Origin: an uncultured Spirochaetota bacterium
GTDB taxonomy: Bacteria > Spirochaetota > Brachyspiria > Brachyspirales > Brachyspiraceae
Direction: 5' to 3'
DNA length: 64,000 nt
Assembly (NCBI GenBank): GCA_944390575.1
Contig: CALXQJ010000002.1
Coordinates: 124,001-188,000 of the forward strand
The notes beneath the pieces are model-generated. The model had not been told where the DNA came from. It did not search any database and was given only the letters and a program-made list of their open reading frames with translations. Both the position numbers and the translations under genes were made by a program. Below, one piece after another: positions 1 through 64,000 of this stretch (positions are counted from its first letter, which is position 1; each line of letters opens with the position of its first letter).

Positions 1-1
1 C

Positions 2-559
2 ATTGCTACTATTTTAGTAAATAATTTTGTACTTACTAAGTTTTTGGGTATTTGTCCTTTCTTAGGAGTTTCTAATAAGTTAGATTCTGCAGTTAGTATG
101 GGTATAGCTGTAACTTTTGTTCTTGTTCTTACTGCTGCTATTAGTTGGATGATTCAGTATTATATTTTAGTTCCTTTTAAGATAGAGTATTTACAAACTA
201 TACTATTTATTATTGTTATTGCTTCTTTAGTACAGTTTGTAGAGATGGTAGTTCGTAAAACAAGTGAAAGTTTATACTTAGCTTTGGGTATTTACTTACC
301 ACTTATTACTACTAATTGTTGTGTACTTGGACTTGCTATTTTTGGTATATTATATAAATATAATTTTATACAAAATATAGTTTTTGCATTAGGTGCAGGT
401 GTAGGTTTTACATTAGCTCTTGTTATTATGGCTTCTATTAGAGAGCGTTTATCTACAGCAGATATTCCAGAAGCATTTAAAGGACCTGCTATGCCATTTA
501 TTACAGCTGGTATATTGGCATTAATTTTCTATGGTTTCTCTGGGCTTATCAAGATTTGA
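2..559 (+). CDS. rnfA: RnfA, Rnf electron-transport complex subunit A (5' partial)
   Basis: Integral membrane subunit of the Rnf complex, which couples ferredoxin:NAD+ electron transfer to ion pumping across the inner membrane. The frame is open from the first bases of the window, reading LVNNFVLTKFLGICPFLGVS, the conserved start of RnfA/RsxA. About 185 residues are present, so only a handful are missing upstream; the TTG at 44 is internal. Several hydrophobic helices follow, and TTNCCVLG (about 90-100 in the partial protein) carries the conserved Cys pair of this family. The rnfB start lies about 30 bp downstream. The usual order C-D-G-E-A-B implies that the rest of the operon is to the left. 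RnfE is a close paralogue, but being next to rnfB favours RnfA. Confidence 0.93.
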   Translation: MATILVNNFVLTKFLGICPFLGVSNKLDSAVSMGIAVTFVLVLTAAISWMIQYYILVPFKIEYLQTILFIIVIASLVQFVEMVVRKTSESLYLALGIYLPLITTNCCVLGLAIFGILYKYNFIQNIVFALGAGVGFTLALVIMASIRERLSTADIPEAFKGPAMPFITAGILALIFYGFSGLIKI

Positions 560-589
560 TAATTATATTTATATAGGAGGTTTTTGATT

Positions 590-1402
590 ATGTCTATTCT
601 TATAGCTTCTGTATCTTCTGGCTTAATAGCTTTGATACTTGCTTTATTGCTTATATATTCTTCTAAGATATTTAGAGTAGATACTGATGAGAGGGTAACA
701 GAACTTACTGATATGTTGCCTGGTGCTAATTGTGGTGGTTGTGGTTTTCCTGGTTGTGCACAATTTGCTAAGGCTTTGGTTGATGATAAGGCTCCTGTTG
801 ATGGTTGTACGGTTGGAGGTGCTGCTACTACTGAGATAGTTGCTAATTATTTGGGTAAAGTTGCTCCAGCCCCTAAAGAGAAGACAAGAGCTTATATATT
901 TTGTCATGGTCATGCTGGTATTGTAAAATCTAATAAAACATATACTGGTGCTCAAACTTGTGTTTCTGCTGTACAGGCTGGTGGAAATAGGGATTGTTCT
1001 TATGGGTGTGTTGGTTTTTATGATTGTATGAGAGCTTGTCCTTTTGATGCTATTATAGAAAGTGATACTGGGGTACCTATTATTGTAGAAGAAAAATGTA
1101 CTTCTTGTAATGCTTGTGTTATTGCTTGTCCTCAGAAATTAATAGAAATACATCCTGTGTCTCAGAAGTTTCATGTTTATTGTAAGTCTTTAGATAAAGG
1201 ACCTGTTGCTAAGAAGGCTTGTGATAGAGCTTGTATTGGTTGTAGTCTTTGTGTTAAGGGTACTGCTGAGGGTGGTATGTATATGAAAGATAATTTAGCT
1301 GTTGTTAATTATAATGATTATAAACTTACTGAAGAGAGTATTGCTAAGTGTCCTACTAAAGCTATTACTGATGAGAGAGTGAATTCTGTTATTAATGTTT
1401 AA
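590..1402 (+). CDS. rnfB: RnfB, Rnf complex iron-sulfur subunit B
   Basis: Ferredoxin-like subunit that passes electrons into the Rnf complex. One N-terminal membrane helix (about 5-27) is followed by the RnfB [4Fe-4S] motif with Cys48, Cys51, Cys56 and Cys73, then a Cys-rich region with two ferredoxin-type clusters (Cys136/140/146/150 and Cys170/173/176/180) and a last group at Cys211/215/218/221. The length, 270 aa, is normal. The start is the ATG nine bases after a strong AGGAGG (575-580); an upstream in-frame TTG at 584 is too close to that site. It is the last gene of the operon and is followed by a clear terminator. Confidence 0.95.
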   Translation: MSILIASVSSGLIALILALLLIYSSKIFRVDTDERVTELTDMLPGANCGGCGFPGCAQFAKALVDDKAPVDGCTVGGAATTEIVANYLGKVAPAPKEKTRAYIFCHGHAGIVKSNKTYTGAQTCVSAVQAGGNRDCSYGCVGFYDCMRACPFDAIIESDTGVPIIVEEKCTSCNACVIACPQKLIEIHPVSQKFHVYCKSLDKGPVAKKACDRACIGCSLCVKGTAEGGMYMKDNLAVVNYNDYKLTEESIAKCPTKAITDERVNSVINV

Positions 1403-1426
1403 GTTTATTTTTATATTATAAATAAT

Positions 1427-1471
1427 AATGTACTTCTTAGAATATATTTTCTTAAAGAAGTACATTTTTTT
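1427..1471 (+). terminator. Rho-independent terminator of the rnf operon
   Basis: A perfect 12-bp stem, AATGTACTTCTT (1427-1438) against AAGAAGTACATT (1455-1466), with a 16-base loop and a run of T. It lies just after rnfB. The A-rich left flank could let it also act for the small gene on the other strand. Confidence 0.85.
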
Positions 1472-1472
1472 A

Positions 1473-1895
1473 TTAATTATTATCTATATATATTAAACTT
1501 AGTATACATATATATGCTATATCTAATAATTCTTTAGTTATAATTTTTGTATTTTCAAGATTATTTTTTAGTGATATAACTTTTAGATTTAGTTGTTTTT
1601 TGATATTTTCTATATTACCTAAGTCTATGTATTTATTATAATCTTTTATCAGATTAGATCTTATTTGTGTAATAAGCTGTCTTACTTTTATATAGTTGCA
1701 AAGAACCATTAAATGTTTCATTGATTTATATAGAATATATTTTATATTATCTTCTATATTGTTTGGAATATCATTTATTATATCTGTAAAAGTCTTTACT
1801 TTTATATTATTTTTTATTAAATGTACTTCCATTGCATTTATAGAATTATATATAAGAAATAGTTGTTTGCATTTAAGTTCTATTTTTCTCTTCAT
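1473..1895 (-). CDS. hypothetical protein, 140 aa
   Basis: I do not recognise this protein. It is rich in Lys, Ile and Asn, predicted mostly helical, with no signal peptide, no clear membrane segment and no known motif. The ATG has an AGGA ten bases upstream (read on the minus strand). It converges on rnfB and shares its terminator region, and its start is divergent from the large macroglobulin gene. A shorter ORF on the plus strand (1696-1929) overlaps it and looks spurious. The composition matches the genome background, so a non-coding stretch cannot be excluded. Confidence 0.55.
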   Translation of the reverse strand: MKRKIELKCKQLFLIYNSINAMEVHLIKNNIKVKTFTDIINDIPNNIEDNIKYILYKSMKHLMVLCNYIKVRQLITQIRSNLIKDYNKYIDLGNIENIKKQLNLKVISLKNNLENTKIITKELLDIAYICILSLIYIDNN

Positions 1896-2004
1896 TATTG
1901 AATATTCCTATGATTATTATTTTTTATAAAATATGAATTTTTATTCTTTATTTTTTTATAATTTTTAGTATATTATTTCAATAAAAATTTTATAGGTTAT
2001 TTTT

Positions 2005-5000
2005 ATGAAAAAACAATTAACAAACTTTATTTGTATATTTTTCTTATTTAGTTTTAGTAATTTATTCTCGGCTATTATGATAGAAAAAGTTACACCTATA
2101 GGAGATAATACAAAAGCTGATAATTATAAAGCTATAACTATAACATTCAATCAGCAGATGATAAGTTTAAAAGCAATAAATGATATAAAAGAAAATTACC
2201 TTAATTTTAATATAAAAGTGGATGGTACTTATAGATGGCTTTCTGTAAACACATTAGCATTTTACCCAAAGGAGGAATTGCCTGCTAATACTAAAATTGA
2301 AGTTACGCTTAAAAAGGGTATAAGAAGTGAGGTATCTGGAGATATTTTAGAAGAGGATTATAATTGGAGTTTTAATACAATAAGACCTACATTAGTGAAA
2401 TCATCTCCATACATGGATCAGCGAGATGTTATATTTACAAGTAGTATAGTTTTATATTTTAATATGCTTATAGACTTAAATACTGCTAAGAATTATATAA
2501 AATTAAATAGCACTTTAGAAAATAAGGATTTAGATTTTGATATTAGATATGCTACTGAGAAAGATGTAAGAGGCTGGGAGATAGATTATTATGATTTTAA
2601 TGAAGTTATAGTAATAACTCCTAAACAATCCTTTAGATATAATGACTATATAATAACAAAATTGAATAAGGGACTTAATTCTACTATTGGATCTTTAGGT
2701 CTTCAAAGTGATAATTCAGTTGCATTTAAAGTTCAAGATAGTTTTTATTTTAATGGCACTAATAATCAAATAGTTACAGCATCATATTCACCACTTCCTC
2801 CAAAAATAGAGTTTAGTTCAAAAGTATATTATAAAGACTTAATAGAAAATTTAGAAATAACTCCACAAGTTCAACTACCATCAGAAGAAGATTTAGAAGA
2901 TAAAAATTGGAGTTCCAAATCATTTTCTTTATATTCTATAAGATTTGATCCAAATATGGAGTATACTATAAAAGTAAAAAAATCTCTTAAAGATATATCA
3001 GGAAACACACTTACTAATGATGTTCTAATTACATTAAATGTCATAGATTATAATCCAAGAGTATCTATACCATCTGGTATGGGTGTAGTTGAGTCTTATG
3101 ATAATATGTATTTACCTATACAAGTAATTAATCCTAATACTATAAATATTAATAGCAGATATGTTGATAAGGAAAATATAATTCCATTTTTACTTGTAAA
3201 TGAAAAGGTTTATAGATATGACAATTCTATAGAGTTTAAGAATTATACGAACAAATACTCTAATTTAATAGGCTATGAGAAAAAGTATTCATATACTCCA
3301 AATGTAGAAAAAAATAGATATATAACTACAGCATTAAACCTTACTAATTATTTAGATAGGCAGTTTGGATTTTTATCTTTAGAGTTTGATACATTAGTTG
3401 GCTATAGCAATGAGTATTCTTATAAAAGTGCTTCAGATATACAAGTTACATCTATGGGTGTTACTGGTAAGTTTGCAGGTGACTCTAATGCTATTTTTGT
3501 TACAGACCTAAAAACAGGCTTACCAATAGAAGGAGCAACAGTAGAAATAAGAGATGATTTTAATAATATATTAGATGTAGTAAAAACAGATAAAAATGGT
3601 ACAGCATATACAAAAGGATTTAGACTATTAAATATAAAAAGAACAAGCAGATGGAGCACTCCAAGACAGTGGGCAATAGTTACTAAGGATGATGATATAT
3701 CATTTATAAATAGTGATTCTTATAATGGAATTTCTCCTTGGAGACTTGATATAGATTATGACTATTATCAAGAAGATAAAGTATATAATGGTGCTATGTT
3801 TACAGAAAGAGGTTTATATAAGCCAGGTGAAGAGGTACATATCAAAGGAGTTATTAGAGAAAAGAAACTTTCTAGTTGGGTTATTTCATCAGAACTTACT
3901 AATGCTACATTTGAGGTGTTTAGTTCAAGAGATGATAAAATAACAGAAGGTGTAACGTCACTTAATGAATATGGTTCTTATTTAATAGATTTTAAACTTC
4001 CTTCAGATGCTCCTACTGGGTATTATAGAGTAAATGTTAGATTTAAAAAAGATATTAGTTCTACTAACACAAATAATACAGAAGAAGATGATAACAATAT
4101 ACTATATAGTTTAAGTCAAAGCTTTAGAGTTGAGGAGTATAAGTCTATAGAGTTTGAGTCTAGAATATGGCTTGAGGATAAAAATTATTACTTGGGTGAT
4201 ACTCTACCTATAAAAATGTCTGGATGGTATTTATTTGGAGAGCCTATGGCTAATAAAAATATTAGTTATAATATTTCTATTAGAGAAACTTCTTTTACTC
4301 CTCCAAATAATTCTGGATTTAGATTTAATAAGCTTAGTTGGTTTGAAGATGAGTTTAATACTGACTATTTCTCTACTATTTCTCGTGGGGAAGGGGTTTT
4401 AAATATTAATGGAGAATATAATATAGATGAAAAAATAGATATTAGTCGTGCTATTAATGCTGGATATGTTACTGTTGAAGCTACTGTTGAGGGAGAAGAT
4501 TCTCAAAAGGTTAGCAGTAGTAGAAATGTTTTAATTTATGGTAGCGATTATTATATAGGTATAAAGCGTCAGGGTTATTTTCTTGAGACTGATAAAGAAA
4601 CATCTTTAGAGTTTATAGCTACGGATGTTGATGGTAATCGATTAGAAAATAAGAATATAGAAGTTAAACTTATAAAGCGTCATTGGGAGTCTGTACGTAA
4701 AGCTATTACTGGAGGACGTTTTCAGTGGGAGTCTAAGCAAATAGATACAGTTATTGCTTCTACTAATATCACTACTACAAAAGATAGTATAGAATATAAA
4801 TTTACACCAGAAAAATCAGGACTTTATATTGTACAAGCTCGTGGTGTAGACTCTAAAAATAGACAAGTTGCCTCTGATGAATATATGTATGTTATAGGTA
4901 AAGATTATGCACCTTGGGCTATGTTTGATGATGATTTACTTGAAGTTATTACAGAAAAAGAAGATTATAAACCAAATGAAACAGCACGTATAATGGTAAA

Positions 5001-7773
5001 ATCTCCTTATGAAAAAGCTACAGCTATTGTAACTGTAGAGAGAGAATATGTTTTAGATAGTTTTATTACAAATATAGAGGGAACTACAGCATTGATAGAG
5101 GTTCCTATAAAAAAAGAATATTTACCTAATGTTTATATAGGAGTGTCTCTAGTTAGTGGTAGATTTGAGGATGAATCTTTTACTAATTATGCTACTGATG
5201 AGGGTAAGCCTTCGTTTAAGATAGGTTATGCTGGTATTAATGTTTCTCCTATTGAAAAGGAGCTTGATGTAAAGATAGTAAAATCTGCTGATGTTTTAGA
5301 GCCTTCTAAGGAGATGACTATTGATTTATATGTATCTACTAAGGAGAGTAAGCCTTTAGAAACTGAAGTTATGCTTAGTGTTGTTGATCTTGGTGTACTT
5401 AATTTAATAGGCTATAAAACTCCTAATTGGTTTAATACTTTTTATGGTAAACGTCCTTTGGGAGTTGGCAGTGTAGATACGCGTATACATTTAATAGGAC
5501 AACGTAATTATGGAGAAAAGGGGGACACTCCTGGAGGAGATGGACTTAAGGCACAGGCTTTTAACTCATCACTTGCTGAGTTTAAGGCTTTAGATATATA
5601 TACTGTACGTAAGAACTTTTTATCTACTGCATTTTATCAGGGTAGGGTGAAAACTGATGCTAATGGTAAGGCTACTGTCACTTTTAAGTTACCTGATAAT
5701 ATAACATCTTTTAGAATTATGGCTTCTGCTATTGATAAGGATGGATATTTTGGTGCTTCTGATGATGTTGTTGTTGTTAAGAAGAATCTTATGCTTCTTT
5801 CTACTATTCCTGAATTTGCTTATGTTGATGATAAATTCAGAGCTGGTGCTACTGTTTATAATTATTCTGATAAGGATTTAGAAGTAGAAGTTAAAGCTAT
5901 TTACTCTAATGTTGTAGTTAATAATTCTTTACAGAAAGTTTATATAAAAAAAGGTGATAGTGCTGATGTTCGTTTTGATATTATGGCTTTAAAAGAAGGA
6001 GAGGCTAATATTACAATAGTTGCTAATGCTAATGAGTATTCAGATGCTTTAGAGAAAAAGTTTAATATAAAAACACCAATGACAACAGAAACTGTAGCTT
6101 ATTATAGTAGTACAACTAATATGAATGAAACATTAGATATTGTTATTCCAGATATGAGAGATGTATATACAAATGTTGGTTCTTTGGATGTTTATTTCTC
6201 TCCATCAGCATTTAGTGATTTAACAGGTAGTATAAAATACTTAGAAACATATCCATACTTATGTTTAGAGCAACAATTATCAAGGGCTTATCCTATTATC
6301 ACATCTAAAAGACTTGTTTTAGATATGAAGCTTACTGATAGTACAGAAGAGAGTTTGAATAATACAGTTTCTAATGTATTAAATAATATTGTAAATTATC
6401 AAACATCTGATGGAGGTTTTGCATACTATCCAAATAAGAGTTGGACTTCTCCTTGGCTTACTGCTTATGCTGTTGAGGTTATGCTTAAGGCTAAAAAAGA
6501 TGGTTATAGTATAGATGAAAAATCTTTAGAGATTGCTACTGAGTATTTATATAAGTATGTTAATAGTGGTGCTACTGAAGTTCCTACATTCTTTGAAGAT
6601 GAGTATATAGATTTATCTACTACAGCTTATATGGCTTATGTTCTTTCTCTTGCTAATTATAAAGATGTAAATACTGTTATAGATAGACTTTATAATAAGG
6701 CTAATAATATGCCAATTTATGCTTTATCTCAATTATTAAAGGCTATGTATTATAATAAGTATAGTGAAGAGAGTATTTCTAAAGTAAGAAATTATATTCT
6801 TAATACTCTTAAAGAAGACTCTAATACTGCTCATTATGAATTAGAGAATATATATTCTAAATTATCTTGGATACATTCTTCATCTGTTAGAGATACTGCT
6901 ATAGTTTTAGATGCTTTAATAGAGACTGGTTATGATTCTAATATTAATGAAAAGGTTGTACGATGGCTTATTAATAGTAGAAAGCAAGGTAGATATTTGA
7001 ATACTCAAGATAATGTATCTGTATTTTCCGCTATGAATAGTTATTATAAAAAGTATGAAAATATTGATCCAAACTTTAAAGCTGAGTTTTTATTTAATAA
7101 TAAAACTTTACTTTCTACTATATTTGAAAATAGAAATGTATCTAGTGTCTATTCTTCTACTGCATTAAGTTTATTATTAAATAACTCTAATAGTAGAAGA
7201 AGTAATTTTATATTTGCTAGATATGAAAATACTAGTACGACTTCTATGATAAATAAGGATGGTGTTGGTAGACTCTATTATGGTATTCGTTTAAGTTATG
7301 CTCCGAGGAAAACTTTAGACAATAGAAATGCTGGTATAAAAGTTGAGAGATATTATGAGACTAAGTCTGGTAGAAGAATTAATTTAAATCTTGAAAGCTT
7401 GAAACAGGGTGAGGAATATGTTGTTGTTGTTAAGATTTCTTCTGATTATGATAGACAATTTGTTGTTGTTGATAGCGGTATATCATCAGGAATGCGTATA
7501 CTAAACTCTACATTTAATACTGAAAGTAGTGAAGTTAAGAATATAACAGGTTCTAATAGATGGTGGGGTAGTTTTAATTATACTGAAAACTATAATGATA
7601 GAATATTATTATTTGCTGACTTCTTATATAAAGGAGAGCATACTTATAAATATGTTGTTCGTGCTATTACTCCTGGTAAATATTTATTACCTGCTACTAA
7701 AGCTGAAGAAATGTATAATAGTGAAGTTTTTGGTTATGATGGTCAGAAAACTATTATAATTAGAGCTAAGTAA
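2005..7773 (+). CDS. bacterial alpha-2-macroglobulin family protein, 1922 aa
   Basis: Large secreted or periplasmic macroglobulin, a family thought to trap proteases through a reactive thioester. A signal peptide lies at residues 1-23 (ending LFSA). Repeated beta-rich MG-like domains fill the first 1,100 residues. The A2M core with the FYQGRVKTDANGKATV segment is near 1208-1225. The thioester motif CLEQ has its Cys at residue 1420, inside an alpha-helical TED-like domain, and a C-terminal receptor-like beta region follows. There is no lipobox, unlike E. coli YfhM, and the protein is longer than the usual 1,500-1,700 aa. No penicillin-binding protein PbpC lies nearby, though the two are often paired. 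The start follows an AGG-containing site. It is a single-gene unit. Confidence 0.92.
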   Translation: MKKQLTNFICIFFLFSFSNLFSAIMIEKVTPIGDNTKADNYKAITITFNQQMISLKAINDIKENYLNFNIKVDGTYRWLSVNTLAFYPKEELPANTKIEVTLKKGIRSEVSGDILEEDYNWSFNTIRPTLVKSSPYMDQRDVIFTSSIVLYFNMLIDLNTAKNYIKLNSTLENKDLDFDIRYATEKDVRGWEIDYYDFNEVIVITPKQSFRYNDYIITKLNKGLNSTIGSLGLQSDNSVAFKVQDSFYFNGTNNQIVTASYSPLPPKIEFSSKVYYKDLIENLEITPQVQLPSEEDLEDKNWSSKSFSLYSIRFDPNMEYTIKVKKSLKDISGNTLTNDVLITLNVIDYNPRVSIPSGMGVVESYDNMYLPIQVINPNTININSRYVDKENIIPFLLVNEKVYRYDNSIEFKNYTNKYSNLIGYEKKYSYTPNVEKNRYITTALNLTNYLDRQFGFLSLEFDTLVGYSNEYSYKSASDIQVTSMGVTGKFAGDSNAIFVTDLKTGLPIEGATVEIRDDFNNILDVVKTDKNGTAYTKGFRLLNIKRTSRWSTPRQWAIVTKDDDISFINSDSYNGISPWRLDIDYDYYQEDKVYNGAMFTERGLYKPGEEVHIKGVIREKKLSSWVISSELTNATFEVFSSRDDKITEGVTSLNEYGSYLIDFKLPSDAPTGYYRVNVRFKKDISSTNTNNTEEDDNNILYSLSQSFRVEEYKSIEFESRIWLEDKNYYLGDTLPIKMSGWYLFGEPMANKNISYNISIRETSFTPPNNSGFRFNKLSWFEDEFNTDYFSTISRGEGVLNINGEYNIDEKIDISRAINAGYVTVEATVEGEDSQKVSSSRNVLIYGSDYYIGIKRQGYFLETDKETSLEFIATDVDGNRLENKNIEVKLIKRHWESVRKAITGGRFQWESKQIDTVIASTNITTTKDSIEYKFTPEKSGLYIVQARGVDSKNRQVASDEYMYVIGKDYAPWAMFDDDLLEVITEKEDYKPNETARIMVKSPYEKATAIVTVEREYVLDSFITNIEGTTALIEVPIKKEYLPNVYIGVSLVSGRFEDESFTNYATDEGKPSFKIGYAGINVSPIEKELDVKIVKSADVLEPSKEMTIDLYVSTKESKPLETEVMLSVVDLGVLNLIGYKTPNWFNTFYGKRPLGVGSVDTRIHLIGQRNYGEKGDTPGGDGLKAQAFNSSLAEFKALDIYTVRKNFLSTAFYQGRVKTDANGKATVTFKLPDNITSFRIMASAIDKDGYFGASDDVVVVKKNLMLLSTIPEFAYVDDKFRAGATVYNYSDKDLEVEVKAIYSNVVVNNSLQKVYIKKGDSADVRFDIMALKEGEANITIVANANEYSDALEKKFNIKTPMTTETVAYYSSTTNMNETLDIVIPDMRDVYTNVGSLDVYFSPSAFSDLTGSIKYLETYPYLCLEQQLSRAYPIITSKRLVLDMKLTDSTEESLNNTVSNVLNNIVNYQTSDGGFAYYPNKSWTSPWLTAYAVEVMLKAKKDGYSIDEKSLEIATEYLYKYVNSGATEVPTFFEDEYIDLSTTAYMAYVLSLANYKDVNTVIDRLYNKANNMPIYALSQLLKAMYYNKYSEESISKVRNYILNTLKEDSNTAHYELENIYSKLSWIHSSSVRDTAIVLDALIETGYDSNINEKVVRWLINSRKQGRYLNTQDNVSVFSAMNSYYKKYENIDPNFKAEFLFNNKTLLSTIFENRNVSSVYSSTALSLLLNNSNSRRSNFIFARYENTSTTSMINKDGVGRLYYGIRLSYAPRKTLDNRNAGIKVERYYETKSGRRINLNLESLKQGEEYVVVVKISSDYDRQFVVVDSGISSGMRILNSTFNTESSEVKNITGSNRWWGSFNYTENYNDRILLFADFLYKGEHTYKYVVRAITPGKYLLPATKAEEMYNSEVFGYDGQKTIIIRAK

Positions 7774-7796
7774 AATATTTTATATATAATCAAAGT

Positions 7797-7832
7797 AACT
7801 TATCTATAATTTATATATAGATAAGTTATATT
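7797..7832 (+). terminator. probable terminator after the macroglobulin gene
   Basis: A 12-bp perfect stem, AACTTATCTATA (7797-7808) with TATAGATAAGTT (7816-7827), and a 7-base loop. The following T tract is short, so the call is moderate. Confidence 0.5.
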
Positions 7833-7859
7833 TGACAATTTTCTAAAATATAATATTAT
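7832..7859 (+). promoter_or_regulatory. sigma-70 promoter for the rhodanese lipoprotein
   Basis: A consensus TTGACA (7832-7837), a 16-base spacer, then TATTAT (7854-7859), about 30 bases before the start codon. A TATAAT at 7849-7854 is too close to this -35 to be its partner. Confidence 0.5.
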
Positions 7860-7890
7860 TAACATAATACATTTTAAGAGGTTTATAGAG

Positions 7891-8277
7891 ATGATTAAAA
7901 ATAAAGCATTAATATTATTATTTGTATGTATATTAACTATAATATCTTGTAATAAAACACCCTATAAAAATCTTAATTTAGATAAAGCAATAAAACTTTT
8001 AAACACATCTACAAATTTCACTATTATAGATGTACGAACAAGAGAAGAGTTTATAGTAAAAAATATACCTAATTCTATTAATATAGATGTTTTAAGTGTA
8101 GATTTTAAATCTAAAATACTTAGCTTAGACACCAATAGAGAATATTTATTATATTGCTCTACTGGAAATCGCTCATCTATAGCTTCTTCTATTATGGCTA
8201 CTAATGGATTTAGCAAATTATATAATTTTTCTGGTAATTTTGATGATATAAGCTCTTATATAATAACTAATCAATAA
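7891..8277 (+). CDS. rhodanese-domain lipoprotein
   Basis: Short sulfurtransferase-fold protein. The signal sequence ends in a lipobox IISC with Cys20 as the lipid site, followed by one rhodanese domain (about 30-125). The active loop is Cys89-S-T-G-N-Arg94, so the catalytic cysteine is present and the enzyme could carry persulfide. FTIIDVRTREEF (about 44-55) is the classic CH2A-type motif. At 128 aa this is the minimal single-domain form. The lipid anchor places it in the envelope, where the substrate is unknown. GAGG-like site AAGAGG precedes the start. It has its own candidate promoter and converges on the hydrolase gene. Confidence 0.88.
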   Translation: MIKNKALILLFVCILTIISCNKTPYKNLNLDKAIKLLNTSTNFTIIDVRTREEFIVKNIPNSINIDVLSVDFKSKILSLDTNREYLLYCSTGNRSSIASSIMATNGFSKLYNFSGNFDDISSYIITNQ

Positions 8278-9219
8278 TTACTTATCTAATCTATCATTAA
8301 GCCAAGTTATAATTTCATTTATAACATCATATCTATGAATATCATTAAGTATCTCATGTCTACCATCTTTGTATAAACTTATATTAATATCTTTTAAGTC
8401 TAAAGATTTGTACATATCATAAACCCACTTAACACCAACACCCATATCTCCAACTGGATCTTTATCTCCAGAAATTAGTAGAATAGGGAAGTCTTTTCTC
8501 ATATTAGAGTAGTTTTCAGAGTTCGATATTTTATCTAAAAGCTCAAATAGTTGAATATAAGTTTCTATAGAAGCAGGTTTATCAGAAAAGTATTCATCTT
8601 CTTCAGCTTTTTTTATTTCTTCTTTATCTGAAGTAAGCCAAGCTAATGCAGATTTATCTTTAGGAAAATATTTTTTTCCATATCCACCAACAGATAATTT
8701 GTCTAATAATGTAGCTCTTTTTCTACCACCAAATATAGACTTTTGAATATTCGCTATAGTTTTACCAAGTTTCTCAATTCCTTTAGGTTTTCCAGCAGTA
8801 CCCATAATAATAGCACCATCTAAATCTTTATGATACTTAATTAAAAAACCTCTTGTTAGAAATGAACCCATACTATGTCCAAGCATAAAATAAGGTATAT
8901 TATTATATTCTGCTTTTGTTGTTGTCATTAAGTATTTCAAATCTTCAATAATAAGCTCATGTCCATTTTCGTCAGCCATATGACCTATTTGATCTTTTGT
9001 AATAGTACTACGCCCAAAACCTCTATGATCATCAGCTACAACTAAAAATCCATTTTCAGTTAATTTTGAAGCTAATTCTCTATATCTTCCCGCATGTTCT
9101 CCAAGTCCATGAACTATTTGAACTACAGCTTTAATATCTTTATTATTATCTGGCATAAAAGTATAAGTATACATTCTATGACCATCATCTGCTATCATCA
9201 CTTTATTAGTTTCTTTCAT
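8278..9219 (-). CDS. alpha/beta hydrolase, monoacylglycerol-lipase/lysophospholipase type
   Basis: Serine hydrolase of the Hydrolase_4 family (monoglyceride or lysophospholipid cleavage). The family motif HGLGEHAGRY lies at 37-46, the nucleophile elbow GHSMGS has Ser116, and the acid GDKDPVG has Asp254. The His is His288 in DGRHEI. The triad is complete and the length, 313 aa, is typical. There is no signal peptide, so it is cytoplasmic. It starts 14 bp after the Rrf2 regulator gene with its own GAGGAA site and is probably co-transcribed with it, which links it to that regulon. The true substrate cannot be told from sequence. Confidence 0.9.
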   Translation of the reverse strand: MKETNKVMIADDGHRMYTYTFMPDNNKDIKAVVQIVHGLGEHAGRYRELASKLTENGFLVVADDHRGFGRSTITKDQIGHMADENGHELIIEDLKYLMTTTKAEYNNIPYFMLGHSMGSFLTRGFLIKYHKDLDGAIIMGTAGKPKGIEKLGKTIANIQKSIFGGRKRATLLDKLSVGGYGKKYFPKDKSALAWLTSDKEEIKKAEEDEYFSDKPASIETYIQLFELLDKISNSENYSNMRKDFPILLISGDKDPVGDMGVGVKWVYDMYKSLDLKDINISLYKDGRHEILNDIHRYDVINEIITWLNDRLDK

Positions 9220-9233
9220 AAATAATTCCTCTA

Positions 9234-9647
9234 TTATATATTATTAAATACATCTTTTAATGTTATATTGTTTAATTCATTTTCCATTGCTTTTTGTATT
9301 TTTTCTAATTTTGGATTTAAGGCTACTTTTATTTTTTTTCCTATTGGGCATTCATTATTTGGATTTTGATGAAAGTTAAATAATTTATTATTTTCTAAAC
9401 TATCAACTGCATTAAATATTTCAAGTAATGTTATATTTGTATAGTCTTTGTTTAGAGATATACCGCCAGTTCCTCTTTTTACAGTTATTAAATTAGCTTT
9501 TTGTAATTGTACTAGAATATTTCTTATTACAACAGGATTTACATTAACACTTTTAGATATAAAATTAGATGTCATTTTTTCATTCTTAAAATATAAGATA
9601 CATATTAATATATGTATAGATATTGTAAATCTCGAACTAATTATCAT
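9234..9647 (-). CDS. Rrf2-family transcriptional regulator (YwnA-like)
   Basis: DNA-binding repressor of the Rrf2 family, 137 aa. I chose the start at MIISSRFTISIHIL because Rrf2 proteins begin this way and an AGGA lies upstream; an open frame continues 28 codons further but has no support. The winged helix covers about 1-80, with the recognition region VNPVVIRNILVQLQKANLI and wing KRGTGGISL. The C-terminal part has a single cysteine (NECPIG), so it lacks the three-Cys iron-sulfur cluster of IscR/NsrR and fits the YwnA/SaiR-like branch. It is divergent from a YwnB-like gene, the same pairing as ywnA/ywnB in Bacillus (from memory). It probably binds the twin operators in the shared intergenic region. 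Confidence 0.88.
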   Translation of the reverse strand: MIISSRFTISIHILICILYFKNEKMTSNFISKSVNVNPVVIRNILVQLQKANLITVKRGTGGISLNKDYTNITLLEIFNAVDSLENNKLFNFHQNPNNECPIGKKIKVALNPKLEKIQKAMENELNNITLKDVFNNI

Positions 9648-9674
9648 CTTATAAGCTATCCTAACATTGATATT

Positions 9675-9703
9675 ATTATATAATATTTTTTTATTGATGT
9701 AAA
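9675..9703 (-). promoter_or_regulatory. promoter of the rrf2-hydrolase operon
   Basis: Read on the minus strand: TTTACA (9703-9698), a 17-base spacer, then TATAAT (9680-9675). It lies 28 bases before the regulator start. Its -35 is about 12 bp from the nearer operator. Confidence 0.6.
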
Positions 9704-9715
9704 TAATTTTTTGTA

Positions 9716-9736
9716 TTGTAATACTTGACATTACAA
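9716..9736. promoter_or_regulatory. operator 1, candidate Rrf2-binding site
   Basis: Inverted repeat TTGTAAT-N7-ATTACAA. It contains the -35 TTGACA (9725-9730) of the divergent plus-strand promoter, so binding would block RNA polymerase. The arms are identical to operator 2. Confidence 0.75.
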
Positions 9737-9753
9737 CGTAAGTGTTTTATTAT
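9725..9753 (+). promoter_or_regulatory. promoter of the YwnB-like gene
   Basis: TTGACA (9725-9730), a 17-base spacer, TATTAT (9748-9753). The -35 is inside operator 1 and the -10 touches operator 2, a layout expected of direct repression. Confidence 0.7.
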
Positions 9754-9773
9754 TGTAATAACTAATATTACAA
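9753..9773. promoter_or_regulatory. operator 2, candidate Rrf2-binding site
   Basis: Second copy of TTGTAAT-N7-ATTACAA, centred 37 bp from operator 1. It lies at the expected transcription start of the plus-strand gene, just before its AAGGAGG site (9776-9782). Confidence 0.75.
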
Positions 9774-9787
9774 CTAAGGAGGCTAAT

Positions 9788-10423
9788 ATGAAAGTAGCTA
9801 TAATAGGTGCTAGTGGAAAAGCTGGTAAACTAATAATGAAAGAATCTTTAAAAAGAGGTATGAGCATTACGGCTATAGTGAGAGATAAATCAAAGATTTC
9901 TGATTTTGATGTAGAAATTATAGAGAAAGATTTATTTAATTTATCTTTAGATGATTTAAAAGGGTTTGATACTATTGTAAGTGCATTTGGAGTATGGGAA
10001 GAATCAGAACTTAGTAAGCATTGTCTAGCAATGGAGCATTTGTGTAATATACTATCTAATAGTAATATAAGATTAATGATTGTTGGAGGTGCTGCTAGTT
10101 TATATATTAATAAAGAACATACTATAATTTTACTTGATACACCTGATTTTCCTGAAATGTTCAAAAAACTTGCTACTGTATCAAAGGATGCTTTTGATAT
10201 TTTAAAGAAATCTAAAAATATTACTTGGACTTATGTTTCACCTTCTGCTAATTTTGACTATGAGGCTAAAGGTACAGGTAGTTATAATATAGGGTTTGAT
10301 GAGCTTTGTTTTAATTCTAGAGGTGAAAGTTTTATAAGTTATGAAGATTTTGCTTTAGCTTTTGTAGATGAGATAGAAAATAAAAAATTTATAAATAAAC
10401 GTATTACATTCTCAGAAAAATAA
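9788..10423 (+). CDS. NAD(P)-binding oxidoreductase-like protein (YwnB-like)
   Basis: Atypical short-chain dehydrogenase/NmrA-like protein, 211 aa. The nucleotide site is GASGKAGK near the N-terminus (7-14 after MKVAII), followed by IVRDKSK and FDTIVSAFGV as in NAD(P)H-binding YwnB/YwnB-like proteins; the mid motif MIVGGAASLY matches the family. The start is the ATG six bases after AAGGAGG; the longer open frame upstream runs through the promoter and operators. The substrate is unknown. Divergent from the Rrf2 regulator and likely repressed by it. Terminated by a strong hairpin. Confidence 0.87.
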   Translation: MKVAIIGASGKAGKLIMKESLKRGMSITAIVRDKSKISDFDVEIIEKDLFNLSLDDLKGFDTIVSAFGVWEESELSKHCLAMEHLCNILSNSNIRLMIVGGAASLYINKEHTIILLDTPDFPEMFKKLATVSKDAFDILKKSKNITWTYVSPSANFDYEAKGTGSYNIGFDELCFNSRGESFISYEDFALAFVDEIENKKFINKRITFSEK

Positions 10424-10437
10424 TACTTTTATAACTT

Positions 10438-10481
10438 AAGTGATTATATCTATTATTGAACGATATAATCACTTATTTTTA
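10438..10481. terminator. bidirectional terminator between the YwnB-like gene and secA
   Basis: A perfect 13-bp stem, AAGTGATTATATC (10438-10450) with GATATAATCACTT (10462-10474), and an 11-base loop. It is T-rich on the right and A/T-rich on the left, and sits between two convergent genes. Confidence 0.8.
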
Positions 10482-10494
10482 TATACTAAATATA

Positions 10495-13410
10495 TTATTT
10501 ACCATGACAATGCTTATATTTCTTACCACTACCACAAGGACAAGGATCATTTCTACCAACTTTATTAGTCATTTTTACATTAGCTTGCCCCATAGATTTT
10601 TTCATTTGTTGATTATTAGCACTCATAGCATCAAAATTACTTTTCTCTTCTATTCCACCATCAAATGTACTTTCTCTATTAATATTATTATCAGGTACAA
10701 TTTTTACTCTCATAATTAAATCTACAAGTTCATTATATATATTAGACATAGTAGACATAAACATCTTATACCCTTCAAGTTTATACTCAGTTAATGGGTT
10801 TTTTTCTGCATATCCTCTAAGTCCAATACCTTCTCTTAAGGAGTCCATAGAAAATAAATGATCTTTCCATCTATTATCAATTACAGATAAGAATATATTC
10901 TTTTCTACTTCTCTAAATATTCTCTCATCTATTTCTTTTGATTTTTTATTATATGTATCTATTAGTAATTTAGATATATTTTCTGTAATAGTATTAATAT
11001 TTCCAGAAGTTAATTCATTAAGTTTATTTTCATCTATTTCTATTAAATAGCTGTTTAACCAAGATGATATTTCATTTACATCAATACTTTTAGAGCCATT
11101 TGATATATCTTGTATAGTGTTTGTAGTAACATCTTTTATTATTTCTTCTATTCTTGAAGATATATTATCAGAGTATAGTATATAATCTCTTTCTGCATAT
11201 ATAGCTATACGTTGTTGATTCATAACATCATCATATTCAAGCAAATGCTTTCTAATATCAAAGTTTCTACCTTCAACTTTTCTCTGAGCATTTTCTATAG
11301 ACTTATTAAGCCACTTATGTCCAAGCTCTTCTTCATCGCCCATACCCATAGCAAGCATCATATTAGAAACACGCTCTCCACCAAATAAACGCATTAAATC
11401 ATCTTCAAGAGATAAGAAAAATACTGAAAGACCAGGATCTCCCTGTCTACCACTTCTACCACGAAGCTGATTATCAATACGACGAGCCTCATGTCTTTCA
11501 CTACCTATAACATGAAGTCCACCAGCTGATAATACCTTTTCTTTATCTTCTTTACATTTCTCATTAATTTGAATAATTCTATCTATCTTATCATTCATCT
11601 CAGAAGCATTATTGTCTAATGCAAGCTTTTTAGCTTCTTCTATCTTACCAGCAATACAAAATCTTACAAAAGCTTCTTTATATAAGTCTATATTCTTAAT
11701 TTTTTGTGTAAGCTCTTCTTTTTTATGAGGATCTCTTTCTTTAAAAGCTTTATCTTTAGTTAGAGTAATAATTTGTTCTATCTCATTAATACCTTGTACT
11801 ATAGGGTTTCCTCCAAGTACAATATCAGTTCCACGTCCAGCCATATTAGTAGCAAGAGTAACAGCTCCAGGTTCTCCAGCCATAGCAATAATCTCAGCCT
11901 CACGAGAGTGATTTTTAGCATTCAATACCTCATGATGAACCTTATATTTCTTTAAGACCTTAGACAATTCCTCATTCATCTCAACAGAAACAGTACCTAT
12001 AAGTACAGGTTTTTTTGCTTCTTGAAGTTCTTTTACATACTTAGCTAATGCCTCAAATTTAGCTTTTTTAGTTCTATATATTTTATCAGATAAATCTTGA
12101 CGAGCAATTCCTCTATTAGTAGGTATAACAGCTACATCTAATTTGTATATTTTATAAAACTCTTCAGCCTCAGTTTCAGCAGTACCAGTCATACCAGAAA
12201 GTTTAGGATACATTCTAAAGTAATTTTGGAATGTAATAGTAGCATAAGTTTGAGATTCATTTTGTATAGCAACTTTTTCTTTAGCCTCTATAGCTTGATG
12301 AAGTCCATCACTATAACGGCGACCTTCTAATACACGTCCTGTAAACTCATCTACTATTAATACTTCTCCATTAGTCACCATATAATCAACATCTTTTTTA
12401 AATACCTTATGTGCTTTTAATGCCTGATTTACATGATGCACTATAGTACTACTTTGAGCACCGTATAAATTTTCTATATTAAGAAGTTTTTCTACCTTAT
12501 GAACTCCCTCTTCAGTTAGATATACATTTTTATCTTTTTCTATTAAAACATAGTCTCCAGTACCAGCAACCTCACGCATACGCTCATCTATTTGTGCCTC
12601 TTTAAGCATAGGGATAATAGCATCTATTTCATAGTACATTTTTATATTTTTTTCAGCAGGTCCTGATATAATTAAAGGTGTTCTTGCTTCGTCTATTAAT
12701 ATACTGTCTACCTCATCGACTATAGCATGATAAAACTTTCTCTGTACTTTATCTTCTTTACGTACTACCATATTATCTCTTAAGTAGTCAAAACCAAACT
12801 CATTATTAGTACCATAAACTATATCTTTCATATAGCATTCACGTCTTTCAGGAGAATGTGGTCTTGTATCATCTAATATACCTACACTAATACCAAGCAT
12901 AGAGTATATAGGAGTCATCCATTCAGCATCACGCTTTGCAAGATAATTATTTACTGTAACTACATGTACACCAAGTCCTGTTAATGCATTTAAATATACA
13001 GCCAATGTAGCTACAAGAGTTTTACCTTCTCCTGTTTTCATCTCTGCAATACGCCCTTGATGAAGTACAGTAGCACCCATTATTTGTACATCAAAATGTC
13101 TCATACCAGTAGTACGAATACTTGCTTCTCTTACTACTGCAAAAGCTTCTGGTAGTATATCATCTAATACTTGTTGTAATTTTTGTTTATTTTCTTCTAT
13201 AGATAGATCTAATTCTTCTGTTTTACAACCTATATAATCTTCTACTCTTTTTCTAAACTCTTTTGTTTTATTTGTTAACTCTTCATTTGATAGTTTTTTT
13301 ATTTCTTCTTCAAAGTTATTTGTTTTTTCTACTATAGGTTTTAATACTTTTTCATCATTTTGTGCTTTTGAACCAAATATAAGTTTGAATATAACATCCA
13401 TTACCGCCAT
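10495..13410 (-). CDS. secA: SecA, preprotein translocase ATPase
   Basis: Motor ATPase that drives secreted proteins through SecYEG. Walker A KTGEGKT lies at 125-131 and DEVD at 232-235. The helicase-like second domain includes TNMAGRGTDI and the HEARRIDNQLRGRSGRQGD segment. A C-terminal zinc motif has Cys957, Cys959, Cys968 and His969, used in other species to bind SecB or phospholipid. At 971 aa it is within the usual range. The start follows AAGGAG at 11 bases. No sec partners are adjacent, and a single copy is present here. Confidence 0.98.
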   Translation of the reverse strand: MAVMDVIFKLIFGSKAQNDEKVLKPIVEKTNNFEEEIKKLSNEELTNKTKEFRKRVEDYIGCKTEELDLSIEENKQKLQQVLDDILPEAFAVVREASIRTTGMRHFDVQIMGATVLHQGRIAEMKTGEGKTLVATLAVYLNALTGLGVHVVTVNNYLAKRDAEWMTPIYSMLGISVGILDDTRPHSPERRECYMKDIVYGTNNEFGFDYLRDNMVVRKEDKVQRKFYHAIVDEVDSILIDEARTPLIISGPAEKNIKMYYEIDAIIPMLKEAQIDERMREVAGTGDYVLIEKDKNVYLTEEGVHKVEKLLNIENLYGAQSSTIVHHVNQALKAHKVFKKDVDYMVTNGEVLIVDEFTGRVLEGRRYSDGLHQAIEAKEKVAIQNESQTYATITFQNYFRMYPKLSGMTGTAETEAEEFYKIYKLDVAVIPTNRGIARQDLSDKIYRTKKAKFEALAKYVKELQEAKKPVLIGTVSVEMNEELSKVLKKYKVHHEVLNAKNHSREAEIIAMAGEPGAVTLATNMAGRGTDIVLGGNPIVQGINEIEQIITLTKDKAFKERDPHKKEELTQKIKNIDLYKEAFVRFCIAGKIEEAKKLALDNNASEMNDKIDRIIQINEKCKEDKEKVLSAGGLHVIGSERHEARRIDNQLRGRSGRQGDPGLSVFFLSLEDDLMRLFGGERVSNMMLAMGMGDEEELGHKWLNKSIENAQRKVEGRNFDIRKHLLEYDDVMNQQRIAIYAERDYILYSDNISSRIEEIIKDVTTNTIQDISNGSKSIDVNEISSWLNSYLIEIDENKLNELTSGNINTITENISKLLIDTYNKKSKEIDERIFREVEKNIFLSVIDNRWKDHLFSMDSLREGIGLRGYAEKNPLTEYKLEGYKMFMSTMSNIYNELVDLIMRVKIVPDNNINRESTFDGGIEEKSNFDAMSANNQQMKKSMGQANVKMTNKVGRNDPCPCGSGKKYKHCHGK

Positions 13411-13519
13411 TTTATTTAAGTCTCCTTAACTTAAAAAAATATACATTAATATATTTCGATTTTAACATAAAAATCAAATATTACAAAGTCCATATACTTA
13501 TTTAATTTAATATTTAATT

Positions 13520-14578
13520 CTATATTTTTAGTATATATATATGTTCTTTCACAAATTTTTTATTGTTATTAGAATTACTCTTAAATTTTAAATAATCAAA
13601 TTTTACTAGTTCTACTTTTCCTACCTTAGACATTATATATATTATATCTTCCTCTTTCATAATACCTTCATCATTATAACTCAATATACAATATTTATAA
13701 TTGGCATTATTAATAATAAATTCTAAATCAATTAAAGCAGTTTTTCTATTACAAAATGAAGATTTTTGATTTTTATAATCTCTCATACCAGATATTCCTT
13801 TTATTTTAGGATTATCATATTTTGCTATAGTTTCTAATATATGATAGTTAGGAGCATATTGTCTTTCATTATACGGAGGGTCTAAGTATAATATGTCTGT
13901 ATTTATATTTTTTACTATATCCATACTATTGCCAATAAATACTTCATTTTTTTTATTATTAAATATTAATTTTATAGGTTTTAATACAAAAGATTTTAAT
14001 GCTCTTCTATCCCATTTTTTTTGAAAAGCAGCATATACTCCAGAAATATTTGAAAAAAAAGAAACACTTTCTATCAATGAAGCTATTAAAATAAAATACT
14101 CGTTATCATTAATCAAATCATCATTTTTCCATTTCTCTATCTCAATTCTTATAGCATCAATCTTCTTTGCATTGTAATCTGAAAAATACATTCTTCTATA
14201 TTCTTTATTCTCAGTACCTCCCATTGTGTAATTATTATATATAAAGCCTTCAAATAGCTCAATATTATTTAAATACTCTAAAACTAATTCTAAATTTGAA
14301 TCAGAAAATAAATACATATTCTTATTTTTTATATTTAAGTAATATAATAATTTTTCAAATTCAGGTACTATATTATTTTTTATATATGCATATTGTAAAC
14401 AATAAGAAAAATATAATATATCAGATGAATATACTTTGTAATTCAAACTCTTGAAGAATTTGCTAACATTAGCTGTTCCAGCAAAAAAATCAAAAAATAT
14501 TTTACCACGTATATTTTTTGAATTAATTATTGAATACATATTTTTTAGCAGATTTTCTTTGTTTCCAATAAACCTCAT
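13520..14578 (-). CDS. D12-class adenine-specific DNA methyltransferase (second modification gene)
   Basis: N6-adenine DNA methylase of the Dam/D12 family. The order is SAM motif FFDFFAGTANVSKFF (about 28-42), a long central recognition region, then catalytic DPPYNERQYAPNYH (about 230-245). The DPPYNxRQY form is typical of methylases paired with asymmetric-site restriction enzymes (from memory). 352 aa. It lies 3 bp after the other methylase and is translated in the same direction, so the pair and the broken restriction gene form one operon. Target sequence unknown. Confidence 0.85.
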   Translation of the reverse strand: MRFIGNKENLLKNMYSIINSKNIRGKIFFDFFAGTANVSKFFKSLNYKVYSSDILYFSYCLQYAYIKNNIVPEFEKLLYYLNIKNKNMYLFSDSNLELVLEYLNNIELFEGFIYNNYTMGGTENKEYRRMYFSDYNAKKIDAIRIEIEKWKNDDLINDNEYFILIASLIESVSFFSNISGVYAAFQKKWDRRALKSFVLKPIKLIFNNKKNEVFIGNSMDIVKNINTDILYLDPPYNERQYAPNYHILETIAKYDNPKIKGISGMRDYKNQKSSFCNRKTALIDLEFIINNANYKYCILSYNDEGIMKEEDIIYIMSKVGKVELVKFDYLKFKSNSNNNKKFVKEHIYILKI

Positions 14579-14581
14579 AAA

Positions 14582-15517
14582 CTATATTTCCATATTAGAA
14601 AATAAATTTCTTTTATTCGTATCTTCATCTAAAGAATTTGTTTTATAATTTGTTATTAACACTTCTATAGTTTTAGATTCTAATAATATTTTTTTATTAT
14701 AACAAGAATTATTATAATTAGAATCTATTTTTTTTATATTATAATTATTATACGAAATCCATTCTTTTAATATATTATTGACTTGACCGTTATGAATTAA
14801 AAAATTAGATAAAGCAAATTTTATATTTCTTTTATTAAGATTATCTAAAATATTTAATAACATAATTTCACTATCTTTATTCCAACCAGTAAATCCTCTC
14901 TTACCATCATTATAAGTTCCTGTACTAATAAGATAAGGAGGATCACAATATACAAAATCGTTTTCTTTCAAAAAATCAAAATTAAAACATTCAAAATTGT
15001 TATTACTAAAATGTATATTTAAACTCTGCATTCTATAAATAAAATTTTCTAAATTATTTTTTATAGAATTATTAAATGAACTTCTATACTTTCCAAAAGG
15101 ATTATTGAATTGATGATTATTATTAAACCTTATCTGATGATTAAATGAATACGATACTAAAACAAATAAATCAAGAGGTTTTCTATTTGTATTATATTCA
15201 TCTCTCAATCTATTATAACCATCAACATTATCATCAGATAACTGATATTCTTCTATCCTATTATAAATATATTCTAATACTTTATTATATTTTAATTCAT
15301 AGAATAATTTATACAGATCTATTAAATAAATTAAATTATCATTCATAAATATTTTTTGAGCTTTTACATTAACGGCAATATTTCCACCACCTGTAAACAA
15401 ATCTATAAAATTATTAATATACTTTGGAAATATAGGTACTATTTGATTTAATATTTTATATTTACCACCTATATAATTTAATGGCGATTTAACAAAAAAA
15501 ATATTAGATTTAAGCAT
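14582..15517 (-). CDS. D12-class adenine-specific DNA methyltransferase (first modification gene)
   Basis: Second Dam-like N6-adenine methylase, 311 aa. It opens with the family signature SPLNYIGGKYK (about 11-21), followed by SAM motif FIDLFTGGGNIAVNV and catalytic DPPYLISTGTYN (about 190-205). It is intact, unlike the restriction enzyme gene one base upstream. Two D12 enzymes in tandem suggest that each methylates one strand of a non-palindromic site. Very A/T-rich codons match the surroundings, so composition gives no sign of recent transfer. Confidence 0.87.
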   Translation of the reverse strand: MLKSNIFFVKSPLNYIGGKYKILNQIVPIFPKYINNFIDLFTGGGNIAVNVKAQKIFMNDNLIYLIDLYKLFYELKYNKVLEYIYNRIEEYQLSDDNVDGYNRLRDEYNTNRKPLDLFVLVSYSFNHQIRFNNNHQFNNPFGKYRSSFNNSIKNNLENFIYRMQSLNIHFSNNNFECFNFDFLKENDFVYCDPPYLISTGTYNDGKRGFTGWNKDSEIMLLNILDNLNKRNIKFALSNFLIHNGQVNNILKEWISYNNYNIKKIDSNYNNSCYNKKILLESKTIEVLITNYKTNSLDEDTNKRNLFSNMEI

Positions 15518-15518
15518 G

Positions 15519-16897
15519 TCAATTTCTCCAAAAATCTAATAAATTTTTGACTGCTAATTTAAACAAATGTGGAGCTTCTATTCCAAGTAAAATATTCCCA
15601 TCTTTTGACAATAAGAAACCTATCTTGATCTCTTGTTTAATATCTTTTTCATTTCCTCCATATATAACTAATGTTCTTATAATCTCATATTTAGGATAAT
15701 ATTTTTTTATATACATGCCTTCTATTTTACAATATTCTTCTAATGATTTTAATCCTTCTTTTAAATTAGTTATTTTTTTACCTTCTATATTGATTATTTC
15801 CAATTTATTAACATCTATTAAAATCAAATCAGGTATGTTCAACTTTGCAGTTTTATTTCCTGATTTATAATCTTCTCTATTAACATATTTTTCTAAAGCT
15901 ATATATTCATTTTCTGAAGTTATAAAATATCCTTTCTCACATCCAGCATGATTTTCAAAAATTGAATTTCCATTAGTAAAACTTTCAACTATAACATGTA
16001 CAAATATTGTGGCTAATTTTTCCCCTTCTCTATCATAATGCCAATATAAGTTATCTAATTCTACTTTTGGTATATAAAGTTTATCAAGACCAATATTAAG
16101 ATCATGAGCAATTTGTACAAATTTACTTTTTTTTATATGTCTTTGTTCTAATTTATGTTTAGTAATAATTATATTATATTTCCAACCTAATTTTCTTAAA
16201 GCATAAGATATAGCTGTCAAAGCTCCTATATTTGGATCTTGAGATAAACTATCAGATTTTTTTAGTATACCAGATATTTCTATTACATTATTATTTATTT
16301 TTGTAATTGTTATTGGAGTATTACCTTTTGGAGGTTTTCTCATATTGTTTTTAAATGTTATGAGCTCATCAATATTAGAAAAAGGTATTATTTTATTTGT
16401 CTCTTCATCTGTAAAAAAAACATTAAAAGTCTTTAATAGTTTGACTCCAAAAGTATATGTATCAGTAAATTTTCTATTAATATTTTGTCTTTGATGAAGC
16501 ATTACTTTTTTTACATTTTTATAATAATCATCAACAAATATAAACTTTATTGCTCTTTGATAAATCGAAGTATTACGACTTTCTTTATCTCTGTTTTTGT
16601 TTCTTCTATAGCATATATTGGATTATCATAATGATTTGGCTCATTATATTGATAAAATATTAAGTAATCTACAAAACTTGATGAACCTTTAGATATTTTT
16701 ATAAATATATTTTCTATTTTATTACAATTAATCCCAATAACCTTATATGTAAAATTAAATGAATTATTTTCAAGTATAGGGATAACCCTAATATTATCTA
16801 TAAATGATGAGAAGTTATAATCTTTTAAAAAAATTTTTATAATAGTTTCTAAAGTCTTTACTCTAGGATATTCTTCTGATAAAATCCATAAATTCAC
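15519..16897 (-). pseudogene. type II restriction endonuclease, frameshifted
   Basis: Two adjoining open frames (16897-16547, then the frame open from about 16589 to 15519) form one protein of about 459 aa. The first runs from MNLWILSEEYP to ...AIEETKTE and then leaves frame. The second, read upstream of its internal ATG at 16502, gives DKESRNTSIYQRAIKFIF VDDYYKNVKKVM, which is the natural continuation. Inserting one base near 16590 would restore TKTDDKESRNT. EETK is a candidate PD-(D/E)XK end in the first part; another candidate, IPDL followed by IEGKK, is in the second. A GGAG precedes the start. No slippery heptamer is visible, so mutation or an assembly error is likelier than programmed shifting. 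The downstream methylases are intact. Confidence 0.82.
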
Positions 16898-17150
16898 TTG
16901 ATAGCTCCAAAAATTATTCTTTATATAGAAAAATTATAATTTATTTTAACAAAAAAATATTAATTATAAAATGTATTTTACTACAAAAATATTATAATGC
17001 TATTAATTATTTTATTTATAAAATAATATGTTATTACTTTTATTAAAGATATATAGTATAACTTTTTTACATTAATAAAATATCTTGATTTTTAATTATA
17101 ATCAGTATATATATAATATCATTATATATTAAAGTAAGGAGTTTTTTCTT

Positions 17151-17648
17151 ATGGCTAAAGATCCAAGTTTTGATATAGTTTCTGAAGTGGATTTACAGGT
17201 TATAGATGACTGTGTAAATGTTGCAGTTAAAGAAATTAGTAATAGATTTGATTTTAAAGGACAAAATATTACAATAGAGTTTAGTAAGGGTGATAAAACA
17301 GTTACTATACATACTCCATCTGATTTTACTCTACAACAGGTGCGTGAAATATTATTTTCTAAGTTCATCAAAAGAGGACTAAATCAAAAGTGTCTTAGAG
17401 AGAAGAAAAAAGAAAAGGCTACTGGAGATTCTGTACGTGAAATTAATGAAGTTGTAACTGGAATAGATAAAGACTTAGCTAAACAGATTGTAAAAGATAT
17501 TAAAGATCTTAAACTTAAAGTTCAAGCATCTATACAGGATGAACAAGTTAGAGTTAGTGGTGCTAAAAAAGATGACTTACAAGCTGTTATTAATGCTCTT
17601 AAAGAAAAAGAATATCCTATACCACTGCAGTTTACAAATTATAGATAA
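17151..17648 (+). CDS. yajQ: YajQ-family nucleotide-binding protein
   Basis: Small cytoplasmic protein of the UPF0234/YajQ family; members bind RNA/nucleotides and in some bacteria cyclic di-GMP. It shows the family start [14 protein letters not shown], the central SNRFDFKG motif (35-42) and the C-terminal PLQFTNYR ending. The length, 165 aa, is standard. The start follows AAGGAG. About 250 bases of AT-rich sequence with only weak hairpins lie upstream. The next gene begins 19 bases downstream and may be co-transcribed. Confidence 0.95.
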
Positions 17649-17667
17649 TAATATATATACTTTTTAT

Positions 17668-18603
17668 ATGAAAAAATTTTTATTTATTTTATTATTTGTA
17701 TTATTAAATTGCTCTCATAATAATACTTCTAATAATAAACATCAATATAAAATAGCACTTTTTACTAGTGTTAATACAGCTTTTGTAGAAACATTAGTTA
17801 AGGATATAGAAAGTTATAGTTCTATAAAGTATAAAAATATTTCTATAAAGAGATATTATAATTATAATCCTGATATTCAAAGAGCTCAAATTAGAGAGGC
17901 TATTTTAAATGGAGTTGATGCTATTTTACTTCAAATAGCTGATATTAATATGGCTCCTGAGATAGATAAGTATATAAAAAGTCATAATATTCCTTTAGTA
18001 TATTTTAATATAAAACCAACAACTTTACAGTCTGGTACTTATACTTATGTTGGTGTCAATGAAAATATAATAGGGTATTTACAAGTATTAGAAGTTCTTA
18101 AGGTTCGTAAAGATGGTAATGCTGTAATATTAACTGGCAATCCAAATAATGAGGCATCTACAATTAGAACAGGGTCTGTTATTGAAACTTTATCTAATAC
18201 TAAAATTAAACTTATAGATAAGGCACGTGCTAATTGGTATGAGAATCTTGCTTTTGATTCTGTAATTAATTGGTTTGATCGTGATCTTCCTATAGATATT
18301 ATTTTTGCTAATAATGATGATATGGCTATAGGTGCTATAAATGCTATTCGCTCTCTTAATAAAAGAGCTGGAACTAATAAGGGTGATATTGTTGTTGTTG
18401 GTGTTGATGCTACTTATTCTTCTTATAATTATTTATTGGATGGTAGCTTATATTCTTCTATTGTACAAGATTCTAAAACAGAGGCGAGGATTATTGTAGA
18501 TACTATTGTTAATATTATAAATAATATAGATGATACAGCATTTAATCCTTCTATCATAAAAGTAGATCCTTATATTATAAATGCAAGTAATGTAGATAAG
18601 TAA
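17668..18603 (+). CDS. sugar-binding periplasmic lipoprotein, type 1 (RbsB/MglB-like)
   Basis: Solute-binding protein of the Peripla_BP_4 fold, 311 aa. The lipobox ends LLNC with Cys15. The mature part begins KIALFTSVNTAFVETL, then has AILLQIADINMAPEID, the hinge-region FANNDDMAIGAINAI (DDMA motif common to ribose/galactose binders) and IVVVGVDATYSSY. I chose the ATG directly before the signal peptide; the open frame runs back into yajQ. No permease or ATPase is nearby, so it either serves a distant ABC transporter or is a sensor. The ligand is unknown. Confidence 0.85.
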   Translation: MKKFLFILLFVLLNCSHNNTSNNKHQYKIALFTSVNTAFVETLVKDIESYSSIKYKNISIKRYYNYNPDIQRAQIREAILNGVDAILLQIADINMAPEIDKYIKSHNIPLVYFNIKPTTLQSGTYTYVGVNENIIGYLQVLEVLKVRKDGNAVILTGNPNNEASTIRTGSVIETLSNTKIKLIDKARANWYENLAFDSVINWFDRDLPIDIIFANNDDMAIGAINAIRSLNKRAGTNKGDIVVVGVDATYSSYNYLLDGSLYSSIVQDSKTEARIIVDTIVNIINNIDDTAFNPSIIKVDPYIINASNVDK

Positions 18604-18724
18604 ATTATAAGTAGTAAAAATATATTTTTTTATTGTTATAGTCTTCTTATATGTTGTTTTATTAATTGTATTATTGAACTATTATATATGGTATAAAGCA
18701 GTATATTGGAGATTGTGATAGGGT

Positions 18725-19078
18725 ATGGATAACAATGTTTTACTTAGAAATTTAGGTGAAAATATTCGAAGTATTAGAAAGAAGAAGAAATTAACTATAG
18801 ATAAATTAGCAGAATGTTCATCATTGTCTAGCAAGTATATTCAGGGTGTAGAAGTAGGTATTCGTAATATCTCTATTAAAAATCTCAATAAAATAGCAAA
18901 TGCATTAGACACTGTACCTGAGGCATTACTTAATATAAAAAGTAATACCGTAGAAAGTACAGATGAAAAAATAAACAACATATCTCAAAAGCTAAGAAAG
19001 TTTGATAAAAACAAATTAGACTTTATTGGCAATATGCTTGATAATTTGGATGTTATTATTAGTGAGTCTAAAAAATAG
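18725..19078 (+). CDS. XRE-family helix-turn-helix regulator
   Basis: 117-aa DNA-binding protein. An HTH_3 domain covers about 8-62 (LGENIRSIRKKKKLTIDKLAE, then SSKYIQGVEVGIRNIS). It is followed by a short helical tail (LRKFDKNKLDFIGNMLDNL) that may mediate dimerisation. There is no membrane segment or second domain. The target is unknown; it could be a stand-alone regulator or a remnant antitoxin-like protein, but no toxin is adjacent. Converges on queH. Confidence 0.82.
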   Translation: MDNNVLLRNLGENIRSIRKKKKLTIDKLAECSSLSSKYIQGVEVGIRNISIKNLNKIANALDTVPEALLNIKSNTVESTDEKINNISQKLRKFDKNKLDFIGNMLDNLDVIISESKK

Positions 19079-19083
19079 TGATA

Positions 19084-19635
19084 CTATTTTCTAATACTAA
19101 ACTCACATCCGCAGTAATGTTGTCTATATAAATTAGCTTCATTTGCTATAATGTTAGTCTTTTTAAATCCATCTTGCTTTTTAAAGTCGAAATGAAGGTA
19201 TTCTACTGGGCTATATTTTTTAGCTAAAGCATTACCAACCATCTCTATAGTTTTACTGTTTTTATGTGGGCTTACTGTCATTACAGTAGTTACATATTTA
19301 GCACCAACATCTTTAGCATAAGCAAAAGATTTCTCCATTCTATTTTTAAAACAAATATTACATCTGTTTCCTTTCTCAGGCTCATCTTCAAACCCTTTTA
19401 TATCCTCATACCATTTTTCTACATATTTATGATCTTCATCAACAATAATATTATGTTCTTCTATACCTATACTATTAGCATAATTTACAAACTCATCTCT
19501 TCTTCTATTATACTCTTCTATAGGATGTATATTAGGATTATAAAAATAAAATATAGTTTCATATTCATCAAGCATAGTTTTTGGGTAGCACATACATATA
19601 GCACAGCAAGTATGTAATACTAATTTATCTTTCAT
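19084..19635 (-). CDS. queH: QueH, epoxyqueuosine reductase
   Basis: DUF208/QueH enzyme for the last step of queuosine synthesis, reducing epoxyqueuosine in tRNA. Conserved cysteines are in place: Cys10-Cys11 with Cys14 (HTCCAICM), Cys92 and Cys95 (RCNICFKNR), and Cys175 and Cys177 (YCGCEFS). These are expected to hold an iron-sulfur cluster and metal. At 183 aa it is the usual short form. GAGG-like site upstream (AAAGAGGTAAA). No other queuosine genes are in the window. Confidence 0.93.
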   Translation of the reverse strand: MKDKLVLHTCCAICMCYPKTMLDEYETIFYFYNPNIHPIEEYNRRRDEFVNYANSIGIEEHNIIVDEDHKYVEKWYEDIKGFEDEPEKGNRCNICFKNRMEKSFAYAKDVGAKYVTTVMTVSPHKNSKTIEMVGNALAKKYSPVEYLHFDFKKQDGFKKTNIIANEANLYRQHYCGCEFSIRK

Positions 19636-19677
19636 TTTAAATTTACCTCTTTTTATATTATTATATATTTTTTAATA

Positions 19678-20901
19678 CTATTCTTTTTTGTTTGCTTTTA
19701 ATGTAATTGTTTTATCATCGAATTTATCTATTAATATTTTATATCCCATTTTATTAGCATTTTTATTTATATCTATAGCTAAATTTTTACTACTACCAAC
19801 ATACTTAATTAAATAAGTAGAAGTATCTCCAGATAATCCTCTATTATATACTTCTTTAATATCCCCAATATTTTTCTTTAATTCATCTTCAAAATCTATA
19901 GCACTACTAAAATCAAGTCCAGATACATATATAGTATACTCGCTTCCGCTTTGTATTTCCTCTTGCCATTTTGATAGTATTTGACTAGAAAAATCTTCAG
20001 TTATATTTTCTGCAGATTTTACAAGTGCAATAGATTTAGCATCCTCATCAGTTCCTCCAACTCCGCCAACTTGATATGTAGTTCTTGCTATTGTGGAGTA
20101 GTCTGAAATATTAATAGCTGTAATTGCTATATCGCTTCTATAACTTTTTAATGCTGTACCTTGTATAGAAGTAAAGAATGATGCGTCTGCTTTTCCTGTT
20201 ATTACTACTTGTGATTTTGTTATATTTGCTAATTGCTTTATATAGTCTTTATTTTTTGATATTGTTTTTGTATCTATATTTTCTTTTTCTAATGAATTAT
20301 TGATTGTTCTTGCACTTACGAATTTGAATCCTTTTTTACTCATATTCTTTTCTAAGGCTGTATTAAAAGTTGTATTAATATTTCCTTCATTATCAAATAC
20401 TAAAATTAACATTAATGGAAGTTGTTTTCTATCTAATAGAATTCCTATAGCTTGTAGATTATCTTGTAATAAGTCTACTCCAACTGTAGCTTCTATTTTT
20501 GTTTGCCATAGAGAAGAATTCTTATTTATGCTTAAAACCTTATATGATGAAATATATCCAGTAGTTTTCTCGTATATTTTATCTTCTATTAGTTTATTAT
20601 TTTTTACTGTAGTTTGTGAGTTTATAATACTTCCTACAGCCTGTTCTACAGCATTTCTTTTTGCACTTTCTAAAGCACGTTCTATAGCATTAGCATCTCC
20701 TCTGCCATCGGAAGAAGCATAACCTTCTGCTATTATAGTCGTAGTTTTACCGCCTTTAAAATTAGGGTTACTCCAATTATTAACAACTCCTATTTGACCG
20801 TTATCTTTTCCTATTAGAACTGAGCTGTTATCTTGTTCTTGCATTGTGGCACAAGAAATTATATTTAATATAATTATTATTAATGTTAGTATTTTTTTCA
20901 T
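19678..20901 (-). CDS. lipoprotein with FlgT-N/LPP20-like domain
   Basis: 407-aa lipoprotein (lipobox IISC, Cys17). Residues about 55-150 resemble the N-terminal domain of flagellar FlgT and LPP20 lipoproteins: AEGYASSDGRGDANAIERAL, then an Ala-rich helix, VKNNKLIEDKIYEKTTGYI and a strand ending KIEATVGVDLLQDNL. The middle part (about 160-270) looks like a TolB-N/FlgT-M type alpha/beta domain (LMLILVFDNEG ... SQVVITGKAD). Spirochaete flagella are periplasmic, so a role in motor or envelope assembly is possible but not shown. No flagellar genes are adjacent. Confidence 0.7.
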   Translation of the reverse strand: MKKILTLIIIILNIISCATMQEQDNSSVLIGKDNGQIGVVNNWSNPNFKGGKTTTIIAEGYASSDGRGDANAIERALESAKRNAVEQAVGSIINSQTTVKNNKLIEDKIYEKTTGYISSYKVLSINKNSSLWQTKIEATVGVDLLQDNLQAIGILLDRKQLPLMLILVFDNEGNINTTFNTALEKNMSKKGFKFVSARTINNSLEKENIDTKTISKNKDYIKQLANITKSQVVITGKADASFFTSIQGTALKSYRSDIAITAINISDYSTIARTTYQVGGVGGTDEDAKSIALVKSAENITEDFSSQILSKWQEEIQSGSEYTIYVSGLDFSSAIDFEDELKKNIGDIKEVYNRGLSGDTSTYLIKYVGSSKNLAIDINKNANKMGYKILIDKFDDKTITLKANKKE

Positions 20902-20948
20902 TATTATAATTTTAAACTAATTAAATTATGATTATGTAATAAGTTAAT

Positions 20949-21689
20949 TTATAATTGTCTTAAATTAAGTTTTCCGTTTTTATCTATAGTTCTATTTCCC
21001 TTTTTATACATTATAAAAAGATAATTAAATCCTCTTAAGTAAAAATTATTATCAATAGCAGCTAAATGATAATTTCCCTTATTCAGATCTTTATTATGGC
21101 GTACTACAGATATTATATCAATAGGTATAAAGTATTTATTTAAACTTTCAAATAATCTAAACCCTATAGGCATTAATGGATATCCCTTTTCGTATGAATC
21201 AGATACATATAATGCCATATATCTATCTTTTTTCATAATTCTATTAATTTCAGATATAACATTATCCATAGCATTATAATATTCATCATCTTTAGCACTT
21301 AATTTTCCAATACAGTTTTTCTCTTCAGAGTAGTTTATATGAGTGCTATATGGTGGATCTATAAATACAAAATCTACTTTTTCATCTTCTATAGGTATTT
21401 TACGAGCATCTGCTTTAAAAATATCTTTTCTCTCTAAAGCTTTAGGGTTTATATCATATCCTAAAGCTCTTCTATTTAAATCTCTTGCAACATCTATAGT
21501 AGTTCCACTTCCACACATAGGATCTACTACTAAATCTTTTTCTTTTGTATATCTTTGTAATAGATTCCATATAATATATGCAGGTGTTGCTCCTATATAG
21601 TGTTTATGTTTATCTTCTTCACTTTTTAGGTATTGTTGTGATGGATAATCCCATAATGTTGTTGTTTGTAGATTTAATTTTTTTTTCAT
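20949..21689 (-). CDS. orphan DNA methyltransferase (N4-cytosine/N6-adenine type)
   Basis: 246-aa SAM-dependent DNA methylase. The N-terminus TTTLWDYPSQQY is followed by the SAM-binding motif VVDPMCGSGTTIDVA (about 54-68) and then catalytic FIDPPYSTHINY (about 108-119), the motif order I then IV. No restriction enzyme or specificity subunit lies nearby, so it is likely a solitary methylase used for regulation, or a relic. A tRNA or rRNA methylase is less likely given the DPPY context, but not excluded. Confidence 0.8.
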   Translation of the reverse strand: MKKKLNLQTTTLWDYPSQQYLKSEEDKHKHYIGATPAYIIWNLLQRYTKEKDLVVDPMCGSGTTIDVARDLNRRALGYDINPKALERKDIFKADARKIPIEDEKVDFVFIDPPYSTHINYSEEKNCIGKLSAKDDEYYNAMDNVISEINRIMKKDRYMALYVSDSYEKGYPLMPIGFRLFESLNKYFIPIDIISVVRHNKDLNKGNYHLAAIDNNFYLRGFNYLFIMYKKGNRTIDKNGKLNLRQL

Positions 21690-21842
21690 ATCCTATATTT
21701 AGCTATTAAATATAGTTTTAGAGTATATATTATTTTATGACATTAGACAAGTGTTTTGTAATATGAATATTTACAAATGTTGACTTTATTTTAAATTTTG
21801 TTATACTTTTTTTAATTAAATTATATTTTGGTAGTGTGTTTT

Positions 21843-22148
21843 ATGAGTGAAGAACAAAATGAACAATCTATTGATGGTGGCATCTATTGTGCTAACTGTA
21901 GATACTGTGTCTTATTTAGAAAGTCTAGCGGTATAGATGGCTCAGAATATCTTTTAAGAGTAAAATGTACTCAAGAACAGTGGCGTAAAAAACTTGGTGA
22001 AGAAAAAATGTACAAGTATTTTACTGTTGCAAGAAGAACCGTAGATAAGTGTTCTGATTATAAGGAAATGGGAGACCTTAAGAGTTTCTTAAAAGTTTTA
22101 AGAAAGAGTTTACCTGTTCGTGATGAGGTTTATTCTATAAAAAAATAA
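21843..22148 (+). CDS. small cysteine-rich protein, probable zinc or Fe-S binding
   Basis: 101 aa. Cysteines are clustered as YCANCRYCVLF near the N-terminus, with further Cys in RVKCTQEQW and VDKCSDYKE, enough to bind one metal centre. The rest is basic and helical. I chose ATG because it opens the conserved-looking acidic start MSEEQNEQS; a TTG 15 bases earlier has no support. It precedes a TPR lipoprotein by 12 bases and is probably in one operon with it. I do not recognise the family. Confidence 0.65.
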   Translation: MSEEQNEQSIDGGIYCANCRYCVLFRKSSGIDGSEYLLRVKCTQEQWRKKLGEEKMYKYFTVARRTVDKCSDYKEMGDLKSFLKVLRKSLPVRDEVYSIKK

Positions 22149-22160
22149 TGGATTTTTTTA

Positions 22161-22598
22161 GTGCGTTTTTGCTTTTTTTTTATTATTTTAGGTAGTATTT
22201 TAATTACTTCTTGTGCATCTACTATTAATGTATCTGAGGAGGAAAAAAGATATCCTAAAATAATAGCTGAAAAAGCATATACGGAATTCAATGAAAAAAG
22301 ATACAAAAATGCGATTGCATACTATCAGTATATCTTGGATAATTATGATAGAAATTTATTTCCTAAAGATGTCGCTTGGGCTTATTATGAAATAGGTTTT
22401 TGTTATTATTATCAGTCTAAGTATAAGAAAGCACTTTCATACTTTGATATTGTGATGAGAGAGTTTACTGTACTGCCCCCTAAGGTTTTGGCTCAGAGAG
22501 TTATAGATGATATTTATACTAAAAAGCCAAATCTAAAACCTATGGATTATATTGAAACTAATGATTATAATATAGAAGTCATTAATGATGAAGACTAA
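22161..22598 (+). CDS. small TPR lipoprotein
   Basis: 145 aa, starting at GTG. A hydrophobic signal ends in lipobox ITSC (Cys18). Two TPR-like helix pairs follow (AYTEFNEKRYKNAIAYYQYI and WAYYEIGFCYYYQSKYKKAL), similar to the start of BamD/YfiO-type proteins but much shorter. The end overlaps the next gene by 14 bases, which implies coupled translation with the LptF/G-like membrane protein. A role in envelope assembly is an inference from the anchor and neighbour. Confidence 0.75.
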   Translation: MRFCFFFIILGSILITSCASTINVSEEEKRYPKIIAEKAYTEFNEKRYKNAIAYYQYILDNYDRNLFPKDVAWAYYEIGFCYYYQSKYKKALSYFDIVMREFTVLPPKVLAQRVIDDIYTKKPNLKPMDYIETNDYNIEVINDED

Positions 22599-24300
22599 AC
22601 TCGATATACAATATAAATTAATAATAAACTTTCTTGTTATATCTTTATTAGGTATTATTGCAATACTTGTTTTTTATGTTCTATCATTAAAAGATCATGG
22701 TAGAAGTTATTCGTTTTTTTCTTATCTGTCTATTAGTTTTATTTTATATAAAAATATAATGCCTTATATTATATTATTAAGTATTTATTTATCATTTTTC
22801 TATAGTAATTCTTATAAGGATATAGCTATTCCTATAGCGATTATTTTTGTTTTTAGTTCTTTTTATCTTATCTATGATTACTATTTGCTTGATATAATAT
22901 CTTCTAAACTTAGAGCTAATTATTCTTCTTATAATTATAAGTTATTTTATAATCATCAATTAGAAATTAAGCATGATTTATATGAGAAGGCTCGTATTGA
23001 ACTTGCTAATGAGAATCTTAATAAGTCTTATGAACTTGCTAAGAAAGCTTTAATATATGATAATGATGATGCTAATTTGATAATTTTACTTAAAAGTATT
23101 CAGCAAGAGATAGATAATATTAATGATATGAAATTTAGTAAAGAATTAAATAGAATAAATGATTTATTATCTCTCGGTTCTACTGAGTTTTCTAGGAAAA
23201 ATTATTCTAAAGCATTAGACTACTTTAAAAGAGTTTTGAAATTAGATTCTTCTAATCCTCTTGCACTTTATTATATAAATAGAATTAGTATTATTCAAAA
23301 TAATAAGCCTCAGTATAAGGGGAACACTACAGATGAGCTTTATACTTATAGCATATTATCTGATATTATTAATTTATATAACTCAAATAGAATATGGGAA
23401 GCTTATAGGCGTATATCTGAGTTATATATAAATTATTCTAATATACCTGAAGTTAAGAATTATTATAACCTTATAGTAGATAAAATTAATAGTTATGACT
23501 TTTTTATTGATGAAGCTTCTGAGTTAGATAATGTATTTTTGAGTAATTTAAAAGAATATGATAGCATTATGAATTATCAACTTAATGGTATTAGTTTTTT
23601 ATTGAATACTAATACATTGTTTTTTGCAGAACATAGCTTGTATTATAAAGATAGTTTTTATTTATTTGATGTTTCTATTATTAATCTAAATAAGAATCTA
23701 AAAATTCAAAAGAGATCTAATTTTAAATATGGTAGAATAGTTCCTACTTTTGGAAATACAAATAATGTTAAAAATATTATATTAAAAGCTCCTTATAATT
23801 TTAATAGTAAAAAATATAGTTATATAGATACTAACTCTACTATTATTCCTATTTCTATATCTGCGAGCACTCTTTATGTATTAAAAAATTATACTAAAAC
23901 TACTTTAGATTATCTTGGACTTAATAAATTATTAAAATTAAAAAATGAGCTTCAGAGCTTTGGATATAGTAAGGATAATATAGAACAGATAATAGTATCG
24001 AAGATAATATCTCCTGTATTATATTTGTTGCTTTATGTATTGGTAGCTTATTTTTCTCTAAAGTATAGAATTAAAGGCTCTAATAATAGTTTCTTTATTA
24101 GTATAGTGGGTATATTGGGTACTATAGCTATTACTTTAGTTTATAGTATTGCTATAGACTATAGTACTGTATTGCTATTAACATTTTCTAATATATTTGT
24201 AAACATAATATTGATATATTCATTGTCTATATCTATTATATTATATACACTTTTAAAAATTTCTAAATTAAACTATATAACAAACACTAATGATAAATAA
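22585..24300 (+). CDS. membrane protein with LptF/LptG-like ends and a central TPR region
   Basis: 571 aa. Three membrane helices lie at about 12-32, 56-75 and 79-97, then a soluble region with TPR-like repeats (about 130-250: LYEKARIELANENLNKSYEL and STEFSRKNYSKALDYFKRVL), a beta-rich stretch (about 310-430), and three or four C-terminal helices (about 470-565). The segment before the last helices (LNKLLKLKNELQSFGYSKDN, then IVSKIISPVLYLLL) closely follows the LptF/LptG pattern in which a helix leads into a Pro-containing membrane segment. LptF/G export lipopolysaccharide from the inner membrane. Two adjacent ATGs are possible starts. It overlaps both neighbours, so it is in one operon with the TPR lipoprotein and rsmA. 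Assignment to the LptF/G family is inference. Confidence 0.6.
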   Translation: MMKTKLDIQYKLIINFLVISLLGIIAILVFYVLSLKDHGRSYSFFSYLSISFILYKNIMPYIILLSIYLSFFYSNSYKDIAIPIAIIFVFSSFYLIYDYYLLDIISSKLRANYSSYNYKLFYNHQLEIKHDLYEKARIELANENLNKSYELAKKALIYDNDDANLIILLKSIQQEIDNINDMKFSKELNRINDLLSLGSTEFSRKNYSKALDYFKRVLKLDSSNPLALYYINRISIIQNNKPQYKGNTTDELYTYSILSDIINLYNSNRIWEAYRRISELYINYSNIPEVKNYYNLIVDKINSYDFFIDEASELDNVFLSNLKEYDSIMNYQLNGISFLLNTNTLFFAEHSLYYKDSFYLFDVSIINLNKNLKIQKRSNFKYGRIVPTFGNTNNVKNIILKAPYNFNSKKYSYIDTNSTIIPISISASTLYVLKNYTKTTLDYLGLNKLLKLKNELQSFGYSKDNIEQIIVSKIISPVLYLLLYVLVAYFSLKYRIKGSNNSFFISIVGILGTIAITLVYSIAIDYSTVLLLTFSNIFVNIILIYSLSISIILYTLLKISKLNYITNTNDK

Positions 24301-25141
24301 TATATATTCTAAAAAAGATGTTATAAGCTATTTAAAAGAGAAGTCTATTTTTCCAAATAAAAATAGAGGACAAAATTTTTTATGTGATAGAAATATTGCT
24401 TTTAATATAGCAAATACTATACCAGAAAGTTTGAATAGAGGAGATTATGCTATAGAAATTGGCGGTGGTCTTGGTTCTTTAAGTAATATTTTAATTGATT
24501 TTTATAGATATAAATTAACTATTATTGAGTATGATAACGCCTTATACAAACATTTAATTAATACATATTCCAATATTAATATTATACATAAGGATGTATT
24601 AACTGTTGATATTAATGATATAGATAATAATATTAACTTTGATTTTTATGGTAATATTCCATATAACATATCAAGCCCTATTATAGAGTGGTTATTTTGT
24701 AATTGTTATAATAGATGGAGATATGCAGTATTTATGGTTCAAAGTGATTTTGCTAATAGACTTATAGCAAAAGAAGATACAGAAGATTATTCAGCTCTTA
24801 CTCTTTTTGCAAGTTTTATGTCTGATATAAGACTTGAATATAATGTTTCAAAAGATGTGTTTTATCCTATACCAAATGTAACTTCTTCTATTATTAGTAT
24901 TAAACCTAAAGTAGTAGATTTAGAACTTCTTAAAGTATTCAAACAAGTTTCAAAAACATTATTTCATAATAGAAGAAAAAATATAAAGAATAACTTTATA
25001 AAGTCTCCATATATTAATATAGATAAAAATAAGATAGATGAAATATTAGAAAAAGCAAATATTAGTGCATTATGCAGAGGAGAAACTCTAACTTTAAAAG
25101 AAGTAGAAACTTTATCAAGAGTCCTTTCAGAATATATTTAA
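24290..25141 (+). CDS. rsmA: RsmA/KsgA, 16S rRNA dimethyladenosine methyltransferase
   Basis: Dimethylates two adjacent adenines near the 3' end of 16S rRNA during 30S assembly. It shows the family start (NRGQNFLCDRNIA, about 23-35), SAM motif AIEIGGGLGSLSNI (about 53-66), catalytic NIPYNISSPIIEWL (about 123-136) and the C-terminal LFHNRRKNIKNNF segment. 283 aa is normal. The start overlaps the previous gene by 11 bases. Its end overlaps a convergent lipoprotein gene by 4 bases. Confidence 0.96.
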   Translation: MINNIYSKKDVISYLKEKSIFPNKNRGQNFLCDRNIAFNIANTIPESLNRGDYAIEIGGGLGSLSNILIDFYRYKLTIIEYDNALYKHLINTYSNINIIHKDVLTVDINDIDNNINFDFYGNIPYNISSPIIEWLFCNCYNRWRYAVFMVQSDFANRLIAKEDTEDYSALTLFASFMSDIRLEYNVSKDVFYPIPNVTSSIISIKPKVVDLELLKVFKQVSKTLFHNRRKNIKNNFIKSPYINIDKNKIDEILEKANISALCRGETLTLKEVETLSRVLSEYI

Positions 25142-25683
25142 TTATTAGTATTATTATCTATTTTGATAGATTTTATAATATTATCACTGATTTTACTGTC
25201 TTTCTTGCTATTAGCATTATACATAGATAATACCTGTAGCACAGCTCCATCTTCAAACATTAAATAAGCTTTATGAGTAGTTTTATTAGGACCATAATAA
25301 AAAGAGCTTATAACTTCGTATGTATTTTCTTTATTATCTTTATTTTTTGTCTCAGATACAATATTATATTCTTTAACAGCATAATGATTTCTTAAGTTGT
25401 TAATAACACTATTTTTTATATTATCTAAACTAATAAGTCCATTATACGTAGGTTTATATTTAGTATATACTATAGTATATATAGCAGTTTTTGTTTGTAC
25501 CCCATATGATTCATATTTAGATACACTTTCATCAAAGGCTACTACACTATTTAAAAAACCTGGATTAAAGTTTTCAGGTACTTCTATTGTTATATTGTCT
25601 ATATTTATAATTTTTGTTTTTTCTTTAAAACATGAAATTACAAATATAAAAATTACAGCATTAAATATAAACAATTTTTTCAT
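25138..25683 (-). CDS. hypothetical lipoprotein
   Basis: 181 aa. The signal peptide ends VISC (Cys18) when read from MKKLFIF; an ATG seven codons earlier would add a non-typical head. The mature part is a small alpha/beta domain (ITIEVPENFNPGFL, YEVISSFYYGPNKTT, DGAVLQVLSMYN), similar in layout to PsbP/DUF1795-like single-domain lipoproteins, but I cannot name the family. No Shine-Dalgarno is obvious. Single gene, convergent with rsmA. Confidence 0.7.
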   Translation of the reverse strand: MKKLFIFNAVIFIFVISCFKEKTKIINIDNITIEVPENFNPGFLNSVVAFDESVSKYESYGVQTKTAIYTIVYTKYKPTYNGLISLDNIKNSVINNLRNHYAVKEYNIVSETKNKDNKENTYEVISSFYYGPNKTTHKAYLMFEDGAVLQVLSMYNANSKKDSKISDNIIKSIKIDNNTNN

Positions 25684-25835
25684 AATACTTATTATAATAG
25701 ACATATAATTTTTTTAAAGCATAAAATGTGTTTTTTAGTAAAAAAAAATATTTTTTTAGACATTGTAATATTATTGGTAGTAATTTATAATATTAAAGTA
25801 ATAAAATAATATTAATAATGAGGACATTTATAAAA

Positions 25836-27272
25836 ATGAGAAAAACAAAAATTATAGCTACATTAGGTCCAAGATGGTCTAATGAAGAAATGATAGGTAA
25901 AATTTTAGAGAATGGTGCTGATGTTTGTCGTTTAAATTTCTCTTTCGGTACTTATGAAGAACATGCAGAACGTATTAATATCATTAGAAAAACATCAGAG
26001 AGATTACAAAAGCCTATTGCTATTTTAGCAGATTTACAAGGTCCAAAGATAAGAATAGGAAAACTTAAAGAAAATGTTACAGTAAAAGAAGGTGATATTG
26101 TTAAACTTAGTGGTTATAAAGAAGTTTCTGATGATAGTATACTTCCTACTACACATTCTAATATAGCACATGATGTTCGTTCTGGTTCTATGCTTTTAAT
26201 AGCTGATGGTACTATACAATTAGTAGTAGAATCTAGCGATGAAAAAGAAAAATTAGTAGTATGTAAGGTTGTAACTGGAGGTACTATTTTAACTGGTAAG
26301 GGTATTAATTTACCAGGTGCACATGTTACTACTGAGATTTTAACTGAAAAAGATATTTCTGATGCTTTATTTGCTGGTAAGAATGGTGCTAATTTTGTTG
26401 GTATGAGCTTTGTACGTACAGCTGATGATGTTAGAAGACTTAGAAAGATTTTAGATGATGAGGGACTATATAATGTTGGTATAGTTTCTAAGATAGAAAA
26501 TACTCAGGCTTTAGAGAATTTAGAGGCTATTGTTGCTGAATCTGATGGTGTTATGGTTGCTCGTGGAGATTTAGGTGTTGAGATACCTTTTGGTGAGGTT
26601 CCTATTTGGCAGAAGAAAATTATTAATCTTGCTAATAGTATGGGTAAAATTGCAATTACTGCTACTCAAATGCTTGAGAGTATGACTAAGAGTCCTGTAC
26701 CTTCTCGTGCTGAGGCTTCTGACGTTGCTAATGCTGTATTTGATGGTACTGATTTAGTTATGATGTCTGCTGAGACTGCTTCTGGAGATTATCCTGTTGA
26801 ATCTGTTAAGGCTATGGTTTCTATTGCTACTGCTGCTGAGAACTCTATGATTCGTCAAAAGACTTTTGATGAGATTCATTATAATGAGAAGGGTGTTAAT
26901 ATTCCTTTAGCTGATTCTGCTTCTTATTTATCTCATTGTTTAAACCATAAGGCTATTATTGTACTTTCTAAAACAGGTCGTACAGTATTATCTCTATCTA
27001 AGAAAAGACCTAAAACTCCTATTTTATTTGTATCTGCAAATAAGGATCTATGTAATAAACTTGCTATTTGTAACAATGTACATACTATACATGTAGAAAA
27101 AGATTTAAATTTTACTGGTTGTGAAGATACAGCAATTCAAATAAAAGCTCTTCAAGAGATATTAATTAAACGTGGTTTTGTTAATAGTGGAGATGTTGCT
27201 ATGCTTGTTAGTGGTGATAAGTGGGAAGGTTTATGGCAAGAAAATAGCATACGTATAGTGAAAATTAATTAA
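25836..27272 (+). CDS. pyk: pyruvate kinase
   Basis: Makes pyruvate and ATP from phosphoenolpyruvate in the last step of glycolysis. MRKTKIIATLGP opens the barrel. The mid motif KIENTQALENLEAIVAESDG precedes GVMVARGDLGVE and the family signature around AITATQMLESMTKSPVPSRAE, and the C-terminal allosteric-type domain has KTGRTVLSLSKKRP. 478 aa. I chose the second ATG because AGGA lies 11 bases before it and the family starts there; an ATG six codons earlier lacks a ribosome site. Own terminator follows. Confidence 0.97.
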   Translation: MRKTKIIATLGPRWSNEEMIGKILENGADVCRLNFSFGTYEEHAERINIIRKTSERLQKPIAILADLQGPKIRIGKLKENVTVKEGDIVKLSGYKEVSDDSILPTTHSNIAHDVRSGSMLLIADGTIQLVVESSDEKEKLVVCKVVTGGTILTGKGINLPGAHVTTEILTEKDISDALFAGKNGANFVGMSFVRTADDVRRLRKILDDEGLYNVGIVSKIENTQALENLEAIVAESDGVMVARGDLGVEIPFGEVPIWQKKIINLANSMGKIAITATQMLESMTKSPVPSRAEASDVANAVFDGTDLVMMSAETASGDYPVESVKAMVSIATAAENSMIRQKTFDEIHYNEKGVNIPLADSASYLSHCLNHKAIIVLSKTGRTVLSLSKKRPKTPILFVSANKDLCNKLAICNNVHTIHVEKDLNFTGCEDTAIQIKALQEILIKRGFVNSGDVAMLVSGDKWEGLWQENSIRIVKIN

Positions 27273-27292
27273 TTTTTTTACTTATAAAAATT

Positions 27293-27332
27293 AATAGGCA
27301 CTTGATTTTATATCAAATGCCTATTTTTTATT
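27293..27332 (+). terminator. terminator of pyk
   Basis: Stem AATAGGCACTTGAT (27293-27306) with ATCAAATGCCTATT (27312-27325), one mismatch, loop of five, then a T-rich run. It lies between two convergent genes. Confidence 0.8.
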
Positions 27333-27360
27333 TTTTATCTATGTGTAATTTTGATATTTT

Positions 27361-29565
27361 CTATATTTTCCAATTAGGAAAACGCTTCATTACAACAGAT
27401 ATAACCTCTGTTTTATAATGCTGTTCTAAGTTAGCTAATTTTTGGAATTCATTAAAGATAACTTTTACATCATTTTCATCTTCATTTTCTATAAATGAGA
27501 ATAAATATCCTTTTTCAAATACTAAGTCATATACTATTTTTAATAACTTACGTGAATTTGCTGCATTTTCTTCTTTATTTTCTATAGACTTATTTAAATT
27601 TGGTATTATATTAATAAGTCCAGTCATCAATGAATTTTTATTTACACATATAGAGTTATCATCTTCATTATAGTCGCCATCAAGTATTTTCTGAGCAAAA
27701 TATACAAAAGAATCAGGATATTCTCTATAATGTAGAAATATATCATCTATTGTTTTTGATAGTATATCTATTTGTTTATCTGAGAATAATTTATTTACTA
27801 TTAGATAGTGATTTTTTACTTGTGGTGAATATAACATTTTTACTATTATATTATAATATTCATCTTTTTTTCCATCATAAATAGCTTTTAAATATTTATC
27901 TCTATAGTTTGAAGAAGGCAGTATATCATATATATATGTATAATCTTCTACATCTTTAATTATTTCAGATAATGAAGGTATATTTATTTCATTATTAGTT
28001 TTTAAGTATATTGTACTTATAATTCTCTCATCATTAGATGCTTTTTTATCTTTAGCTTTGTCTATAAAATAATTATACATTTCTTTAGCTTCATCACTAT
28101 TGAAGTTTGGAGTATAATTTAAATATTCCATATATATTTGGAATTTATTTATAAAGTTTTGAGCTTTATTAAATTTAGCCAAACACTCAGCATCATAAGT
28201 TTCAGCCTCATCATTATAAAGAAACGTATTCTTATCAAACTTAACAGTAGTAGAAGCACGAACAGCTTTTTTAGCTCCCTCAAGCCATTTAGTATATACA
28301 GAATCAGCAACAACAATGTATGGAGATGTAGTTAATTCCTGTTTTAAATCTTTAGAGCTTATAGTTTTTCTATATTTAAGTATCATAGTAAGAAGTTCAG
28401 TTGGGTTTTCTTCTGCTATTTTTTTAAGTTCATTAAGCTTATATGCTTTATATACATTAATATCATCTTCTTTTAATGTGCTTAGAGATTGAATAGCCAT
28501 TTCAAAAGTCATCTTTCTCTCACCACTATCAGGGTTTACAAACTTTATCTTTAAACTATCAATATCAATAGCTTTAATTTTACCAACACCAAAATTTCTA
28601 TGATAAACATATTTATCTACATCATACTGTATGTATTTTTCAAAAAATTCTATACATTCTTTAGGTTTCTTATTTACATTTGTTATACTTGATATTTCCT
28701 CTACTTTTTCAAATAAGCTATGATTAGGATATAACTTTTTATACACATCTACAAGTCTATGTCTAAAGAATTTAGCTTTTTTATTGTTTTGAGCTACAAT
28801 ATCTTGCTCATAATTTAGAAGATGTTTTATTGTCTTTAGAGCATCTTCATTTCTATCATTTTCGAAGTAGTAGAAGAAAATAATTTTCCAAATATCTATC
28901 ATTATATTAGAGTCTACAAGCTCAAATAATTCAGCTTCTCTTTTTAATAGATAATTATAGTTATCAGCATCATACTCAAGAACTTTTTTTATATTTCCTT
29001 CAGCATGATTTCTTTTTCTAATTAAGTTTCTCTCAAATGCTATTTTATAATAGTATACAGCCCCATTAAAATCCCCATTTACTTCTTTCATATGAGCTAT
29101 TTTTTCAGGTAATTCAGGATTTGTAGTATCAAACTTTACAAGTCTCTCTAAAACTTCCAAAGCCTCAGCTTCTTTATTTGAGCTTTGATAATAAGTAGCT
29201 AAGTATCTTAAGGCATAATCACATTCATAATACTCATCTAAAATCTTTTGAGCGATAAACTCTACAATATTCCATTTTTTATTATTTTTAAAAATATTCA
29301 TAAGTTTATCAAGATTATTATCAGCATAATTTTCTTTTCTTAAATTTAAAAGTCCACTTGCATACATAGCAGATATATGTTGCGAATTCTTATTTAATTG
29401 TATCTGAGTAGTTTCGAGAATAGAGTTTATCTCATTATCATCATTAATAGCATCAATAATAACAGCTAAATCTGCAAAATATTTCACAGTATAATTAATT
29501 AAAGGTTTACGTGTAAATGTTTCTTCTGAAAATATACTTTCTAACTTTTCTAAGGCTTGTGACAT
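27361..29565 (-). CDS. TPR protein resembling the N-terminal part of spirochaetal GreA
   Basis: 734 aa, no signal peptide. The first 260 residues are TPR-like helices (EALEVLERLVKFDTTNPELP, AVYYYKIAFERN). At about 300-390 there is a small beta domain (VYHRNFGVGKIKAIDIDSLK, then ERKMTFEMAIQSLSTL) that I recall from the long N-terminal extension of GreA in Treponema and Borrelia. A helical C-terminus follows. The GreA coiled-coil and FKBP-like parts are absent, so transcript cleavage cannot be assumed. It lies 3 bases after another TPR protein gene, in one operon. Function unknown; a link to RNA polymerase is inference. Confidence 0.65.
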   Translation of the reverse strand: MSQALEKLESIFSEETFTRKPLINYTVKYFADLAVIIDAINDDNEINSILETTQIQLNKNSQHISAMYASGLLNLRKENYADNNLDKLMNIFKNNKKWNIVEFIAQKILDEYYECDYALRYLATYYQSSNKEAEALEVLERLVKFDTTNPELPEKIAHMKEVNGDFNGAVYYYKIAFERNLIRKRNHAEGNIKKVLEYDADNYNYLLKREAELFELVDSNIMIDIWKIIFFYYFENDRNEDALKTIKHLLNYEQDIVAQNNKKAKFFRHRLVDVYKKLYPNHSLFEKVEEISSITNVNKKPKECIEFFEKYIQYDVDKYVYHRNFGVGKIKAIDIDSLKIKFVNPDSGERKMTFEMAIQSLSTLKEDDINVYKAYKLNELKKIAEENPTELLTMILKYRKTISSKDLKQELTTSPYIVVADSVYTKWLEGAKKAVRASTTVKFDKNTFLYNDEAETYDAECLAKFNKAQNFINKFQIYMEYLNYTPNFNSDEAKEMYNYFIDKAKDKKASNDERIISTIYLKTNNEINIPSLSEIIKDVEDYTYIYDILPSSNYRDKYLKAIYDGKKDEYYNIIVKMLYSPQVKNHYLIVNKLFSDKQIDILSKTIDDIFLHYREYPDSFVYFAQKILDGDYNEDDNSICVNKNSLMTGLINIIPNLNKSIENKEENAANSRKLLKIVYDLVFEKGYLFSFIENEDENDVKVIFNEFQKLANLEQHYKTEVISVVMKRFPNWKI

Positions 29566-29568
29566 ATT

Positions 29569-30555
29569 TTACCCCTTATCATTTAGTATTTTTATATAAT
29601 ATTGTAATAACTCTTTATCTATAGATGCCATTTTACTACCTAACATTCTAATTTCAGCCATATCCTCTTTATTATTTCTCATAATAAGAGTAGTAGTAAG
29701 ATATGCTAAGGAAGCTAATAATCTTGGTGCAGTAGCCTCTCTTAATTTAAACTTTCTATAGTCAGATTCTAATTTTGATATAATCTTTCTTAAATGTATT
29801 TCATCTTCTTCATTTAAAGGCTTTTTAATGTCTAAGAGATTCATAAGTTCTCCATAGGCACTCATCCATAGTATTATCTCTTCATTACTACTATTGTGTA
29901 TATTTCTATTAATGATAATATCTCTAATATCTCTAATAACTTCTATAGTAATATTTTCAAATTCAATACTTAAAGGATCATAAAATAAAGCCTCTCTAAT
30001 ATACATCTTCGCTTTCTTCTCATCACCTAATAAATGATTGAGTTGAGCAATATTTGATAATATTTTAGAATTATAAGGTTCTAAGTCATTAAGATATCTA
30101 TATGCTTGTAATGCCTTAGATAATTCATCAAACTCTATGAAAGCATTTGCTATTAAATATAACTCCTCTTTATTTTGAATATTGTTATTATTTTTTTCTA
30201 TTATAGTTTTAATTATTTCATTATATACAAAATAATGAATAGCTTTAATAGATAATAATTCAATATTAAATTGTTTATCTTTTATAAACATTAGAAAACG
30301 CTTAAAAGATAAATCTAAAAATGTACAATATTCAGTAATATCATTTTCTTTTAAACTTTTTATTTTTTCTGTTCTATTAATCCAAAACTTAACACAGTAA
30401 ATATTTTCATAAAGATTTGGATACTCAAAATCCATAGACATAATTCTATCAAAACAGTCCATAGATTCTTCAAATAATCCATTTTTTAATTTTTTCTCTA
30501 TTGTTTTTAAAATATCTTTAACAGATTCTCTTCTAGAAAATAATTCATCACTCAT
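29569..30555 (-). CDS. TPR-like cytoplasmic protein
   Basis: 328 aa, helical, no signal peptide. One clear TPR pair is visible at about 140-200 (ELSKALQAYRYLNDLEPYNS, then DEKKAKMYIREALFYDP). The C-terminal region is helical with LREATAPRLLASLAYLTTTL. It is first in an operon with the GreA-extension-like protein, with a consensus promoter upstream. I do not recognise a family. The pair are likely to act together. Confidence 0.65.
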   Translation of the reverse strand: MSDELFSRRESVKDILKTIEKKLKNGLFEESMDCFDRIMSMDFEYPNLYENIYCVKFWINRTEKIKSLKENDITEYCTFLDLSFKRFLMFIKDKQFNIELLSIKAIHYFVYNEIIKTIIEKNNNNIQNKEELYLIANAFIEFDELSKALQAYRYLNDLEPYNSKILSNIAQLNHLLGDEKKAKMYIREALFYDPLSIEFENITIEVIRDIRDIIINRNIHNSSNEEIILWMSAYGELMNLLDIKKPLNEEDEIHLRKIISKLESDYRKFKLREATAPRLLASLAYLTTTLIMRNNKEDMAEIRMLGSKMASIDKELLQYYIKILNDKG

Positions 30556-30634
30556 TATTTTAAATTACTCCCTAAAGTTAGAATTGTATCATAGATATAT
30601 ACGCTATATAATTAAAAAAAGTTATTTACTACTA

Positions 30635-30663
30635 ATAATAATAGAATACATATAAATTGTCAA
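30635..30663 (-). promoter_or_regulatory. promoter of the TPR/GreA-extension operon
   Basis: On the minus strand: TTGACA (30663-30658), 17-base spacer, TATTAT (30640-30635). It lies about 80 bases before the start codon, directly after the end of the PuuD-like gene. Confidence 0.6.
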
Positions 30664-30678
30664 GCTATTATATAATGA

Positions 30679-31398
30679 TTATCTACTGCATATTTGGCTA
30701 AACATATTAAATATATTTTGCATTTTTATATTATTAAAAGCCATAGCCTCAGGATGCCATTGTAGAGCTAATATAAAGTGTTCATTCATATTTTTATATT
30801 CCATAGCTTCTATTATACCATCAGATGATTTAGCAGTTACTACAAAGTCATTAGCTACTTGTTTTACAGCTTGATGATGAAAACTATTTACTTCACTTTC
30901 TTCACCTAATATTTTATAAATAAAAGAGTTTTTTTCTATTTTTATTTTGTGCGTTGCAACATTAATAGGTGCTGTTTGTGAATGTAGTATAGATTTTTCT
31001 ACTTGAGAAGGTATATCTTGTATAATACTTCCTCCAAAATATACATTTAATATTTGCATACCTCTACAAATAGCAAGTATTGGTTTTTTCATCTCTACAG
31101 CATATTTAGTTATAAGTAAATCAAACTCGTCTCTATCTTTATTAATTTCTCCAATTTTTTGATGAGGTTCTTCATTAAAATAAAAAGGATGTACATCTAC
31201 ACCACCAGTTAGTATAAGTCCATCTATTTTTTCTATAGATTTTTTTAGCATAGTTTTGTTATCAGTCATAGGTATTATAAATGCAATAGCTTCTGATTTA
31301 TATACTGCTTCTGTATATGTTTCATTTACAAACATTTTGTTAGATATTTTACTGTTTTCGTATATTATATTACCTGATATTCCTATTACTGTACTCAT
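30679..31398 (-). CDS. class I glutamine amidotransferase-like hydrolase (PuuD/peptidase C26)
   Basis: Gamma-glutamyl hydrolase-like enzyme; PuuD cleaves gamma-glutamyl-GABA in putrescine breakdown. Catalytic nucleophile Cys111 in AICRGMQ, with His215 and Glu217 in LQWHPE, so the triad is complete. The oxyanion region LTGGVDVHP lies at 63-71. 239 aa, cytoplasmic. No other putrescine genes are adjacent, so the exact substrate (gamma-glutamyl-GABA, folyl-polyglutamate or a peptide) is open. Confidence 0.88.
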   Translation of the reverse strand: MSTVIGISGNIIYENSKISNKMFVNETYTEAVYKSEAIAFIIPMTDNKTMLKKSIEKIDGLILTGGVDVHPFYFNEEPHQKIGEINKDRDEFDLLITKYAVEMKKPILAICRGMQILNVYFGGSIIQDIPSQVEKSILHSQTAPINVATHKIKIEKNSFIYKILGEESEVNSFHHQAVKQVANDFVVTAKSSDGIIEAMEYKNMNEHFILALQWHPEAMAFNNIKMQNIFNMFSQICSR

Positions 31399-31523
31399 AA
31401 TATATTCCTTAAAATTAATTTATCATTAAATATTATTATAACATAATTTTATTTGATTTTTTGTTAATTATGTATAAAATTATAAAGGTATTTTTTATAT
31501 GGTATTGGAGAGTTATTTGCATT

Positions 31524-33752
31524 ATGAGAGAAATTATTAATTTCAATACTAATTGGGAATTTTTTCCTAAATGGAGTGATGATTTAAAGAGTAAGTATTT
31601 AGATTCTGGCTATAGTATTACACTACCACATACAGTAAAAGAGATAGATTTACACTATACAGATGAAACAGAAACATTTATGGTGTGTGGATATCAAAAT
31701 GATTTTATATATGATAGCAAGGCATTAAAAGATAAGAGAGTTTTGATACATTTTGAAGGTGCAATGGCTGCAGCTGAAGTTTTTGTTAATGGAAATAGCT
31801 TTGGAGAGCATAAGGGGGGGTATTTACCATTTACTTATGATATTACAGATTTTTTGAGAGATGGGGATAATTTAATAGCTGTAAAATTAGACTCTACAGA
31901 AAGAAAGGATATACCTCCTTTTGGTAATGAAATAGATTATTTATGTTATGGTGGTATATATAGAGAAGTTCAGATAATTATTGTTGATGATGTTTCTATA
32001 GAAAATGTTATGCTTACTGCCTTAGCTAATTATACTATAGTAGGGAAGGTTCGAATTAGAAATAGTAGAAGAGAAAAAATTGATGAGACATTAGTATTTA
32101 ATTTGTATACAGACAATAAGTTTATAACAGAAATAAGCAAAGAAGTTATTATTAATGATGATTTATTTACAGATATAGATATTTATTTAGAAATAGATCC
32201 AGATAAAATAGAGTTATGGGATCTTGATAATCCTAAATTATATACATTAGATACAAGTATATCAAATGAAGATTTAGTATCTATACGTGTTGGTTTTAGA
32301 AATGTTACTATTAATGAAAATGGATTTTTCCTTAATGATAAGCGTATAAAACTTAGAGGACTAAATAGACATCAAAGCTATCCTTATGTAGGGTATGCTA
32401 TGCCTGAGCGTGTTCAAAAAAAAGATGCTGATATATTAAAATATGATTTAGGTCTTAATGTTGTACGTTCTTCTCATTATCCTGCTTCAAGACATTTTTT
32501 AGATAGATGTGATGAGATAGGTCTTTTGGTATTTGAAGAGATACCAGGATGGCAATATATTGGTGATAAAGATTGGCAAAAGGTTGCAATAGATAATGTT
32601 GTAGATATGATAGAAAGAGATTTTCATCATCCTTCTATTTATATTTGGGGCGTGAGAATTAATGAAAGTCAGGATAATCATAGTTTTTATAAAGAAACAA
32701 ATAGTGTAGCACATAGGTTAGACAAAACTCGTCCAACAGGTGGTGTTCGCTATATAAAAGGTTCTGAGCTATTAGAGGATGTATATACTTATAATGATTT
32801 TAAGCATACTGGCAATAATGATCCTATAGATTCTCAGAGATTTGTAACTAAATTAGATAAAAATGTTCCATATATGATAACAGAGTATAATGGACATATG
32901 TTCCCTACAAAGATGCAAGACTGTGAGGAGCGTCTTTTAGAGCATACAGAAAGACATTATAGAATTATTAATGCTATAGCTTTGGATAATAGTATTATAG
33001 GTGGTACGGGCTGGTGTGCTTTTGACTATAATACTCATTTTGATTTTGGATCTGGTGATAGGGTATGCTATCATGGTGTTTGTGATATGTTTAGAAATAA
33101 GAAATTTGCAGCTTCTGCCTATTCATCACAAAAGGATATTCATAAAAATCAATATGTATTAGAGCCTGTTACTATACATACTCGTGGAGAGCGTTCTGGT
33201 GGAGGTATTTTCCCACTTATTATTTCTACTAATTGTGATTATATAGAATTATATTTTGATGATGAGCTTGCTGCTAAGGAATATCCTGCTACTGCTAAAT
33301 ATGCTGGACTTAAACATCCACCTATTATAGTAAATTTAGAAAATAATGTACCAGGTGTAAGTAATATTCGCTGGAAAGATATGCGAATTGTTGGCTTTGT
33401 GCGTGGCAAGGCGGTTATTGAGAGAAAATACTTAAAAAATCCTACTTTCCATTCACTACTTCTTAGGGCTGATAATGAAGTTTTAAATGCTATTAATGAT
33501 GGTTCTACTTGGGATTCTACACGTATTACTGTTAAGGCAGTTGATAGTTTGGGTAATAAACTTCCATTTATTAATGAGGCTATTAATATAGATGTTAAGG
33601 GAGTTGGAGAGCTTATTGGTAATGATAATCCTGTACTTGAAGGTGGGGTTTATTCTTTTTGGGTTAGAACTACTCATAGACGTGGCAGTATAAAGATTAG
33701 TGTATCTAATAGAAGGGTAGAGACTGGGGTTATTGAGATTAAAGTAAAATAG
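31524..33752 (+). CDS. glycoside hydrolase family 2, beta-galactosidase type
   Basis: 742 aa with a sugar-binding N-terminal domain, an immunoglobulin-like domain (about 175-285), a TIM barrel, and C-terminal beta domains. The barrel shows the start signature RGLNRHQSYPYVGYA. The acid/base glutamate is Glu381 in RINES, and the nucleophile is probably Glu454 in ITEYNGH. I start at MREIINFNTNWEFF, preceded by GGAG; an upstream extension of 21 codons lacks a ribosome site. No signal peptide, so the substrate must enter the cell. galE follows within 40 bases, which favours galactosides, though a glucuronidase cannot be fully excluded. Confidence 0.88.
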   Translation: MREIINFNTNWEFFPKWSDDLKSKYLDSGYSITLPHTVKEIDLHYTDETETFMVCGYQNDFIYDSKALKDKRVLIHFEGAMAAAEVFVNGNSFGEHKGGYLPFTYDITDFLRDGDNLIAVKLDSTERKDIPPFGNEIDYLCYGGIYREVQIIIVDDVSIENVMLTALANYTIVGKVRIRNSRREKIDETLVFNLYTDNKFITEISKEVIINDDLFTDIDIYLEIDPDKIELWDLDNPKLYTLDTSISNEDLVSIRVGFRNVTINENGFFLNDKRIKLRGLNRHQSYPYVGYAMPERVQKKDADILKYDLGLNVVRSSHYPASRHFLDRCDEIGLLVFEEIPGWQYIGDKDWQKVAIDNVVDMIERDFHHPSIYIWGVRINESQDNHSFYKETNSVAHRLDKTRPTGGVRYIKGSELLEDVYTYNDFKHTGNNDPIDSQRFVTKLDKNVPYMITEYNGHMFPTKMQDCEERLLEHTERHYRIINAIALDNSIIGGTGWCAFDYNTHFDFGSGDRVCYHGVCDMFRNKKFAASAYSSQKDIHKNQYVLEPVTIHTRGERSGGGIFPLIISTNCDYIELYFDDELAAKEYPATAKYAGLKHPPIIVNLENNVPGVSNIRWKDMRIVGFVRGKAVIERKYLKNPTFHSLLLRADNEVLNAINDGSTWDSTRITVKAVDSLGNKLPFINEAINIDVKGVGELIGNDNPVLEGGVYSFWVRTTHRRGSIKISVSNRRVETGVIEIKVK

Positions 33753-33788
33753 TTTTTTTATAAATTTATTATATTAGGAGTATTTTTT

Positions 33789-34784
33789 ATGTCTGTTTTA
33801 GTTTGTGGTGGTGCTGGATATATAGGTTCACATGTTGTAAATGAGCTTATAGCACAGAATATAGACTTTGTTGTTTTAGATTCTTTAGAATATGGGCACA
33901 GAGATGCTATTAAGGGATGTAAAAATTTTTATGAAGGTAATATAGGTGACAGTGCTTTACTTGATAAGATTTTTACTACTCATAATATAGATACAGTTAT
34001 GCATTTATGTGCTTATATAGAAGTTGGAGAATCTGTTATTAATCCTGCTAAATATTATGAAAATAATGTTTCTAATTCTATTACACTTTTGAATGCTATG
34101 ATTAGAAATAATGTTTCTAACTTTGTATTTTCATCTACAGCTGCTGTTTATGGTGAGCCTGAGAAGACACCTTTAGATGAAGATTGCAGAAAAGAGCCTA
34201 CAAATCCTTATGGGGATAGTAAGTTGGCATTAGAAAAAATTATGAATTGGTATTCAAATGCTTATAATTTTAACTTTGTAGCTTTAAGATATTTTAATGC
34301 TTCAGGAGCTCATCCTAATGGACATATAGGAGAAGATCATACACCAGAATCTCACCTGATACCTTTAATACTACAAGTTGCATTAGGACAACGTGATTCT
34401 ATTAAGATTTTTGGAGATGATTATTCTACTCCTGATGGTACTTGTCTTAGAGACTATATACATGTTTGTGATTTGGCATTAGCTCATATTGATGCTATGA
34501 ATTATCTTAAAAAAGGTGGTAAGAGTATTTCTTGTAATTTGGGTAATGGTAATGGATTTAGTGTTAAAGAAGTTATAGAGGTTGCAAGAAAAATTACAGG
34601 TCATCCTATACCAGCTGAGGTTACTCCAAGAAGGGCTGGAGATTCTTCTGAACTTGTTGCAAGTAGTGATAAGGCTCGCAAGTTATTAGGATGGACTCCT
34701 AAGATGGATTCTATAGAAACTATTATAGAAACTGCTTGGAATTGGCATAAGAATCATCCTAATGGGTATAATGATAAGAAATAA
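33789..34784 (+). CDS. galE: UDP-glucose 4-epimerase
   Basis: Interconverts UDP-galactose and UDP-glucose. NAD site GGAGYIGS (7-14), Ser116 region SSTAAVYG, catalytic Tyr141 and Lys145 in YGDSK, and the C-terminal GDSSELVASSDKARKLLGW segment. 331 aa is typical. AGGAG lies nine bases before the start. In operon with the beta-galactosidase, so it both feeds galactose into glycolysis and can supply UDP-galactose to surface sugars. A strong terminator follows. Confidence 0.97.
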   Translation: MSVLVCGGAGYIGSHVVNELIAQNIDFVVLDSLEYGHRDAIKGCKNFYEGNIGDSALLDKIFTTHNIDTVMHLCAYIEVGESVINPAKYYENNVSNSITLLNAMIRNNVSNFVFSSTAAVYGEPEKTPLDEDCRKEPTNPYGDSKLALEKIMNWYSNAYNFNFVALRYFNASGAHPNGHIGEDHTPESHLIPLILQVALGQRDSIKIFGDDYSTPDGTCLRDYIHVCDLALAHIDAMNYLKKGGKSISCNLGNGNGFSVKEVIEVARKITGHPIPAEVTPRRAGDSSELVASSDKARKLLGWTPKMDSIETIIETAWNWHKNHPNGYNDKK

Positions 34785-34803
34785 TTGATATATTATATAT
34801 AAT

Positions 34804-34847
34804 AAAGTCCATACTACTAATTATTAGTAATATGGACTTTTTATTTT
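34804..34847 (+). terminator. terminator of the beta-galactosidase-galE operon
   Basis: AAAGTCCATA (34804-34813) pairs with TATGGACTTT (34831-34840); an inner TACTAA/TTAGTA extends the helix with single mismatches. A T run follows. Confidence 0.85.
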
Positions 34848-34864
34848 TTGAAGTAAATTATTGA

Positions 34865-36172
34865 TTATCTTAAATTAACTGCATTTCTTGATAGGAAATT
34901 TCTTCTGTCACTTGCATATTTAGCTTGAGAAGAAGTAGGGTACTCTTCTAAGTATTTATTATATGTGTTATATGCTTTTTGAAAATCTCTAACATTATTA
35001 TTACCTTTTTCATATATCTCAGCTAATAATAATAATGAATCTCCTCTTTTTGCAAATTTATGTTTTGAGTTTATAGATTTCTCTAAAATATCAGCACCGT
35101 CAGATATTTTTCCATTTAATTTTAAATCAGAAGCTACCTCATAAATAGCATTTCCATAAGAAGGAGTATCTGAATATTTATTTATCACTTCAGAAAAATA
35201 TTTCATAGCTTCATCAGAATTATTTTCCTGTTTTTTTACTATACCCATAGAGTATATAGCTGCTGCTTTTTGATTGTTATTTGCTGTTTTTGAATCTGAT
35301 ATAGATTTATATGTTTCAAAAGCATTATTATAATCTTTATTAGAATTATGAATATCACCTATTCTAAAATAACTATAAATAGAGTATTTAGAAGTTGGAT
35401 ATTGAGTTATTACATTGCTATATGTATTTAATGCATTTTTATAGTTTCCTATTTTTCTTAAATCTTCTGCTGAGTTGAATAGAGATAATGCTTGTGGATT
35501 ATCATCTGTTTTTGTAGCATTATTTTTTGTATTATTTACAATAGTTTTTGAAGGTTCTATTTTTTCTATTTTTGCTATAGGAGTTTCTTCTCTTTTATTT
35601 ATTTCATTATTATTATCTTCTGCTGTTTCTTCTATAATAGAATTAATAGAACTTTTTTTTTGTTTATTATTATTTGCTAATATATTTTTTGGAGCATTGT
35701 TATTTGCTTGTGGAGTAGGAGTTGCATTAGTATCTTCTGATTCTATTAAGCTTTCATTTGTTGTTATTTCAGAAGACATTTTGTTTGTAACATTAATAGT
35801 ATAAAAATACTTTCTTATAATAGTATCTTCATTATCTACCTGAAAATTAAGTTCTCCTATACCTGCTGTTAAAGTTTTAAAAGTTATATAGCTATTTGTT
35901 TTATCACGTACAAATCTTATAAAGTCTAAGTTTGTAGAATAACTTGTTATACGAATATATCTATCAAAGTTTGTTGCATTAATTTTTATAGAAAAAATAG
36001 AGTTCTCTCCTAAAGAAATTTCTTTAAGAATATCTTTTTCTATAGGACCTTTTTTCATACTAATAGTGTTTTCATTTGTAATAGTTTTATCATCTGGTGT
36101 TAGAGTTATATTTTCTTGAGCTAATACAAATGATGATATTGATAGACAAAGTAGTAAAACTTTCAAATACAT
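34865..36172 (-). CDS. secreted TPR protein (CpoB/YbgF-like C-terminus)
   Basis: 435 aa. Signal peptide 1-18 (ending VLAQ). A beta-rich domain covers about 50-130, a low-complexity Asn/Glu/Lys linker about 135-225, then at least four TPR repeats (NALNTYSNVITQYPTSKYS, NAFETYKSISDSK, EAMKYFSEVINKYSDTPSY, KAYNTYNKYLEEYPTS) as in the cell-division coordinator CpoB. It lies one base after a small membrane protein gene. Periplasmic envelope role inferred. Confidence 0.8.
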   Translation of the reverse strand: MYLKVLLLCLSISSFVLAQENITLTPDDKTITNENTISMKKGPIEKDILKEISLGENSIFSIKINATNFDRYIRITSYSTNLDFIRFVRDKTNSYITFKTLTAGIGELNFQVDNEDTIIRKYFYTINVTNKMSSEITTNESLIESEDTNATPTPQANNNAPKNILANNNKQKKSSINSIIEETAEDNNNEINKREETPIAKIEKIEPSKTIVNNTKNNATKTDDNPQALSLFNSAEDLRKIGNYKNALNTYSNVITQYPTSKYSIYSYFRIGDIHNSNKDYNNAFETYKSISDSKTANNNQKAAAIYSMGIVKKQENNSDEAMKYFSEVINKYSDTPSYGNAIYEVASDLKLNGKISDGADILEKSINSKHKFAKRGDSLLLLAEIYEKGNNNVRDFQKAYNTYNKYLEEYPTSSQAKYASDRRNFLSRNAVNLR

Positions 36173-36173
36173 A

Positions 36174-36491
36174 TTATTTTTTCTCCTTAGATTCTATTTT
36201 CTTTTTTCGGTTTTTTACATAATTGCTTGAATACTCTAATTGTTCAAATGAAAGATTATCTCTTGTAGAGAGTATTTCTCCTTTTATGATTTTTTCATCT
36301 TCACCTTTAAGTTCTAATAATATTTTAGCATTTTCTTCTTCAGGTGTTAGTGGTATTATTTTTTCTCTGCTACATCTACCTATAATAATTCCACTTCCTA
36401 TTGTTATAATTATCCAAGAAACAATAATTATAATAGAAATATTTCTTTTTGTATTATAGAAGTTTTTAATATTTTCTATTAATTCTTTCAT
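36174..36491 (-). CDS. small single-pass membrane protein
   Basis: 105 aa. One membrane helix at about 18-39 (ISIIIIVSWIIITIGSGIII), short cytoplasmic head, and an acidic then Lys-rich tail. The helix is followed by GRCSREK. Unknown family. It is the first gene of a two-gene operon with the TPR protein, so the two probably work as a pair at the inner membrane. Confidence 0.65.
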   Translation of the reverse strand: MKELIENIKNFYNTKRNISIIIIVSWIIITIGSGIIIGRCSREKIIPLTPEEENAKILLELKGEDEKIIKGEILSTRDNLSFEQLEYSSNYVKNRKKKIESKEKK

Positions 36492-36627
36492 TTTTATAAC
36501 ACATAATAGTTAAATTAACATAATACTAATTATAAAATATAGCTATATTTTTGCAAGTTTAAATTATTTTGTAATTTTATATATATAAAAAATATTTTTT
36601 ATTATAATATAATTATATGAAATTATA

Positions 36628-36655
36628 TTGACTTTATACTTTGATTTTATATAAT
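36628..36655 (+). promoter_or_regulatory. promoter of the encapsulin operon
   Basis: TTGACT (36628-36633), 16-base spacer, TATAAT (36650-36655). The transcription start would fall inside the palindrome that overlaps the -10. Confidence 0.65.
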
Positions 36656-36669
36656 ACTAATTAGTATTA
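36652..36669. promoter_or_regulatory. palindromic operator at the encapsulin promoter
   Basis: Perfect 18-bp palindrome TAATACTAATTAGTATTA, overlapping the -10 and the expected transcription start. The position suits a repressor. Candidates are iron or peroxide regulators of the Fur/PerR family, because the operon stores iron, but this is inference; the sequence is not a classical Fur box. Confidence 0.6.
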
Positions 36670-36708
36670 ATTATTAATAGTCAATTACATTAAGAAGGAG
36701 TATTTATA

Positions 36709-37059
36709 ATGCCAAGTTTTGCAAACCCATTTAATGCGAATGTTAACAGAAAAATAACAAGAGAAGAATTAATTCAGGCTATTAGATTGGATATAGCAGG
36801 AGAATTGGAAGCTATTTATTTATATGATGCACATATAATGGCTACAGATGATCCTGTTGTTAAGACTGTATTATCTGATATTAGAGATGAAGAAAAGGCA
36901 CATGTTGGAGAATTAATGGCTTTATTAAGACATTTAGATCCTAAAGAGGCAGAGCATTTTGAACATGGTGAATTGGAAGTAAAAGAAATGATGGATGATC
37001 TTGGAATTAGAGAGCCTAATTTGAATGGTCTTACTGTTGGTTCTTTAAAAAAGGATTAA
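36709..37059 (+). CDS. encapsulated ferritin-like protein (EncFtn)
   Basis: Ferroxidase that works inside an encapsulin shell. 116 aa. The two-helix ferritin-like core keeps the iron-site residues Glu32, Glu62 and His65, the same numbering as in the Rhodospirillum rubrum protein (known from the literature). The C-terminus ends LTVGSLKKD, a classic encapsulin targeting peptide joined by a flexible stretch. AAGGAG precedes the start. The shell gene begins 42 bases downstream, and a single promoter with a palindrome lies upstream. Confidence 0.95.
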   Translation: MPSFANPFNANVNRKITREELIQAIRLDIAGELEAIYLYDAHIMATDDPVVKTVLSDIRDEEKAHVGELMALLRHLDPKEAEHFEHGELEVKEMMDDLGIREPNLNGLTVGSLKKD

Positions 37060-37101
37060 TAATTTTTAGCATTTTTATTATTTATTTTACGGAGGTTAAG
37101 T

Positions 37102-37911
37102 ATGGATTTTTTAGCAAGAGATGCTTCTCCTTTTGAGGATGATTTTTGGAAGGGTATAGATAAGGCTGTTGTTGAGGCTGCTAGTAGAACTTTGATTGGT
37201 AGAAGATTTTTAAATATTTATGGACCATTAGGTTCTGGTACTATTAGTATTCAGTATGATAGAAATGATAGAGAAGAAGTTTTTGAAAATGGTTTTGTTA
37301 AGACTTCTGGACGTAAGTCTATAGAGCTTCCTCAATTATATCAGGATTTTACTTTATTATGGAGAGATCTTGAGAATAATATGAGAAATGGTATGCCTTT
37401 AGATTTATCTGTTGTATCTTCTTCTGCTCAGGCTATATCAAATAAAGAGGATGAACTTATATTTTATGGTAATGAGTTTGTTGGTCTTGAGGGCTTATTA
37501 AATGCTAATGGAGTTCAGAAATTAAAGATATCTGATTGGTCTACTGGTGAGAATCCTTATAGTGATTTAATTAAAGCTATTAATATGATTAGAGATAAGG
37601 GTATTGTTGGAAGACTTGTATTATGTGTTAGTCAGGCTTTATATTTTGATTTACAGAGAATACAGCAGGGTACTGGTATGACAGAAGCTCAGAGAATTTC
37701 AAGTATGATTTCTGGACTTTATAATGTTTCTGTTATGAAAGGAAAAACAGCTGTTCTTCTTTGTGTAGAGCAACAGTATATGGATTTGGCTATAGGGGTT
37801 GATATGTCTACTTCTTATTTAGAACAAAAAGACTTAAATCACTCTTTTAGAATTATAGAGACTATTGCTCCTCGTATAAAGGATGCTAATGCTATTGTTG
37901 TTATAGAGTAA
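37102..37911 (+). CDS. encapsulin shell protein (linocin M18 family)
   Basis: Forms an icosahedral protein nanocompartment with an HK97-like fold. It starts MDFLARDASPF, shows GRRFLNIYGPLGSG (about 33-46), and ends with RIIETIAPRIKDANAIVVIE as in family 1 encapsulins. 269 aa is normal. GGAGG precedes the start. The upstream gene supplies the cargo and its targeting peptide. The expected role is iron mineralisation and protection from oxidative stress in an anaerobe. Confidence 0.96.
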   Translation: MDFLARDASPFEDDFWKGIDKAVVEAASRTLIGRRFLNIYGPLGSGTISIQYDRNDREEVFENGFVKTSGRKSIELPQLYQDFTLLWRDLENNMRNGMPLDLSVVSSSAQAISNKEDELIFYGNEFVGLEGLLNANGVQKLKISDWSTGENPYSDLIKAINMIRDKGIVGRLVLCVSQALYFDLQRIQQGTGMTEAQRISSMISGLYNVSVMKGKTAVLLCVEQQYMDLAIGVDMSTSYLEQKDLNHSFRIIETIAPRIKDANAIVVIE

Positions 37912-37942
37912 TATATTAAAAAATATAGCTTAAAAAAATTAC

Positions 37943-37979
37943 ATCCACATCTAAAAATTATTAGATGTGGATTTTTTTT
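37943..37979 (+). terminator. terminator of the encapsulin operon
   Basis: Perfect 12-bp stem ATCCACATCTAA (37943-37954) with TTAGATGTGGAT (37961-37972), 6-base loop, then eight T. Confidence 0.92.
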
Positions 37980-37990
37980 CTTTATTAAAG

Positions 37991-38494
37991 TTAGTTGAGA
38001 AGCACTACAGATAAAGTTAGGTATGTAGCAAAAAGTGACCATATTAATAGTGGAACCATTAAGAATGATGATATTTTTGATACTTTATAAAATTGTTTTA
38101 CTGTTATAAATATTGTTATATCTAAAATAATTATTTCTATTAATGATATAAACGGAATTTTTAATACAAAGAATAATAAAGTCCATAGTAAATTCATTAT
38201 TATTATTACTATAAAATATATTATAGATTTAAAAGATAAACTTCTTATTGTAATATCATTGTCTTTTTTTGCTTGAATAAAACTATTAATAATAATAGAT
38301 ATAGATATACCCATTAATACATATAGTGTAGTCCAAGCTATTGGGAATATATAATTAGGTGGATTTAATATTCCTTTCTTAAGAGAGTTGTACCAAACGA
38401 AATTATCCATTCTTGTTAGTATGCCTCCTAAGAAACCTGTTAAAAGACAAAAAGCTATAGATATTATCATTATAATAATGAGTCTTTTTTTCAT
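37991..38494 (-). CDS. TspO/MBR family membrane protein
   Basis: 167-aa five-helix membrane protein of the translocator-protein family, which binds porphyrins and haem-like ligands. Family features are the SLKKGILNPPNYIFPIAW segment (about 37-54), LYVLMGI, the NLLWTLLFF helix (about 100-108) and the final LLIWSLFATYLT. AGGAG upstream. Convergent with the encapsulin operon; whether the two share iron or haem-related control is not visible. Confidence 0.9.
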   Translation of the reverse strand: MKKRLIIIMIISIAFCLLTGFLGGILTRMDNFVWYNSLKKGILNPPNYIFPIAWTTLYVLMGISISIIINSFIQAKKDNDITIRSLSFKSIIYFIVIIIMNLLWTLLFFVLKIPFISLIEIIILDITIFITVKQFYKVSKISSFLMVPLLIWSLFATYLTLSVVLLN

Positions 38495-38688
38495 TTTATC
38501 ATCTCCTTTTATGATATTAAATTAACTTTCTAATTATAATATATATATTTTTTCTTAAAAAAAACAATATAAATATTCTAAATTCATACAACAAGTATAA
38601 TATTTTATTTTTACTAAAAATGATATTGACTTATTTTTTAAAATTATTATATTTATATGAGTATTCTTTATATATAAGGTATTTGATT

Positions 38689-38928
38689 ATGAGTGATAAT
38701 ATATTAGATGGTTATAGAAAAATAGATGGTAATTATCCTACGTATAGAGATTATTTAATATATTTTTATTGTGAAGATTGCTCTAATTTTTGGGCTATTG
38801 ATGATAAGGATATTAATGTATCTGAAGATGATGATATTAGTCAGATAGATGATATTATTGATGATTCTGTTTCTAATTGTCCTATATGTGGTTCTACTAA
38901 TATAGATAGAAGTCATAATAAGCATTAA
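38689..38928 (+). CDS. small zinc-ribbon-like protein
   Basis: 79 aa. Two CxxC pairs, CEDC (about 28-31) and CPICG (about 65-69), are separated by an acidic Asp-rich loop, which suggests a small zinc ribbon. Acidic overall. The ATG with AAGG nine bases upstream is chosen; the open frame extends 23 codons further through AT-rich sequence. Its end overlaps the convergent ankyrin gene by 4 bases. Function unknown. Confidence 0.65.
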   Translation: MSDNILDGYRKIDGNYPTYRDYLIYFYCEDCSNFWAIDDKDINVSEDDDISQIDDIIDDSVSNCPICGSTNIDRSHNKH

Positions 38929-39377
38929 TTATTTTTTAGAATATTTACTATTTCTTCTAATTTGCATTCTTTTGCTATATCGTATGCTGTTTTATTATCT
39001 TCGTTTTTTATGTTTGTATCTGCGTTATGTTCTATTAGAATTTTAGCTGCTTCTGTATTGTTATTTTTTATTGCTATCATTAGTGCAGTTTCTTTTTTTA
39101 TATCTATATCATTTATATTTGCACCGTTTTCTATTAGGAATTTTATAGTTTCTAAATTTCCATCCTCGGCAGCATACATTAACGTTGTTTTATTAGAAAA
39201 ATCTTTTGTATTTATATTCACTCCATTTTGTATCATCTTCTTTATATTATCTATATCCCCATAAAGTGCTGCTATATGTATATTATTACTATAGCTTGAT
39301 TTTTTCTCTTTTAACTTTTTTCTTAAAATATTTAGGATTATAATAGATAATATTACAGTTATTATCATATTCAACAT
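38925..39377 (-). CDS. membrane-anchored ankyrin-repeat protein
   Basis: 150 aa. One N-terminal membrane helix (about 3-18), a Lys-rich stop, then four ankyrin repeats (about 33-145): IHIAALYGDIDNIKKMIQNG, TLMYAAEDGNLETIKFLIEN, ALMIAIKNNNTEAAKILIEH and AYDIAKECKLEEIVNIL. Ankyrin repeats bind other proteins; the partner is unknown. Brachyspira genomes are known for many such genes. Confidence 0.85.
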   Translation of the reverse strand: MLNMIITVILSIIILNILRKKLKEKKSSYSNNIHIAALYGDIDNIKKMIQNGVNINTKDFSNKTTLMYAAEDGNLETIKFLIENGANINDIDIKKETALMIAIKNNNTEAAKILIEHNADTNIKNEDNKTAYDIAKECKLEEIVNILKNN

Positions 39378-39578
39378 AATATATATCCTTTTTGGTGTTA
39401 TTATTAGCTATTCTAAGAAAACTATTAATATTTTATTTTTGTTAAAACTATATATTATTGTATAATTGTGTATCATTTTATTATTTTTTCTATAATAAAA
39501 ATAAGGTTCGTAAAATTTTACTTGCATAAATATTTATATATGATAGACTGAAAAGTAATAAAATTTGGAGTAGAATAT

Positions 39579-40286
39579 ATGAGCTTAAATAATATAACAA
39601 AACTTTTTATCTTGATATCAATATTTTCTTTTATAGTTTCTTGTTCAAAATCATCAAGCACATCTTCATCAGATTCAGTGGCATACCTATCAGGTGGTCA
39701 AGGAGATTGGGTAATAAAAATAGATAATCTTACTATTAATCAAACTAACTTTAATAAAGATTTAACAGCATCTATGTTATATCAAGGTGCTAATGAAGAA
39801 CAAATAGCTCTTGCTAAAAATGATGCAGCTACAAAGCAATATTATTCTGAAGTTTTAATTAGAGATGTCCTTTTATTAAAGAAAGCAGAAGCAGATAAAT
39901 TCTTTGAAACAGAAGAAGCAAAATCTATACTAAATGCTATGATTAGAAGTTTAAAAGCTCAATACTATTTACAAAACCTTTTAATAGAAGCAAGTAAATC
40001 TGTTCCAGATCCAACTCCTGATCAGGCTAAGGCTTTCTTTGAACAAGCTAAACCACAATTAGCTCAATATGGTATATTAGAATATAATCTTCAAACAGCT
40101 CCAGCTATAGCTCAGTTTTATAAACAAACATTCGCTCAGCAAACAGTAGAAAGACAAATTACAGACTTAAAAGATGCTGCTATTATAGAAAGAAATGATG
40201 CAGTATTAGGACAATTAGGTGTTCCACCACAACAAGTAATACCTCAGTCTACAAATGATGCTTTACTACCTAGAGCTACTAATTAA
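39579..40286 (+). CDS. lipoprotein with SurA N-terminal-like domain
   Basis: 235 aa. Lipobox IVSC (Cys22), a Ser-rich linker, then a helical SurA_N-like chaperone region (WVIKIDNLTINQTNFNKDL, EVLIRDVLLLKKAEADKF, AQYYLQNLLIEASKSVPDP, PDQAKAFFEQAKPQL). No parvulin PPIase domain follows, so it would be a chaperone-only form for outer-membrane proteins. GGAG precedes the start. The infB start is about 28 bases downstream. Confidence 0.75.
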   Translation: MSLNNITKLFILISIFSFIVSCSKSSSTSSSDSVAYLSGGQGDWVIKIDNLTINQTNFNKDLTASMLYQGANEEQIALAKNDAATKQYYSEVLIRDVLLLKKAEADKFFETEEAKSILNAMIRSLKAQYYLQNLLIEASKSVPDPTPDQAKAFFEQAKPQLAQYGILEYNLQTAPAIAQFYKQTFAQQTVERQITDLKDAAIIERNDAVLGQLGVPPQQVIPQSTNDALLPRATN

Positions 40287-40313
40287 TAATTAATATATAG
40301 GGGAATAAAATTT

Positions 40314-42569
40314 ATGTCTCAAAATGAGAATAATGAAAAAAATAACAATGCACCAAAAGTGATTGTTAATAAAAAAAGTAGTGCAGTAGATACAAATACT
40401 ACTAGTCAGGCTACAGTTGTAAAAAAACAAGTTGTAACTAAAAAAGTTATTAAGAAAAAAATAGTTATTCCTAATAAAACAAATATAGACTTGCCTAAAA
40501 AGGAAGAAGATAATAATAAATCTTTTCAAAAGGATAAGTCTAATAATTTTATAAATAGAGACAAAAATAAATTCCCAAATAAAGATATAAAAACACCATT
40601 TGTTAATAAAGATTCTCAAGCAAGAGTAGGATCAGAAGTACCTTTTGCTAAAAATAATACATCTAATAAAAGAGATCTCAATAAAGATAAAAAAAGAGAT
40701 TATGAAAAAAAGCATTCTATTAAAGACTCTAAAGCAGAAGAAGCTTTAAAACAAGAAAATAAAATATTTAATAAAATGCAAGATAAAAAACGCCAACAAG
40801 AACAAAGACTTGCAAGCGTAGAAAAAGAAATTAGCATTGTAGAGACTATTACTGTTGGTGATTTAGCTAAAAAAATGAATTTAAGAGCTTCTGATATTAT
40901 ATCTAAGCTTATGGCTATGGGTACTATGGCTAGAGTTAATGATATTATTGACTCTGATACTGCTACTATTATAGCTGATGACTTTGGATGTAAGGTAAAT
41001 GTTATATCTTTACAAGAAGAAGCTACTGTAGAGATTAAAGAAGATAGAGAAGAAGATTTATTACCACGCCCTCCAGTTGTTACTATTATGGGGCATGTTG
41101 ACCATGGTAAAACTTCTCTTTTGGATGCTATTAGAAAAAGTAATGTTACTGCTAAAGAAAGTGGTGGTATAACTCAGAATATAGGTGCTTATAAAGTAAA
41201 AATTCCTAGTGGTGAAATAGCGTTTATTGATACTCCAGGACACGCTGCTTTTACTATGATGAGAGCAAGAGGTGCTAAGAGTACAGATATAGTTATACTT
41301 GTTGTTGCTTGTGATGATGGTGTTATGCCACAAACACTTGAGGCACTTAATCATGCTAAAGAAGCTAATGTTCCTATTATTGTTGCTGTTAATAAAATGG
41401 ATCTACCTAATGCTTCTATGGATAAGGTTAAGGCTTCTCTTTCAGAGCATGGTCTTACTCCAGAAGAATGGGGTGGTGAAACTCAGTATATAGGTGTTAG
41501 TGCTTTGACTAAACTTGGTATTAATGACCTATTAGAAGCTATTATATTACAAGCTGAAATGATGGAACTTAAGGCTAATCCAAATAGGGAGGCTCATGGT
41601 ATTGTACTTGAGGCTTCTTTGGATCAGGGTAGAGGTCCTGTTGGTACTGTTTTGGTTCAAAATGGTACTCTTAAGGTTGGAGATTATTTTGTTTGTGGAC
41701 TTTCTGTTGGTAAAGTTAGAGCTATGGTTAATGATTTGGGACAGAGAGTTAATAAAGCACTTCCTTCTACTCCTGTTGAGGTGCTTGGTTTTGAAAAGAC
41801 TCCTGAGGCTGGAGAGGCTTTTAATGTTATGCTTGATGAAAAAGAGGCTAAAGCTATTGCTGATAAGAGAGTACAATTAAAACAGCAAGAAGCATTAAAG
41901 GCTAATGTTAAAGTTACATTAGAGAATCTTTATGAAAAAATTGCTTCTGAGGCTATGCAAGAGTTTAAGGTTATTATTAAAGCCGATGTTCAGGGTTCTG
42001 CTGAGGCTTTAAGAGATGCTTTAGGTAAGATTCAAAGTGATAAGATACGTTTTGTTTCTATATATAGTGCTTCTGGTGCCGTTTCTGAGAGCGATGTAAA
42101 CTTGGCTCATGCTTCTAATGCTATTATTATTGCTTATAGAGTACGTCCTTCTGCTAAGGCTAAGGAGCTTGCTGATAAACTTGATATACCTATAGAAAGA
42201 TATGATATTATATATGAGGCTATTGAATCTATTCAGAAAGCTATGAAGGGTTCACTTGAGAGAATTAAAAAAGAAGTGGATATTGGTACTGTTGAGGTTA
42301 GGGAAGTTGTTAATGTTCCTAAGGTTGGTACTATTGCTGGTTGTTATGTTACTAGTGGTAAGATAGAGAGAAATGCCAATGTACGTGTTATGAGAGATAA
42401 TGTACTTATATATACTAGTAAAATATCAAGTCTTAGAAGATTTAAAGATGATGTAAAAGAAGTTGCAAGTGGATATGAGTGCGGTGCTTCTATTGAGAAC
42501 TTTAATGATGTTAAAAAAGGTGACTTGTTAGAGATATTTAAGATAGAAGAAATAGATCAGGAATTATAA
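40314..42569 (+). CDS. infB: translation initiation factor IF-2
   Basis: GTPase that places initiator tRNA on the ribosome. A Lys/Asn-rich N-terminal extension (about 1-170) precedes an IF2_N-type domain (ITVGDLAKKMNLRASDIISK). The G domain has GHVDHGKT at 260-267, DTPGHAAF, and NKMD. Domains II-IV follow, including the KADVQGSAEAL segment. 751 aa, a short form. It stands apart from nusA and rbfA, with which infB is often grouped. GGGG-containing ribosome site. Confidence 0.98.
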   Translation: MSQNENNEKNNNAPKVIVNKKSSAVDTNTTSQATVVKKQVVTKKVIKKKIVIPNKTNIDLPKKEEDNNKSFQKDKSNNFINRDKNKFPNKDIKTPFVNKDSQARVGSEVPFAKNNTSNKRDLNKDKKRDYEKKHSIKDSKAEEALKQENKIFNKMQDKKRQQEQRLASVEKEISIVETITVGDLAKKMNLRASDIISKLMAMGTMARVNDIIDSDTATIIADDFGCKVNVISLQEEATVEIKEDREEDLLPRPPVVTIMGHVDHGKTSLLDAIRKSNVTAKESGGITQNIGAYKVKIPSGEIAFIDTPGHAAFTMMRARGAKSTDIVILVVACDDGVMPQTLEALNHAKEANVPIIVAVNKMDLPNASMDKVKASLSEHGLTPEEWGGETQYIGVSALTKLGINDLLEAIILQAEMMELKANPNREAHGIVLEASLDQGRGPVGTVLVQNGTLKVGDYFVCGLSVGKVRAMVNDLGQRVNKALPSTPVEVLGFEKTPEAGEAFNVMLDEKEAKAIADKRVQLKQQEALKANVKVTLENLYEKIASEAMQEFKVIIKADVQGSAEALRDALGKIQSDKIRFVSIYSASGAVSESDVNLAHASNAIIIAYRVRPSAKAKELADKLDIPIERYDIIYEAIESIQKAMKGSLERIKKEVDIGTVEVREVVNVPKVGTIAGCYVTSGKIERNANVRVMRDNVLIYTSKISSLRRFKDDVKEVASGYECGASIENFNDVKKGDLLEIFKIEEIDQEL

Positions 42570-43367
42570 TTACATTATTGGTATTATTAATACTGAATGT
42601 GTTTTATTACCTAAATCAAATATTTTAAGATGATCATAAGGTGCTATATTGTTGTTATATAGTTTTAAATCGCATATAGCAAGTCCAAATCCTGCACTTT
42701 CTGTATTATCTAATTGCTCTAAGAAAAAGTTGTCTACTAATCCCTTAGAATAATAATCTTTAAATACTTCTCTCTTTTTTTCTATTCTATTTTTATTTGT
42801 TTTTATTAGTGGGGAATTATTAATTACTGTAAATTTTATATGATTATTTACTATTTCTACAATAAGTTTAATAGTAAATTTTTCTTCATTATTTTTTCTA
42901 TATGGTAATAATCTACTATATTTCTCATTTTTGCTTATATCTATATTATTATCTATATCTTTTAATAGGCTATTTTCAACTCTTATAAATTTTCTTAGTT
43001 TTATTTTATACTCATCCTCATTTATCATTTCATAGTATTTATTCATTATATTTTCATCATAAATATATTCTTTTGAGTCTATTTTATCTTTATATTCTAT
43101 ATATTTTTCTTTTAAATCTTCAGTAACAATAATATTAGAGTATACAGCCTTAATAGCATTAGATATAAGCTCCATTAATATATCTATTATATCATTTTCA
43201 TAGTATATAATATTATATTTGTTGAATAATTCTTTTATCAAGAAAATAATATTATTCTTAGTAGTCTTATTAACAAATACAAAATTATATTCTATAGGTG
43301 TATTGTCTATATTTGATATTATATATTTTATATCATCTATTTTAGTGTTATTGTTAAATACATTCAT
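42570..43367 (-). CDS. GHKL-type ATPase domain protein
   Basis: 265 aa, no membrane segment. A HATPase_c-like fold is suggested by the N-box MELISNAIKAVYSN with Glu66 and Asn70 and by the G2-like box ESAGFGLAICDLKL near 225-238. The G1 box is weak (NNSPL). There is no dimerisation histidine or receiver domain, so it resembles an anti-sigma or stand-alone sensor ATPase rather than a full kinase. It follows lpxB by one base, the last gene of the lipid A operon, and abuts the convergent infB with no gap. Confidence 0.65.
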   Translation of the reverse strand: MNVFNNNTKIDDIKYIISNIDNTPIEYNFVFVNKTTKNNIIFLIKELFNKYNIIYYENDIIDILMELISNAIKAVYSNIIVTEDLKEKYIEYKDKIDSKEYIYDENIMNKYYEMINEDEYKIKLRKFIRVENSLLKDIDNNIDISKNEKYSRLLPYRKNNEEKFTIKLIVEIVNNHIKFTVINNSPLIKTNKNRIEKKREVFKDYYSKGLVDNFFLEQLDNTESAGFGLAICDLKLYNNNIAPYDHLKIFDLGNKTHSVLIIPIM

Positions 43368-43368
43368 A

Positions 43369-44496
43369 TTACTTTAATATTTCTTTAGCAACTCTATCTA
43401 ATACATTTTTTTCACCAAGCAGAGTTCTTACCTCTAATAGAGTATTGCTAATTTTATTATAATACTCTTTTTCTAATAAAAATTTAATTATATGATTGCT
43501 GATAGTAGTAGGATTACAGTCTTCTTGTAATAGTTCAGGTACAACTTCTTTATCTAATAAGATGTTAGGCATACCTATAAATTTTATTTTTGTAAACATT
43601 TTAGCTATAAAAAAAGTTAATTTTGATATTTTATAGCATATAACCATAGGTTTCCCATAACAAGCAGCTAATAGTGTAGCAGTACCACTTGATAGCATTA
43701 GCACATCAGAGTATTTATATATATAATCTTTATCTTCTACTTCAAGCAATGTGTATAAAACATTTTTTAGTTCTTCTTTATGTTCATCTAAAATGCTTAG
43801 TATTAATTTTTTATATTCTGGGTATGCTATTGGTATTATAAAACGTACATTTGAAGAGAGAGTATCATTAAGAATTTTCATAGTCATTATAAATGTTTTA
43901 GATAATGTCTTTATCTCTTGATATCTACTTCCAAATAAAACACCAACAGTATACTCTCTTTTTTCTACCTTTAATTCTGGTGGATTACTATTATAGTCTA
44001 AATCTACAAAAGGATGTCCACTAAACATAACATCACAATTATATTTTTTGTATACTTCATAATCAAACATAAAAGGAGTAATAACTTTTTTTGCAGAAGT
44101 TAATCTTTTTGCATTATGCACTCCCCATATACCAACATGTGGTGGAAAATAATAAATATACTTTATATTATTTTTAGTACAGTATTTAGCTAAGATTAAG
44201 TTAGCACCCTGATTGTCTACTAATATCATTAAATCTATTTTATTATTTTTTAAATATTGTTTTAATAATTTAAAAGAACTTATTTTTTTACTTGCAAATA
44301 CAGGATTAATACCTTCTAATATACCAACAGACGATAATGTAGACATATCAGAAAGTATATTAACATTTGCTTTTTGCATTTCCACACCACCAAAACCATC
44401 TATAATAGTTTCAGGGGATAGTTCTTTTATTTTATTTGCAAGTAGAGCCCCTTGAATGTCTCCAGATACTTCTCCAGTAGATATAAATATTCTCAT
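43369..44496 (-). CDS. lpxB: lipid-A-disaccharide synthase
   Basis: Joins UDP-diacylglucosamine to lipid X to make the lipid A disaccharide, at the inner membrane. It shows STGEVSGDIQGA (about 5-16), VDNQGANL, FPPHVGIWG and the sugar-nucleotide region LMLSSGTATLLAACYGKPMV. 375 aa. It starts 2 bases after lpxA in the same operon. Confirms that the organism makes lipid A-based lipo-oligosaccharide. Confidence 0.95.
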   Translation of the reverse strand: MRIFISTGEVSGDIQGALLANKIKELSPETIIDGFGGVEMQKANVNILSDMSTLSSVGILEGINPVFASKKISSFKLLKQYLKNNKIDLMILVDNQGANLILAKYCTKNNIKYIYYFPPHVGIWGVHNAKRLTSAKKVITPFMFDYEVYKKYNCDVMFSGHPFVDLDYNSNPPELKVEKREYTVGVLFGSRYQEIKTLSKTFIMTMKILNDTLSSNVRFIIPIAYPEYKKLILSILDEHKEELKNVLYTLLEVEDKDYIYKYSDVLMLSSGTATLLAACYGKPMVICYKISKLTFFIAKMFTKIKFIGMPNILLDKEVVPELLQEDCNPTTISNHIIKFLLEKEYYNKISNTLLEVRTLLGEKNVLDRVAKEILK

Positions 44497-44498
44497 TA

Positions 44499-45290
44499 TT
44501 ATGACTTTTTAGGGGTAATTCCTCTTTTAGAATTTTGAATGAACTCTACAATATGTTTTGAAATTTTACCTAAAGAGTCATCATTTAAATATAAATCTAA
44601 AAATTCCTGTTTAGTTTTATTCCAATTATACCAAGTATTACACATATTTTCTGCTTCTGATATTTCTTCAGATGTAAATCCGGCACGTCTCATACCAACA
44701 AGATTAAGCTTATAAACAATAGCAGCTTCTCCATGTCCAGTTAATGCATAAGGCAAAATATCTCTACTAACAGCACATAATCCACCTATCATAGCATATT
44801 CACCTATAGCACAAAATTGATGCACAACACAATTACCAGAAATAAAAGCTCCTCTCTCTACTCGTACATATCCAGCAACTAAAGCACCATTACATATAAC
44901 AACATTATCATGAACTTCACAATCATGAGCAATATGTCCAGTAGCCATTATATAACAATTATTTTTTATAATAGTCTTTGCATTTTCCTTAGAAGCTCTA
45001 TGTATATTTGCAAACTCTCTAATTTCATTATTATCACCAATCTCTAAAAAGCTAATAGTTTTTTTGTCAAAAGATATATCCTGTGGAAGATTTCCTAAAA
45101 TAGCCCCATCGTGTATAATATTATTTTTTCCAATAGTTGTATATTCTTTTATTATAGAGTGAGCACCAATAGTTGTATTATCTCCTATGCTAACTTCACC
45201 TTCTATTATAGCATAAGGAGCTATTGTTACATTTTCACCTATTTTTGCACTATTAGATATAATAGCAGTTGGATGAATATTATTAGACAT
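44499..45290 (-). CDS. lpxA: UDP-N-acetylglucosamine acyltransferase
   Basis: First enzyme of lipid A synthesis. Left-handed beta helix of hexapeptide repeats over residues 1-190 (for example IGENVTIAPYAIIEGEVSIG), then a helical end. Catalytic His122 in IAHDCEV. 263 aa. The acyl chain length accepted cannot be read here. In operon after fabZ, with a 33-base gap. Confidence 0.96.
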   Translation of the reverse strand: MSNNIHPTAIISNSAKIGENVTIAPYAIIEGEVSIGDNTTIGAHSIIKEYTTIGKNNIIHDGAILGNLPQDISFDKKTISFLEIGDNNEIREFANIHRASKENAKTIIKNNCYIMATGHIAHDCEVHDNVVICNGALVAGYVRVERGAFISGNCVVHQFCAIGEYAMIGGLCAVSRDILPYALTGHGEAAIVYKLNLVGMRRAGFTSEEISEAENMCNTWYNWNKTKQEFLDLYLNDDSLGKISKHIVEFIQNSKRGITPKKS

Positions 45291-45323
45291 ATTGCTTTAT
45301 CCTATAAAATATTACTTTTTTTA

Positions 45324-45788
45324 TTATTTTTCTACTTTCATAGCCTCTTTATCTACTAAAAATAATCCAAGTTCAGCAGAACAAGCAAGAGAATCTTTTA
45401 CTCTAACTTCACCACGAGTTTTTAATAAAGTACCATTAAAAGCATCTAAAGTTACAAACATATCCATTACATCACCAGGTATAACAGGGTTTTTAAATTT
45501 TACATTATCTATTTTAGCAAAGAACATAAACTTTTTATGTACATCCTCAGGAGATAAAAGTTTATTAAAGCAGTATATTCCAGCAACCTGAGCTAAAGCC
45601 TCAACCATTAATACTCCAGGCATTATAGGGCTATCTGGAAAATGTCCTGTAAATTGTGGTTCATTAAAAGTTACATTTTTTATAGCATGTATTTTTCCAT
45701 CTTCTATAGATTCTACTCTATCTACTAATAGAAAAGGGTATCTGTGTGGTAATAATTCCATAATTTTTGTTATATTTATTTTTTCCAT
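45324..45788 (-). CDS. fabZ: 3-hydroxyacyl-ACP dehydratase FabZ
   Basis: Hot-dog fold enzyme of fatty acid synthesis. Active-site His49 in FTGHFP and Glu63 in MVEALAQ; starts with the LLPHRYPFLLVDRV motif. 154 aa. First gene of the fabZ-lpxA-lpxB-ATPase operon, the usual coupling of acyl supply to lipid A synthesis. Confidence 0.96.
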   Translation of the reverse strand: MEKINITKIMELLPHRYPFLLVDRVESIEDGKIHAIKNVTFNEPQFTGHFPDSPIMPGVLMVEALAQVAGIYCFNKLLSPEDVHKKFMFFAKIDNVKFKNPVIPGDVMDMFVTLDAFNGTLLKTRGEVRVKDSLACSAELGLFLVDKEAMKVEK

Positions 45789-45916
45789 AATTTGAATAAT
45801 TATATCCTTTACATATTGATTTAAAAATCAAAAAATAATAATTATTATATCACTTTAGACTATAAACCACAAGTGTATTTATAATGTTATAAAAGAACTT
45901 TATTATTTTTTTATAT

Positions 45917-45945
45917 TTGAAAATATGCTTTTTTTATTGTATAAT
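45917..45945 (+). promoter_or_regulatory. promoter of the TPR/M23 cluster
   Basis: TTGAAA (45917-45922), 17-base spacer, consensus TATAAT (45940-45945), about 52 bases before the TPR gene start. Confidence 0.65.
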
Positions 45946-45997
45946 CTGTACGTGTTATTTTAATACTTTCTTAACTATTTATTTTGGAGTTATAATT

Positions 45998-46675
45998 ATG
46001 AGCATTGGTTCTTTTAATGACGGCTTAGCAGAAGGTATCAAGTTATTTAGAAATGAAAATTATAAAGAGGCTATAGAGTCATTAGAAAAAATATTTAGTT
46101 TAGAAAATGATTTAGAAGCTGGTTATCATCTTGCATTATCTTATGCTCAAATACAAGATTATGATAAGGCATTAGAGGTGTTTGATAAGATTATCACTAA
46201 AATAGATAATAAATTAAGAAAAATGCAAATACATCTTATTATAGGTTATATTTATACATTAAAAGAGATGTATGATTTAGCTGAGTTTGAATTATTAGAT
46301 GCTTTGGCTGATGGTGTTGAGAATACTCAAATATATTCTGTACTTGGGTATATTTACTATAAAAAGGGAAGTGCTCGCAAGGGTATAGAATATTTAAGAA
46401 AGGCTTTGGCTTTGGATCCTAATAGTGCTAATGCTAGAAATTCTTTAGGCTTTATTATGGTAGATAGTGGTATTAATATAGATGAAGGTATTATAGAGAT
46501 AGAAAAAGCTTTAGAAAAAGAACCTGAAAATCCTGCTTATTTAGATTCTTTAGGGTGGGCTTATTTTAAAAAGAAAGATTTTCAAAAGTCTAAGGAATAT
46601 TTAACTAAGGCATTTCAATTAGCTCCTTTTAATAAAGATATTAAAGAGCATTTATTAGAATTAGATAAGGTTTGA
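45998..46675 (+). CDS. TPR protein
   Basis: 225 aa, no signal peptide. Six TPR repeats run through nearly the whole length (for example AIESLEKIFSLENDLEAGYH, VYSVLG-like IYSVLGYIYYKKGSARKGIE, AYLDSLGWAYFKKKDFQKSK). A TTGGAG lies before this ATG; an open frame 27 codons further upstream overlaps the promoter and is rejected. The next gene, an M23 peptidase, starts about 25 bases later, suggesting an envelope-linked operon. Confidence 0.82.
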   Translation: MSIGSFNDGLAEGIKLFRNENYKEAIESLEKIFSLENDLEAGYHLALSYAQIQDYDKALEVFDKIITKIDNKLRKMQIHLIIGYIYTLKEMYDLAEFELLDALADGVENTQIYSVLGYIYYKKGSARKGIEYLRKALALDPNSANARNSLGFIMVDSGINIDEGIIEIEKALEKEPENPAYLDSLGWAYFKKKDFQKSKEYLTKAFQLAPFNKDIKEHLLELDKV

Positions 46676-46700
46676 TTATATATAAGGTTTTTGTTTTTTT

Positions 46701-47885
46701 ATGAAAAAATATATTTTTTATATATTATTTTGTATGTCTATAAGTTTATATTCTAAGAATAATATAGAGTATTCTGGGAATGTTACTGTACTTAGAGATA
46801 ATAAAAGAATATCTATTGAAGATGCAAATACTATAACTGATAAAGATATTATATATACTTCTGATGATGGAGTATTGTTTTTATCTATTAATAATAAAGA
46901 TAATTTTTATGTGTCAAGAAATTCTTCTATAAGAGTTTCTAATAATAATGTAGTGCTTATAAATGGTGCAGTTTATAAGAAGAGTAAACCTTTTGATAGT
47001 ATAGAAGATTTTAAAAAGTATGATGAAACTGTAAAAATATATTCAGACCCTTCACCTTTTTATGCAGGTAAGGTTGGAAATATTTATATTACATCAAGAG
47101 ATGAATTAAGTATTATAGAATCTAAATTATTAGGTAGCACTAGACCTATAGTTAAGTTTTTTGAAGTAAAGAATAATAATAAAAATGTAAAAGTTTATAA
47201 AAGCACTTTTGGTATATATGTAGGTGCACAGGATAAAAATTATAAATTTGAATCTGAAATTAAACTAAAAGATAAAACTACGTTATTTGTAGCATTATCT
47301 ATAAAATTAGATTTTACACCACCACCTCCAAAACCAAGCCAGATACAGGGGGTTACAAAAACTATGCAAAATATTATAAGTAATCCTCAAAAGTCTAAAG
47401 AAGAGAGAGAATTGCTTCAAAAAGTATATACAACATATACAAAAACAAATTATGCAGATAATGTATATATTATTCCAGCACAAGGTAGATATTCGTCTAA
47501 GTTTGGTGCTTTTAGAGGATATACAAGAGATTATGCTCGCTATCATCAGGGTTTTGATATTGCCAATACTAATGGTTCTCCTATATATGCTGCGAATAAT
47601 GGTGTTGTTGTTGTTTCTCGTGAATTATTTGTACGTGGAAATTGTGTTGTTATAGATCATGGAGAGGGTATTTATAGTTCTTACTTTCATATGTCTAAGC
47701 TTATCGCAAAAGAAGGACAATATGTTAAAAAAGGAGAGCTTATAGGTTTAATAGGTTCTACAGGTATGTCTACGGGTCCTCATTGTCATTGGGAGATGAG
47801 AGCTGGAAATATTACTTTTGATCCTTTAAGTATTTTAGATAAGTCTCTTTCATTTAATGAGAAAGTATATACCAGAATTAAATAA
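46701..47885 (+). CDS. M23 family metallopeptidase (LytM-type)
   Basis: Secreted peptidoglycan endopeptidase-like protein, 394 aa. Signal peptide 1-18. An N-terminal FecR-like region (about 25-130) is followed by a linker with a Pro-rich patch. The catalytic domain (about 260-385) has zinc ligands His282 and Asp286 (HxxxD) and His363 in the HxH pair 361/363, with His330 also conserved. All catalytic residues are intact, so it may cut cell-wall cross-links directly. Followed by an anchored propeller-like protein and a second M23 enzyme. Confidence 0.9.
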   Translation: MKKYIFYILFCMSISLYSKNNIEYSGNVTVLRDNKRISIEDANTITDKDIIYTSDDGVLFLSINNKDNFYVSRNSSIRVSNNNVVLINGAVYKKSKPFDSIEDFKKYDETVKIYSDPSPFYAGKVGNIYITSRDELSIIESKLLGSTRPIVKFFEVKNNNKNVKVYKSTFGIYVGAQDKNYKFESEIKLKDKTTLFVALSIKLDFTPPPPKPSQIQGVTKTMQNIISNPQKSKEERELLQKVYTTYTKTNYADNVYIIPAQGRYSSKFGAFRGYTRDYARYHQGFDIANTNGSPIYAANNGVVVVSRELFVRGNCVVIDHGEGIYSSYFHMSKLIAKEGQYVKKGELIGLIGSTGMSTGPHCHWEMRAGNITFDPLSILDKSLSFNEKVYTRIK

Positions 47886-47912
47886 TAAAGTTTTTAAATT
47901 TGTGCGGTGTTT

Positions 47913-49088
47913 ATGATTATAAAAGAGAAATCTATAATAGAATATAGTAATATTCATAGAATAGAGCCTTTTTTTATTAAATATTTAACTTTAATAGTAA
48001 CCATAACTATGGTATTACTTTTTATTTTTGTTTTTGGAACTAATAGATTAAGTGAAGAGTATAATACTGTTAATATTTGGAATAAAGCGGTTAATTCTAT
48101 AGCAAGTCCAGACTATGATAGCGATTACTCTATAGAGGGCGTTTTTAGACACAATTTTTTTACTAAGCCTTATGGATTTGTTCATTATTTTGATAATAAT
48201 GGTAGAACTACTTATTATACTAATTTACCAAGAGGTACATTAGCTTCTGTTAATAATAAAAACTTTATTATATATAGAAGATATGGTACTTTTATAGAAG
48301 CTTTTAATAATAATGGGCTTATTATATGGCGTACTAATACTTCTATTTATCCAGAATTAGCTTCATATACAAATAGAAGTGTATATCATAGTAGTGATAA
48401 TTCTAAGATACAAATGTTTGATTTTAATAATAATCCACTTAGCACTCATATTCAATTTGGAGAGATTATTACAGATGGTGCTTTTGCTGTTAATACTGGA
48501 GATTATATTGCTGGTTTTTCAAGTGGGGATATTGCTTATATAGATAGAAATGGAAATCTTGACTTTTCAATATCAAGTATTTTAAGCGAGGTTAATATTG
48601 TTAAGTCTGTTGCTATTAGTGAGTATGGTAGTTTTGTTGCTTCTATTTCTGGTATACGTCCTGAGTATCTTACTTTGTATGATGCTAAGGGTAATACTAT
48701 TTGGTATTTAGATACTAAATTAAATAGAAGGAGAAATGTTTCTATTTTTGTTAGTGAGAAGTCTTCTACTGTATTTATGCTTTCTGAAAGAGATATTATT
48801 CTTTATGGATTAAATAGACCTAGGGAAATTGATAGAATTAATTTAGAGAGATATAATATTGTTAATCCTGTTAATATGAAATTAGTTAGTGAGAATGATA
48901 CTTCTATTATTAGTGTTTCTAAAGACTCTAGGAGTGTTATTTTAATTTATGATAATAAAGATAAAAAGGTTGTTTTTGAACATTTTGTAGAAGGGTGGGT
49001 TTATTATTTAGATATTTCTACAACTAAAAATGAATATATGATAGTAACTGATAAAATGATTTATACTTATAAGAGAGTGAAATTATGA
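47913..49088 (+). CDS. membrane-anchored beta-propeller-like protein
   Basis: 391 aa. Short cytoplasmic head, one membrane helix (about 23-43), then repeated beta-strand motifs (RTTYYTNLPRGT, EAFNNNGLIIWRTNT, IAYIDRNGNLDFS, LTLYDAKGNTIWYLD) as in PQQ/WD-type propellers. The W-containing repeats suggest about six or seven blades. No enzyme motif. The stop overlaps the start of the next M23 gene by 4 bases, so the two are translationally coupled; a scaffold or sensor for the peptidase is a reasonable guess. A GTG two codons upstream is possible. Confidence 0.7.
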   Translation: MIIKEKSIIEYSNIHRIEPFFIKYLTLIVTITMVLLFIFVFGTNRLSEEYNTVNIWNKAVNSIASPDYDSDYSIEGVFRHNFFTKPYGFVHYFDNNGRTTYYTNLPRGTLASVNNKNFIIYRRYGTFIEAFNNNGLIIWRTNTSIYPELASYTNRSVYHSSDNSKIQMFDFNNNPLSTHIQFGEIITDGAFAVNTGDYIAGFSSGDIAYIDRNGNLDFSISSILSEVNIVKSVAISEYGSFVASISGIRPEYLTLYDAKGNTIWYLDTKLNRRRNVSIFVSEKSSTVFMLSERDIILYGLNRPREIDRINLERYNIVNPVNMKLVSENDTSIISVSKDSRSVILIYDNKDKKVVFEHFVEGWVYYLDISTTKNEYMIVTDKMIYTYKRVKL

Positions 49089-49945
49089 TAAAGAAGTTTT
49101 GTATATTATTTTTTATTTTTTCATCTTTACTTTTTTGTGCAAGAATACCTGTAGATGAAAATAGAATAAGAATTACTAGCACTTTTGGTGAGTTTAGAAC
49201 GGATCATTTTCATAATGGATTAGATTTTGGTGGATATAGGTTAGAGGTTTTTCCTATATCTGATGGTGAAGTTGTTTATTATTTTGATTCTGAGGAAGAT
49301 CCTACAAGGCAAGTATTTGGAGTTGGTAATAATTTGATATTGGAGCATTCTAATAATATTAGAAGTTATTATTATCATTTAGATGATGGTACTATTCAAA
49401 AATCTTTTGCCAAAGTTACAGAGCAAAATGTTGTGGCACTTACTGGAAATACTGGTCGTAGTGGAGGAGCACATTTACATTTAGTTATAGAAGATATGAA
49501 AAATGGTCGTGTTATAGATCCTTTTGAATATTTAAAACTACCAAAAAATACAGATACTTCTCCTCTAATACATGGTATATACTTAAGAACTGAAACTCGA
49601 TTAATACAGATAAAAGATAGAATGCCTTTTAGATATAATGGAGAGCTTAAGCTTTTTGTTAAGGCTTATGATTTACTTGGAAATATTACAGTTGGTCTTA
49701 AAAGAGTTAGAATATTTATTAATGATTCTCTTGTTAGAGATTATGATTTTTCTTATTTTATTAAGAGAGATAATGTTTATTTTATATCGCCTCATTATTT
49801 ATTTGAGGATGTGTATGGAGTGGATTCTCATTTTTATAGGGGTGGAGAGTTTACTCCTAAGAGGGGGCTTTATACGTTTAGAGCTGAGGTTGTTGATTTT
49901 GATGACAATGTTGTTACACTAACAAGAACTGTTAATTTTCAATAG
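49085..49945 (+). CDS. M23 family metallopeptidase, second copy
   Basis: 286 aa. Signal sequence ends LLFC (Cys18), a possible relaxed lipobox. The catalytic domain is near the N-terminus, with His43 and Asp47 (HNGLD), His98, and the HxH pair His130/His132 (AHLHL), so it is intact. The C-terminal part (about 155-286) is a beta domain. It is unlike the other M23 protein in order of domains, so the two are not recent duplicates. The next gene follows by 6 bases. Confidence 0.88.
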   Translation: MIKKFCILFFIFSSLLFCARIPVDENRIRITSTFGEFRTDHFHNGLDFGGYRLEVFPISDGEVVYYFDSEEDPTRQVFGVGNNLILEHSNNIRSYYYHLDDGTIQKSFAKVTEQNVVALTGNTGRSGGAHLHLVIEDMKNGRVIDPFEYLKLPKNTDTSPLIHGIYLRTETRLIQIKDRMPFRYNGELKLFVKAYDLLGNITVGLKRVRIFINDSLVRDYDFSYFIKRDNVYFISPHYLFEDVYGVDSHFYRGGEFTPKRGLYTFRAEVVDFDDNVVTLTRTVNFQ

Positions 49946-49951
49946 TATTTT

Positions 49952-50848
49952 ATGATTAATATAGTTATAATTCATACTGGTTTTGATAAGTATGTTGTTC
50001 ATACTTTAAAACAATTAAGAAAAACAAATCCAAATTCTAATATATTTTTAATTACAGATGATAATTATAAAGAGTATAATAAATATTCTACTTTTGTAGA
50101 TATAAAAAGTCTTCTAAAAAAAGATAGTATACACTTTGCTAATATATATGTTCATTTTGGTAAGAGTAATCCAAAATTTGAGATGTTTTGTATGCAAAGA
50201 TGGATTATTTTAAGAGACTTTATGATTGAATATTCTATTGATAGTTGTATACATATTGATAGTGATGTTTTAGTATTTTCTGATTTATCGGGGGCTTTAA
50301 TTCCATTTAATAATTATAGTATATCTCTTTCTAATAATTTGGCTTTAAGTATGTATATTAGAGATATTAGTATATTAGATGAATTTGTTAATTTTTTATT
50401 ATTAAAGTATGGGGATAAGAATCAGTTACAAAGTTTAAGTGATATGTTTTATAATACAGACAGGTGTAGAAATGGGGTTGCCGGTAGTATTTCTGATATG
50501 GATTTGTCTAGAGAGTTTTTTTCTAGTAGGAATAATGTAGGAAACTTATCTAGTATTATCAATAATTCTACTTTTGATTCTTCTATAGTATATGGAGATC
50601 CTTTATTTGAAATGATTGAAAAGAATAGATATAAAATGAAGAAAATATTTTTTGAAAATGAAGTACCATACTGTAATGCTTTTATTAATGATCGTATAGA
50701 GAAAGTTAGATTTCATTCTCTTCATTTACTCACTTGGACTAAAGTTTATATTAATAAACTTTCTAAACATAAAAATTTAGACTTTAATCCATATTTTATC
50801 AGTTTATATAGAGAGTTTAATGTATTAAAGTCTAAATTAAAAAAATAA
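49952..50848 (+). CDS. glycosyltransferase-like protein (GT-A fold)
   Basis: 298 aa, cytoplasmic. N-terminal Rossmann-like strand MINIVIIHTG, then HIDSDVLVF at about 103-111, a DxD motif expected to bind the metal and nucleotide sugar. No membrane segment. Last gene of the M23 cluster. Sugar and acceptor unknown; a role in surface glycans is inferred from context. Confidence 0.72.
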   Translation: MINIVIIHTGFDKYVVHTLKQLRKTNPNSNIFLITDDNYKEYNKYSTFVDIKSLLKKDSIHFANIYVHFGKSNPKFEMFCMQRWIILRDFMIEYSIDSCIHIDSDVLVFSDLSGALIPFNNYSISLSNNLALSMYIRDISILDEFVNFLLLKYGDKNQLQSLSDMFYNTDRCRNGVAGSISDMDLSREFFSSRNNVGNLSSIINNSTFDSSIVYGDPLFEMIEKNRYKMKKIFFENEVPYCNAFINDRIEKVRFHSLHLLTWTKVYINKLSKHKNLDFNPYFISLYREFNVLKSKLKK

Positions 50849-50850
50849 TA

Positions 50851-51876
50851 TTATCTACTAACATCCTTTGAGATTGAAGAGTTCATTAAATTAATAACTT
50901 CTTCTTTTGTAACTAAATTCCAATCTCCATATATAGAATGCTTAATAGTAGCAGCACTAACAGCAAAGTTTAATACATCCTGAATATCATTTTCAAATAA
51001 ATAAAAACCACTAAGTATTCCAGCAACAAAAGCATCTCCACTGCCAACCCTATCCACTATATTAGTAATGTTATATTCCTTAGATTTATATAGTTTATTA
51101 TTATGCATTAATTTTGCAGAGTATATATTGTGACTAGAGTTTACTACTTTTCTTTTTGTTGTAACTATAGTTTCTATATTATACTTTTTTATTACTTTTT
51201 GCATCAAATTAGTATACTCTTCATCAGTATTAATATTATTATATTCTATATCGCTTTCTATATTTAATATATTAATAGCATCATACTCATTTGCAAATAA
51301 TATATCTACATATTCTACTATTTCAGGAATAACATCAGAAACATTTTTTCCATACTTCCAAAGCTTTGAGCGATAATTGATATCAAATGAAATTTTAATA
51401 TTTCTTTTTTTTGCTTCTTTTACTGCATATAAAGTTATCAATCTTCCATTTTCACTTATACCAGCAGTTATACCTGTAATATGTAAATATTTAGCATCCT
51501 TGAAAATATTATCCCAATCAAATACATAATAAGATGCTTCACTTATAGCAGAGTATTCTCTATCATATATAACAGAAGATTGTCTATTATCTTTACCCAT
51601 ATCTAAGAAATATAATCCAAGTCTTTTTCCACCCCAAAATATACAAGAAGTATCTACTTTTTGAGATAGTAAAAGTTCCTCTACTTTTTTTCCTAAAGCA
51701 TTATCAGGTAATACACTAACATATTTAGTTTTTATACCAAATCTAGAAGCAGATACACAAACATTAGCTTCACATCCTCCAAAATGAGCATTAAGCATAG
51801 GAGTTTGTAGAAGTCTCTCATTATCAATAGAAGATAATCTAAGCATTATCTCCCCAAGTCCAACAATATAAGACAT
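50851..51876 (-). CDS. kdgK: 2-keto-3-deoxygluconate kinase
   Basis: PfkB-type sugar kinase, 341 aa. Opens GLGEIMLRL. Ends with the PfkB signature DRVGSGDAFVAGILSG near 280-295, holding the catalytic Asp. Phosphorylates KDG to KDPG for cleavage by the adjacent Eda. The start lies one base after the eda stop. Name supported by operon context; other PfkB kinases look similar. Confidence 0.9.
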   Translation of the reverse strand: MSYIVGLGEIMLRLSSIDNERLLQTPMLNAHFGGCEANVCVSASRFGIKTKYVSVLPDNALGKKVEELLLSQKVDTSCIFWGGKRLGLYFLDMGKDNRQSSVIYDREYSAISEASYYVFDWDNIFKDAKYLHITGITAGISENGRLITLYAVKEAKKRNIKISFDINYRSKLWKYGKNVSDVIPEIVEYVDILFANEYDAINILNIESDIEYNNINTDEEYTNLMQKVIKKYNIETIVTTKRKVVNSSHNIYSAKLMHNNKLYKSKEYNITNIVDRVGSGDAFVAGILSGFYLFENDIQDVLNFAVSAATIKHSIYGDWNLVTKEEVINLMNSSISKDVSR

Positions 51877-51877
51877 A

Positions 51878-52507
51878 TTACTTTAATTCCTTAATTAAAT
51901 TATGAGTCTCTTCAAATCTCTTTCTAATTTCTTTCCAATCATTTTTAGCAAGTAAATCACGAGGACATAGCCAAGAACCACCACAAGCAAATACATATTG
52001 ATTTTTTATATATTCAGCAACATTATTAATACTAACACCACCCAATGGCATAAACTTAACACCAGTATGAGCATATACAGGAGCAATACTTTTAATCCAC
52101 TCTAGTCCCCCAAATATTCCCGCATGAAAAAATTTTACATATTTATGTCCATAAGCCAAGCATTGTTCCAGTTCCGCAGGTGTAGCAATACCTGGTATAT
52201 AATGATATTTTTTATTATGAGCATGTTCTAATAGCACATTTTGAAAACCAGGACTAATTATAATATTAGTACCTAAATCTAAAATTTTATCCGCTTGATT
52301 AGGTGATAAAACAGTTGCAGCTGCTCTTGATAGAGTAGGGTATTCTTTTGCTAATATTTCTAATGCTTTATATGAATATTCTGTTCTCATAGTAAGCTCT
52401 ATAGATGGTAGAAACTCTAAACATAATTCTGCTATATTTCTAATTTCTTCTTCACGATCTACAACAGCAACTGGAATTATAGGTGTAGATATATATTGTT
52501 CAAACAT
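51878..52507 (-). CDS. eda: KDPG aldolase
   Basis: Splits 2-keto-3-deoxy-6-phosphogluconate to pyruvate and glyceraldehyde-3-phosphate. Schiff-base Lys125 in YVKFFHAG, Glu37 and Arg41 in the IELTMRT region, and the PGIATPAE motif. 209 aa, cytoplasmic trimer in the family. GGAG before the start. Directly between uxaC and kdgK. Confidence 0.94.
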   Translation of the reverse strand: MFEQYISTPIIPVAVVDREEEIRNIAELCLEFLPSIELTMRTEYSYKALEILAKEYPTLSRAAATVLSPNQADKILDLGTNIIISPGFQNVLLEHAHNKKYHYIPGIATPAELEQCLAYGHKYVKFFHAGIFGGLEWIKSIAPVYAHTGVKFMPLGGVSINNVAEYIKNQYVFACGGSWLCPRDLLAKNDWKEIRKRFEETHNLIKELK

Positions 52508-52525
52508 AAAAAATTAACTCCATTT

Positions 52526-53932
52526 TTAATTTATAAAATAATTATTGGCATTATTAAAACAAATATCTTTAACAATATTAGATAAATATTTTATATCAGA
52601 ATAAAGCTCTCCTTTTTCAGCCCATTCTCCTAATATATTACATAGTATTCGTCTAAAATATTCATGTCTTGAATAAGATAAAAAGCTTCTGGAATCCGTT
52701 AGCATACCAATAAATAAAGATAAAGCACCAGTATTGGCAAGAATCTTTATTTGACTTTCCATTCCATCTTTTGTATCTAAAAACCACCAAGCAGAACCAA
52801 ATTGCATTTTTCCTTTTATACCATCTCCCTGAAAACATCCCATTAGAGTTGTAATTGTATAATAGTCTTTTGGATTTAAGCTATAAAAAATTATCTTTGG
52901 AAGACCTGATTCTTCATTACAAGTATCTAATAGTCTTGATAATTTTTTAGTATAATTATGATCTACTATAGAATCATATCCAGAATCTGCACCTAATTTT
53001 TTAAACATTTTAGAATTGTTATTTCTTATAACTGATATATGAAGTTGTACTACAAAATTAACTTCTCTATATTTTTTTACTAATTTTATTAAAATAAAAG
53101 TTTTAAACTTTTCAACTTCTTCTTCAGTTAATGTTTCTTTGTTTAGACCTTTTTTTAATATTTTGTTAATATTATCTTCACTATCTAATATAAAAGGTGC
53201 GTACTCAAGTCCACAATCACTTGATATACATCCTAAACTTTTAAAATAATCTATTCTATTATATAAAGCTTCTATAAGTGAGTTTATATCATTAATTTTT
53301 ATAGAACAAACCTCTTCTAATTTTTTTATAGACTCAGCAAAAGTATCAAGTTCAATATTCATATACCTGTCAGGTCTATAAGAAGGTATCACATTTGTAT
53401 TAATTACTCCTATTTTTGATTTTCCTTCTTTGATTATTTTATGATATTCTAATGAATCTGCAGGATCATCAGTAGTACCTATTGTATGAACATTAAATTT
53501 TTCTAATACATCCTTTACAGACATATTTTTTAATTTATCATTTGCCTTATCCCATATAGCTTTAGCATTTTCTTCATTTATAACATCATAAATATCAAAA
53601 TACCTCTGCAACTCTAGGTGACTCCAATGATATAAAGGGTTTCCAGGCAGATTTGGAAGAGTTTTTATATATGCTAAAAATTTATCATAATCATCAGCAT
53701 CGCCAGTAATATACTTTTCATCAATACCATTAGCCCTCATCATTCTCCATTTATAATGATCTCCGCTAAGCCAAATTTCTGTTAGATTTTTAAATATTTT
53801 ATTTTCAGCTATTTCTTTTGGATTTAAATGACAATGATAATCAAAAATAGGGCATTTAGAAGCATATTCGTGAAATAATGTCTTTGATGTATCTGTATAC
53901 AATAAAAAATCTTTATCCATAAATTTATTCAT
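52526..53932 (-). CDS. uxaC: glucuronate/galacturonate isomerase
   Basis: Converts D-glucuronate to D-fructuronate (and galacturonate to tagaturonate). 468 aa. Metal-binding FDYHCHLNP has His33 and His35. Contains TIGTTDDPADSLEYH and the C-terminal DSRSFLSYSRHEYFRR segment. Next to uxuA and uxuB but not to uxaA or uxaB, so the route here is the glucuronate branch. Confidence 0.96.
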   Translation of the reverse strand: MNKFMDKDFLLYTDTSKTLFHEYASKCPIFDYHCHLNPKEIAENKIFKNLTEIWLSGDHYKWRMMRANGIDEKYITGDADDYDKFLAYIKTLPNLPGNPLYHWSHLELQRYFDIYDVINEENAKAIWDKANDKLKNMSVKDVLEKFNVHTIGTTDDPADSLEYHKIIKEGKSKIGVINTNVIPSYRPDRYMNIELDTFAESIKKLEEVCSIKINDINSLIEALYNRIDYFKSLGCISSDCGLEYAPFILDSEDNINKILKKGLNKETLTEEEVEKFKTFILIKLVKKYREVNFVVQLHISVIRNNNSKMFKKLGADSGYDSIVDHNYTKKLSRLLDTCNEESGLPKIIFYSLNPKDYYTITTLMGCFQGDGIKGKMQFGSAWWFLDTKDGMESQIKILANTGALSLFIGMLTDSRSFLSYSRHEYFRRILCNILGEWAEKGELYSDIKYLSNIVKDICFNNANNYFIN

Positions 53933-53948
53933 TATTTATACTCCTATA

Positions 53949-55013
53949 TTATTTAGACTTTGTTATAGCTTCCCATAAGCCTTGTAAGTACATAGCTCCA
54001 AGAGCTCTATCATAAAGTCCATATCCAGGCATAGCAACTTCTCCCCAAATAGCTCTACCATGATCAGGACGCATAGGACCTTCATAGCCTATATCATAAA
54101 AAGCTTTCATTATAGCATACATATCCATAGAACCATCGCTAGATAAATGAGCTGCTTCTTGAAATTTACCAGGAGCAGTATGTTCTAAATTTCTAACATG
54201 TGCAAAAAATATTTTATCTTTTAAACTCTTAATAGCATCAGGTATATCATTCTTAGGATTAGAACCAAGAGAACCAGTACATAAAGTAACACCATTACAA
54301 GGGCTATTAACACTATTAACCATTCTAAGCATATTCTCTTTATTAACAATAATACGAGGAAGACCAAATACTGGCCAAGCAGGATCATCTGGATGTATAG
54401 CCATTTTTATATCATATTTTTCACAAGTAGGCATAATAGCTTTTAAGAAATATTCTAAGTTCTTGAATAATTTTTCATCATCAACATCCTTATACATCTC
54501 AAAAAGCTCTTTTATTCTAACAAGTCTTTCAGGTTCCCATCCAGGTAATACAAAACCATTAGAATTAGAATCTATAGATTCGAACATTTTTTGTGGGTCT
54601 ATTTTGTCTATAATTTCTTGATCATAAGAAAGTACAGTAGAGCCATCAGGACGAACCTTAGCTAAATCACTACGAGTCCAGTCAAATACTGGCATAAAGT
54701 TATAACATACCAAATTAATACCACATTCACCTAATACTTCTAATGTTTTTATATAGTTTTCTATATACTCATCTCTGCTACTTAATCCTATTTTTATATC
54801 ATCATGAACATTAACACTCTCAATTCCAAAAATTTTAAGACCAGCATCCTCAACTTCTTTTTTTAACTTTAAAACCTCTTCCTTTTTCCAAGCTTCTCCC
54901 ACCTTTGTATTATATAGTGTAGTAATAACTCCTTTTACTCCAGGTATTTGTCTTATTTGTTCTAAAGTAACAGAATCAAAATCTTTTCCAAACCATCTTA
55001 AACTCATTTTCAT
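53949..55013 (-). CDS. uxuA: mannonate dehydratase
   Basis: Dehydrates D-mannonate to 2-keto-3-deoxygluconate. 354 aa. Family start MKMSLRWFGKDFDSVTLEQI, followed by IPGVKGVITTLY, and RPDHGRAIWGE near the C-terminus for metal binding. GGAG upstream. Central to the operon, and it cannot be confused with altronate dehydratase, which has another fold. Confidence 0.96.
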   Translation of the reverse strand: MKMSLRWFGKDFDSVTLEQIRQIPGVKGVITTLYNTKVGEAWKKEEVLKLKKEVEDAGLKIFGIESVNVHDDIKIGLSSRDEYIENYIKTLEVLGECGINLVCYNFMPVFDWTRSDLAKVRPDGSTVLSYDQEIIDKIDPQKMFESIDSNSNGFVLPGWEPERLVRIKELFEMYKDVDDEKLFKNLEYFLKAIMPTCEKYDIKMAIHPDDPAWPVFGLPRIIVNKENMLRMVNSVNSPCNGVTLCTGSLGSNPKNDIPDAIKSLKDKIFFAHVRNLEHTAPGKFQEAAHLSSDGSMDMYAIMKAFYDIGYEGPMRPDHGRAIWGEVAMPGYGLYDRALGAMYLQGLWEAITKSK

Positions 55014-55027
55014 AATTAATATTCTCC

Positions 55028-56638
55028 TTATTGTATATATTTACTTAAACACTTTTCTACACTTCCAGTATTTTCTATCATTTCTTTGAAGTAACTTTCT
55101 ATTTTTTTAGCAAGTACTGTATCATATAAATTAACACCAAAAATATTTTTATTTGAAAGTATAGACTCTAAATTATTATTTATACTATTTATATCTTTAA
55201 ATTTTATTTTTGAAATATAGCTTTGTAATTCTTCAAGCATAGGATCGCTACTAATCTCCATTTTTTCACCATTATCATCTATAGCCATTAAGTATCTAAG
55301 CCAAGCTGATATAGTTAAAGGTATTGCTACTAATGTAGAAAGATCATAATTATTTTCTATATATGATTTAATAGTTTCCCCAAATCTAACAGGTATTTTT
55401 AATGATGTGTCTGTAGCTATTCTTTTAGGGGAATCTGGTATAAATGGATTTGTTAATCTTTCTTCTATTACCTCTTTTAGAAAATCTTTAGGATTTATGA
55501 TTTTAGGATCTATAACTACTTTCATTCCTTCTTCATATCCTATTTTTTCTATTAATTTTTTTAGTAATGGATTTTGTAATTCTTCATATATGAAATTATA
55601 ATTTAGTAAACATCCAAATATAGCTAGAGAAGTATGTAATGGATTTAGACAAGTAGTTACTTTCATCTTTTCTGTTTTCTGTACAGTATCTCTATTAGTC
55701 ATAAATACACCAGCTTTTTCAAGAGGCATTCTTCCATTAGCAAAATTATCCTCTATTACTAAATATTCAGGATATTCAGCATTGACAAATCCAGATTGCT
55801 TATTATGACCTACTTGAAATATATTCATATCTTCTAAGCCTAAATCTAATAATTGTTTTGAAATTATTTCAGAAGGTCTTGGAGTTATTTTGTCTATCAT
55901 ACTAAGAGGATATGATACTTTATTATTTAAATACTCTATAAATGTATTTTCTACAAATCCTTTTTTGCTCCATTCATTTGCTATACTAATTACAGCATCT
56001 TTTAATTTATCTCCATTATTAGCACAATTATCAAGGCTTAATAATGATAATGGATATTCTCCATTTTTAAATCTTTCATATAATAAAGCTGTTGTTATTG
56101 ATATTATATTTTTTGATTTTTTAGGATCATTATTAATATCTTCTTCTATATTTTTATTATATTCTCCATTTGTGTTTTTTATAGAATATCCTTTTTCTGT
56201 TATAGTGTAGCTTACTACTTGTAGCGACTTGGATGTAAAAATTTCTTTTAGCTTATCATAGTAATTAATAAAATCTGCATGAAGTATATCTGTAATACTT
56301 CCTATAATTCTTTTATCTATATTTCCATTACTATGAATTAATGCTAGTAGAGTTAGATTATCAAAGTTTTTATATACTTTTTCTACTATTTCATAATCAT
56401 CATCTCTACCTGTGGCATGTGTGTCTACAGCTATAATTCCAGTATCTACTAATTTATCATTTAATAGATTATCAACTATTTTAGCTATATATCCTCTAAA
56501 TATATTTCCAGCACCAAAATGTATCCAAGTAGGATTTTTTTTAGTGTTTTCTCTTATTTTTTCTATATTATATAGAGGTACTTTTATATTTAGACTTTGA
56601 ATTTTATCTACATTATTTATAAATGTTTTTAGTGTCAT
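55028..56638 (-). CDS. uxuB: fructuronate reductase (mannitol dehydrogenase family)
   Basis: Reduces D-fructuronate to D-mannonate with NADH. 536 aa. NAD region WIHFGAGNIFRGYIA near the N-terminus, PKRIATDTS and CLNPLHTSLAIFG. AAGGAGG precedes the start. Placed between the transporter genes and uxuA. A tagaturonate reductase is possible by family alone, but the uxuA neighbour decides for UxuB. Confidence 0.93.
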   Translation of the reverse strand: MTLKTFINNVDKIQSLNIKVPLYNIEKIRENTKKNPTWIHFGAGNIFRGYIAKIVDNLLNDKLVDTGIIAVDTHATGRDDDYEIVEKVYKNFDNLTLLALIHSNGNIDKRIIGSITDILHADFINYYDKLKEIFTSKSLQVVSYTITEKGYSIKNTNGEYNKNIEEDINNDPKKSKNIISITTALLYERFKNGEYPLSLLSLDNCANNGDKLKDAVISIANEWSKKGFVENTFIEYLNNKVSYPLSMIDKITPRPSEIISKQLLDLGLEDMNIFQVGHNKQSGFVNAEYPEYLVIEDNFANGRMPLEKAGVFMTNRDTVQKTEKMKVTTCLNPLHTSLAIFGCLLNYNFIYEELQNPLLKKLIEKIGYEEGMKVVIDPKIINPKDFLKEVIEERLTNPFIPDSPKRIATDTSLKIPVRFGETIKSYIENNYDLSTLVAIPLTISAWLRYLMAIDDNGEKMEISSDPMLEELQSYISKIKFKDINSINNNLESILSNKNIFGVNLYDTVLAKKIESYFKEMIENTGSVEKCLSKYIQ

Positions 56639-56659
56639 TTATTTACCTCCTTAAATATA

Positions 56660-57961
56660 TTAATTTAATAATCCTGCAGATTTTGGTAGGAATAAACTGA
56701 TAGCAGGTACAAAAGTTATTAGTAATAAAATTATAATAAGCACTATAAAGATAGGTATCATTTTAGGTACAACTTCTTCTATCTTTTTACCAGTTAATGA
56801 ACAGCCCACAAACAATGCATTTCCTACAGGTGGAGTCATTAATCCTATACATAAATTAAATACCATCATAATACCAAAGTGTACAGGATGCATTCCTAGT
56901 TGTTTTACTATAGGCAAGAAAATAGGTGTAAATATTAATACAGCAGGAGTTAAGTCTAAGAAACAACCTACTATTAGTAATATAAAATTAATAATTAATA
57001 AAATTATAATAGGATTTGTAGATATGGATAATAGAGTATTTCCTACTAACTCTGGTATTTTAGAGAAAGATAATACCCAAGACATTATTGAAGAAGCTGC
57101 AACCAAAAATAAACATACACCAGAAAGTATTATAGTATCTTCTACTATTACTTTTATTTTTTGAAAGTTTAGATTTTTGTATATAAATGATAATACTAAG
57201 CTATATACTGCAGCAACACCAGCAGCCTCTGTTGCAGTAAATACTCCTTTTACAATTCCTCCAATAACAACTACAACTAAAAGTAAACTTGGAAATGCTC
57301 GCCATACTATTATTAGTTGTTCTTTTAAAGGTATCTTTTCTACCTCAGTTTTTTTATCTGTTTTATTTTTAATTGAAAATATAAAACAGATAATCATTAT
57401 ACCAAGTCCCATTAAAATACCAGGTAAGTATCCAGCAAAAAATAAAGCTGCAATTGAAGTTCCTCCACTTACAAGAGAGTATACTATATATGTATTGCTT
57501 GGTGGAATTAATAGCCCTGTAGTACAAGATGTTATATTTACAGCAGTACTCATATTCATATCATAATTATCTTTTTCTTCTAATGGTGATATGATTTTTC
57601 CAACAGCAACTTCAGCAGCAACAGCTGACCCTGATAATGCACCAAAGAACATATTTGCTAATACATTAATATGCCATAGAGGATTTGGTAATTTTCTTGT
57701 AAAGAGTTTAGCAAAATTTATAAGTCTTAAAGCTAATCCTCCTGTATTCATTATAGAACCTGAAAGTATAAACAGTGGTATAGCTAATAATGGAAATGAG
57801 TTTAGAGAATTAGCCATAGATTGTGATGCTGTTAGTAGTGATAATTCAAAAGGTAAAAGAGTAAATATTACCATTATAGATGATAGTGCTATTGTTATTG
57901 ATATTGGAACACCTAAAAATAGTAATATTGTAAATGCAGTAACTAATATTATTATAGACAT
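56660..57961 (-). CDS. TRAP transporter large permease (DctM/SiaM type)
   Basis: 433 aa, about 12 membrane helices. Family signs are GSAVAAEVAVGKII (about 113-126) and MTPPVGNALFVG near the C-terminus. Together with the small permease and binding protein it imports an organic acid driven by an ion gradient. Hexuronate is the likely substrate from context. Starts 1 base after the small permease gene. Confidence 0.95.
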   Translation of the reverse strand: MSIIILVTAFTILLFLGVPISITIALSSIMVIFTLLPFELSLLTASQSMANSLNSFPLLAIPLFILSGSIMNTGGLALRLINFAKLFTRKLPNPLWHINVLANMFFGALSGSAVAAEVAVGKIISPLEEKDNYDMNMSTAVNITSCTTGLLIPPSNTYIVYSLVSGGTSIAALFFAGYLPGILMGLGIMIICFIFSIKNKTDKKTEVEKIPLKEQLIIVWRAFPSLLLVVVVIGGIVKGVFTATEAAGVAAVYSLVLSFIYKNLNFQKIKVIVEDTIILSGVCLFLVAASSIMSWVLSFSKIPELVGNTLLSISTNPIIILLIINFILLIVGCFLDLTPAVLIFTPIFLPIVKQLGMHPVHFGIMMVFNLCIGLMTPPVGNALFVGCSLTGKKIEEVVPKMIPIFIVLIIILLLITFVPAISLFLPKSAGLLN

Positions 57962-57962
57962 C

Positions 57963-58451
57963 CTATTCTCCTTTTATAATACTACTAATATTTCTACTAA
58001 TAAAGAATACTTGATAGAATGTTATTAAACATCCACTTATACTTATTACTGAATATACCAACCAAATAGGTAGAGCTAATACAGATGAAGTTTGTGTTTT
58101 TGTTACTTGAATTAATTCCATTCCACCAATTATTAATATAAGTATAGAAGATATAAGAATTAATAAATCTATTATAATTATTAAAATCTTATGTACTCTT
58201 TTTGGTACTCTATCAAGCAGTATAGTTAATGATATATGTCCCTTTCTTCCAAAGGCATAACTAGATCCTAATAAGCCTAACCATATTAGTAGAAATCTTA
58301 CTAATTCTTCTGTAAAAATAATAGGAGCTTGTAGGAAATATCTATAAAATACTTGTAAAGATACACAAATTAATATTAAAGTTATTATTGCAAATAATAC
58401 TGTAAATAATACTTTATCCACAAATAATTTTACTTTATTAAAAATATCCAT
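57963..58451 (-). CDS. TRAP transporter small permease (DctQ type)
   Basis: 162 aa, four membrane helices at about 12-36, 45-64, 87-108 and 125-150. Contains FTEELVRFLLIWLGLLGSSY, typical of the family. Links binding protein and large permease. Middle gene of the dctP-Q-M set. Confidence 0.92.
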   Translation of the reverse strand: MDIFNKVKLFVDKVLFTVLFAIITLILICVSLQVFYRYFLQAPIIFTEELVRFLLIWLGLLGSSYAFGRKGHISLTILLDRVPKRVHKILIIIIDLLILISSILILIIGGMELIQVTKTQTSSVLALPIWLVYSVISISGCLITFYQVFFISRNISSIIKGE

Positions 58452-58468
58452 ACTAAATCCTTATAAAA

Positions 58469-59449
58469 TTATTCTATGCTTTTTATATAATCTATTAAGT
58501 CTTTATATTCCTTTCCTTTTTTTGCTAATTCTGTATGCATAGGTTCTATTAACTTCATAAAAGGATCTAAGTTAGGATATACTATTTTTACATTGAATTC
58601 ATTTTTAGCTCTTTCTATATTTTTATTTTCACTTTCAGCCCATAATTGAGCATAATAATCTTCTACTTCTTTTGCAGCATTTCTAAACATTTCTTTATCT
58701 TCTTCAGATATTGAATTCCAAAAAGGGGCCCCAACAGTAAGTACATCAAAAGATCTTGTTAATTCATTAACAGAGAAATTTTTAGCAACTTCTGCATGTC
58801 CAGCCTCTATAAATGATGGGAAATTATTCTCTGCTCCATCTATAACTCCTTGTTGTAAAGATGTATAAACTTCACTAAAGTTTAATGTAACAGGAGTTGC
58901 TCCAAGTCTCTTTATCATTTCTACATAAGTAGGAGAATCTTGAACTCTTATTTTTAATCCTCTTAAATCTTCTGGAGTATTTATTTCTTTAGATTTAGTA
59001 TATATGCTTCTAGCTCCAGATTCTATGTATATAAGAGTAATAAAACCCTTATCTAAACTACCTTCAAATACATCATTTACTTTTTCACTATTCATAGATT
59101 TTATATAGTGATCATGACTTCTAAATATATATGGTAAATTAAATACAGAATAAATAGGGTCGAAATTTTCTAATACTGAAGTTGTAATATGTGCAAATTG
59201 TAATACATCAGACTTTGCCAATTCTAAAGATGCTTTTTGATCTCCAAGTTGTCCAGAAGGATAAATTTCTATTATGTATTTTCCTTCACTATTATTACTT
59301 ATAATTTCTGCAAATCTTTTATATGCTAAGTCTACAGGATATCCATTTGCATGATTGTGAGATAATTTTAATATTTTCTTAGAATTATCAGAACTGCCAC
59401 ATGAAATTATAGTTATTGACAATAAAAACATTATTAATAATTTTTTCAT
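58469..59449 (-). CDS. TRAP transporter solute-binding lipoprotein (DctP type)
   Basis: 326 aa. Lipobox IISC with Cys17. Mature part has FAEIISNNSEGKYIIEIYPS, GQLGDQKASLE, then GLKIRVQDSPTYVEMIKRLG with the ligand-contacting Arg, and the VTLNFSEVYTSLQQGVIDGAEN motif. This DctP subgroup includes binders of D-glucuronate and galacturonate, consistent with the operon. First gene of the uxu operon, GGAG upstream. Confidence 0.94.
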   Translation of the reverse strand: MKKLLIMFLLSITIISCGSSDNSKKILKLSHNHANGYPVDLAYKRFAEIISNNSEGKYIIEIYPSGQLGDQKASLELAKSDVLQFAHITTSVLENFDPIYSVFNLPYIFRSHDHYIKSMNSEKVNDVFEGSLDKGFITLIYIESGARSIYTKSKEINTPEDLRGLKIRVQDSPTYVEMIKRLGATPVTLNFSEVYTSLQQGVIDGAENNFPSFIEAGHAEVAKNFSVNELTRSFDVLTVGAPFWNSISEEDKEMFRNAAKEVEDYYAQLWAESENKNIERAKNEFNVKIVYPNLDPFMKLIEPMHTELAKKGKEYKDLIDYIKSIE

Positions 59450-59470
59450 TTTTGATTACTCCTATAAAAA

Positions 59471-59486
59471 TACTGATATATTAGTA
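59471..59486. promoter_or_regulatory. candidate operator of the hexuronate operon
   Basis: Near-palindrome TACTGATATATTAGTA (one mismatched pair) just beyond the minus-strand -10, near the expected transcription start. A possible site for the GntR regulator. The identity is unproven. Confidence 0.45.
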
Positions 59487-59514
59487 TGTTAGTAAAAATA
59501 ATATTCATTGTCAA
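59486..59514 (-). promoter_or_regulatory. promoter of the hexuronate/TRAP operon
   Basis: On the minus strand: TTGACA (59514-59509), 17-base spacer, TAACAT (59491-59486), about 37 bases before the dctP-type start. Confidence 0.55.
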
Positions 59515-59561
59515 ATTTTATTTAAAATAATTTTTAAAAAACTAAAAATTATTTAAAAAGT

Positions 59562-59590
59562 TTGACAAAATATATAATTGGAATTAATAT
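59562..59590 (+). promoter_or_regulatory. promoter of the GntR regulator
   Basis: TTGACA (59562-59567), 17-base spacer, TAATAT (59585-59590). Its -35 half TTTGACAA mirrors TTGTCAAA (59508-59515) of the divergent promoter, so the two promoters face away from each other across an A-rich stretch. Confidence 0.55.
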
Positions 59591-59632
59591 CTTTAAATAT
59601 TGATAAAAGTATAATTTAATAAAAATCATATT

Positions 59633-60343
59633 ATGCCTAAAAGAAAGAATACAAGTATTAATAATATTATTTTAATAAATAAAGATAAAAATGAAGCTAT
59701 AGTAGATTATGTTGTAAGATGTTTAGAATATAATATAGTTACAATGAATATTAAGCCTGGTGTTTTTATTAGTGAACAGGCTGTTAGTGATGAACTTAAA
59801 ATTAGTAGAACCCCTATTAGGGAGGCTTTTTATAGATTAGAGAAATCGGGATTTATAGAGATATATCCTCAAGTTGGTACTATGATTTCTTTAATTGATA
59901 TTAACCTTATTGATGAAACTAGTTTTATGAGAATGGTTTTAGAAAAAGAAATAGTCAAGATTGTAATAGAGAATTTTACAGATAGTTATTATGATAAAAT
60001 AAGAAAAAATATAGATTCTTATAGTAAAAATATAAAATCCAATAATCCATATAAGCTTTTAGAGATAGATAATAAGTTTCATGAGATGTTATTTAAAATA
60101 GCGAATAAGATAAATGTTTATAACTGGCTTAAAGATTATATAAAGCATTTTAATAGGGCAAGAGTTTTTAACATATTAGAGATGGATAGAAATAGAACAC
60201 TTATAGAACATAGAGAACTTTTAGATTCTATTAAAAATCAAGATGTAAAAAAGTCTATGAATATAATAGAACATCATCTTACTAATGTACATAATGACCT
60301 TTTATTTTTAAAAGATAAGTTTCCTGATTATTTTAAGAAATAA
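59633..60343 (+). CDS. GntR-family regulator (FadR/UxuR-like)
   Basis: 236 aa. Winged helix at about 17-85 (EQAVSDELKISRTPIREAFY, then LEKSGFIEIYPQVGTMI), followed by an FCD ligand-binding domain (about 93-225) with conserved FHEMLF and HRELLDSIKNQD and metal-type histidines. No clear Shine-Dalgarno. Divergent from the hexuronate operon, so probably its repressor, released by a pathway intermediate, as for UxuR/ExuR. Ligand not shown by sequence. Confidence 0.88.
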   Translation: MPKRKNTSINNIILINKDKNEAIVDYVVRCLEYNIVTMNIKPGVFISEQAVSDELKISRTPIREAFYRLEKSGFIEIYPQVGTMISLIDINLIDETSFMRMVLEKEIVKIVIENFTDSYYDKIRKNIDSYSKNIKSNNPYKLLEIDNKFHEMLFKIANKINVYNWLKDYIKHFNRARVFNILEMDRNRTLIEHRELLDSIKNQDVKKSMNIIEHHLTNVHNDLLFLKDKFPDYFKK

Positions 60344-60352
60344 ATATAGTGC

Positions 60353-60381
60353 TTGATTTTTTTGATTATGTGTAGTATTAT
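60353..60381 (+). promoter_or_regulatory. candidate promoter of rpsB-tsf
   Basis: TTGATT (60353-60358), 17-base spacer, TATTAT (60376-60381). It lies just after the GntR gene and about 215 bases before rpsB, giving a long leader transcript. Confidence 0.5.
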
Positions 60382-60384
60382 AGT

Positions 60385-60573
60385 AGTACCGATTTTTATT
60401 GGTAAACTTTTCCATAATAGCGAAACGCTTAAAAAACTATTAAAAAAATAAGCGTTGTTACTTTTAGTAATAAAAGCATTATGAACTATTTTTATTAGAA
60501 TATTTTATTATAATACATATAAATAATAGTAAATATGGATATAGGGTACCTTTTTAATAAATCGGTACTCTAT
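60385..60573 (+). promoter_or_regulatory. structured rpsB leader with mutually exclusive pairings
   Basis: Untranslated leader with several helices. Hairpin A: TACCGAT (60387-60393) with ATTGGTA (60398-60404). Hairpin B: AACGCTTA (60424-60431) with TAAGCGTT (60449-60456). Hairpin C: ATAGGGTACC (60541-60550) with GGTACTCTAT (60564-60573), ten pairs with one G-U, then T-rich sequence and the AAGGA site. The 5' segment AGTACCGATTT (60385-60395) is exactly complementary to AAATCGGTACT (60559-60569), the right arm of C, so the 5' end could undo hairpin C. This fits an autoregulatory or attenuation leader for ribosomal protein S2. Inference. Confidence 0.6.
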
Positions 60574-60595
60574 TTTATTTTAAAGGATATGTGTT

Positions 60596-61402
60596 ATGGC
60601 ATTACCAGTTATGAAAGACCTTTTAGAGGCAGGAGTTCATTTTGGACACCCAACAAGAAAATGGGATCCTCGTATGAAACCATTTATCTTCCAAGAGAGA
60701 AATGATATTTACATCATTGACCTTATGAAAACTCTTACTTATGTTAAGAAAGCACACGAAGCTGTTAAAGAAATGGCTCGCAATGGTGGGAACATTTTAT
60801 TTGTAGGTACTAAAAAGCAAGCATCACAGTCTATTAAAGAAGCTGCTGAGAAATGTGATATGTATTATGTTAATAATCGCTGGCTTGGTGGTATGCTTAC
60901 TAATTTCTCTACTATTAAAAAGAGTATTGCTCGTTTAAAGAGAATAGAGAAAGAAGAGGTTGATGGTACTTTTGATAAATTACCTAAGAAAGAGGTTATA
61001 TTACTTCTTAAAGAGAAAGAAAAGTTAGAGAGAAACTTTGCTGGTATTAAGGATATGGAAAGTTTACCTGATATGTTATTTGTTATAGACTCATTACAGG
61101 AGCATTTAGCTATTTCTGAGGCTCGTAAATTAGGAATACCTATTGTTGCGGTTGTAGATACTAATTGTAACCCTGAGTTAATAGATTATCCTATACCTGG
61201 TAATGATGATGCTATTAGAGCTATTAACTTATTTGCTGGTGTTGTATCTTCTGCTATTATAGAGGGACAAAATGAGGCTGGTAAGGAGACATTATCTAAG
61301 AGTGATACTTCTTCTACTATAGAGGAGGAGGTATTTGATAATAGTGCAGAGGAGCATTCTGAGGCTATTGCTGAGCAGTATGGTCTTTCTGACAAAGAAT
61401 AA
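60596..61402 (+). CDS. rpsB: 30S ribosomal protein S2
   Basis: Small-subunit protein, 268 aa. Family signatures [20 protein letters not shown] (about 8-27), [27 protein letters not shown] and the C-terminal [12 protein letters not shown] region. The acidic Ser/Glu tail is longer than in E. coli. AAGGAT precedes the start. In operon with tsf, 43 bases apart, behind a structured leader. Confidence 0.98.
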
Positions 61403-61445
61403 CAAAGAGTAATTAATAATAAAAAATAATTAAAGGATATAAAAA

Positions 61446-62291
61446 ATGGCTGTAAGTATGGAGCAAATTAAAGAGCTTAGAGAGAAGACTGGTGTTGGAC
61501 TTATGGAGTGTAAAAAGGCTCTTTCTGAGACTAATGGTGATATTGAAGCTTCTATTCGTCTTTTAAAAGAGAGAGGAGCTATTACTGCTGCTAAGAAAAC
61601 TGATAGAGAAGTTAAAGAGGGTTCTATTGGTTTTTATATTAATGATGCTAAGAATGAAGTTGCTTGTATAGAATTACATTGTGAGACTGATTTCGTTGCT
61701 AAGAATGAGTTATTTGTAAATCTTTCTAAGGAGATTGCAAAAATTAGTGCTTCTGTTGATAATGCTTCTGTTGATAGTGTATTAAACTCTAAGGGTGCTA
61801 ATGGAGATACTGTTCAGGCTATGATTACTGAGGGTATTCAAAAGTGGGGCGAGAATACTGTTTTAGCTTCTGTTAAGGCTATGAAGACTGATGGTTTTTT
61901 TGGTTCTTATGTTCATTTTAACAATAAGCTTGTTACTATTGTTGAGTTTAATGTTAAGCCTAATGATAAGTGTTTAGAGATTGCTAATCAAATAGCTATG
62001 CATATTGCTTCTGAGAAACCTCTTGCTTTAAATAGAGAAGGTGTTGATGCTGCTGCTGTGGCTGAGCAGAAAGAGATTTTTGCTAAACAAGTAGAAGATA
62101 AGCCTGAGAATATGAGAGAGAAAATTATAGAAGGTAAGATGAACTCTTGGTATTCTGAGAGCGTTTTAATAGACCAAAAATTATTTACAGATAATAAAGT
62201 TACTATTAAAAGCTTAGTTGAAGAGATAGGTAAAGAAGCTGGTGCTACAGCTGAGATAAAGAGCTTTTCTATTATTTCTTTAGGTGTTTAA
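61446..62291 (+). CDS. tsf: translation elongation factor Ts
   Basis: Nucleotide-exchange factor for EF-Tu. N-terminal UBA-like domain with LREKTGVGLMECKKALSE, the TDFVAKNE motif (about 79-86) and the core with KPLALNREGV. 281 aa. AAGGAT precedes the start. Followed by a strong terminator that ends the rpsB-tsf operon. Confidence 0.98.
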   Translation: MAVSMEQIKELREKTGVGLMECKKALSETNGDIEASIRLLKERGAITAAKKTDREVKEGSIGFYINDAKNEVACIELHCETDFVAKNELFVNLSKEIAKISASVDNASVDSVLNSKGANGDTVQAMITEGIQKWGENTVLASVKAMKTDGFFGSYVHFNNKLVTIVEFNVKPNDKCLEIANQIAMHIASEKPLALNREGVDAAAVAEQKEIFAKQVEDKPENMREKIIEGKMNSWYSESVLIDQKLFTDNKVTIKSLVEEIGKEAGATAEIKSFSIISLGV

Positions 62292-62312
62292 ATAATTTTA
62301 TATTTTATCTAT

Positions 62313-62347
62313 AAAGTGAAGTGCTTTAAAAGTGCTTCACTTTTTTA
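62313..62347 (+). terminator. terminator of rpsB-tsf
   Basis: AAAGTGAAG (62313-62321) with CTTCACTTT (62335-62343), 13-base interior that can pair further, then a T run. Confidence 0.88.
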
Positions 62348-62400
62348 ATTTTTTTATATTATAAGTCGATAATATATAATAATTTTTAAGGTATATTAAA

Positions 62401-62940
62401 ATGTTTAAACTTTACATTATTTCTTTATTATCTTCTTTTCTTATTTTTTCTTGTGCTTCTACAACAACAATGGCACATCTTAATAAATCATATAATAATG
62501 ACTGGATTCGTAGTGTTAAGGGGAAAAAAGTAGTTGCCCCTAATGGATATTTATATCATTTTGAAGATAATGGTAATGTTGAGTATAAATTATTTGGTAA
62601 GACTGTTGGTCGTGGTATTTTTGTTTATGCTGATAGTTCTACTAATGCATATTATTATGAGGATATATCATTAAAAAGAGTGGCTTCTGATGTTAAGGGA
62701 TTATATAATTATAATTCTACAAATGTTAGTATGTATCTTGCTTTTATACTTGATAATAATAATATCAAAATGACTTCTGGATATACTAAAGATTATTATA
62801 CACGTCTTTCTAATTGGAAAAAAAGCAATTTAACTTTATCTGGGTTTGTTCGTGAGGGTAGTGATTTATCTGATTATCCTATTCCTTATATTAGTGAAGT
62901 TGATTTTAATAAGACTATAGAGTTTGGCAAATTAAGATAA
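62401..62940 (+). CDS. hypothetical lipoprotein
   Basis: 179 aa. Lipobox IFSC with Cys18 after a short hydrophobic signal. The mature part is beta-rich (KKVVAPNGYLYHFEDNGNVE, VGRGIFVYADSSTNAYYYED, NIKMTSGYTKDYYTRL) with many Tyr, no known motif. Stands alone between tsf and nrdA. Function unknown; the anchor places it in the envelope. Confidence 0.75.
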   Translation: MFKLYIISLLSSFLIFSCASTTTMAHLNKSYNNDWIRSVKGKKVVAPNGYLYHFEDNGNVEYKLFGKTVGRGIFVYADSSTNAYYYEDISLKRVASDVKGLYNYNSTNVSMYLAFILDNNNIKMTSGYTKDYYTRLSNWKKSNLTLSGFVREGSDLSDYPIPYISEVDFNKTIEFGKLR

Positions 62941-63015
62941 ATTTTCTTACAATATATTCTCTTATTTTAATATATTTTGTTTCTTAATTTTAAATGCGGT
63001 TATGTCAACATTTTA

Positions 63016-63044
63016 TTGAAATAAAGTATTAAATTCTGTATAAT
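63016..63044 (+). promoter_or_regulatory. promoter of nrdA
   Basis: TTGAAA (63016-63021), 17-base spacer, consensus TATAAT (63039-63044), about 30 bases before the start codon. No NrdR box is evident here. Confidence 0.65.
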
Positions 63045-63073
63045 TCGGTTTCTATATAAAGAGGTGAACAGTT

Positions 63074-64000
63074 ATGATTCAATTAACTAAAGATAAAAAA
63101 CATATAATCATAAAGAGAGATGGTAGAGAAGAGCCATTTAATGAAGAAAAACTAAGAAAAGTTATATCTTGGGCTACTGATGGTAGTGATGTATTTACAA
63201 AACAGCTTTTAGAAAGCTTAAATATTAAAATTAATGATAAAATGAAGATAGAAGTTTTATATGATGAGCTTATTAATACTGCTGTAAACAAAATAAGTAC
63301 ATTATACCCAGTATATGATAATATAGCCCAAAAACTTTATCTTATGAAAATATATAAAGAAACTTGTGGACTTAAAAAAATAGGTTCATATCCACATCTT
63401 GAAACTTTCTTAAAGAAGGGGCTTAAGTATAAAATATATGATAGAGATGTTTTAAGTCATTTTACAGATGAAGAAATAGACAAGATTAATGCTATGATAG
63501 AGCCTAATAGGGATTTGAATTTTACTTATAAGGGTATTGTTATTTTCTTTAAGAAGTATTGTAAGAATATTGGTAGTAAGAAATTAGAATTACCACAGGT
63601 AACTTATATGCTTGCTGCTATGTTTTCATTTTATGATGATTATTATAAGGGTACTGATAAAGACAAAATAGATAAATCTCGTGAACTTCGTTTAGAGAAT
63701 ATTAAAAAGACTTATGATATGCTTTCAAATCATGAGGTTACTTTTGCTACACCAAGAATAGCAAATAGTATGAGTATTAAGTCTCAGCTTGCTTCTTGTA
63801 TTTTAAATACTCCTGATGATGATACTTGGAGTTTGAATCAGACAGATTCTAATATGGCTTTATATTCAAAATTTTCTGGTGGTATTGCTTATGATGCTTC
63901 TTATATAAGGGCTTCTGGTTCATCTATTCAAACTAATAGAGGGCGTTCTGATGGACCTGTACCTTTTATTAAGCGTGTTGAACAGACTATTAGTTCTTTT
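63074..64000 (+). CDS. nrdA: ribonucleoside-diphosphate reductase alpha subunit (3' partial)
   Basis: Large subunit of ribonucleotide reductase, truncated by the window end after 309 codons. ATP-cone at about 10-98 (IIKRDGREEPFNEEKLRKVI), then the N-terminal RNR_N-type helical region and the start of the catalytic barrel: TPRIANSMSIKSQLASCIL, with the conserved redox Cys in the LASC segment, followed by the ASYIRASGSSIQ loop. GAGGTG before the start. Class I by layout; the small subunit would be expected downstream. Confidence 0.93.
   Translation, partial: MIQLTKDKKHIIIKRDGREEPFNEEKLRKVISWATDGSDVFTKQLLESLNIKINDKMKIEVLYDELINTAVNKISTLYPVYDNIAQKLYLMKIYKETCGLKKIGSYPHLETFLKKGLKYKIYDRDVLSHFTDEEIDKINAMIEPNRDLNFTYKGIVIFFKKYCKNIGSKKLELPQVTYMLAAMFSFYDDYYKGTDKDKIDKSRELRLENIKKTYDMLSNHEVTFATPRIANSMSIKSQLASCILNTPDDDTWSLNQTDSNMALYSKFSGGIAYDASYIRASGSSIQTNRGRSDGPVPFIKRVEQTISSF

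Follow-up and report, generated by a model that had tools for sequence, protein, structure and literature searches.

How do the Brachyspirales adjust the production of ribosomal protein S2 and of the elongation factor EF-Ts encoded beside it? The window analyzed here, a stretch of 64,000 nucleotides from a Brachyspiraceae contig, carries rpsB behind a leader in which an earlier note had seen a short 5′ segment complementary to a terminator-like hairpin just ahead of the ribosome site, and had suggested a lineage-specific leader with mutually exclusive folds. The reading we favor, at a probability of roughly two in three, is that this leader is an autoregulatory rpsB-tsf transcription attenuator, peculiar to Brachyspirales, in which S2 would bind at a three-way junction and promote termination.

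Layout and transcription start of the rpsB leader

The leader extends on the forward strand from its promoter to the rpsB start at 60596. Its elements follow one another, from 5′ to 3′, as a hairpin (P1), a three-way junction (P2-P4), an AU-rich spacer, a terminator-like hairpin with its U-run (T), the AAAGGA ribosome site and rpsB (Table 1), and its folding is more stable than that of shuffled sequences, with a z-score of about −3. The rpsB gene of the window is 86-88% identical to that of other Brachyspira, and searches with it recovered rpsB loci throughout the spirochaetes. The next gene is one that we take to be tsf, judging by its sequence and by the order in which rpsB and tsf usually occur. 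Upstream of rpsB, open reading frame translations point to a TRAP transporter-like set, a sugar-acid dehydrogenase and a divergent GntR-type regulator (55028-60343).

A TTGAC-like −35 and a TATTAT-like −10 element were found ahead of all 27 distinct leaders, including those of a second family described below. In each of these leaders (27/27), 6 to 9 nucleotides separate the end of the −10 from the first base of the 5′ strand of a long-range helix (LR); in two of the 27 rows the scan chose an earlier hexamer, but these rows do contain the same element, as TAATAT. Because the conserved −10 ends 6 to 9 nucleotides ahead of the first paired base, we place the transcription start near A60388, which would make the LR strand the extreme 5′ end of the transcript. 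The earlier note was right to caution that a start near 60388 would trim the 5′ segment: the first three of its 11 bases (AGT, 60385-60387) lie upstream of the inferred start, hence outside the transcript, and are not conserved. Nor would such a start fall downstream of 60404, which the note had regarded as speaking against its reading.

Table 1. Features of the rpsB leader and operon (window positions).
Feature	Positions	Strand	Details and basis
Sigma-70-type promoter	60353-60381	+	−35 TTGATT 60353-60358, 17 bp, −10 TATTAT 60376-60381; consensus scan
P1, 5′ hairpin, anti-antiterminator part	60388-60403	+	ACCGAU:AUUGGU; paired in 22/25 leaders, MAFFT register
LR 5′ strand (antiterminator)	60388-60416	+	ACCGAUUU, UUA, GGUA, CU, UCCAUA; duplex energy, permutations
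Three-way junction closed by P2	60413-60483	+	Covariance model R1 and covariation
P3	60424-60456	+	AACGCUUA 60424-60431 with UAAGCGUU 60449-60456; compensatory changes
P4	60457-60471	+	GUUACU 60457-60462 with AGUAAU 60466-60471; three pairs with compensatory changes
LR 3′ strand	60534-60566	+	UAUGGA, AG, UACC, UAA, AAAUCGGU; overlaps both arms and loop of T
T, intrinsic-terminator-like hairpin and U-run	60541-60581	+	AUAGGGUACC:GGUACUCUAU 60541-60573, U-run UUUAUUUU
Shine-Dalgarno AAAGGA	60582-60587	+	Kept in Brachyspira leaders
rpsB (30S ribosomal protein S2), putatively controlled gene	60596-61402	+	ORF
tsf (EF-Ts, presumed), second operon gene	61446-62291	+	ORF, 43 nt after rpsB
Evident operon terminator after tsf	62313-62343	+	AAAGTGAAGTGCTTT...AAGTGCTTCACTTT and U-run; −14.9 kcal/mol

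A long-range helix that excludes the terminator-like hairpin

The pairings from which the earlier note had started hold on the sequence: AGTACCGATTT (60385-60395) is the exact reverse complement of 60559-60569, ATTGGTA (60398-60404) can instead pair locally with TACCGAT (60387-60393), and the hairpin arms ATAGGGTACC (60541-60550) and GGTACTCTAT (60564-60573) are followed by TTTATTTT and AAAGGA. Exact 11-nucleotide complements with four or more G/C were absent from all dinucleotide shuffles of 60353-60595 (0/2000), and an 11-nucleotide complement of any kind occurred in 162 of the 2000. The long-range pairing itself proved real, and its extent had been underestimated. Under constrained folding, nucleotides +1 to +29 pair with the LR 3′ strand, the ACCGAUUU:AAAUCGGU helix being continued by GGUA:UACC, CU:AG and UCCAUA:UAUGGA. 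The duplex of this strand with the T region reaches −22.5 kcal/mol, against −10.9 ± 2.8 kcal/mol in shuffles. When LR is formed, both arms of T are destroyed, as expected from the mutually exclusive pairings proposed earlier.

The hairpin T has an energy of −11.5 kcal/mol in the window and of −8.9 to −15.0 kcal/mol in relatives other than the leader L107. On the forward strand of 52-64 kb, it is second only to the hairpin that follows tsf, which is evidently the own terminator of the rpsB-tsf operon and marks its end. A T-like hairpin with a U-run lies within 60 nucleotides of the rpsB start at 35 of 36 Brachyspirales loci (27 distinct leaders, some of them duplicates) and before rpsB at none of 68 other spirochaete loci. 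The sole exception is L107, where the hairpin is kept and is followed by AACUAUAAGG, without a U-run. Its stem is very different and AU-rich, and termination may therefore have been lost in this leader, or its output changed.

The conserved pairing core of LR reads (A/G)CCGAUU:A(A/G)UCGG(U). In the MAFFT alignment, the inner helix CCGAUU:AAUCGG shows no two-sided changes within Brachyspiraceae, where one side only varies, and conservation alone therefore cannot prove this helix; a cross-lineage strand-permutation test was used in place of inner-helix covariation. Cognate LR strands from six lineages ranked first among 720 re-pairings, with a mean of −22.9 kcal/mol versus −14.6 kcal/mol off the diagonal, in a test that cancels simple composition effects and whose lineages are not fully independent, L107 being related to L108 and L110 to L111. 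The cognate pairing ranked 4/5040 in another species set, and the two halves of LR taken alone ranked 12/720 and 7/720. The strands have diverged together: in L107, UUCUAC:GUAGAA replaces the CCAUAA:UUAUGG of Brachyspira, while CCGAUU and AGUCGG are retained though the P1 partner and the entire outer stem of T differ. L109 has UUCCUU.GC:GC.AAGGAA in this part of the helix, and the second family has CCAA:UUGG or CCCA:UGGG together with GGUGU:ACGCC and CUC:GAG.

A conserved three-way junction between P1 and T

The two further hairpins mentioned in the earlier note are present, and they turn out to be the P3 and P4 arms of a closed three-way junction, a larger structure than had been described. 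Both are enclosed by P2, in which CAUAAU(A)GC (60413-60421) pairs with GCAUUAUG (60476-60483). With the structure fixed on the leader alignment, 96% of cells are paired, and nine pairs carry two-sided changes in 23 cells, compared with 2.6 pairs and 4.7 cells in shuffles (0/500) and with one to four pairs in slid controls. Together with the co-divergence of the LR strands, this is the covariation in related genomes that had been proposed as a check. Most of the nine pairs sit in P3 and P4; four pairs of P3 show compensatory changes (C-G/U-A in 8 cells, G-C/A-U in 2 cells, and others). At the junction, the residues RAAA, UUGU and AUMAAAG vary hardly or not at all, which suggests a specific binding site. 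P1 takes the form ACCG:CGGU in L109 and AUGUCC:GGGCAU in L107.

Distribution in the Brachyspirales

Leaders of rpsB were drawn from 31 genomes of the class and from a public genome collection. Wherever the rpsB start of a Brachyspira is intact on a contig, the same leader was found, as it was in sister genera (L107, L108, which is the same as L034, and L109). A search of 393 genomes with R1, a covariance model of P1-P4, gave one confident match per genome, at rpsB, in 26 Brachyspiraceae genomes; outside this family it returned only three weak matches, in other spirochaetes (E 0.14-0.97), which we take as chance. The confinement of confident matches to Brachyspiraceae, along with the Rfam results given below, agrees with the lineage-specific leader class that had been suggested.

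R1 found no match in the second family, represented by L110 and L111 in two genomes. Only P1, LR and T are recognizable there and the P2-P4 junction is not, from which it seems that the sensor of this family was replaced or altered beyond recognition. The middle of the leader differs from that of Brachyspira in both L110 and L111, which share GGUGUAAUAAUUGU and AAGCA.

Energetics and proposed mechanism of the switch

The two competing folds are close in energy. The energy gap between the most stable LR fold and the most stable T fold is 0.4-3.4 kcal/mol in 21 Brachyspira leaders and 0-1.7 kcal/mol in L107-L111; L024 is an outlier that favors LR over T by about 5 kcal/mol. P2 and LR have the strand CCAUAAU in common in Brachyspira. 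When P2 was forced in 25 leaders, the mean cost of LR over T rose from 0.6 to 4.1 kcal/mol, a shift of about 3.5 kcal/mol toward T; in L107, L108 and L109, forcing P2 barely altered the LR/T balance in the model. When the transcript is cut off past the 5′ arm of T, folding without constraint gives a more stable structure than folding with P2 forced, and in L003 and L016 the free folds contain a part-formed LR. These partial-transcript folds imply that, unless something such as a bound protein holds P2 in place, the antiterminator can start while T is still incomplete.

The leader thus shows the features by which attenuators are recognized, namely, a terminator-like hairpin, an antiterminator exclusive with T, and P1 and P2 helices that share strands with LR. 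We regard a conserved RNA switch before rpsB as real and well supported, and it is very likely an attenuator. Its conservation throughout the order makes it probable that the cell relies on this switch to halt the production of S2 when this protein is sufficient. We infer that S2 is the ligand that binds, that transcription actually terminates at T, and that control runs in the following direction. When free S2 is scarce, the +1 to +29 strand would pair with both T arms and with the segment immediately preceding them, and this antiterminator would block T, allowing the polymerase to read into rpsB-tsf. Once in excess of its 16S rRNA sites, S2 would bind the three-way junction and stabilize P2, which would take the 5′ strand CAUAAU that LR needs too. 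With LR lost, P1 and T would form, and transcription would end in the U-run just ahead of the ribosome site.

With somewhat better than even confidence, we further propose that these leaders constitute a new order-specific, S2-responsive RNA family attenuating rpsB-tsf, in which the antiterminator begins at the first nucleotide and the switch survived when its sensor domain was replaced, LR and T persisting in the second family. Such a family would illustrate plainly how the output parts of a switch can be retained through a change of its sensor.

Signal and output of the switch

The same RNA switch might answer a signal other than S2, such as EF-Ts, an S1-S2 complex, another factor, or polymerase speed or temperature. 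This would fit the near-equal energies of LR and T without any ligand, the presence of the EF-Ts gene in the same operon, and the second family, where LR and T are found yet the junction is unrecognizable. It would also fit the junction's lack of any likeness that we could find to the S2 site of 16S rRNA. Run on loci holding Brachyspira 16S genes, R1 gave no model match (best 12.8 bits, E 0.9), and no resemblance to the junction was seen by eye in h35-37 of Brachyspira 16S rRNA. These came from other Brachyspira because no 16S rRNA gene was found in the window's own assembly (rated 99.84% complete), probably owing to an assembly gap. Mimicry of 16S rRNA is not required for ribosomal protein leaders. 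A signal other than S2 is nonetheless unlikely in our view, given that the confident matches of R1 are single in each genome and located at rpsB, that the near-invariant junction residues look like a specific binding site, and that in E. coli the rpsB-tsf operon is known to be under the control of S2 (PMC10931766).

Control could also be exerted on translation, with S2 trapping or blocking the 30S subunit and the U-run serving as a translation enhancer. Such a route is the one used by S2 in E. coli, U-rich sites can be targets of S1 (PMC10931766), and a hairpin without a U-run, as in L107, is compatible with it. However, T stops about 8 nucleotides ahead of AAAGGA, and the ribosome site is therefore outside both T and LR. 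The hairpin is also of terminator grade and, as described above, has no counterpart before rpsB in the 68 other spirochaete loci. Furthermore, the antiterminator overlaps the terminator, which is the hallmark of attenuation. These observations make translational control improbable and are better accommodated by transcription attenuation.

A peptide-coding attenuator, in which translation of a short leader frame sets the fold, was rejected as very improbable: short ATG frames do exist (e.g., the ATG at leader nucleotide 94 in the window), but their lengths and positions vary by species, none has an evident Shine-Dalgarno, the length of the leader varies through P3 indels, and no open reading frame is conserved across leaders. 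Equally hard to sustain is the view that two GGTACC-like hairpins are complementary by chance or sequence relatedness, without function; P1 and T in Brachyspira do have GGUAC-like motifs in common and the inner LR helix shows no two-sided changes, but the complementarity survives change of both strands in L107, L109, L110 and L111, and the LR permutation test contradicts it.

Relation to known ribosomal protein leaders

In E. coli, S2 represses rpsB-tsf by a translational route whose mechanism is still unclear (PMC10931766). The E. coli rpsB leader (t44, RF00127) and the rpsB motif (PMC2704228) resemble the Brachyspira leader in lying upstream of rpsB-tsf, in having a stem capped by a three-way junction and in their regulation by S2, which is presumed for Brachyspira. 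The Brachyspira leader has a terminator-like hairpin and an antiterminator, whereas control in E. coli is translational. A search of window positions 60000-60800 against Rfam with E up to 10 gave no match, t44 and L20_leader included, and leader L016 had no match to t44 up to E = 5; the E. coli leader, used as a control, scored 83.5 bits with t44, for which membership is set at a covariance-model score of at least 44 bits. The stem and three-way junction of the rpsB motif of Meyer et al. 2009 are found in P2 with P3 and P4, a likeness of topology only. In that motif, the junction between the two inner stems (J2-3) forms a pseudoknot with a 3′ extension after the outer stem (PMC2704228). No ACAA complementary to UUGU(Y) follows P2 in L003, L016 or L109, and the Brachyspira leader was not filed as a member of the rpsB motif because this defining pseudoknot was not found.

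An overlapping anti-antiterminator, antiterminator and intrinsic terminator are also found in the rplJL leader of B. subtilis, another ribosomal protein operon, where L10(L12)4 was experimentally proven to stabilize the anti-antiterminator and promote termination (PMC4538822); the operon, RNA and protein are different, and a leader peptide also acts in B. subtilis. The B. subtilis L20 leader (infC-rpmI-rplT) likewise has a terminator promoted by a ribosomal protein and two alternative folds (PMC10931766), although its RNA and protein are unrelated. The candidates of Eckert et al. 2020 are comparable as lineage-restricted ribosomal protein leaders found by conservation, and the main text of that paper names no S2 ligand or spirochaete leader (PMC7247131). 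Spirochaete S2 leaders are not mentioned in the main text of a systematic attenuator survey, and a literature search confined mostly to papers outside subscription found none on Brachyspira ribosomal protein leaders. As far as we found, the rpsB leader would be the first ribosomal protein leader described for Brachyspirales. Here, rpsB-tsf is apparently controlled by premature termination, through an RNA unrelated by sequence to the E. coli leader, which suggests that one broad regulatory logic, S2 limiting rpsB-tsf, has been reached by different RNAs.

Ten other spirochaete rpsB loci compared with Rfam gave no match to t44 or to any other leader. In many Treponema rpsB genes (among L036-L106), a short hairpin without a U-run abuts a conserved GTGAAGGAG ribosome site, and this hairpin is possibly a different, translational S2 leader.
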